Under the pieces are notes generated by a model. That model saw nothing but the letters and a program-made list of their open reading frames with translations, was not told where the DNA came from and ran no database searches. From NCBI GenBank assembly GCA_017478085.1, contig JAFVEE010000048.1, positions 1 to 33,418 of the forward strand: a stretch of 33,418 nucleotides of DNA, written 5' to 3'. The position numbers were made by a program, and so were the translations under genes. Positions 1-33,418 of this stretch are shown in pieces (the first letter of the stretch is position 1; the number at the start of each line of letters is the position of its first letter). The stretch comes from Prevotella sp. GTDB taxonomy: Bacteria; Bacteroidota; Bacteroidia; Bacteroidales; Bacteroidaceae.

Positions 1-16
1 AAGATGGCATAGGGAA

Positions 17-160
17 GCGTGCCTTTAGGTACGCGATAACCCGCTGCTTCAGTCGCGTACCTAAAGGCACGCAGGCTACCGCCGCTTGTTTACCAGCCAT
101 TTCGCCGTACCTACGGCACGGCTGTATGGCTGGCTACCACTATCTGATGCCTACGGCATC
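17..160. repeat. cluster of related palindromes
   Basis: A perfect 20-bp inverted repeat (17-36 with 53-72, 16-nt loop) is followed by two smaller hairpins of the same design: CGTACC-TAC-GGCACG at 106-120, nested inside AGCCAT/ATGGCT (95-100, 126-131), and GATGCC-TAC-GGCATC at 146-160. Each arm of the large hairpin is itself of the form CGTGCC-TTTA-GGTACG, so all look like members of one family of short palindromes. I see no open reading frame here. The function is unknown; it could be the end of an operon that lies to the left of the window. Confidence 0.75.
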
Positions 161-185
161 GGCTGGGCAAAGGGTGGGAAAGTTC

Positions 186-475
186 AGTAACTCACTAATT
201 GGGATAATTATTCTCAGCATTAGTGAATCATAGTTATCTCTATTTGTGAGTTATATTTCTCACAATTAGTGAAAAAAAACATTTATCCCAATTAGTGAAT
301 TAAATTTCTCCCAATTAGTGAAAAAGCACATTTATCCCAATTAGTGAGTTATATTTCTCACAATTAGTGGAAAAGCACATTTATCCCAATTAGTGAGTTA
401 TATTTCTCACAATTAGTGGAAAAGCACATTTCTCCCAATTAGTGAAAAAGCACATTCATCACAATTAGTGAACAA
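186..475. repeat. AT-rich tandem repeat array (AATTAGTG core, 49-bp composite unit)
   Basis: The octamer AATTAGTG starts at 264, 290, 313, 339, 362, 388, 411, 437 and 463. The spacing alternates 26 and 23, so the true unit is about 49 bp and carries two variants, ATCCCAATTAGTGAG and CTCACAATTAGTGG, joined by AAAAGCACATTT. An inverted copy (CTCACTAATTGGGATAA) lies at 191-207 and a degenerate copy near 219. No coding sequence is seen from 1 to 535 apart from shadows. The units are contiguous variants, not a repeat-spacer layout, so this is not a CRISPR. Confidence 0.85.
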
Positions 476-476
476 G

Positions 477-514
477 AAAAGCAACTCTTTCGCAGTGAGG
501 AAAGAGTTGCTTTT
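477..514. terminator. intrinsic terminator downstream of the large PL11 gene
   Basis: A 15-bp perfect stem (477-491 with 500-514) encloses an 8-nt loop and has A and T runs at its two ends, so it could work in both directions. It begins 22 bases beyond the stop codon of the minus-strand PL11 gene that ends at 536. Confidence 0.8.
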
Positions 515-535
515 TGGTGGAAGAGGAAATTAGTG

Positions 536-3500
536 TCAACGGACGATGACCTTCTGGGCCTCGGAGCGGCGACCATCGCGCAGCTTGATGATGTAAGTGC
601 CGGCGGGAAGACCCTGCTCGCGGGCCCCGGCAACTGCGGCTTTTTTCTGCGTCTGCAGCTGGGCCACCTTCATACCACTCAGCGTATAGACCTCGCAGGC
701 CACCTCGCTGTCGGCGGCAATGCTGCCAATGCCCGATGCATCGTCGGTGATGCGGAGCACGCCCGTCTGAGCGGCCAGACCCGTGACGTCCCAGTAGAGA
801 CCGTCGGGCAGTGCGGGCAGATCCCACTTCGGCGTGCCAGAGAAGGTGCGCGTCACCGTCCAGAGCGTGAACTCGTCGCCCAGCTTAGGCTCATAGCCAC
901 TCAGCAGCTCCACCTGCACCGTACCGTTCATCACCATCGAGGCGGGCTGTATCTGCGACTGCTTCGTGCCGTTGATGAGGAACTTCAGCACGCCACCATC
1001 GTTGACGCGCAGCTGACCGTTGGTCTTCAGCGTGCCAGGTGTCGTCTCGTTGGTATAAGAGCCGCAGGGCACCACCAGGCCACCCTTGTTCACGGTGACG
1101 GCGTAGAGCACGCCCTGGCCCACGATGCGGCCACTGTCGCTCACGGTCGTGGTGTTGGTACCATTGACGTAGGTGGCCAGCTTCGAGTCGTTGAAGGTGA
1201 GCTTGCCACCCTCAACGGTCAGGTTGGCATTGATCTTGCCCAGCGTGAGCAGCGTCATCTTGCCCGAGCCGCGCTTCACCAGGTTGGTGGCACTCTTGCT
1301 GATGGTGCCGCCATAGTCGTCGGTGCGCTCGGAGGTGACGCCGATCTCGGTGCTCAGTGAGAAGTCGCTGTCGTCGGCACCCAGGATCCAGCGGCCCGAG
1401 CCAATGAGCGTGCCCTTGCCGGTGACCTTGCCCACCACGAAGTCGTTGCCGTCGTTGCTGCAGCGCACGCCCTCGCTCACGCTCAGCGTGGCGTTGGGCA
1501 GACCGTAGCTGTTGGCAAAGTCGAAGATGGGCTCGTAGGCCTTCTTGTTCTGGCGGTTGTTCTTGCCCACGACCACGGTGCCCTCGAAGTTGCTCCAGTC
1601 GCCATACCAGTAGCAGCGCACGCCGCCAGTATAGACATTGAACGTGCCTGCGCCCGTGAGCGTACCGCGATAGGTAGAGCGGTAGCCACCGTAGAAGGTG
1701 CCGGTGTAGCCCTTGGGCACCACATAGTTGGACGTGTTGTTGATGTTGCTGCTCTCGTCGTTGGCAGCCCAGAGCGTACCGTTACGGAACTCAACCGTAG
1801 CGGGCAGCTGGTCTACATTGCCCGAAGCCACGGCGTTCACGCGGCCCGCCTTGACCACCAGCGTGCTGAAGGTGTTAGAGGAGCCCAGCGTCAGCGTGCC
1901 GGCACCCGTCTTGTTGACGGTGGCACCCGTGCCCTTCAGGCCCTTGTTGTAGGTGAGCGTGTAGCTGGAAGGCACGTCGATGCTCACGTCGCCGTTCACG
2001 AAGAAAGGCTGGTCGGTAATCACTGGTGCCAGCACGCGGAAGGTGGCGCCGTCGTTCAGCGTGACGCGCTGGCTCACGTTGCCCAGTGCGCCGTAGGTGA
2101 TGCCCGTGACGTTGGCCAGGGCGTTCACGGCCAGCGTGCCGCCGTTCACGGTGGTCCAGCCCGTGCGGTTCTCATTGCGTATGATGGTCAGCGCAGCACC
2201 GTTCTTGGTGATGGTGCCGCCGCCCAGGATGCTATCGCCCTGCAGGGTGTAGGTCTTGGTCTCGTTGTTGAAGGTGATGCTGTTGGGAGCCACGGCGCCC
2301 TTCACGTCGACGGTGGTCACGGCGGCATTGTCGTCGAACACGATGTCGTCGCCCAGTGCGGCGTAGACGCTCTCACCCGCATTCAGGAAGTTGGCCGTCT
2401 CGGCCAGATCCCACACGCTGCTGCCCTCGGTGCCGTTCCACACCACGGTGGTAGCCTCGCGCATGTCTTCCAGGATGAGGTTCAGCTTGCCGTCCTTCTG
2501 CTCCAGGAGGAAGCGCTTGCCGCTGATGCCCTCGATGAGGATGTCGCCCACCGAGCCCGTGACCTGTGCCACCTCGCCCAGCTGATAGGTACCGGCAGCG
2601 AGCTGGTCGGCCCCATTGAACTGGAACACGGGGGTCTTGTACTTCGGGCCGTAGCTCCAGTCGCGGGTGTCGACCACCAGCTTCTGTGCGTTCAGCTGGT
2701 CTATCTGGCCATCAATCACGTCGAACACCACGCGCGAGCCGAAGCCCAGCGTCAGGGTCGAGGCCGTGAGCTGGCCCACCTTGTCCTGCGAACCGGGATA
2801 GAGCGTGGCGTTGTAGTCGGCCTGCAGACCGCCCATAAAGCGACCGCCATCACTGATGAGCGTGGTGTGGCGGTTCAGCCACACAGGGCTGCTCTCCATC
2901 GTGCCGTCGAACACGAGCGTGCCGTTCCACACGTTGGTCTCGCCCGTGTATTTCTCGGTGACGTTGGGCAGCACCAGCTTGCCCTCGCCCTGCTTCACTA
3001 AGCGCATGGCACCACTGAAGGCACCGCCCGTGAGCGTGGTGGTATAGCCTACCACGGTGCGGGCAGGCGACTTGGGCGTGCCGGCTGTGGCCTGCTTCGA
3101 GCCCGAGCCCTGCACCCAGGCGGGTGCGTTCACGGTCAGGATGTAGGGCGAGGCACCGTCGGTGACGCTGATGGTCTTATCCTCGTAGCCACTCACCAGC
3201 AGGTGGTCGTCGGTGGTCTGGATGGTACTGCCGTTCTCAACCTCGGTGCGTCCGCGCAGCAGCAGGGGAGGCGGGGCCTGGGTGATGCCCTCCAGCTCGC
3301 CCAGGAAGTAGCTCACGTGGGGCGGCTGGTTGTAGCCCACGCACTGCCAGGCCATGCCATTGCGATACTCGTGGTCGTGCCACAGGGTGTAGATGCCGTA
3401 GTTGGTAGGTGTGGTGGTGGTGAAGATGCGCATAGCCGAGTTGTCGCTGGTGCGCAACACCAGTTCCTCGCGCCAGTCGCCCAGGATGTCGCCCTGGGCC

Positions 3501-5173
3501 GAGGGGTTGCACTTCGACGAGTTGTTGTGGACGGATCCCGTCGAGGTCCAGATGCGGCTGCCGCCCCACTTGAAGATGGCTGCCGGACGGCCCTCGCCAC
3601 CTGCCGAGTTCAGAATCTCGTCGAGCAGGTCGCCGTCCCAGTAGATGCGGTTGTTCAGGTTGGCATAGGAGCCCGACATGGCATCGCCGTTGGTGTTGAT
3701 GATCTTGTCGCACGACAGGCCGATGACACCCGAGCTCACCGAGCGGCCCTGACCACCGGGATACTCATTCGAGAAGTTGCCGGCCAGCGAACGGCCATCG
3801 TCGCCGCCGTCGCTCTTGCGATAGTATATCTCGCCCGTAGTGGCGTTCCAGTAGCTGTTGCCCTCGCTGCCCTCTTGACAGGTGAACTGCTCCAGGCCCC
3901 AGCGGTAGGGATCCAGGTCGCCGCAGTGCTGGGCATCGCCGTGCCCCAGGCCAGTGGTGGCCAGACCAAAGCCCGTGTCGTCGAGGATCATCGAGCCATA
4001 GACTATCTCGTCGCGGCCATCCATATCCACGTCGGCAATGGCGAAGTTATGGAAGCCGTTGCCGAACCAGGGCGAGTTGGAGTCGTAGCAGTTCCAGCGC
4101 CAGCGCTGCGTGAGCTGGTGGGTCAGGGGGTCAACGTCGAGGGCGCAGGCCTTGTGGCGGGTGTAGCAGCCACGGCCCAGGAAGATGCTGGCGTGACGCC
4201 CGTCGAGATAGGGTGCGCCGAAGTAGTGCTTCTGCATGCGGTGGCCCAGGTCGCCCCACACGGCTGAGCTGCCATAGGACTCGTTGCTCTCGAACTGGGG
4301 CAGCGGATAGGCCATCGGCGTCCAGTTCTCAGAGCCGTCCCATCCGTAGGGCTCGCCCGTCTCGCCGTTCAGGTAGAGCAGGTACTCATTGCCCACGCCC
4401 ATATACTCCGGACGGTCTACGCCCATGCCAGCCGACATGTTGCCAATGTTGATGGTCTTGCCCGTGGCGGTATGTATAATCATATTGTCGGCACCGCGCA
4501 TCAGGCACTCGGCCTTGCCGTCGCGGTCCCAGTCGTAGCCTATGAGGTCCCACTGCTCGTCGGGGCCGGCCATCAGGATGGGGCCCAGGTCTATCCACCA
4601 CAGGCGGGTGCCATCGGTCTTGTAGCACTCATAGAGGTTGAAGTCGGTGCTGTTGGCAGCCTGGCGCAGGTTGCCCTGCGAGTTGTTGCGCTTCACGATA
4701 AACTCGCTCACGCCATCGCCCGTCACGTCGGCCAGCGAGATGTCGTTGATGGTGTAGCCGCTGGTGGTTGTGCCTCCGTTGGTGGTGCTGTTGCCGATGG
4801 TCTTGCCGGCACGGTTCACCACGGGCTTCACCTTCACGTCGAAGTAGCTCTCAGTCCAGGCCTTCACGGCAGCCGAGCGGGGCTGGGCCACGCCGCGCAC
4901 CACGGGCTCCACAGCGTAGGTCGACGACGAGTTGCCGCCCGCGTCCTGGAAGTTGGTCTTCACCAGGTCGCTGGCTATCTTCGTGCCGTCGCGATACAGG
5001 TTGTACTTGGTGTCGTAGTACTCCTCGCCCAGCAGGCGCCACGACACGAAACAGCCGCCCCCCGAGGGAACGGCCACCAGGCCACGGTCGAGCACATCGG
5101 TGACGCGCTGTGCCTGGGCACCAGCAGCCGTCAGCAAGCCTGCCATGGCCAATAGTAAGGTTTTCTTCTTCAT
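536..5173 (-). CDS. PL11 rhamnogalacturonan lyase with beta-strand repeat region and sorting tail (1545 aa)
   Basis: Probable secreted rhamnogalacturonan lyase (polysaccharide lyase family 11), which cleaves the rhamnose-galacturonate backbone of pectin by beta-elimination. A signal peptide covers about residues 1-21. The lyase part runs from about 22 to 632 (DRGLVAVPSGGG at the start, Asp-rich calcium-type motifs ADVTGDG and ADVDMDG, NQPPHVSYFLGE at the end). Then come some 800 residues rich in Gly, Thr, Asn and Val with recurring patterns such as KTGAGTLTLGSSNTF and KRGSGKMTLL, which resemble autotransporter-associated beta-strand repeats. The last ~70 residues (VYTLSGMKVAQL, PAGTYIIKLRDG) resemble a type IX secretion sorting tail. 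Its lyase part is more divergent than the two neighbours: the YDFDGDG stretch reads YDWDRDG. PL11 enzymes are usually around 600 residues, so the C-terminal extension is unusual. PL11 assignment is strong; the repeat fold is inferred. Confidence 0.9.
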   Translation of the reverse strand: MKKKTLLLAMAGLLTAAGAQAQRVTDVLDRGLVAVPSGGGCFVSWRLLGEEYYDTKYNLYRDGTKIASDLVKTNFQDAGGNSSSTYAVEPVVRGVAQPRSAAVKAWTESYFDVKVKPVVNRAGKTIGNSTTNGGTTTSGYTINDISLADVTGDGVSEFIVKRNNSQGNLRQAANSTDFNLYECYKTDGTRLWWIDLGPILMAGPDEQWDLIGYDWDRDGKAECLMRGADNMIIHTATGKTINIGNMSAGMGVDRPEYMGVGNEYLLYLNGETGEPYGWDGSENWTPMAYPLPQFESNESYGSSAVWGDLGHRMQKHYFGAPYLDGRHASIFLGRGCYTRHKACALDVDPLTHQLTQRWRWNCYDSNSPWFGNGFHNFAIADVDMDGRDEIVYGSMILDDTGFGLATTGLGHGDAQHCGDLDPYRWGLEQFTCQEGSEGNSYWNATTGEIYYRKSDGGDDGRSLAGNFSNEYPGGQGRSVSSGVIGLSCDKIINTNGDAMSGSYANLNNRIYWDGDLLDEILNSAGGEGRPAAIFKWGGSRIWTSTGSVHNNSSKCNPSAQGDILGDWREELVLRTSDNSAMRIFTTTTPTNYGIYTLWHDHEYRNGMAWQCVGYNQPPHVSYFLGELEGITQAPPPLLLRGRTEVENGSTIQTTDDHLLVSGYEDKTISVTDGASPYILTVNAPAWVQGSGSKQATAGTPKSPARTVVGYTTTLTGGAFSGAMRLVKQGEGKLVLPNVTEKYTGETNVWNGTLVFDGTMESSPVWLNRHTTLISDGGRFMGGLQADYNATLYPGSQDKVGQLTASTLTLGFGSRVVFDVIDGQIDQLNAQKLVVDTRDWSYGPKYKTPVFQFNGADQLAAGTYQLGEVAQVTGSVGDILIEGISGKRFLLEQKDGKLNLILEDMREATTVVWNGTEGSSVWDLAETANFLNAGESVYAALGDDIVFDDNAAVTTVDVKGAVAPNSITFNNETKTYTLQGDSILGGGTITKNGAALTIIRNENRTGWTTVNGGTLAVNALANVTGITYGALGNVSQRVTLNDGATFRVLAPVITDQPFFVNGDVSIDVPSSYTLTYNKGLKGTGATVNKTGAGTLTLGSSNTFSTLVVKAGRVNAVASGNVDQLPATVEFRNGTLWAANDESSNINNTSNYVVPKGYTGTFYGGYRSTYRGTLTGAGTFNVYTGGVRCYWYGDWSNFEGTVVVGKNNRQNKKAYEPIFDFANSYGLPNATLSVSEGVRCSNDGNDFVVGKVTGKGTLIGSGRWILGADDSDFSLSTEIGVTSERTDDYGGTISKSATNLVKRGSGKMTLLTLGKINANLTVEGGKLTFNDSKLATYVNGTNTTTVSDSGRIVGQGVLYAVTVNKGGLVVPCGSYTNETTPGTLKTNGQLRVNDGGVLKFLINGTKQSQIQPASMVMNGTVQVELLSGYEPKLGDEFTLWTVTRTFSGTPKWDLPALPDGLYWDVTGLAAQTGVLRITDDASGIGSIAADSEVACEVYTLSGMKVAQLQTQKKAAVAGAREQGLPAGTYIIKLRDGRRSEAQKVIVR

Positions 5174-5217
5174 TCTGTAGAATATTTAGTTAATAGTTCG
5201 TTCGGTATCTACGGCTG

Positions 5218-5225
5218 CAAAGATA
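5218..5225 (-). promoter_or_regulatory. Bacteroidetes -7 promoter element for the large PL11 gene
   Basis: On the minus strand this reads TATCTTTG, which fits the consensus TAnnTTTG, 44 bases before the ATG at 5173. No good -33 TTTG is visible. A perfect 15-nt palindrome (5240-5254) begins 14 bases further upstream, where a -33 contact or an operator would sit. Confidence 0.7.
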
Positions 5226-5239
5226 CGAAAAATTTCCAT

Positions 5240-5254
5240 AACGGAGGCTCCGTT
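5240..5254. repeat. 15-nt palindrome AACGGAGGCTCCGTT
   Basis: Perfect palindrome in the divergent region between the PL11 genes, just upstream of the minus-strand -7 element. On the minus strand it reads AACGGAGCCTCCGTT, almost the same as the units arrayed at 16794-16896 (AACGGAGCCTCCATT). It may be a regulator-binding site or a dispersed repeat. Confidence 0.7.
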
Positions 5255-5353
5255 TGCCAGAAAAAGACTGCAAAATATGATTAATCGACCCAAAGCTACT
5301 GACAAATACTTAAACTTTTAGAGCCACGGTTCGTCTTTATCAAAAAAACTTCG

Positions 5354-5361
5354 TATCTTTG
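5354..5361 (+). promoter_or_regulatory. Bacteroidetes -7 promoter element for the PL11-PL11-ispD-recG run
   Basis: TATCTTTG matches TAnnTTTG 32 bases upstream of the ATG at 5394. It is the only promoter-like site I see before a co-directional run of four closely spaced genes. A clear -33 TTTG is not visible. Confidence 0.7.
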
Positions 5362-5393
5362 CACACAATAACAAACGAAAAAACTGCTAAGCA

Positions 5394-7736
5394 ATGAGAA
5401 GAAAACTTTACGCACTATCACTACTACTGGGCTGCACGATGGCAGCCAGCGCACAGGTGACCCCCGCCAGCCAGATGGAGAAGCTGGACCGCGGACTGGT
5501 GGCCGTGCCCACCTCGGTGGTTCAGAACTTCGTGAGCTGGCGCCTGCTGGGCACCGACGACAAGGAGCACACCACCTTCGACCTGCTGCGCAACGGCGAG
5601 GTGATTGCCGCCGACCTGAAGACGACCAACTACAAGGACACCAAGCCCACGGGGACGGCAGAGTACCAGGTAAGGGTGAAGGTGAACGGCGAGGTGGTGG
5701 AGACCACGGAGCCCGTGGCTCAGTGGGAGAAGCTCTACAAGACGCTGAAGCTGGACCGTCCCGCCGGTGGCGTGCACGCCTCGTGGAACGGCAAGACGAA
5801 GGTGCCCTACGCCTACTACCCCAACGACATGAGCGTGGGCGACGTGGACGGCGACGGACAGTACGAGCTGTTCCTGAAGTGGGAGTCGACCCACGCGCAG
5901 GACAACTCGCTGAGCAAGGGCCAGACGGGCAACACCATCATAGACTGCTACCGGCTGGACGGCACCCGTCTGTGGCGAGTGGACCTGGGACCGAACATTC
6001 GCGACGGAGCTCACTACACGCAGTTCATGGTCTACGACTTCGACGGTGACGGACGGGCCGAGATGATGTGCAAGACGGCCACCGGCTCGAAGGACGGACT
6101 GGGAGCATACGTGAACCAGGCCGCCACCGACGAGACCATCAAGGGTCACGACAACACGAAGGACTACCGCAACAGCGGCGGCCATATTCTGCAAGGGCCG
6201 GAGTACCTGACCGTGTTCGACGGACTGACGGGTCGCGCCCTGCACACCACGTGGTATCTGCCCGGTCGCGCCGGAACAGGCAAGTACCTGCCCAGCGGCA
6301 AGGAGGCCACTTCGGGCGAAGGAGGCTCGGAGCTGGGCAAGGTGAGCAGTTTCCCTACCGGCTTCTGGGGCGACAACTACGGCAACCGTTCAGAGCGATT
6401 CTTAGGGGCCGTGGCCTACATCAACGGAGCCGACAAGCCCGCCTGCGGCATCTTCAGCCGTGGCTACTACACACAGGCCTACGTCTGGGCCGTGAGCTTC
6501 GATGGCACACGCCTGCACACCGAGTGGTTGCACGCTTCGCCCAACGGCACGCAGTCGCAGGTCTACACCGCACATTTCGATGAGAGCGCCACCTACCCGA
6601 AGATCACCGTCGACGGCGACGTGCTGATGCGCAATCCCGTTCGCACGGCTCCGGCCAACACGGGCGGCGTGAAGACGACCGACACCAATGGCGGCATCGT
6701 GGGCAGCAACACGCTCTATGGCAACGGCAACCACAACCTGAGCGTGGCCGATGTGGACGGTGACGGATGCGACGAAATCCTGTGGGGTGCTGGCGCACTG
6801 AACAACGACGGCACACTGCTCTACGCCACGGGCTACGGCCACGGCGATGCCATACACGTAGGCAAGATGATACCTGACTCGGCCGACCTCTATGTGTTCG
6901 ACGTGCATGAGGAGAAGCTCACCTCGGCCCACGGCTCGTGGGACTTGCACAATGCCCGCACGGGCCGCGTGCTGCACCACGGCAGCCTGGCCGACAAGGA
7001 CAACGGGCGCGGTATGGCGGCTGCACTGAGCAGCAGTCTGCGCGGCTACCAGTTCTGGAGCAGCGACGAGCGCAACCCGCGCTCGGCAGCCACGGGAAGC
7101 GTGGTCATCAACAAGGGCTGCTCGGTGAACTTCCGCATCTACTGGGATGGCTCCAACGTGGACCAGTTGCTCGACGGCAGCTACAAATACGACAGCAACC
7201 TTGGCGACGATGCCGTATGGGATCAGTCGTCGCACGCTGAACCTTATATCCAGAAATGGAACGGCAGCAGCTTCACGAACGTGATTACGTTCTACTCTTC
7301 GACCTACAACAACGCTCAGACGGCCAACTACACCAAGGCCACGCCCTGTCTGCAGGCCGACCTGCTGGGCGACTGGCGCGAGGAGCTGATCATGTGGAAC
7401 AAGAAGGACTCGGCCGAGGTGATGATCTTCACCACCTGGACACCCACCAACTATGCCGTGCCGACGCTGATGCACGACCACGTCTACCGTATGGGCATTG
7501 CCTGGCAGAACACGGCCTATAACCAGCCGCCCCACCTGGGCTACTACCTTCCCGACTACCTGGACGGCAAGCTGACCAGCGCCATTGAAGACGTTGCGAT
7601 ACCATCGCAACACCTCCAGCAGCAGTACTTCGACCTGCAGGGCCGCCGCACCAACGGGCTGCGGAAGGGGCTGAACATCATCAGGCGCACCACCGAGAAC
7701 GGAACCGTAACCACACAAAAACTTTTCGTAAAATGA
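5394..7736 (+). CDS. PL11 rhamnogalacturonan lyase (780 aa)
   Basis: Secreted rhamnogalacturonan lyase, family PL11. The signal peptide is MRRKLYALSLLLGCTMAASA, with cleavage near AQ. The body shows the family's repeated calcium-type Asp loops ([33 protein letters not shown]), the LDGTRLWRVDLG stretch, the LLGDWREEL motif and the closing [12 protein letters not shown]. The final ~40 residues (YFDLQGRR, KGLNIIRR, KLFVK) form a short sorting-tail-like end typical of Prevotella secreted proteins. Its stop codon overlaps the start of the next PL11 gene as ATGA, so the two are almost certainly translated from one mRNA. It is about the usual length for a full PL11 with a tail. Whether it is endo- or exo-acting cannot be read from the sequence. 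Confidence 0.95.
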   Translation: MRRKLYALSLLLGCTMAASAQVTPASQMEKLDRGLVAVPTSVVQNFVSWRLLGTDDKEHTTFDLLRNGEVIAADLKTTNYKDTKPTGTAEYQVRVKVNGEVVETTEPVAQWEKLYKTLKLDRPAGGVHASWNGKTKVPYAYYPNDMSVGDVDGDGQYELFLKWESTHAQDNSLSKGQTGNTIIDCYRLDGTRLWRVDLGPNIRDGAHYTQFMVYDFDGDGRAEMMCKTATGSKDGLGAYVNQAATDETIKGHDNTKDYRNSGGHILQGPEYLTVFDGLTGRALHTTWYLPGRAGTGKYLPSGKEATSGEGGSELGKVSSFPTGFWGDNYGNRSERFLGAVAYINGADKPACGIFSRGYYTQAYVWAVSFDGTRLHTEWLHASPNGTQSQVYTAHFDESATYPKITVDGDVLMRNPVRTAPANTGGVKTTDTNGGIVGSNTLYGNGNHNLSVADVDGDGCDEILWGAGALNNDGTLLYATGYGHGDAIHVGKMIPDSADLYVFDVHEEKLTSAHGSWDLHNARTGRVLHHGSLADKDNGRGMAAALSSSLRGYQFWSSDERNPRSAATGSVVINKGCSVNFRIYWDGSNVDQLLDGSYKYDSNLGDDAVWDQSSHAEPYIQKWNGSSFTNVITFYSSTYNNAQTANYTKATPCLQADLLGDWREELIMWNKKDSAEVMIFTTWTPTNYAVPTLMHDHVYRMGIAWQNTAYNQPPHLGYYLPDYLDGKLTSAIEDVAIPSQHLQQQYFDLQGRRTNGLRKGLNIIRRTTENGTVTTQKLFVK

Positions 7737-10171
7737 ACAAGCAACTACTTGCAACAGCCGTGGCACTCTGCTCCACGGCAGCTGCCTTTTCACAGAACAC
7801 GCCCATCAGCCAGATGGAGAAGCTGAATCGCGGCGTGGTGGCCCTGCCCGCCTCATCGGGCTCGGGCAACTTCATCAGCTGGCGCCTGCTGGGCACCGAC
7901 GATGAGGAGCGCACCACGTTCGACGTGATTCGCAACACCACCACCGTGGCCCGCGACCGCTACGTGACCAATTATGTGGACGCTCAGGGCAGTGCATCGG
8001 TGAAATACCGCATCGTGACCAAGGTAGACGGCGTGGCCGTCGACACGACCGAGGCCGTGCCCGTGTGGGCCAACCTCTACAAGAAGCTGGTGCTCGACCG
8101 CCCCGCCACCGGGGCCAACGGCGGCACCTACAGCCCCAACGACTGCTCGGTGGGCGATGTGGACGGCGATGGCGAGTATGAGATCATCCTGAAGTGGGAT
8201 CCCTCGAACGCGAAGGACAACTCGCAGAGCGGCATCACCGACAACGTGTTCCTGGACTGCTACAAGCTGGACGGCACGAAGCTGTGGCGCATAGACCTGG
8301 GGCGCAACATTCGCGCCGGTGCCCACTACACGCAGTTTATGGTCTATGACTTCGATGGCGACGGCAAGGCTGAGCTGATGTGCAAGACCGGCCCCGGCTC
8401 CCTGGACGGCAAGGGTGAATACGTGAACACCGTGGCCACCGATGACAGCATCAAGGCCGTGAGCGGCACGGCACTCTACCGCAGCGATGCAGGCCGCATC
8501 ACGGGCGGACAGGAGTGGCTCACCGTGTTCCGTGGTGAGACGGGCGAGGCCATCCACACCATTTTCTACAACCCCAACCGCAACATGACCTACGGCGGCG
8601 CGGCCGACGGCTCGGTGAACTGGGGCGTGGGCGGCAAGAACGACACGGGCTCCTATGGCAACCGTGGCGAGCGCTTCCTGGCTGGCGTGGCCCATTTGGA
8701 CGGGCCCGACCAGAACGCCAGCGGCATCTTCAGCCGTGGCTACTATGACTATGCCTTCATCTGGGCCGTGGACTTCGACGGCCAGCAGCTGCACCAGAAG
8801 TGGCTATCGGCCCACAAATCGGGCACAGCCTACACGCTGACGACCTACGATGCCGACGGCAAGGGCACGTCGAAGACTTTCTCTAACTGCAAGCCTACCA
8901 GCGGCAGCGGCAGCGGCACGATGTATGGCAACGGCAACCACAACCTGAGCATAGCCGACGTTGACGGCGACGGCTGCGACGAGATAATATGGGGTTCGGC
9001 AGGACTCGACAACGACGGCAAGCTGCTCTACGGCACGGGCTTTGGCCATGGCGATGCCATTCACCTGGCCGACCATTGTCCTGACCGCCCGGGCCTGGAG
9101 GTATTTCAGGTGCACGAAGAAAAGGGCACCTACGCCTGGGACCTGCACGATGCGGCCACGGGCGTGATTCTGCAGAAGGGAGGTCCCGCCGGTGTAGACA
9201 ATGGCCGCGGCATGGCTGGTGCGTTCGACTCGCAGACACGCGGTTCGCTCATGTGGTCGGCCAGCGATGGCACTGCCCGCAGTGCCGTGACGGGACAGAC
9301 GGTCTACGAGAAGGGCGGCTCAACAAACTTCCGCATCTACTGGGACGGCGACCTGCAGGACGAGCTGCTCGACGGCAACAAGCTCGACAAGTTCAATAAT
9401 GGCGCAGGCAGCACAAGCCGCCTCTTCACCATCTACAACGCCGGACCGGGCAGCACCTGCAACGGCTCGAAGAACACGCCCAACCTGCAGGCCGACATCC
9501 TGGGCGACTGGCGCGAGGAGGTCATCCTCTACAGCGTGACTGATGCCGAGACGTGCCTGGGCATCTACTCTTCGAACATCGCCACAACCTACCGTATGCC
9601 CACGCTGATGCACGACAACACCTACCGCAAGGGCATCTGCTGGCAGAACACGGCCTACAACCAGCCGCCTCATCTGGGCTACTACCTGCCCGACGCCATG
9701 CTGCCCCACATGCTGAACGGCGACCGCTACGACATTGAGGCCACCGTGGGCGACTCGCTGCTGTTCCAGAGCAAGGCCCGCTACACGGCATCGGCCTCGA
9801 TGATTGCCAGCTTTACCCCCGACGGCACCCGCAAGAGCTACCTCATGCCCGAGGGCTTCGAGCGTGTATCGTTCACCGCGAAGACGCTCACCCTGAAGGG
9901 CGTGCCGCAGGAGGAGGGCGACTTCCGCTTTGTGATCAAGCTGACGGGACTGAACAAGGAGGTGGTGAACGACACCATCGTGGTGCACGCCAAGCCCGCC
10001 GCCCAGTCGGGCATTGCCGAAGCACAGCAGGGCCACCAGGTGCTAAGCAGGACCGTCTTCGATGCTGCCGGTCGCCAGTTGCCCGCCACGGGCCGGCTGC
10101 CCAAGGGCATCAACATCATTCGCGAGACGACGCCACAGGGAGTCATCACGCGCAAGACGATGGTAAAATAA
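7733..10171 (+). CDS. PL11 rhamnogalacturonan lyase (812 aa)
   Basis: Second enzyme of the tandem PL11 pair, with the same features as its neighbour: signal peptide ([20 protein letters not shown]), [42 protein letters not shown] and [12 protein letters not shown]. After the lyase part it has an extra segment of about 100 residues (from about 660) that looks like a small immunoglobulin-like domain ([20 protein letters not shown]), then a sorting-tail-like end ([21 protein letters not shown]). The start is fixed by the 4-base ATGA overlap with the upstream gene. The two copies have clearly diverged, so they may differ in substrate length or mode of attack. The gap to ispD is only 14 bases. Confidence 0.95.
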
Positions 10172-10185
10172 GCAACTTTCACGCG

Positions 10186-10854
10186 ATGAAGGAATATGTG
10201 ATAATCGTGGCAGGCGGCAAGGGCCTGCGCATGGGGGGCGAGGTGCCCAAGCAGTTCCTGCCCGTGGGCGGACTGCCCGTGCTGATGCGCACGATGCTGC
10301 GCTTCCGCGAGTACTCGCCCCAGATAGACATCATCCTCGTGCTGCCCAAGGCTCAGCAGGAGTACTGGAAGAGCCTGTGCCAGCAGCACCAGTTCAACAT
10401 TCCCTATCAGCAGGCCGACGGCGGCAAGACGCGCTTCCACTCGGTGCAGAGCGGTCTGGCCCTGATTCCCGACGAAGCCGAGGGCGTGGTGGGCGTGCAC
10501 GACGGTGTGCGCCCCTTCGTCGCGGTGGAAGTCATTCGCCAGTGCTACGAGACCGCCACCCGCACCGAGGCCGCCATCCCCGTGGTGCCAGTCGTTGAGA
10601 CGATACGCCACCTCACGGAAGGCGTGAAGAACCGCGATGACTTCAGACTGGTGCAGACCCCGCAGTGCTTCAGCATACAGCTGCTGAAGGCGGCCAACCG
10701 CCAGCCATATCGCGACTCGTTTACCGACGACGCTTCGGTAGTTGAAGCCTACGGCCATTCCGTCACGCTGGTCGACGGCAACCGCGAGAACATCAAGATC
10801 ACTACGCCGGGCGACCTGTTGATGGCCGAGTCGCTCCTGGCTGTTAACCGCTAA
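10186..10854 (+). CDS. ispD: 2-C-methyl-D-erythritol 4-phosphate cytidylyltransferase (222 aa)
   Basis: Cytosolic enzyme of the MEP isoprenoid pathway that joins CTP and methylerythritol 4-phosphate. The family motifs are present: [10 protein letters not shown] (8-17) and PKQF (21-24) for CTP binding, GGKTR (79-83), VHDGVRPF (104-111), LVQTPQ (155-160), TDDASVVE (180-187) and NIKITTPGD (202-210). Length fits the family (about 220-240). It follows the PL11 pair by 14 bases and precedes recG by 4, so it probably shares their transcript. The pairing of ispD with recG is what I expect in Bacteroidetes; the pectin lyases upstream are the unusual partner. Confidence 0.96.
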
Positions 10855-10858
10855 ATCC

Positions 10859-13021
10859 TTGGACATTCTTTCACAAGACATCATGTACTTGCAGGGCGTG
10901 GGCCCCAACCGCAAGAAGCTGCTCAGCCAGGAGCTGGGCATCGAGACGTTTGGCGACCTGCTGGAGTACTACCCCTACAAGTACATAGACCGCAGCAAGG
11001 TCTACCAAGTGCGCGAACTCACGGGCGAGATGCCTTACGTGCAGGTGGTAGGCCACATCCTAAGCTTCGATACCTACGAGATGGGGCCGCGCAAGGAGCG
11101 TGTGGTGGCCCACTTCACCGATGGCACTGGCATCATGGACCTGGTGTGGTTCAACGGTGGGAAGTATGCCAAGCAGAACTACAAGATAGGCCAGGACTAC
11201 CTGGTGTTCGGCAGGCCCAGCGTCTTCAACAACCGCATACAGGTGCAGCACCCGGAAATGGAAGTATGGACCAATAATAATTTAGAGTTTAGAGTTGAGA
11301 ATTTAGAGTCTGCTACCGCGCCGCAGGCTCCATCCGGCACAGTAGCAAACTCTCAACTGAAGATGCGCCCCCACTACCACACCACGGAGAAGATGAAGAA
11401 GATGAACTTCACCTCGCGGGCCATCGAGAAGCTGACGAAGACGCTCTTAGAGAAACTGAAGGAGCCACTACCCGAGACCATCATGCCCGACATACTGGAC
11501 AGCCGCCACCTGATGGGGCGCGACGAGGCCCTGCGCACGCTGCACTACCCGCAGGACGCCCGCCAGCTGGAGCGGGCACGGGTCAGGATGAAGTTCGAGG
11601 AGCTGTTCTTCGTGCAACTGAATATATTAAGGTACGCAAGCGACCAGCGCCGCAAATACCGTGGCTACGTGTTCAACCGCATTGGTCCCGTCTTCAACTT
11701 TTTCTACAAGGAGAACCTGCCCTTCGAGCTGACGGGAGCACAGAAGCGCGTGATGCACGAGATCAGGAACGACGTGTGCTCAGGCCGCCAGATGAACCGA
11801 CTGCTGCAAGGCGACGTGGGCAGCGGCAAGACGCTTGTGGCGCTGATGGCCATGCTCATTGCGATAGACAATGGCTACCAGGCCTGCATTATGGCCCCCA
11901 CTGAGATTCTGGCCGAACAGCACCTGACGACGATCCAGGAGTTTCTCAAGGACATGCCCGTGCGGGTAGAGCTGCTGACGGGCATTGTGAAGGGCAAGCG
12001 CCGCCAGGACGTGCTCGACGGTCTGCTGTCGGGCCAAGTGCAGATACTCGTGGGCACACACGCCGTGATCGAGGACACGGTGCAGTTCCGGCAGCTGGGC
12101 CTCGTGGTGGTCGACGAGCAGCACCGCTTTGGCGTGGCGCAGCGGGCCAAGCTGTGGAGCAAGAGCGGCCAGCCGCCCCACGTACTGGTGATGACGGCCA
12201 CGCCCATACCCCGCACGCTGGCTATGACGCTCTATGGCGACCTTGACGTGAGCGTCATCGACGAGCTGCCGCCGGGGCGCAAGCCGGTGCAGACCACCCA
12301 CGTCTTCGACAACCGCCTGCCGTCGCTCTACGACAGCATCCGCCGCCAGATTCACCAGGGCCGCCAGGTCTACATCGTGTTCCCCCTTATTGAGGAAAGC
12401 GAGAAGATGGACCTGAAAGACCTGGAGCAGGGCTTCGAGGTACTAAGGGAGGCCTTCCCCGAGTTCAGGCTGAGCAAGGTTCACGGCAAGATGAAGCCCA
12501 AGGACAAGGAGGAGGAGATGCAGAAGTTCGTCAGGGGCGAGACGCAGATACTCGTGGCCACCACGGTGATCGAGGTGGGTGTCAACGTGCCCAACGCCTC
12601 GGTCATGGTCATCCTCGACGCCCAGCGCTTCGGCCTCAGCCAGCTGCACCAGCTGCGCGGCCGCGTGGGGCGCGGTGCCGACCAGTCGTACTGCGTGCTG
12701 GTGACCAACTACAAGCTGAGCGAAGACACCCGCAAGCGCATCGACATTATGTGCGAAACCAACGACGGTTTCCGCATTGCCGAGGCCGACCTGAAGCTGC
12801 GCGGCCCCGGCGACCTGGAGGGTACGCAGCAGAGCGGCATGGCCTTCGACCTGAAGATTGCCGACATTGCCCGCGACGGACAGCTGGTGCAGATGGCCCG
12901 CGACGAGGCGCAGCGCATCGTCGACGACGACCCGCTCTGCCAGTCGCCCAAGTATCAGCTGCTCTGGAACCGCCTGAAAGACCTCCGCAAAACCAACATC
13001 AACTGGGCCGCCATCTCCTAA
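10859..13021 (+). CDS. recG: ATP-dependent DNA helicase RecG (720 aa)
   Basis: Branch-migration helicase for stalled forks and recombination intermediates. It has an N-terminal wedge/OB region, Walker A GDVGSGKT (318-325), DEQH box (419-422), TATPIPRT (446-453) and QLRGRVGRG in the second helicase domain. The start is a TTG 4 bases after ispD; an in-frame ATG lies at 10883, but the family usually has several residues before MYLxGVGP, which favours the TTG. Residues about 139-168 are an insertion (NLEFRVENLES...) that makes the protein about 20 residues longer than typical. It is encoded by an AT-rich repeat and imperfect palindrome at 11279-11358, unlike the GC-rich gene around it. The reading frame stays open, so the protein is probably functional. 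Confidence 0.95.
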   Translation: MDILSQDIMYLQGVGPNRKKLLSQELGIETFGDLLEYYPYKYIDRSKVYQVRELTGEMPYVQVVGHILSFDTYEMGPRKERVVAHFTDGTGIMDLVWFNGGKYAKQNYKIGQDYLVFGRPSVFNNRIQVQHPEMEVWTNNNLEFRVENLESATAPQAPSGTVANSQLKMRPHYHTTEKMKKMNFTSRAIEKLTKTLLEKLKEPLPETIMPDILDSRHLMGRDEALRTLHYPQDARQLERARVRMKFEELFFVQLNILRYASDQRRKYRGYVFNRIGPVFNFFYKENLPFELTGAQKRVMHEIRNDVCSGRQMNRLLQGDVGSGKTLVALMAMLIAIDNGYQACIMAPTEILAEQHLTTIQEFLKDMPVRVELLTGIVKGKRRQDVLDGLLSGQVQILVGTHAVIEDTVQFRQLGLVVVDEQHRFGVAQRAKLWSKSGQPPHVLVMTATPIPRTLAMTLYGDLDVSVIDELPPGRKPVQTTHVFDNRLPSLYDSIRRQIHQGRQVYIVFPLIEESEKMDLKDLEQGFEVLREAFPEFRLSKVHGKMKPKDKEEEMQKFVRGETQILVATTVIEVGVNVPNASVMVILDAQRFGLSQLHQLRGRVGRGADQSYCVLVTNYKLSEDTRKRIDIMCETNDGFRIAEADLKLRGPGDLEGTQQSGMAFDLKIADIARDGQLVQMARDEAQRIVDDDPLCQSPKYQLLWNRLKDLRKTNINWAAIS
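11279..11358. repeat. palindromic repeat inserted in frame inside recG
   Basis: A short AT-rich repeat (TTTAGAG three times) leads into an imperfect inverted repeat. AGTTGAGA (11293-11300) pairs with TCTCAACT (11351-11358), GCTAC (11312-11316) with GTAGC (11342-11346), and the tip is GC-rich (GCGCCG...CGGC). This design is what I associate with dispersed intergenic repeats in Bacteroidetes, yet here it is translated without breaking the frame. Confidence 0.7.
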
Positions 13022-13106
13022 CCGTCAAAGTGTTAAGCGTAAACGTTTAAGTGTTAAAAGACCCCAAAAGATAGCAAGAGGTTTCGTTTTTACGCAGGTT
13101 TTATAT

Positions 13107-13114
13107 TAACTTTG
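13107..13114 (+). promoter_or_regulatory. Bacteroidetes -7 promoter element for the M23/nadK/ABC run
   Basis: TAACTTTG fits TAnnTTTG, with a weak T-rich -33 region near 13082. It gives a leader of about 90 bases before the ATG at 13213. The 86 bases before it, after the recG stop, hold no gene. Confidence 0.7.
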
Positions 13115-13212
13115 CAGCGTTCTTTTGATGATTATCGACCGCTCAGTTGCGAGCACGTTGCTATCGAAGGAACGCCAGACAAGATATTAACAGTGACCAA
13201 AGACCAAATTTA

Positions 13213-14169
13213 ATGATGTTCAAAAGACTGAGAAAAATTGCCATTATAGCCCTGTCAGCATTTGCCGTGGTGCCCGCCATGGCTCAGGATCTGCTGGCCA
13301 GCCAGGCCCCTATCGACCGTAAGATGAAAGCCGTTGATGCCGAGATGCTGCAACAGCTCGTTGAGATGGAGGAGGAATATGATTCGCCTGCCGCCGACCT
13401 GTATGAGGACTGGGACAATACCTACGCCCACAAGCTGACCTCGCTGCCCGACTCGTTCCGCATCGATCTGCGCGACTTCTGCATGCCTACGCCCAGCCGC
13501 GTCATTACCTCGAACTTCGGTGCCCGCTGGGGCCGCCAGCACAAGGGCCTCGACATCAAGGTCTATATTGGCGACACTATCCGTGCTGCCTTCAGCGGCA
13601 AGGTGCGCATCGTGCGCTATGAGGCCAAGGGCTACGGCAAGTACGTGGTCATTCGCCATCCCAACGGTCTGGAGACCATCTACGGCCACATGTCGAAGCA
13701 GCTGGTGCGCGAGGACCAGGACGTGCGTGCCGGCGACCCCATCGGCCTGGGTGGCAACACGGGCCGCAGCACGGGCTCGCACCTGCACTTCGAGACCCGC
13801 CTGTGTGGCGTGGCGCTGAACCCCGCCATCATGTTCGACTTCCGCAACCAGGACGTCGTGGCCGACAGCTACCTGTTCCGCCGCAACCAGTATGAGCGCG
13901 ACGGCTTGCAGGCCACCCGTCTGCGTGGTGCCAATGGTCTGTATGGCTACAACCCGGCCGACGTGAACAGCCCCAATATGGGCAAGAGCTATGCCGCCAG
14001 CGACAATGGCAGCCGCAGCGGCAACGTGCGCTACCACAAGGTGAAGAAGGGCGAGACGCTCTACTCCATAGCCCGCAAGCACGGCACCACCGTGGCAGCC
14101 CTGTGCAAGCTGAACCGCATTGGCAAGAACGTGCGCCTGCGCACCGGACAGATTCTGAAGTACAGCTAA
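13213..14169 (+). CDS. LysM and M23 peptidase domain protein (318 aa)
   Basis: Exported murein endopeptidase, or activator of murein hydrolases, of the LytM/NlpD type. A signal peptide covers about residues 1-24 (cleavage near AMAQ). The M23 zinc site is complete: H110 and D114 in RQHKGLDIK, YGHM at 157-160, and HLHFE at 190-194. A C-terminal LysM domain (about 274-317, YHKVKKGETLYSIARKHG) would bind peptidoglycan. I chose the ATG at 13213 because the hydrophobic signal sequence begins there; an upstream TTG in frame (13147) would place about 22 unlikely residues before it. All metal ligands are present, so it is probably an active endopeptidase involved in cell separation or wall turnover. 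nadK follows after 5 bases. Confidence 0.93.
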   Translation: MMFKRLRKIAIIALSAFAVVPAMAQDLLASQAPIDRKMKAVDAEMLQQLVEMEEEYDSPAADLYEDWDNTYAHKLTSLPDSFRIDLRDFCMPTPSRVITSNFGARWGRQHKGLDIKVYIGDTIRAAFSGKVRIVRYEAKGYGKYVVIRHPNGLETIYGHMSKQLVREDQDVRAGDPIGLGGNTGRSTGSHLHFETRLCGVALNPAIMFDFRNQDVVADSYLFRRNQYERDGLQATRLRGANGLYGYNPADVNSPNMGKSYAASDNGSRSGNVRYHKVKKGETLYSIARKHGTTVAALCKLNRIGKNVRLRTGQILKYS

Positions 14170-14174
14170 GCTCT

Positions 14175-15053
14175 ATGCCTCTTCGTTTTGCCCTTTTCGG
14201 CAATATGTATCAACAACACAAGTCGGTAGCCATCAAGCAAGTGCTTGATGGCTTAGCCAGATATAATAGCCATATCTGCATCGACGAAGACTACTACGAT
14301 TTTCTTCTCAGCTCCGATCTCATCGACGCCGACAGCCCCGTAGAGGTGTTCTGCGGGCAGGACTTCAATGCCGACTTTGCCGTGTCGATGGGCGGCGACG
14401 GCACCCTGCTGAAGACGGCCAGCCGCGTGCGCGACAAGCAGATACCCATCATGGGCATCAATATGGGCCGGCTGGGCTTCCTGGCCGACGTGAGCGCCGA
14501 GGCCGTCGACGAGGCCATCGATGCCCTCTACCGGGGCGACTACTCCATTGAAGACCGCTCGCTCATACACGTCGAGACCAACGGCGAGCCTATCGAGGGC
14601 TATGAGTGCGCCCTGAACGACGTGGCCATCTTGAAGCGCGACACGGCCTCGATGATCAGCATTCGCGCCACCATCAACGGTGAGTACCTCACCACCTATC
14701 AGGCCGACGGCCTCATCATCTCGACCCCCACCGGCTCTACGGCCTACTCGCTGTCGAACGGCGGCCCCATCATCGTGCCCCGCACGGGGGTCATGCTGAT
14801 GACGGCCGTGGCACCCCACTCGCTCAACGTGCGCCCCATCGTGCTGCCCGACACGGCCCAGATAGAGCTCACTGTGTCCAGCCGCAGCCACACCTTCCTC
14901 GTGGCCATCGATGGTCGCTCGGGCAAGCTGCCTGAAGGGGCCACCCTGCGCCTTACGCGCGCGCCCTATATGGTAAAGGTGGTGAAGCGCAGCGGCACCC
15001 GCTACTTCGCCACCCTGCGCGAAAAAATGATGTGGGGAGCCGATACGAGGTGA
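14175..15053 (+). CDS. nadK: NAD kinase (292 aa)
   Basis: Cytosolic kinase that makes NADP from NAD and ATP (or polyphosphate). The hallmark GGDGT motif is at 73-77, followed by NMGRLGFLAD (96-105), the conserved ND pair (148-149) and the glycine-rich STPTGSTAYS (183-192). Length is normal. The ATG at 14175 gives the expected N-terminus MPLRFALFGN and lies 5 bases after the preceding stop; a longer in-frame ORF from 14103 would overlap the M23 gene and is rejected. The stop codon lies inside a purine-rich tandem repeat (15050-15085) that separates it from the ABC exporter gene. Confidence 0.96.
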   Translation: MPLRFALFGNMYQQHKSVAIKQVLDGLARYNSHICIDEDYYDFLLSSDLIDADSPVEVFCGQDFNADFAVSMGGDGTLLKTASRVRDKQIPIMGINMGRLGFLADVSAEAVDEAIDALYRGDYSIEDRSLIHVETNGEPIEGYECALNDVAILKRDTASMISIRATINGEYLTTYQADGLIISTPTGSTAYSLSNGGPIIVPRTGVMLMTAVAPHSLNVRPIVLPDTAQIELTVSSRSHTFLVAIDGRSGKLPEGATLRLTRAPYMVKVVKRSGTRYFATLREKMMWGADTR

Positions 15054-15085
15054 GAGGTAAGAGGCAAGAGGTGAGAGGTAAGAGG
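15050..15085. repeat. purine-rich 21-bp tandem repeat
   Basis: GTGAGAGGTAAGAGG occurs at 15050-15064 and again at 15071-15085. It spans the nadK stop codon and fills the gap before the ATG at 15092. It would also supply ribosome-binding-like purine sequence to the next gene. Confidence 0.75.
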
Positions 15086-15091
15086 ATAGTA

Positions 15092-16780
15092 ATGGCGTTT
15101 CGAGACTTATTTCATCTTCCCCAGAACAAGTATTCTGCCCGTGAGATTGGGCGATGGCTCTGGCGGGCCTGGCAGGGCAACCGCCTGCAGGCCTCGCTCA
15201 ATGCGTCTATCGGGCTCATAGGCGTGGCCGTCAGCCTGGCCACTGTATGGGCCATGCAGCGGGCCATCGACACGGCTTCGGGCGTCATTCCCGGCTCCAT
15301 CTACGGAGCCGTGGGCGTTATGGCACTGCTCATCCTCGCCGAGTTTGCCGTCGGCATCTCGCGCGTCTGGATCAAGAACATACTGGGTGTCAGGGCGCAG
15401 AACCGCATGCAGGAGCAAATGCTGGCCCGGCTGCTGCGCTCGGAGTGGCGGGGCCGCGAGGCTATGCACAGCGGCGACGTCATCAACCGCCTGGAGCAGG
15501 ATGTGCGCACCATCGTCACCTTCCTCACCGAGACGCTGCCCTCGGTCATCAGCACGCTGGCCATGTTCATCGGAGCCTTCTTCTACCTGTTCCAGATGGA
15601 TGCCTGGCTGGCCGTCATCACCGTGGCCATACTGCCCCTGTTCCTGCTCGTCAGCCGCTTCTACGTGGCCAAGATGCGCCAGCTGACGCGCCGTGTGCGC
15701 GACACCGACAGCCGCGTGCAGAACATTCTCACCGAGACCATGCAGCACCGCATGCTCGTGAAGACGATGGAGGCCGACGACCAGATGCTGGAGCGACTGG
15801 GCGACACACACCAGGAACTGCGCCAGAACGTGCGCCAGCGCACGCTGTTCAGCGTCTTTTCCCACCTGATGATCAACACGGGCTTCTCCCTGGGCTATCT
15901 CGTCGCCTTCCTCTGGGGAGCCCTCCGACTGAGCGAGGGCACCATCACCTTCGGAGCCATGACCGCCTTCCTGCAGCTGGTCTACCGCATACAGGGACCT
16001 GCCCGCGACCTCACCCGTCTGGCTCCAGCCTTCGTCAGTGTGTTCACCGCCACCGAGCGGCTCATGGAGCTGGAGGAGGTGCCCGAGGAGCAGCAGGGCG
16101 AGCCCATCATGCTGCCCGCCCCCTGCGGCATACGCTTCCGCGACGTCACCTATAACTACGGTGCTGCGGGCCAGCTGCCCACCGTGCAGCATGCCAACTA
16201 CGACTTCCGTCCCGGCTCGTGCACGGCCATCCTCGGCGAGACCGGTTCGGGCAAGACCACACTCATCCGTCTGCTCCTGGCCCTCATCCGTCCGCAAGAA
16301 GGCCAGATCGAAATCTACGCCCACCCCTCCCCTACCGGTTCCCAGCTCTCGCCCCTGCACCGCTGCAACTTCGTCTACGTGCCCCAGGGCAACACGCTGC
16401 TCAGCGGCACGCTGCGCCAGAACATGCAGATAGGCAACCCCGATGCCACCGACGAGCAAATGCTCGCCGCCCTGCGCATGGCCTGTGCCGACTTCATCGG
16501 CCAGCTGCCTAAAGGGCTCGACACCGCCTTTGCCGAGCAGGGTGGCGGACTGAGCGAGGGTCAGGCCCAGCGCATCGCCATCGCCCGTGCCCTGCTGCGT
16601 CCCGGCAGCATCATGCTCTTCGACGAGGCCACCAGCGCCCTGGACCCCGACACCGAGAAGCAGCTCCTCGAGAACATCCTCCGCGAGCGCCACAAGACGG
16701 TCATCTTCGTCACCCATCGTCCCGCCGTCGTCAGCTACTGCGACCAGGTCATCCGCACCGACAAGACTCCCCTACCCTGA
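15092..16780 (+). CDS. ABC exporter, fused permease and ATPase (562 aa)
   Basis: Half-transporter of the MsbA/LmrA-like exporter class, working as a dimer in the inner membrane. The N-terminal half (about 40-320) holds the hydrophobic membrane segments. The nucleotide-binding domain has Walker A GETGSGKTT (382-390), signature LSEGQ (487-491), Walker B SIMLFDEAT (506-514) and the switch His in VTHR (542). The ATG at 15092 is preferred. An upstream in-frame start at 15032 would overlap nadK and add translated tandem repeat (EVRGKRQEVRGKR). The substrate cannot be read from the sequence; the glutamine usual in LSGGQ is kept, but the first glycine is E (LSEGQ). It ends the GC-rich backbone block, before the repeat array at 16794. 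Confidence 0.93.
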   Translation: MAFRDLFHLPQNKYSAREIGRWLWRAWQGNRLQASLNASIGLIGVAVSLATVWAMQRAIDTASGVIPGSIYGAVGVMALLILAEFAVGISRVWIKNILGVRAQNRMQEQMLARLLRSEWRGREAMHSGDVINRLEQDVRTIVTFLTETLPSVISTLAMFIGAFFYLFQMDAWLAVITVAILPLFLLVSRFYVAKMRQLTRRVRDTDSRVQNILTETMQHRMLVKTMEADDQMLERLGDTHQELRQNVRQRTLFSVFSHLMINTGFSLGYLVAFLWGALRLSEGTITFGAMTAFLQLVYRIQGPARDLTRLAPAFVSVFTATERLMELEEVPEEQQGEPIMLPAPCGIRFRDVTYNYGAAGQLPTVQHANYDFRPGSCTAILGETGSGKTTLIRLLLALIRPQEGQIEIYAHPSPTGSQLSPLHRCNFVYVPQGNTLLSGTLRQNMQIGNPDATDEQMLAALRMACADFIGQLPKGLDTAFAEQGGGLSEGQAQRIAIARALLRPGSIMLFDEATSALDPDTEKQLLENILRERHKTVIFVTHRPAVVSYCDQVIRTDKTPLP

Positions 16781-16793
16781 CACCCCCCAACCA

Positions 16794-16896
16794 AACGAGC
16801 ACTCCGTTACCCCACAACGGAGCCTCCATTCCACCGCAACGGAGCCTCCATTGAAATGAAACGGAGCCTCCATTAAGCCATAACGGCCCCTCCGTT
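16794..16896. repeat. five-unit palindrome array with exact 22-bp period
   Basis: Fifteen-base units of the form AACGGAGCCTCCRTT start at 16794 (AACGAGCACTCCGTT), 16816, 16838, 16860 (these three AACGGAGCCTCCATT) and 16882 (AACGGCCCCTCCGTT). The start-to-start distance is exactly 22 each time, close to two helical turns. The spacers are 7 bases and differ. The array fills the gap between two convergent genes, so it is not at a promoter. Related sequence occurs at 5240-5254, and the last unit's CATAACGGCCCCT (16879-16891) recurs at 18510-18522. Confidence 0.85.
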
Positions 16897-16910
16897 GTCC
16901 CAGGCCGATG

Positions 16911-18347
16911 TCACCTCTGGTCGAAAAACTCTCTTGCCATACGCGTAAGTTCATCGGTGTCTATCGCCTCCAAAATCACTTCCTCTGGCTCCAAATCGAG
17001 CAGGAACTGCATATAGGTGGGAAGAGTCAACAGGTCTCCATCACGCCCAATGTTATAGTCTCCAAACTTGATGAAATGCTTTATGCCATATTTCTCAGGG
17101 TGTTTTCTGACGGTAGAGATACTTTTTGCCTGAGCGCTTTTAGCTTTCACCTCCACTGGAACGCACTCTCCTTTATAACGGATAAGGAAATCCAGCTCCA
17201 AGCCAGAATCTTTTTGGAAATAGTATAAGCTCTGTCCCTTTTTGATGAGTGTGTCGGCCATCAAGTTTTCAAAGATCGCCCCTTTGAATCCTCCCAGATT
17301 ACCTTGAAGAATATCCGCTCTTGTCGTGCCTCCAAGCATGGCGACCAACATGCCAATGTCCGCAGTATAGACCTTGAACACGTTGTCTATGGCATTGCCC
17401 TCCAACGGCAGTCCCGTAATGTTGGAGTTATAGCAACGGCGTATGATATCGGCGTCTTCTAACCATTGAAGGGAGTCTTTGTAATGCACGCCACGTCCAC
17501 CACTTTCCACTTTAGACCACTGGTATTTCTTATTATCTTTGGCCAGTTGTTTTGGAATGGCATTGAAGCAGGCCCGAATGTGAGGTTTGTCCTTGTCATC
17601 AGCATATTTCACCATGTCTGAACGGTATTCTTTGAGAAGAGAATTCCATACGTCATTTACCTGGCCTATGCTTCCAGTTTCCATCAGTGCATTGACAGCA
17701 GCAGGCATTCCTCCCACAGCGACATATCGATACAGGAGCGTCTTCATAGCAACATGGATACCATTTGGCACAGGTGTTTCCTCCTCCAGGCAACGCTTCA
17801 ATACATTGATGATTTCCTCATTCAGGTTGTTCGCCCACAAAAACTCTTCAAAGTCGAGCGGATACATCTCCACAATTTGCTCATAGCCTACAGGGACAGA
17901 ATTGCTGCCCCTTTCTTGTTCGGTGGGTTTCCTTGTGCGCTGTCTCTTTTCGTCCTGACCGTAGCCTTGCACTCCAAGCAGCGACCCTGTAGCGATTATG
18001 TCATAACGACCGTCTTCCTTGAAGAACTTCAGGCTGGTACGTGCTTCCGGGCAGTCCTGTATTTCATCAAGGATAATGCACGTCTCTCCAGGAATGAATT
18101 TTGCAGTCCTCATCTGGGCAGAAAGATTAAGGACAATGCTATCTACATCCTTTGAGTCATAGAAGGCTTCTCTCCTTCTTTTTTGCTTGATGAAATTGAT
18201 ATATACCACATGCTTGTAGTTCTCATCGGCGAATAATTGGGATATATAAGTCTTACCGCATTGGCGAATACCCATGATAACAAGTGGGAAATGGTTCGGT
18301 TGTTCCTTCCACTTCTTTAATGTCTCAAATATCTTCCTTTTAAGCAT
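16911..18347 (-). CDS. AAA ATPase with DUF4143-type C-terminus (478 aa)
   Basis: Predicted ATPase of the large, poorly understood family with an N-terminal AAA domain and C-terminal DUF4143. Walker A is GIRQCGKT (about 26-33) and Walker B is CIILDEIQDC (about 90-99). The C-terminus holds a nuclease-like arrangement, ELDFLI (about 384) and VEVKAK (about 398), as is normal in this family. I moved the start to the ATG at 18347. A good -7 element (18368-18375) lies just upstream, inside the longer ORF, and the residues before this ATG are unlike the family. The gene is AT-richer than the backbone genes to its left, and a 13-bp direct repeat (16879-16891 and 18510-18522) flanks it, which suggests acquisition. 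The cellular role is unknown; some members are found near defence or mobile genes. Confidence 0.88.
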   Translation of the reverse strand: MLKRKIFETLKKWKEQPNHFPLVIMGIRQCGKTYISQLFADENYKHVVYINFIKQKRRREAFYDSKDVDSIVLNLSAQMRTAKFIPGETCIILDEIQDCPEARTSLKFFKEDGRYDIIATGSLLGVQGYGQDEKRQRTRKPTEQERGSNSVPVGYEQIVEMYPLDFEEFLWANNLNEEIINVLKRCLEEETPVPNGIHVAMKTLLYRYVAVGGMPAAVNALMETGSIGQVNDVWNSLLKEYRSDMVKYADDKDKPHIRACFNAIPKQLAKDNKKYQWSKVESGGRGVHYKDSLQWLEDADIIRRCYNSNITGLPLEGNAIDNVFKVYTADIGMLVAMLGGTTRADILQGNLGGFKGAIFENLMADTLIKKGQSLYYFQKDSGLELDFLIRYKGECVPVEVKAKSAQAKSISTVRKHPEKYGIKHFIKFGDYNIGRDGDLLTLPTYMQFLLDLEPEEVILEAIDTDELTRMAREFFDQR

Positions 18348-18367
18348 AACACATAAAATTTTGTGCG

Positions 18368-18375
18368 CAAATATA
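18368..18375 (-). promoter_or_regulatory. Bacteroidetes -7 promoter element for the DUF4143 gene
   Basis: The minus strand reads TATATTTG, matching TAnnTTTG, with TTGC about 20 bases upstream as a possible weak -33. It lies 20 bases before the ATG at 18347 and decides that start over the longer ORF. Confidence 0.75.
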
Positions 18376-18500
18376 CGTTTTTCCAACGACTTTTGCAATA
18401 GTCAACGTCATTTTTCCAGCGACTTTTACACATTTTATGCTTTTTTTCTAACGAAGTTCTCACTTTCGTTGCTTTTCTACCCGAAAACACCATTCTGAAA

Positions 18501-19617
18501 GTGTGGATGCATAACGGCCCCTACAATTGTACCAAACTTACTGCGGTCACCATTCCTGCCTCAGTGGAATACATCTATCAACAGGCTTTTGCAAGGTGCG
18601 ATGCCTTGCAAAGTGTCAATGCACAGCCCACCACCCCGCCGTTCCTTTATGACAACTCGTTCACGAACTACGACATTCCGCTCAATGTGCCCGAGGGATG
18701 CAAGGAAGCATACGCTGCGGCACAGGGATGGAGCAACTTCACTACAATCAACGACGGAAACGTGTACTACCAGCTGGCCGTCACGACCGAGGGGCACGGC
18801 ACGGCTACCTACGGAGAAACGGAAGTAAGCAACGAGACCAAATACTTCGAGGTACGGGAAGGCAGCGATGTGACGCGGAGCTGACAACTACAGGCTCTCT
18901 GCGGCAATGGTGAATGGCACCGACGTGACGGACGGCATCATCGACAACGAGCTTACCATCGCCGACATCAGGGCCAACACGCAGGTGAGCCTTACCTTCG
19001 AGCGTGCCTCTACGGCCACGCTGATCACCATGGCCAACGAGATGCAGACCTACTGCCCCATAGAGGATGTGGACTTCAGCGGGATGAGCGGTCTGAAAGC
19101 CTACACCGCAACGGGCTACGACCACGGCGTGCTGACCGTGTCACGCGTGCTGAATGCGCCCGCCGGCACGGGACTGCTCATTGTGGGCGAGGCCGGAACG
19201 ACCTATCAGGTGCCCTACGCCCAGACCACGGGCTACTACATCAACCTGCTGCACGGGCTGATGGAAGACACCTGGCTGAACCCCACCGAGGACGACCAGA
19301 CCAACTACGTGCTTGGCAAGAAGAACGGAGTAACCACCTTCTACCGCTTGTCGGCCGCAGGCACGGTAGGTGCAGGGAAGGCCTACCTGCAGCTGCCCAC
19401 GAGCGTGGTTGGCAATAACGATGCCGGTGGAAGGCCGATGCGAATAGTGGCCGACGACGAGACAACGGGCATCAGCGAGACGCTCACCAGCGAGGGGACG
19501 CTGCCACCCAGCCGCTGCTACAACTTGAAAGGCATGAGAGTAGACAGGCCCGCAGGTGGCATCTACATCATTGATGGCCGCAAAGTATTTATAGGAAAGA
19601 AAGGAGGTACGAGATGA
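18501..19617 (+). pseudogene. BspA-like leucine-rich repeat protein remnant, truncated and frameshifted
   Basis: Two ORFs in different frames together make the C-terminal part of a surface BspA-like protein. The first (18501-18884) has a leucine-rich unit (CTKLTAVTIPASVEYIYQQAF) and the flanking NVPEGCKEAYAAAQGW typical of such proteins, then stops after EGSDVTRS. The second frame resumes at about 18877 with ADNYRLSAAMVNGTDVTDG and runs to 19617, ending in a sorting-tail-like sequence (CYNLKGMRVDRPAGGIYIIDGRKV). The break lies near 18872-18886 and is probably a small deletion. The N-terminus, signal peptide and most repeats are missing, and the first frame has only a GTG start with no clear promoter. 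Full-length BspA-like proteins are much longer, so this is a remnant, possibly created when the DUF4143 region arrived. Confidence 0.82.
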
Positions 19618-19802
19618 GAAGGAAATATCAGCGACCGACGCTGTCGGTACATTGCGTAATGACATCGGGCATGATTGCCAGCAGCCCGTCGTTCCCGTCG
19701 GAAGACATCAGGACGGAAGACGGATCTGTCCCCGTCTCCGACGACGTGATCGATCCAGGAGGAGCCCTGTCCCGCCGTTCCCGATGGGGCGATGAAATGT
19801 AA
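19614..19802 (+). CDS. small conserved-type protein downstream of the BspA remnant (62 aa)
   Basis: The ATG overlaps the stop of the preceding frame as ATGA, a sign of translational coupling. The protein begins MRRKYQRPTLSVHCVMTSGM, has an acidic middle (SEDIRTEDGSVPVSDDVIDPGG) and ends with basic then acidic residues (RRSRWGDEM). This pattern is common in short uncharacterised Prevotella ORFs that follow surface-protein genes; I know no function for them. With its partner gene broken, it may no longer be expressed. Confidence 0.6.
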   Translation: MRRKYQRPTLSVHCVMTSGMIASSPSFPSEDIRTEDGSVPVSDDVIDPGGALSRRSRWGDEM

Positions 19803-19816
19803 CGCCGCTTGCTCAG

Positions 19817-20029
19817 CGAATAGAACACGGCACCCGTGATGTAGCACACACCTTCGGCCCGCTACAGGTCGAGGCAGGCACCAGTGCCTATACCGTCCAG
19901 CACATGCCCAGCCACAAGAACGTCTCGACTACTCAGATCTATGCCGCAATGGCCGACGAGTCGAAGCGCGAGTCCGTGGACAAGATAACGCTGAAGTCTG
20001 CCAAGATTGCCCAGATGAAGGTTGGATAA
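19817..20029 (+). pseudogene. tyrosine recombinase (integrase) C-terminal remnant
   Basis: This stretch reads in one frame as the end of a tyrosine recombinase: HTFGPLQVEAGTSAYTV, then HMPSHKNVSTTQIYAAMADE, then KRESVDKI, with a stop at 20027-20029. The catalytic tyrosine (in QIYA) and the His of the usual MLGH motif are visible, but the Arg before HTF is replaced by Ala and MLGH has become MPSH. Everything N-terminal of about residue 60 from the end is gone and there is no start codon, so it cannot be active. A second trace of the same sequence (GCGCGAGTCTGTGGACA, 20137-20153) matches 16 of 17 bases of 19966-19982. It points to a former mobile element beside the restriction gene. The left boundary is approximate. 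Confidence 0.8.
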
Positions 20030-20039
20030 TTGAAAAAAG

Positions 20040-20093
20040 AACGATGAAGGTCGAAATCTTGATAAAAAAAACGAGATTTCGACCTTCATCGTT
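20040..20093. terminator. 20-bp perfect hairpin after the integrase remnant
   Basis: Left arm 20040-20059 pairs perfectly with 20074-20093 across a 14-nt A-rich loop, and the right arm runs into TTTT. It begins 10 bases after the integrase stop, so an intrinsic terminator is the simplest reading. An inverted repeat of a mobile element is the alternative. Confidence 0.6.
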
Positions 20094-20110
20094 TTACTAT
20101 ACCCATGCTT

Positions 20111-20135
20111 AAGGCTCCAACGAACGATGAAAACG
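20111..20135. repeat. left copy of imperfect 25-bp direct repeat
   Basis: This 25-mer (beginning AAGGCTCCAACGA and ending ATGAAAACG) matches 22933-22957 at 23 of 25 positions. The two copies bracket the restriction-modification gene and its terminator. They could be recombination sites or copies of a dispersed sequence. Confidence 0.7.
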
Positions 20136-20204
20136 AGCGCGAGTCTGTGGACATTTGAGCATCCCCGCCAAACGGGGAAGCGGCGTAAGCCAAAGGGGCA
20201 GAAA

Positions 20205-20231
20205 GAAAAAAGCCGTCCACAGAGGACGGCT
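20205..20231 (-). terminator. intrinsic terminator of the fused restriction-modification gene
   Basis: AGCCGTCC (20211-20218) and GGACGGCT (20224-20231) form an 8-bp stem with a 5-nt loop. On the minus strand it is followed by a T run (the A run at 20205-20210), and it lies 18 bases beyond the gene's stop. Confidence 0.85.
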
Positions 20232-20248
20232 ATTATTTAGATAGAGTT

Positions 20249-22750
20249 TTATATTTCAAATGGGAATTTATATTTATATGATGCAGGCAAATCATCAATC
20301 TGCTCATTCAATAATTTAATTGCTTTCTTGAAATCTTTTATTTTCCTAATCATGGCAACAACCTTCAAGAAGTCTTCTTTGCTATGTGGAATAGCAACTT
20401 TCAAATTCAAGAACTGCTCACTCTTGAATCTTGCACGACTTTCTTTGGTTGACCCCGTCGTCATACGGCTTATATATGCCGTAACTTGGGGACTGGAGAA
20501 ATAAAAGCATAGATAATCAAGTAATGATATTAGGTCGCCATGTACGACTTTCTTAACCTTGAATGTTGGAAATTCATTGGAAAGATAGTGGCCTTCAAAT
20601 TCTTTCGTTACATAAGCGAAAGAACCATTATGGGCAAACAGTCGGCTATATGCGAACCAATTCAGTTTAACTTTATTCAATCTGTCACGTTTCAATAGTC
20701 CCTCTGGATGCAGGAACAATCCATTCCCTTTTCCACTAATGCCCAATGTGAAGTATTCTGTTTCACCAGTTACAGTTTCTACGTTTTTCTCTTCTTCCAG
20801 TATTTCATCGGCATTGTAATAATCGTACCGAATGGCACTAAGGTCTAATTCGTGAGATTTGGAAATGTTGCGAATAATACTATTCAGGCCAGAGACATCT
20901 TTCTTCATTTTGTCTAATGTATCATTGAATTCAAGAGCGAAATCAATGTCAATTGCAACATGGGCTTCTGCATCTAATCTTTCTGTAGCAGAAGTAATAG
21001 TCACAATTTTGGTGTTCTTGAAGAACGGAGAGAATGACGCTGAATCCTTCTTATATTGTTGCCAATCCATTAAGATATCAGGCAGTTCGTTTCCTGGAAC
21101 TTGCAAGCCTGTTGGAGCATATCCTGAATTGCTGCATACTGCCATAAACACTGGATAGCCTGTAGAGAATTCCGATTCTTCTGCCTTTCTTCGTATGAAA
21201 ATTATAGAGGTCTTTGCCTTTGTGTTGTAGCCCTCAAATGTCTCTTTGTTCAAACCTACGACAGCCAAGACTTCTGCATTCTTGTGAATGTATTCTCTGA
21301 CATATTTGTTTCGGTCACCATTGAGAAGGCCATCTGGCAACACCATAGCAACAATGCCTGTTCCCTTTTTTACGAGTTTAAGACACCTTTCTATTGCAAG
21401 TATTTCTCTTGCTTGACTGTTTCTGTTTCTTCCTAAATCATAATTGTTTAGTATGTCTGCGTTAGTCTCAAAAGCACCGAATGGGGGATTGGTAAAACAG
21501 ACATTGAACATTTCTTCACCAATAACAGTTTTGAACTTGCCTTTATTGTCGCTGTCCTCAACCAGTACGTCAACAAAACCGTCATGATTGAACACACCAT
21601 TACGGCCATCGCCATGAATAATCATATTCATCTTACATGATTGTGAATTACGCTCCTTCCAGTCCGTTCCATAAAGCGATTCATTCGATAACCGCCGCTT
21701 CCACATTTCGCTTTCCTCTTCAGAGAAATCCCGCAAACGTATTTTTTCACTTACACGCTCAAAAGCATAAATTAAGAAGCCACCCGTCCCACAAAATGGG
21801 TCAACGATTTTGTCGCCTATCTTTGGAGAAATGGCATCTACGATGAATTCTACAATATTTCTTGGTGTAAAATACTCACCGAGACCTTCTGTAAACGTAT
21901 CACCAAGGAAGAATTCAAAGGCTTCACCCTTCACGTCAAAGTTGGTCAGCGTAAAATCATAGGACTCAAATATCTCAACAATGCTCCTTATTGTACGGTC
22001 TTGCAGATTGATTGAGCCAGAATTAGGAAACAGTTCCTTAAACTCTGGAGCACTATGTATGTCTGCGAACATCTTTTGGACAATGTTAACCCCCAAATTC
22101 TTTAGGGAAGAGTCAAAAATTTCTTTTGTAAATCTATTTGAGTCCTTGTGATATTGCTCCTCATACATCTTAGCAAAGATAATTTTCGACATTTCGTCAA
22201 ACGCCTGTATTGGGTCATATCCCTCATTGTTGCGTATGATGTTGTGACACTTGCGAAGCAATGACTTAAAGGTACTCACATCATCAATGGTAAATAGCGT
22301 TTTCTTCGCCTCGGCAGCTAAAGATTCACGAATGTTCTTGCCAAGAATTGTAGTGGTAAAGTCTTTCTCTATGTCCTTCTTTGAAGGAATGTCTTTGATA
22401 CGTGTTTTATCTATCGTCTGGAATACTTGCGTGTTTATACCGTTTGTCAAGACTGCAATAGGAGCAATCTTTGGCAATAGTCGGGCATAACTGATAACTT
22501 GATTCTTTCCGTTTGTCGTTAGAATCTCAGACGGCGATTTTGTGTCAATGACTATAATGGGAGTATCCTTTTTCTTACTCGTATAAACGATGATGTCAGC
22601 GAAGATGTTTTTTTTCTTGATACCCTCGTTGACCTCAATAGTCTTTTCAAATTCCATTTGATCGAGACTATAGCCCAACTTTTGGAGATAAGGAAGCACA
22701 ACCTTTACTTTTACATCCTCATCACTCTTGCAATCCAATTTGTATTCCAT
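20249..22750 (-). CDS. fused restriction-methylation-specificity protein, type IIG-like (833 aa)
   Basis: One polypeptide that seems to carry cleavage, methylation and DNA recognition. Residues 1-130 look like the nuclease domain at the N-terminus of type I HsdR proteins: D52 in FADIIVY and D69-x-K71 in VIDTK form a PD-(D/E)xK site. The middle is a gamma-class N6-adenine methyltransferase with GEYFTPR (291-297), DPFCGTGGF (317-325) and NPPFG (421-425). After about 620 comes an HsdS-like target-recognition region (TGETEYFTLGISGKGNG, SEQFLNLKVAIP) ending in a short helical tail. No separate hsdR or hsdS is next to it, which favours a self-contained type IIG-like enzyme. It is clearly AT-richer than the backbone and lies between 25-bp direct repeats beside an integrase remnant. 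The target site is unknown. Confidence 0.9.
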   Translation of the reverse strand: MEYKLDCKSDEDVKVKVVLPYLQKLGYSLDQMEFEKTIEVNEGIKKKNIFADIIVYTSKKKDTPIIVIDTKSPSEILTTNGKNQVISYARLLPKIAPIAVLTNGINTQVFQTIDKTRIKDIPSKKDIEKDFTTTILGKNIRESLAAEAKKTLFTIDDVSTFKSLLRKCHNIIRNNEGYDPIQAFDEMSKIIFAKMYEEQYHKDSNRFTKEIFDSSLKNLGVNIVQKMFADIHSAPEFKELFPNSGSINLQDRTIRSIVEIFESYDFTLTNFDVKGEAFEFFLGDTFTEGLGEYFTPRNIVEFIVDAISPKIGDKIVDPFCGTGGFLIYAFERVSEKIRLRDFSEEESEMWKRRLSNESLYGTDWKERNSQSCKMNMIIHGDGRNGVFNHDGFVDVLVEDSDNKGKFKTVIGEEMFNVCFTNPPFGAFETNADILNNYDLGRNRNSQAREILAIERCLKLVKKGTGIVAMVLPDGLLNGDRNKYVREYIHKNAEVLAVVGLNKETFEGYNTKAKTSIIFIRRKAEESEFSTGYPVFMAVCSNSGYAPTGLQVPGNELPDILMDWQQYKKDSASFSPFFKNTKIVTITSATERLDAEAHVAIDIDFALEFNDTLDKMKKDVSGLNSIIRNISKSHELDLSAIRYDYYNADEILEEEKNVETVTGETEYFTLGISGKGNGLFLHPEGLLKRDRLNKVKLNWFAYSRLFAHNGSFAYVTKEFEGHYLSNEFPTFKVKKVVHGDLISLLDYLCFYFSSPQVTAYISRMTTGSTKESRARFKSEQFLNLKVAIPHSKEDFLKVVAMIRKIKDFKKAIKLLNEQIDDLPASYKYKFPFEI

Positions 22751-22783
22751 AAATTTTATGCTGTTAGGTTTCTAATTTAATTG

Positions 22784-22791
22784 CAAAATTA
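22784..22791 (-). promoter_or_regulatory. Bacteroidetes -7 promoter element for the fused restriction-modification gene
   Basis: The minus strand reads TAATTTTG, matching TAnnTTTG, 33 bases before the ATG at 22750. The -33 element is weak. The leader is short, with no visible operator or control gene. Confidence 0.65.
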
Positions 22792-22932
22792 AACAAAAAT
22801 CTCTGCATTACCACCGCTTGATATGAAAAAGTGCTAAATATTATGTGATTTTAGCAGAAAAGTGTTCACGGTGGGTATGAATAGGATTATTTTTCGTAAT
22901 TTTGCGATTGAAAATCGCGGAACTGACACGGG

Positions 22933-22957
22933 AAGGCTCCAACGAAAAATGAAAACG
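22933..22957. repeat. right copy of imperfect 25-bp direct repeat
   Basis: Matches 20111-20135 at 23 of 25 positions in the same orientation. Together the copies bracket about 2.8 kb holding the restriction-modification gene, its promoter and terminator. Confidence 0.7.
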
Positions 22958-23034
22958 GCTGTTCCGATGTGGGGAGGTCGAATTTGAAAAGAAAACGGAG
23001 TAACAACGATTCAAATTAGGAAGGTTATGACTAA

Positions 23035-23080
23035 GATTGCTGCCCGAATATCTCAGAAATGGGATGTTCGGGCAGCAGTC
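23035..23080 (+). repeat. 18-bp hairpin in the gap before the esterase gene
   Basis: Arms 23035-23052 and 23063-23080 contain GCTGCCCGAA and TTCGGGCAGC. Both deviations from a perfect stem are wobble-compatible on the plus strand. It could be the end of a small RNA or a terminator with a weak tail. Confidence 0.7.
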
Positions 23081-23269
23081 GTTTATAGGCGTTTTTGTAA
23101 GTATGCTATTTGCATGTGCTAAGTATGATAGTAAGGTGTCGTAAACCATATACTTAGCGAGTGTAAGTGGCATAGTTGGATGAAGAAAGGAACAATCCAA
23201 TTTCTATCATAAATTTCTAAACTATCCTAAATCTAAGGTGCAAATTTACAAAATCTGCCGCAAAAGTCG

Positions 23270-23277
23270 TAACTTTG
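23270..23277 (+). promoter_or_regulatory. Bacteroidetes -7 promoter element for the lipoprotein esterase
   Basis: TAACTTTG fits TAnnTTTG. The leader to the ATG at 23411 is long, about 130 bases, and contains a 7-bp hairpin (GTCCCTT 23358-23364 with AAGGGAC 23368-23374), so control within the leader is possible. Confidence 0.7.
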
Positions 23278-23410
23278 CACAATTATTACCGCTCGAATTT
23301 ATTCGCTTTTATAAAAAAAGAACATTGTTTAAGATTATCAGGTCTTGGCAGTTTAGAGTCCCTTGGTAAGGGACGGCTATAACTATAATGCAGGGATATA
23401 AATTGACATT

Positions 23411-24352
23411 ATGAAGAAAGTATTTATTTTAATGGCAGTCGTAGCCTTGTGCTTCACTGCCTGCGCCCAGAAGAAGGGTGAACAGAAAGGTCTACGACAT
23501 GGTGGTGGTATGGAAGTTAATAAGGACAGCGACAGCACGTTTGTTGCCCTGAAAAACGAGACGCTTGCGAAGTTCAAGCAGTTCACTTTCGAGGATGCTG
23601 AGACGGGCAAGACGATGGCGTATAACCTGATGGTTCCTGCGGGTTATGATGGCACGAAGAGTTTCCCTCTGGTGCTGTTCATGGCCGATGCCAGTACCGT
23701 CGGTAAGGACGTGACGGCTCCGCTGACTCAGGGTTATGGTGCCTTGGAGTTCGCATCGGACAGAGACCAGGCGGCGCATCCATCATTCGTGCTTGTTCCG
23801 CAATATACGGAGTGGGTCGTGCAGGATGACTGGAGCACGACGGACGAGGTGGAGATGACCATCCGACTGCTGCAGGCGGTTTGCAAGGAATACAAGGTGG
23901 ACACAAATCGACTGTACACCACAGGCCAGTCGATGGGAGGCATGATGTCGTTCTACTTCAACATCACCCATTCCGACCTCTTCGCTGCCTCGCTATTCGT
24001 CAGCAGCCAGTGGGACACCACTAAGATGAAAGATTTCGGCAAGAAGCACTTTTTCTACATCGTGGCCGGTGGCGACCAAAAAGCATCGGGCGGCATGAGG
24101 GACTTGGCCGAAGTCCTGAAGGAACAGAACGCCCGAGTTGATTCTGCCTCATGGAGTGCCAAGCTTCCCCAGGCAGAACAAGAACGACTGGCAGAGGAAC
24201 TGATAGCCAAAGGCGGCAACATCAACTTCATCAAGTGGGAGGCAGGCAGCGTCCTTCCAGAGACGGGACGGGCTATGGAGCACATGGCCTCCTTCGACTA
24301 CGGCTATAAGATTGCCGCCGTCCGCGACTGGTTGTTTAAGCAGAGTAAGTAA
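23411..24352 (+). CDS. lipoprotein alpha/beta-hydrolase esterase (313 aa)
   Basis: Predicted lipoprotein of the esterase/prolyl-oligopeptidase-like group. The N-terminus MKKVFILMAVVALCFTAC is a lipoprotein signal with the lipid-bearing cysteine at C18. The nucleophile elbow GQSMGG (172-177) places the catalytic Ser at S174. D222 (in GGDQKAS) and H291 (in MEHMASF) are likely partners. A long charged linker (about 20-45) precedes the fold, consistent with an envelope-anchored enzyme. Similar proteins in gut Bacteroidetes are annotated as peptidases or carbohydrate esterases; the nearby ROK kinase, GH92 and sialate esterase genes favour a sugar ester, but the substrate cannot be read from the sequence. 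It has its own promoter, so it is probably a single-gene unit. Confidence 0.85.
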   Translation: MKKVFILMAVVALCFTACAQKKGEQKGLRHGGGMEVNKDSDSTFVALKNETLAKFKQFTFEDAETGKTMAYNLMVPAGYDGTKSFPLVLFMADASTVGKDVTAPLTQGYGALEFASDRDQAAHPSFVLVPQYTEWVVQDDWSTTDEVEMTIRLLQAVCKEYKVDTNRLYTTGQSMGGMMSFYFNITHSDLFAASLFVSSQWDTTKMKDFGKKHFFYIVAGGDQKASGGMRDLAEVLKEQNARVDSASWSAKLPQAEQERLAEELIAKGGNINFIKWEAGSVLPETGRAMEHMASFDYGYKIAAVRDWLFKQSK

Positions 24353-24448
24353 CGAGCAATTGTCGCAAATTCTGCAATAGATGTAGCACAGAGGAGAGAT
24401 TGCGATTAAATGAAATATTTCTATGTCTCTAAGATGAAAGAATTTGTC

Positions 24449-24456
24449 TAACTTTG
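24449..24456 (+). promoter_or_regulatory. Bacteroidetes -7 promoter element for the ROK gene
   Basis: TAACTTTG fits TAnnTTTG and lies 22 bases before the ATG at 24479, giving a very short leader. The gap from the esterase (24353-24478) holds no gene or clear terminator. Confidence 0.7.
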
Positions 24457-24478
24457 TAAGCAACTACATTTTAGACCT

Positions 24479-25459
24479 ATGAAAGAAGCTGAAATTAAGA
24501 ACAGGGTGATTGGCGTAGACATCAGTAACGCCACTACCACCTATGCCATTGTCGATGTACGTGGCAACATTATTGCCAGTGACTCGTTCACAACGAGTGA
24601 CTATCCTGACATTCACCAGTATGTGGGCAAGCTCTCTGAGGCCATCTTGATACTTGCCGAGGAAAATGGCGGTTACGACACTATCCGTTCGGTAGGCATC
24701 AGTTGTCCCAGTGCTACTTTTACCTCTGGGTGTATAGAGAATGCCGCTAATCTGCCGTGGAAAGGTGTTATACCTTTGGCCGCTATCATGCGCGACCGCT
24801 TAGGGCAGGCTGTGGCGGTGGGCAACGACTGCCATGCTTCTGCACTGGGCGAGAAAATGTTTGGCTCGGCTCATGGAATGAAGAATTTTCTGGTCATTAA
24901 CCTCGGTGTGGGGTTTGGCAGTTGTTTCTTTTCCAATGGACAGGAGCATCATGGTGCTCATGGGTATGCAGGAGAGATTGGTCATACATGCATTGTTGAC
25001 CACGGACGTCATTGCGGCTGTGGACTTGACGGCTGTCTGGAGGCTTATACCGCAGCGCGTGGCATCGTACTGACGGCTCAAGAATTGATGGCAGAGAGCA
25101 ATGCGCCATCGAAGATGCGACTGGAAGAAAAACTGAGTCCCAGCGTCATCACCCGTCTTTGCGATGAAGGCGACGAAATGGCCATCGAAGTATATCGTCG
25201 TACAGGCTATCTGTTAGGACGTGGCTTAGCCGCATACGCCTCTCTGATTGATCCTGAGATTATCATTATGACAGGAGGTATTTCGCAAGCAGGCCACTGG
25301 CTGCTGGAACCTACATTCGACTCGTTTGAGAGCCATGTTTTCCCCAATATGCGCGGCAAGGTGAAAATGATGATTTCCAAGCTGAACAACCGTGAGCGTG
25401 ATGTCCTCGGTGCCAGTGCCTTGGCATGGGAAGTGCCGGAGTATTCTCTATTCAAGTAA
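24479..25459 (+). CDS. ROK family sugar kinase (326 aa)
   Basis: Member of the ROK family, most likely a cytosolic hexose or amino-sugar kinase; there is no N-terminal DNA-binding domain, so it is not an NagC/XylR-type repressor. The zinc and substrate region is complete: EIGHTCIV (166-173) with H169, then C179, C181 and C186 in CGCGLDGC, followed by LEAYTA. The catalytic Asp is D117 in GNDCH. Two motifs are divergent: the phosphate loop reads DISNATT where DIGGTK is usual, and the second glycine motif is NLGVGFGSC. These changes could alter ATP or sugar choice, though such variants occur in Bacteroidetes. It converges with the GH92 gene, with only 4 bases between the stops. Confidence 0.9.
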   Translation: MKEAEIKNRVIGVDISNATTTYAIVDVRGNIIASDSFTTSDYPDIHQYVGKLSEAILILAEENGGYDTIRSVGISCPSATFTSGCIENAANLPWKGVIPLAAIMRDRLGQAVAVGNDCHASALGEKMFGSAHGMKNFLVINLGVGFGSCFFSNGQEHHGAHGYAGEIGHTCIVDHGRHCGCGLDGCLEAYTAARGIVLTAQELMAESNAPSKMRLEEKLSPSVITRLCDEGDEMAIEVYRRTGYLLGRGLAAYASLIDPEIIIMTGGISQAGHWLLEPTFDSFESHVFPNMRGKVKMMISKLNNRERDVLGASALAWEVPEYSLFK

Positions 25460-25463
25460 CGGA

Positions 25464-27815
25464 TTACATAAACACATCGAGCGTGCCGCCTGCCGTGATG
25501 TCGGCGTGTCGTAGCGTGTATGACTTGTAGGGCTTGCCGTTCAACTGCATCGACCGGATGTAAAAGTCGGCAGGCTTTTTCTTGTGTGCGTTGATGCTGA
25601 AGCACTTGCCGTCGGCCAAGTGGATGGTGACACGGCGGAACAGCGGCGTGCCGATGGCATACTCGCCGCCAACGGGACAGACAGGATAGAAGCCCATTGA
25701 CGAGAATACGAACCACGAGGACATTTCGCCGCAGTCGTCGTTGCCGGCATAGCCGCTCGACGTGGTGTTGTAGAGCTGGGTGCATATCTGGTGAACCAAC
25801 TGCTGCGTCTTGCGGGGTTGTCCGGCATAGTCGTAGAGATAAGCCACATGGTGGCTGGGCTCATTGCCGTGTACGTACTGTCCGATGAAGCCCGAGGCAT
25901 TGTCGTTTTTCTCGCCGCTCTGGTCGGTGAGGGTGAAGAACTGGTCGAGCCGCTTGCAGAACTGCTTAGGCCCGCCATGGAGGGCAATGAGGCCGTCGAT
26001 GTCGTGCGGCACGTACCATGACCACTGCCAGGCGTTGCCCTCAGTGTAGGGGTTGCCACCATTTGCCCCATAGCGCAGAGGGTCGAAAGGCGTGAGCCAC
26101 TGTCCGTTGGATGTGCGGGCCTGGAAAAATCCGTTCTCAGGATTGAAAAGGTTACGGTAGTTCTGGCTACGCTTCATAAAATGATCGTAGATGTCTTTGC
26201 GGCCTAAGTGCCCCGCCAACTGGGCCACGCACCAGTCGTCGAACGCCTGCTCCAGCGTGATGCTGACCGACTGCGACTGCAGGTCTTCGGGCATGTAGCC
26301 ATACTGCTCCCATAGGTCGAAAGGCGAACCAGGATGGGAGGTGGTGGCGGAAGCGAGGCAGGCATTAAAAGCCTCACCCCCAACCCCTCTCCCAAGGAGA
26401 GGGGAGTAGTCACCTTTGCTATTGGATTTTTCATTAGCATAACTATATACTCCCCTCTCTTTGGGAGAGGGGCCAGGGGTGAGGCTCTTTATGATTGCAT
26501 CCACCACCACAGGTATAGCGTGGTTGCCTATCATGCAATAATTGTCCTGGCCCCATAGATCCCAGATGGGCAGATAGCCGTAGGTGTCATAATGGGCCAT
26601 CATAGAGCGTACAAACTGCATGTTCTGCTCCGGGGCTATGAGCGTGTAAAGGGGATGGGCGGCACGGAAGGTGTCCCATAGTGAGAAGGTGGTGTAGTAG
26701 GTCTGTCCCTTGGGCATCCGGCGTGTGGTGTAGTCAGTGGCAGTGTAGTCACCACTGACATCGCTCATCGTATTGGGCTGGATGAAAGCATGGTAGAGGG
26801 CCGTGTAGAACTTCTGCATATCCTGCTCGTCGCCATCCACCTCAATACGACTGAGCATGCGCTCCCACAGCTCGTCGGCCTCACGCACATACTGGTCGAA
26901 GTCCCATGAGCGGGCTTCAGCCTCCATGTTCAGGCGGGCATTCTCGATACTTGTGGTGGAGAGAGAAACTTTTACAATGAGAGCCTCACCCCCAGCCCCT
27001 CTCCCAAGGAGAGGGGAGTGGTTACCTTTGCTATTGATACTTTCGTTAGCATAACTATATATTCCCCTCTCCTTGGGAGAGGGGTCGGGGGTGAGGCTTA
27101 ATCTTGCCTTTAGTGCCTTGCCATTGACCACATTCGTTTGGCCATAATTGTGATCGCCGTCGGAAATGGCGTATGAGGTGATGGGTTGTGACAGTTCTAT
27201 ATGGAAATAGACGCGGCGAAGTTTGGCCCATCCCGTGATGATGCGGTAGCCCTCGATGACGGTCGGACTTACGATGCGCAGTTGCGACTGAATAATCCGA
27301 CGCTCCCAAGAGCCCTTCGGTGCCGAGTGGTCCAGGTCGATGAGCAGTTGATGGAGCTTTCCCCCTGGATAGGTGTAGCGGTGAATGCCAGTACGTGTCG
27401 TCGCCGTCAGTTCGGCGCGGATGCCATCCTCCAGTGTGATGGCGTAGTAGCCGGGGTGCGCCTCCTCCTGTTCATGACGGAGGGCCGACCATGTATTGCC
27501 TGTCGTGGTGGGCATCAGCAGCAAGTCTATGAGGTCACAGGCTCCCGTACCGCTCAGTCGGGTATGGCTGAAGCCGCATAGGTGTGAGTCGTTATAGTCG
27601 TAGCCCGATGCCTTGTCCCAGTCGGGCGAGACCTGTGTGTCTGGGCTGAGTTGCACCATGCCGAAAGGCACCGTGGCTCCAGGATAACAATTGCCTGACA
27701 GCGAGTTCTCAACGGCACCCGTGCCGATGAACGGATTCACAAACTTAGTGTACTTGCCTGCCTGCATGGTAGTCACTCCAGCCATCATGGCCAGTAGAAC
27801 GACGATTGTTCTCAT
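25464..27815 (-). CDS. GH92 alpha-mannosidase with two in-frame repeat insertions (783 aa)
   Basis: Secreted calcium-dependent exo-alpha-mannosidase family GH92, which trims mannose from N-glycans or yeast mannan. The signal peptide (MRTIVVLLAMMAGVTTMQA) is followed by the family opening KYTKFVNPFIGTGAV. Likely catalytic acid E592 is in EGNAWQW, and candidate base Asp D693/D694 is in GNDDCGEMSSW. About 39 extra residues sit at about 239-278 and at about 444-483. Both have the form SLTPxPSPKERG...SPLLGRGxGGEA, are encoded by the 115-bp palindromic repeats (26983-27097 and 26371-26485), and interrupt otherwise normal family sequence. The frame is open throughout, so the protein could still fold if both insertions lie in surface loops. 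The start is fixed by AGGAG before the ATG and the promoter behind it. Confidence 0.94.
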   Translation of the reverse strand: MRTIVVLLAMMAGVTTMQAGKYTKFVNPFIGTGAVENSLSGNCYPGATVPFGMVQLSPDTQVSPDWDKASGYDYNDSHLCGFSHTRLSGTGACDLIDLLLMPTTTGNTWSALRHEQEEAHPGYYAITLEDGIRAELTATTRTGIHRYTYPGGKLHQLLIDLDHSAPKGSWERRIIQSQLRIVSPTVIEGYRIITGWAKLRRVYFHIELSQPITSYAISDGDHNYGQTNVVNGKALKARLSLTPDPSPKERGIYSYANESINSKGNHSPLLGRGAGGEALIVKVSLSTTSIENARLNMEAEARSWDFDQYVREADELWERMLSRIEVDGDEQDMQKFYTALYHAFIQPNTMSDVSGDYTATDYTTRRMPKGQTYYTTFSLWDTFRAAHPLYTLIAPEQNMQFVRSMMAHYDTYGYLPIWDLWGQDNYCMIGNHAIPVVVDAIIKSLTPGPSPKERGVYSYANEKSNSKGDYSPLLGRGVGGEAFNACLASATTSHPGSPFDLWEQYGYMPEDLQSQSVSITLEQAFDDWCVAQLAGHLGRKDIYDHFMKRSQNYRNLFNPENGFFQARTSNGQWLTPFDPLRYGANGGNPYTEGNAWQWSWYVPHDIDGLIALHGGPKQFCKRLDQFFTLTDQSGEKNDNASGFIGQYVHGNEPSHHVAYLYDYAGQPRKTQQLVHQICTQLYNTTSSGYAGNDDCGEMSSWFVFSSMGFYPVCPVGGEYAIGTPLFRRVTIHLADGKCFSINAHKKKPADFYIRSMQLNGKPYKSYTLRHADITAGGTLDVFM
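26371..26485 (-). repeat. 115-bp palindromic element, copy A, inside the GH92 gene
   Basis: Imperfect terminal inverted repeats of about 38 bases begin GCCTCACCCC and end GGGGTGAGGC, each containing its own small palindrome (CCCTCTCCC with GGAGAGGGG). The AT-rich centre is CACCTTTGCTATTGGATTTT onward. It is translated on the minus strand without a stop. No clear target-site duplication is visible. Confidence 0.88.
26983..27097 (-). repeat. 115-bp palindromic element, copy B, inside the GH92 gene
   Basis: Same length, same arm sequence and same centre as copy A, with scattered substitutions. It lies in the same orientation and in the same reading frame, giving a similar peptide (TPDPSPKERGIYSYANES). 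The two copies are 497 bases apart. Confidence 0.88.
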
Positions 27816-27846
27816 CTGCTTTGCTCCTCGTATAGTTTCTGGTGTG

Positions 27847-27854
27847 CAAAGTTA
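27847..27854 (-). promoter_or_regulatory. Bacteroidetes -7 promoter element for the GH92 gene
   Basis: The minus strand reads TAACTTTG, 31 bases before the ATG at 27815, with AGGAG just upstream of the start. Confidence 0.75.
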
Positions 27855-28082
27855 CAAACTTCCAGTCAATCCATTGCTTTACAAACCTTTCATTAAATAG
27901 CACATTTCTGTCACAATGGCTGGTTTGTACGGTGATTTCATGTGTGTTGTACTGCGAAACAACCTCCATTACCTTTCTAAATGTTATTTCATCACAGACA
28001 GGCTATCATCAAAATAATGGTTAAATCTTCACCTCTTCTTGCAGTTTTTTACAGAAAAAGACGTCGTTCCATTTTTTTTGAG

Positions 28083-28090
28083 TACCTTTG
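28083..28090 (+). promoter_or_regulatory. Bacteroidetes -7 promoter element for the restriction-modification operon
   Basis: TACCTTTG fits TAnnTTTG, 47 bases before the ATG at 28138. No controller (C) protein gene or box is seen upstream. Confidence 0.65.
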
Positions 28091-28137
28091 CAGTTGATAT
28101 TTTACTGCAGAAATTATTCTGAGCGTCGAAAAAGCCG

Positions 28138-29268
28138 ATGAACGGAGCACGGCCATTAAAGTTTGTCGTTAATAAATGCACAATGTGTACAATACATAAA
28201 ACGTATGCGGGCGATGCCCGATTGATGAACAACACACCCAGTAACTCGGTGGATATTGTAGTAACATCCCCACCATACCCTATGATAGAGATGTGGGATG
28301 AGTGTTTTGCTTGTCAAAACGCTGAAATAGGCGAAACTATTGAAGAATCGCCCGATAAAGCTTTTGAATTGATGCATCAGCAGTTAGACAAGGTTTGGCA
28401 CAGATGTTATGATGTATTGAAAGAAGGTGGCTTTCTCTGCATTAACATTGGAGATGCCACTCGAACCATCAACGGGAAGTTCAAACTTTACAATAATCAT
28501 ACTCGCATTTCCGACCTCTGCAATGCTATTGGCTTCACAACTTTACCAAATATCATTTGGCGCAAACAGACAAATGCTCCAAATAAGTTTATGGGAAGCG
28601 GTATGTTGCCATGCGGAGCATACGTTACGCTTGAACATGAGTGGATATTGTTGTTCAGGAAGGGTGATAAGCGGCAATATAAGACACAGAGCCAAAAGCA
28701 TGAAAGGATGGAGAGCTCCTTCTTCTGGGAAGAACGTAATGTTTGGTTCTCGGATGTATGGGATGTGAAAGGTACGAAGCAAAAGATGGAGCATCCAGGT
28801 AGTCGTGAACGAAGCGCAGCTTTCCCTTTTGAGATTCCTTTTCGGCTTATCAACATGTTCTCGCAGAAAGGTGACACGGTACTTGACCCTTTTCTCGGTA
28901 CTGGCACAACTATGCAGGCAGCCCTCATGTGTGGTCGCAATTCCGAAGGTTATGAGATTGACCCAGCTTTGAAAGATGTTATAGAGAATGGTATTGCCTC
29001 AATGGACGTTGATATGTGTAACAACTACATTAAACAACGTTTCGACCGCCATGTCTCTTTTATTGAAGACCGCAAGAAACAAGGCAAGGAAGTGAAACAT
29101 TTCAATATAAATCTAAATGTACCTGTAATGACAGGACAAGAAGAACAGATATCTTTTAACTACATCACCTCGATACGCAGAAACAAGGATGGTTTTTACG
29201 AAGCAGATTATGAAGTGTCTTCAGATATGAACAACATCCCTTTTCAGTTAATAAAGCAAATCATTTGA
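28138..29268 (+). CDS. DNA methyltransferase, beta class, SPPY type (376 aa)
   Basis: Modification enzyme of a type II restriction-modification system. Motif IV TSPPYPM (43-49) comes before the AdoMet motif I DPFLGTGTT (250-258), so it is a class beta enzyme of the N4/N6 family; SPPY is typical of N4-cytosine methylation, though N6-adenine cannot be excluded. The start is uncertain: ATG at 28138 is used here, but ATG at 28183 (MCTIHKTYAGDARLM, 361 aa) fits the usual distance to motif IV better. The gene is AT-rich like the next two and unlike the backbone. Four bases separate it from the endonuclease gene. Confidence 0.93.
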   Translation: MNGARPLKFVVNKCTMCTIHKTYAGDARLMNNTPSNSVDIVVTSPPYPMIEMWDECFACQNAEIGETIEESPDKAFELMHQQLDKVWHRCYDVLKEGGFLCINIGDATRTINGKFKLYNNHTRISDLCNAIGFTTLPNIIWRKQTNAPNKFMGSGMLPCGAYVTLEHEWILLFRKGDKRQYKTQSQKHERMESSFFWEERNVWFSDVWDVKGTKQKMEHPGSRERSAAFPFEIPFRLINMFSQKGDTVLDPFLGTGTTMQAALMCGRNSEGYEIDPALKDVIENGIASMDVDMCNNYIKQRFDRHVSFIEDRKKQGKEVKHFNINLNVPVMTGQEEQISFNYITSIRRNKDGFYEADYEVSSDMNNIPFQLIKQII

Positions 29269-29272
29269 AAAT

Positions 29273-29959
29273 ATGGAAAAATACTCAATGGGATTCGGTA
29301 AGAAGGAGCATGTCTTAAACTATGCTTGTCAACTCTATCAACTATCTCGCCCTACAAAAGTCGGAGCCGTGATGGCCTTGATACGTGAGTGCCAACCTTC
29401 ATCATACGAAGAATGGAAAGAGTGGTATTTCGCCAACGCCTATACAGCAACAAAGACTCCTGTCAAGCTGTCTTTAGAGAGCCTAACGGAACTTGGCGAG
29501 CGGCTATATGAGAAAATACAGACCTTCGTCATCCCTGATTGGCAGGAAGCATTTAGCCAACTGACTCTTAAAGACTGCATTGACTATATTTACAATCTCA
29601 CAATTAATCGTACGTATGATGGTTATACCCGCGAGAAGTCTGTTGTGAACGACGGTTTGGCTAAGAAATTCCCCTCCGTGACATTTGAGGAAAGTGATCC
29701 AGAGTTGGGCCATGCTGGTGATATAGACTATGTGGCAAAGGTGGGGCACTATCAGTTCGGTATTCAGATAAAACCTGTTACCGCCAATGCCAATTTTGGA
29801 GGCTATTCTCTGAGTGAGCGCATGAAAGCCAGCTTCAACGATTTCACGGAGAAGTTTGGCGGTAAGGTGTTCGTCGTATATAGCCAGAAAGGCGAGATTG
29901 CAAATACGGATGTCATTGACAGCATCGCCAAAGAAATAGAGCGACTTCAAAGCCTGTAA
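29273..29959 (+). CDS. MjaI-like type II restriction endonuclease (228 aa)
   Basis: Likely restriction endonuclease of the MjaI family (MjaI cuts CTAG). I recognise the C-terminal block GHAGDIDYVAKVGHYQFGIQ followed by IKPVT, then FGGYSLSERM and FGGKVFVVY. D150/D152 and the Q165-I-K167 triad would form the PD-(D/E)xK-like metal site. The first 100 residues are helical and probably shape the DNA-binding dimer. It lies between two methyltransferase genes with gaps of 4 and 2 bases, so all three are surely co-transcribed. The family call is from memory of the motif pattern. CTAG specificity is carried over from the family and not shown here. Confidence 0.78.
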   Translation: MEKYSMGFGKKEHVLNYACQLYQLSRPTKVGAVMALIRECQPSSYEEWKEWYFANAYTATKTPVKLSLESLTELGERLYEKIQTFVIPDWQEAFSQLTLKDCIDYIYNLTINRTYDGYTREKSVVNDGLAKKFPSVTFEESDPELGHAGDIDYVAKVGHYQFGIQIKPVTANANFGGYSLSERMKASFNDFTEKFGGKVFVVYSQKGEIANTDVIDSIAKEIERLQSL

Positions 29960-29961
29960 GA

Positions 29962-31320
29962 ATGCCAACTCAGCATGTTCTGATAAATGGTGACTGCCGC
30001 AGAATGACACGGATTCAAGACGAATCCGTGCACTTGATTGTGACCTCTCCACCCTATTGGCAACTGAAGGACTATGGCTCTGAAAACCAGATAGGATTTA
30101 ATCAAAGCTACGAAGACTACATCAATCATCTGAACTTGGTATGGCGCGAGTGCCATCGCATCCTGCAACCCGGCTGTCGTTTGTGCATCAACATCGGTGA
30201 TCAGTTTGCTCGTACTGCTTACTATGGCCGTTATAAGATAGTGCCTATACACAGCGAAATCATCCGTTTCTGCGAGACTATAGGTTACGACTATATGGGT
30301 ACAATTATCTGGCAGAAGCAAACTACGATGCACACTTCTGGAGGACAAAAAGTTATGGGGAGCTATCCCTATCCACGCAATGGTATTGTAAAGGTTGATT
30401 ATGAGAACATCTTGCTCTTTAAAAAGCAAGGCAAGGCGCCAACGGCAGATAAACATGTAAGAGATGTATCAAAGCTGACTGACGAGGAATGGCACACCTA
30501 TTTCTCTTCACATTGGATATTTCCTGGCGCACGGCAATCAGAACACATTGCAGTTTTTCCTGAGGAGCTACCCAAACGACTTATAAAGATGTTTTCCTTT
30601 GTTGGCGATACTGTCTGTGACCCGTTTATGGGCAGTGGAACAACGGCTTTGGCAGCAATGAGATTAGAACGAAACTCTGTTGGCTACGAGATCAATCGTG
30701 ACTTCCGCAGATATTACCATGAGAAGTTAAGCAAAGCTGACAAGGGAAACATTTTCGAGTTTTACGAAGACAATTGTGCTATCGATTTTGAGCAACTGCT
30801 ATTGGTTTTGCCTTATAAGTTTGTTGATGTACATAAAATAGAAAGTAAGATAGATTTCAAGAAACAGACCTATGGTTCCAAATTTGAATTAACGGATAGC
30901 GAATACGAAAAGAATAAAGCATTCTTGAAAACTGATGATAAAAAAGTTGCGACAGTAATTATCAATCATGCTCGCCCAGCCCTTTACCAAAAAATGATAG
31001 AGACAGGCATCTGTTACCTGCGGGCGGGCGACTCAAAGGGCTCACTACTTGTTTCTTCCGGTTTTGAACGATTAAATTATGTTTTGCTACATACTAATGG
31101 AGAGAACACCCAGCTATTCAAACTGAAAACATGTGGTCATTTCCAGATATGGACTCGTGAAACGTTGCAACAGTATGGTTTCGCCCCGAGCACTGCATCA
31201 TATTACATTGTTTTGCATTTCGATTCGACTAAACCAATAGTAATGAAACATTGCCCAGAACTCAAAGAGGGCGGACACACATTCACGGCAAGAATCCGTC
31301 CACTGAGCGATTTCGTTTAA
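29962..31320 (+). CDS. second SPPY DNA methyltransferase with C-terminal extension (452 aa)
   Basis: Class beta methyltransferase with TSPPYWQ (28-34) before DPFMGSGTT (220-228), the same order as the first enzyme. The methyltransferase part ends near residue 255. About 190 further residues, which I cannot assign to a family, follow: they are charged at first (KIDFKKQTYGSKFELTDSEY) and then hydrophobic and aromatic (YYIVLHF, FQIWTRETLQQYGF). The extension may recognise DNA or bind the endonuclease; this is inference. Starting 2 bases after the endonuclease stop, it is the third gene of the operon. Two methyltransferases for one palindromic-site endonuclease is more than expected. Confidence 0.9.
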   Translation: MPTQHVLINGDCRRMTRIQDESVHLIVTSPPYWQLKDYGSENQIGFNQSYEDYINHLNLVWRECHRILQPGCRLCINIGDQFARTAYYGRYKIVPIHSEIIRFCETIGYDYMGTIIWQKQTTMHTSGGQKVMGSYPYPRNGIVKVDYENILLFKKQGKAPTADKHVRDVSKLTDEEWHTYFSSHWIFPGARQSEHIAVFPEELPKRLIKMFSFVGDTVCDPFMGSGTTALAAMRLERNSVGYEINRDFRRYYHEKLSKADKGNIFEFYEDNCAIDFEQLLLVLPYKFVDVHKIESKIDFKKQTYGSKFELTDSEYEKNKAFLKTDDKKVATVIINHARPALYQKMIETGICYLRAGDSKGSLLVSSGFERLNYVLLHTNGENTQLFKLKTCGHFQIWTRETLQQYGFAPSTASYYIVLHFDSTKPIVMKHCPELKEGGHTFTARIRPLSDFV

Positions 31321-31343
31321 ATCTTTTAAACATAGTTACCATC

Positions 31344-32822
31344 ATGCCACTACAAGTAACACTACAAGACATCAGGGCACACCACCCCAAAGGGGTGAGC
31401 AGCCCAACAGATTTCTATTATATGAATTTGGCCAACCGCCTGCTTACCCTCACAAGCAAGTCGCTCATAGCCACCGAACTGACGCAGGAGATGCGCAAGC
31501 GCATCGCCCTCAATGTGACGCTCTACTTCGAGGATGTCATCTGCGACAGCGGCATCTGGCGGTCGTTCGTCACTAAGAACCGTGAGCTGTATGGTCGCCG
31601 TCTACCGTTTTATGAGGTGGAGGACGACTATCCGCTCGACGAGCCGTGTCAGAAAGACGTACAATTGGTTGTCTGGGATGCTATCATGACGTTCAAATAC
31701 GAGTCGGTGGTGAACCCTGAGAACCTTGGGGTAACTTTGCTTGCCGAAACGTTGTTCTTCAACATCGACCAGGAGTTTGAGCGGGCACCCATCAACGAAG
31801 CATTGGCGGCCTACTTCCGCGAGTGTCGCTTCATGGACGACTTCTATCCTATGCGCGATGCATTGAAGTTCTTCGTGCTGTCGTGCTATCTCACCAACGG
31901 CCGACATGTGGAACACTATCTGGAATACCAGATAGAAACCGCTATGGAGCTGATGGACGACTCTGACATGGCCTACTATGAGGCAGAGTGCGTCATGGCC
32001 TGGCAATACCGCATAGGCCCGCTGGCACTGCTGCCACAGGAGTGGTTAGGTATGGCCCTGCGTGCAGTGGGCAAGACGGCAGAGGCAGCCGACGTGGAAG
32101 CTATTACGTGGCGCGAATACGAGCCTTACCTGCTGGAGCAGCACGATGGCAAAGGCTTCACCCTGCGCAGCATCGACGACGAGCTACTAACCCTGACCTA
32201 CCATAACATGGCACAGAAGGATGACAGCATCGTCCGCATACGTGACTTTGTGATGGCGATGTTTGCCTGCTATCGCGGAGATTGGTACCTGAACGGTCCC
32301 GCCTCTTGGGGCAATGGCAGTCAGATTTTTAACAAGGTGCGCGATGACGTTGTCAAAGTAGACGACAATGGCCTGCAGAACTATGACGAGCTGGTGCGGC
32401 AGAACGAGGGCAGTCCGCTGTTCTACTTCAAGGACGTGGCCGAGGCGATGGCGTTCGTGACACAGGCTACAGGCACAGGCTTTCAAGATGAACTGCCTGA
32501 TGAGTGGAAGCAGAATGACAAGGATGTTGTGCTCTTCCTCTCGCCAACTAAGCGTATCTTCGCCCTGGCTCCTGGTGCTGCCGAGTGCATCTGCGACCCT
32601 AAGAACCCTTACTACAACAAGCAGGCAGCTACGGAGCATGCCCTCTACTTGGTAGTGCAAAACAGAGTTCCTGGCGAGATGCTACGCTACCTGATTGACC
32701 ACCAACTGATACCCGACGCTTGTCTGAAGTCAACAGTCAGCGCCGAGCATGGCCGACAGTTGCTACAGCAGAACCTCGACTTCATGGCTCGTGCACTACG
32801 CCGGGATGACTATCATAAATAA
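31344..32822 (+). CDS. DUF3843-type conserved protein (492 aa)
   Basis: Resembles the uncharacterised DUF3843 proteins found across Bacteroidetes (opening MPLQVTLQDIRAHHPKGVSSPTDFYYM is of that style). It is mainly helical, with no signal peptide or membrane segment, so cytosolic; no catalytic motif is recognised. The ATG at 31344 is preferred to a longer ORF from 31251 that overlaps the methyltransferase gene. It follows the methyltransferase by 23 bases, but its base use is GC-richer, like the backbone, so it is probably not part of the acquired cassette. It converges with the sialate esterase gene (13-base gap). Confidence 0.75.
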   Translation: MPLQVTLQDIRAHHPKGVSSPTDFYYMNLANRLLTLTSKSLIATELTQEMRKRIALNVTLYFEDVICDSGIWRSFVTKNRELYGRRLPFYEVEDDYPLDEPCQKDVQLVVWDAIMTFKYESVVNPENLGVTLLAETLFFNIDQEFERAPINEALAAYFRECRFMDDFYPMRDALKFFVLSCYLTNGRHVEHYLEYQIETAMELMDDSDMAYYEAECVMAWQYRIGPLALLPQEWLGMALRAVGKTAEAADVEAITWREYEPYLLEQHDGKGFTLRSIDDELLTLTYHNMAQKDDSIVRIRDFVMAMFACYRGDWYLNGPASWGNGSQIFNKVRDDVVKVDDNGLQNYDELVRQNEGSPLFYFKDVAEAMAFVTQATGTGFQDELPDEWKQNDKDVVLFLSPTKRIFALAPGAAECICDPKNPYYNKQAATEHALYLVVQNRVPGEMLRYLIDHQLIPDACLKSTVSAEHGRQLLQQNLDFMARALRRDDYHK

Positions 32823-32835
32823 GAAAAAGAGCTGT

Positions 32836-33418
32836 CTAATAATCTGAATTGCTACGAGTCTTACCTTGTGACAGTAGTGGCCAGTCGTCCGTGCGGAAGG
32901 GATTGGCGGGGAGCCCGGCGGCATTGTAGAGCGTGGCTTCAGGATTGTCCTGCCACAGATAGCGAACGGCAACGGGATATTTTACCTCGTCAGACCATAC
33001 TTCAACCTTGTCCTGGCTTACGATACGGGCTTGGGCATTATGCCATACGTGGTCAGAACCGGCGATGCAGAATTCGCGCAATTGGTCGTCTTTTGCTGTC
33101 AGGCCGTCGGCATGTGTGAAAGATACCATCACCTTATGCCCATCAATGGTGTAGTCCTTGTACATAGGACCACTATACTCGATAGGCTGTCCGTAGGTCT
33201 TGGCGAGTGCGATGAGTGCCAATCGGCGGGCCACCTCTTGTTTGTTGGGGTAATGCACGTCGTGTCCAAGCCCAACATCTATGGCTGATGCCATACCAGT
33301 CTGCGGTAAGTGGAGTGCCATTGCCTGGGCTTCACGCAGTTCAGCCCACAGTGCCTCTACGGGTTCGGAGTGATGCTCATGGAAATTGGCAAGTTGTACA
33401 TAGTAGAAGGGCAACTCC
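32836..33418 (-). CDS. sialate O-acetylesterase, C-terminal part (partial)
   Basis: The gene runs off the right end of the window, so only about the last 194 residues are visible. They match the C-terminal half of sialate 9-O-acetylesterases: YYVQLANF, ALWAELREAQAMAL, TGMASAIDVGLGHDVHYPNK and QEVARRLALIALAKTYG, where the Asp and His of DVGLGHDVH are the usual catalytic pair, then YSGPMYKDY and AGLPANPFRTDDW near the end. Such enzymes remove O-acetyl groups from sialic acids, or in some members from plant sugars, before glycosidases act. The true N-terminus and signal peptide lie outside the window. Confidence 0.9.
   Translation of the reverse strand, partial: ELPFYYVQLANFHEHHSEPVEALWAELREAQAMALHLPQTGMASAIDVGLGHDVHYPNKQEVARRLALIALAKTYGQPIEYSGPMYKDYTIDGHKVMVSFTHADGLTAKDDQLREFCIAGSDHVWHNAQARIVSQDKVEVWSDEVKYPVAVRYLWQDNPEATLYNAAGLPANPFRTDDWPLLSQGKTRSNSDY

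Follow-up and report, generated by a model that had tools for sequence, protein, structure and literature searches.

The window, the entire 33,418-nucleotide stretch of a Prevotella sp. contig analysed here, carries a GH92 glycosidase gene that hosts two palindromic repeats (Table 1). The encoded protein scored 642 bits against TIGR01180 (cut-off 249.55), and Pfam placed a GH92 N-terminal domain at residues 25-241 and the catalytic domain at residues 292-783. The two copies were 88% identical over 124 bp in the repeat comparison within the window and 90% identical over 117 bp (E = 1e-39) in a search of the whole genome, a likeness far beyond chance. Each is read without a stop as 39 codons, both in one shared frame, and the resulting peptides are SLTPDPSPKERGIYSYANESINSKGNHSPLLGRGAGGEA and SLTPGPSPKERGVYSYANEKSNSKGDYSPLLGRGVGGEA. 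These results confirm the core of an earlier note on this DNA, which had recognized two repeats in the same frame of a single GH92 gene, each adding about 39 residues. The length of 115 bp given there proved one base short at each end, the real repeats measuring 117 bp with the terminal AG and CT included. The copies had also been described as lying in the same orientation; they are indeed read in one frame, but orientation says little about palindromes, and the 120-bp stretches containing the two copies are 80% complementary to each other. As a single strand, copy 2 is predicted to form one near-continuous hairpin of -87.8 kcal/mol over its 117 nt, a value calculated for the native sequence alone, without shuffles.

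Table 1. Coordinates of the GH92 gene and its two palindromic copies in the window.
Feature	Position	Strand	Basis or composition
GH92 glycosidase gene, 783 aa, host of both copies	25464..27815	-	ORF; Pfam and TIGR01180 matches
Copy 1 (protein order), 117 bp, residues ~240-278	26982..27098	-	halves 27061-27098 and 26982-27019, core 27020-27060
Copy 2 (protein order), 117 bp, residues ~444-482	26370..26486	-	halves 26449-26486 and 26370-26407, core 26408-26448

Next to the first large ORF, the window also has a tandem array (226-470) that repeats every 49 bp. At 16794-16897, AACGGAGCCTCCATT is part of a repeat present in four copies at 22-bp steps, and a 25-bp repeat (20111-20135 and 22933-22957, 92% identical) flanks an ORF of 833 aa, which presumably encodes a restriction-modification methylase.

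The loops of the GH92 protein were compared with the solved structure 6f8z_A, a distant relative, so that ordinary loop variation may contribute to the differences. The alignment spans query residues 18-235, 275-447 and 481-779. In the first gap (236-274), within which copy 1 falls, 39 query residues face 9 in the relative, and in the second (448-480), which copy 2 covers, 33 face 5; the copies thus bring a surplus of about 30 and 28 residues, and part of the native loop is missing. Native loops of equal length in homologues, raised in the earlier note as a possible objection, are not present in 6f8z_A at these sites. The insertions are less clean than had been proposed, since extra residues occur at both sites but a few native residues were replaced, and the protein was not simply interrupted. 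A search for GH92 orthologs in 249 genomes of the genus at a very strict threshold (E <= 1e-200) returned only the gene of the window itself.

The unit of the dispersed family is a half of 38-39 bp, in which the tag AGCCTCACCCCC and two free bases are followed by a small hairpin (CCCCTCTCC-loop-GGNGAGGGG) and then AGT. Each 117-bp GH92 copy has a 41-bp core between two inverted 38-bp halves. The initial view of the whole palindrome as the unit therefore holds in that paired palindromes are real, but the basic unit is the half, which is also found solitary. Halves occur singly or as outward-facing inverted pairs, and the pairs are often 117 bp long. Summed over two genome groups, neighbouring halves 60-140 bp apart faced outward in 47/49 cases (direct in 2), those 141-400 bp apart faced outward in 26/34 (direct in 7, inward in 1), and those less than 60 bp apart were direct in 14/16. 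On five viral contigs (L366, L371, L373, L379 and L392), the tag is expanded as a 26-bp tandem array, the length of which varies between related contigs.

Exact matches to a 21-base half motif were present in 54/120 genomes of the genus and in 32/395 Bacteroidota genomes, the window's own being included in both counts; the reversed motif, used as a control, gave 0 in every row listed. Titles accompanied 80 of at least 116 stretches matched. Among the titled matches listed, most belonged to Prevotella, Prevotellaceae or Bacteroidaceae, many from the rumen and a few cultured; Hallella (including the cultured Hallella mizrahii), Hoylesella, Segatella, Capnocytophaga, Flavobacterium, Chitinophaga and Cytophagales were also represented, as were records titled Lachnospiraceae, Saccharibacteria and Streptomyces. 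One Lachnospiraceae-titled contig (L320) is probably misbinned, judging from the compared stretch, in which it is 89% identical to L273, a Prevotella contig. The attribution of the element to the Bacteroidetes in the earlier note is supported by this distribution, both by the Bacteroidota genome count and by the titled carriers. The half motif was also found on 36 stretches of viral contigs, some in long frames, and two predicted viral contigs (L391 and L387) have in-frame copies inside long ORFs (1237 aa and 648 aa).

With one GH92 copy as the query, the window's genome (G000; 178 contigs, 76.6% complete) yielded 54 matches, a number in which many places appear once for each strand. A looser scan of this genome found a coding frame bridging 21/34 places, a count that omits two loci with flanks that score as non-coding (L067 and L075) and includes two weak resemblances (the second place of L063, and L076). 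A stricter scan, which replaced an earlier census rule that had given 18/36 units in frame, found 16/25 units bridged in frame by coding sequence. By either count, the copies in this genome are not confined to the spaces between genes.

The stricter scan covered 230 units from 18 genomes of the genus, picked mostly for high copy number and partly sampled; singles were accepted only without a mismatch in an 18-base motif, and 3 units near contig edges were set aside. Coding sequence bridged 85/230 units in frame, and 3 others lay unbridged in same-strand coding sequence; the remaining units were intergenic (74), had coding sequence on one side (67) or lay between opposite genes (1). No sampled unit was in a gene in G003 (0/16), G026 (0/22) or G016 (0/12), that is, in 0/50 together, with 30 loci scanned out of 115 matches for G003 and G026. 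In the 14 genomes besides these three and G000, 69/155 units were in frame. The proposed repeat with a protein-compatible frame is thus borne out by the 85 in-frame units, but not throughout the genus, as all sampled units of some genomes lie outside genes. Genic copies nearly always preserve the reading frame. For a set of named genomes, 134 halves in 116 loci were collected with a 38-bp pattern; among the matches listed, 31/134 halves were in frame, 23 weakly so and 80 not, according to a scoring rule that undercounts pairs.

A codon boundary marks the beginning of 72/85 in-frame units in the 18 genomes. In 68 of these 72, made up of 40 pairs and 28 sense singles, the peptide is SLTPxPSP or a near variant, and the other 4 are antisense singles reading TPLxxxRGxGGEA; the sense direction was found in 30/37 in-frame singles. 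These phase counts include orthologous and paralogous insertions more than once, and hence no weight is placed on small p-values. The consensus half is open in five of six frames, so an open frame alone has no power to explain the phase bias. In the named genomes taken by the 38-bp pattern, the bias towards one phase is weaker, the in-frame halves among the matches listed comprising 7 in sense-0, 15 in anti-0, 6 in anti-2 and 3 in sense-1.

Genic and other copies also differ in the way that translation would demand. Among pairs of at most 180 bp, frame-0 stops on both strands occurred in 5/43 genic versus 14/27 other copies, and among single halves, a stop lay within 12 nt of AGT in 2/37 genic versus 29/103 other copies; the classes were defined by the open frame, and the contrast in stops is therefore partly built in. 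Removal of the copies from the RNA, ribosomes that pass over them, or broken or misassembled genes would leave the copies untranslated, and the very strong RNA hairpin predicted (-87.8 kcal/mol) would be in keeping with this. We consider this highly improbable: skipping would make the preservation of frame and the avoidance of stops needless, two genomes, one of which (G117) is a single contig, share their GltB insertions, and Era and like hosts still score above equivalog cut-offs.

The latter holds for Era, LeuS (part), Mfd (part) and MiaB with the insert, which all exceed NCBIfam equivalog cut-offs; DnaG exceeds a domain cut-off, with the insert outside the matched part. Pfam identified LpxB, a PyrC-like amidohydrolase, CarA together with CarB, and GltB as hosts, the inserts of the amidohydrolase and GltB being located outside the Pfam-matched domains. 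LeuS and ManA have extra residues compared with solved relatives at the positions of the copies. Housekeeping proteins are thus among the hosts, and they are still recognized as members of their families. Further hosts, named by eye, may be an ABC permease, an NtrC-type regulator, Ddl and Vsr. CarA and CarB form a single ORF in 8 junction rows found, some of them overlapping, and the linker between them holds a copy in 5 junction rows from 4 genomes. The element was rejected as the cause of this fusion, since G081 has the fusion without a copy. A continuous CarA-CarB ORF was seen at L172, L209, L225, L358, L440 and L457, with or without the linker element.

The dominance of one phase despite five open frames out of six, and copies that recur at a shared site across species (Era, GltB and CarA-CarB), would be expected of useful inserts, the peptide acting as a linker or loop under selection and altering the host protein. 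This is nevertheless very unlikely in our judgement. The hosts have many unrelated functions, amino-acid changes have taken several Era copies away from the repeat, other species have other repeats or an empty loop at that position, and the CarA-CarB fusion is also found without a copy.

Occupied and empty orthologous sites were available for Era, GltB and the pair L320/L273. In 19/50 Era genes, NKID is followed by an intact or eroded half; the sample includes 30 best hits to a carrier and is hence biased towards carriers. In its empty form, the Era site has the sequence ESDQKT, and the difference to most carriers amounts to 33 bp; L320 and L273 again show a 33-bp difference. The shared value at these two clean sites indicates the replacement of about 6 target bases, and no target-site duplication was seen at either, these being the only clean empty sites found. 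More distant genes showed larger replacements when compared; in one such case, a 114-bp pair had lengthened the sequence by a net 72 bp. None of the compared sites showed a segregating insertion. GltB of G117 and G034 has a common inverted pair of halves enclosing host protein sequence; GltB of G050 is without that pair and has halves at other loops.

On the Era tree, which is based on a single gene and has many weak nodes, the carriers need 14 changes against a shuffled mean of 15.4, and 255/1000 shuffles were equal or better. One old Era insertion inherited by descent is thus unsupported by this weakly supported tree. That the carriers do not follow it counts against selection on simple vertical inserts, and species may have exchanged the Era loop. 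Within Era, the loop that follows NKID (L112-L141 and L227-L246) is a hot spot, which in other species holds other short repeats or palindromes, e.g. at L132, L135, L138, L237, L238, L241 and L246.

Spread with no dedicated transposase, through template switching or short-tract gene conversion at replication forks and aided by the hairpin, would account for the clean cases, where the insert takes the place of target bases and no duplication is seen, for the inverted halves enclosing host sequence in GltB, and for the tag expanded in tandem. It does not predict the outward order at 141-400 bp (26/34, with 1 inward), and near-identical copy families across a genome suggest an active process; we regard it as conceivable but rather unlikely. 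For a REP-like repeat, a Y1/RAYT transposase is the natural suspect. Tagged hairpin halves that occur as singles and inverted pairs, as in REPs, would suit a genuine REP/REPIN family whose mover is a RAYT (Y1/HuH transposase) of the same genomes. Y1_Tnp was found in 73/120 genomes of the genus and in 13/17 of those with at least 10 halves, and its association with the element is weak (39/54 element-bearing versus 34/66 other genomes of the genus, p = 0.025). However, the copy-richest genomes G003 and G026 (99% complete) had no Y1_Tnp match at E <= 0.001. Among 31 Y1 loci (30 of the matches plus the window genome's own), 28 had no half within the fetched flank, and two of the other three had 1 weak or near match each. 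The sole Y1_Tnp gene of the window's genome (L030, contig C148) lies between unrelated tandem and dispersed repeats. A RAYT as the mover is thus unsupported, and we consider a RAYT-driven family improbable. The replaced target bases favour template switching, and the strong outward order of pairs favours an enzyme that acts in trans on the hairpin; either may be what moves the copies.

Published descriptions portray the Rickettsia and Wolbachia palindromic elements (RPE and WPE) as palindromes of ~105-146 bp with open frames, located between genes and in frame in conserved genes (PMC2229807, PMC4224334). The 117-bp pairs described here likewise have long inverted arms (other pairs range wider) and lie in frame in conserved genes. 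The parallel with Rickettsia palindromic elements drawn in the earlier note is therefore apt: the Bacteroidota family works like the RPEs, with in-frame palindromes among its units, and is set apart by taxon. In contrast to RPE and WPE elements, its carriers are mostly Bacteroidota and not Rickettsia, the 38-39-bp half also occurs alone, and one phase dominates. REP and REPIN sequences with GTAG or CGTC tags are tagged hairpins of 20-40 bp occurring singly or as inverted dimers, with intragenic cases, many in replication and repair genes (PMC3733652). Our repeats resemble these in having a 20-40-bp hairpin with a constant tag, single or in inverted pairs, but inspection by eye shows AGCCTCACCCCC as their tag, with neither GTAG nor CGTC at the stem foot; GTAG follows the stem in some copies (GGGGAGTAG) and is inconstant. 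Also unlike in REP and REPIN sequences, no linked RAYT is flanked by copies (28/31 Y1 loci without a half), and 85/230 units are genic, an extragenic location applying to the sampled units of G003, G026 and G016. The family thus falls outside the REPs by its tag, location and linked transposase, and outside the RPEs by its taxon.

Open frames fused in frame to genes are also reported for small mobile repeats of the ERIC type in enterobacteria (PMC2759123, PMC2229807) and for the short repeats of Coxiella (PMC5896051). ERIC/RU-type repeats and MITEs are similar to the present family in being short, in frame in genes and provided with terminal inverted repeats; a possible difference is that here no target duplication was seen and about 6 bases were replaced at the two clean sites. 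Six exact peptide or DNA strings of the family were absent from the literature searched, which left out most subscription journals, and no description of this family in Bacteroidota was recognized in it.

We infer both the translation of the copies and their mobility. The latter had been proposed in the earlier note and is deduced from dispersal and patchiness; no mover was found in the analysed genomes. We conclude that the repeats are probably REP-like palindromes of Bacteroidota that spread in trans, replace few target bases, are filtered for frame by selection and are translated as near-neutral loops. A process acting on the hairpin half and driven from elsewhere in the genome would spread the copies, replacing a few target bases rather than duplicating the target. 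Selection would then remove insertions that bring a frameshift or a stop, which would account for the genic copies being in frame; it would explain the single phase only if the other peptides were much worse. The surviving inserts would be read as a hydrophilic loop rich in Ser, Pro and Gly, mostly SLTPxPSPKGEGS, and in the GH92 gene such an insertion would have happened twice. A more far-reaching proposal, which we put forward tentatively and hold to be doubtful, is that of a mobile element adapted to coding sequence. It would be a 13-codon cassette, with a half of 39 bp and a pair of 117 bp that are both multiples of three, mostly in one phase and orientation, which would enter by replacing few codons and not by ordinary transposition, and would supply loops and linkers to core proteins across the genus.

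In-frame palindromes have their best-known examples in Rickettsia and Wolbachia, where their presence could be put down to weak selection. The family described here is comparable and occupies core genes of Bacteroidota that come mostly from the rumen, a few of its carriers being in culture. With it, one can test the effect of such inserts (neutral, harmful or useful), their way of moving, and the route by which old proteins acquire new loops. There is also a warning for annotation: runs resembling SLTPxPSPKGEGS can be derived from the repeat, and are then no sign of homology.
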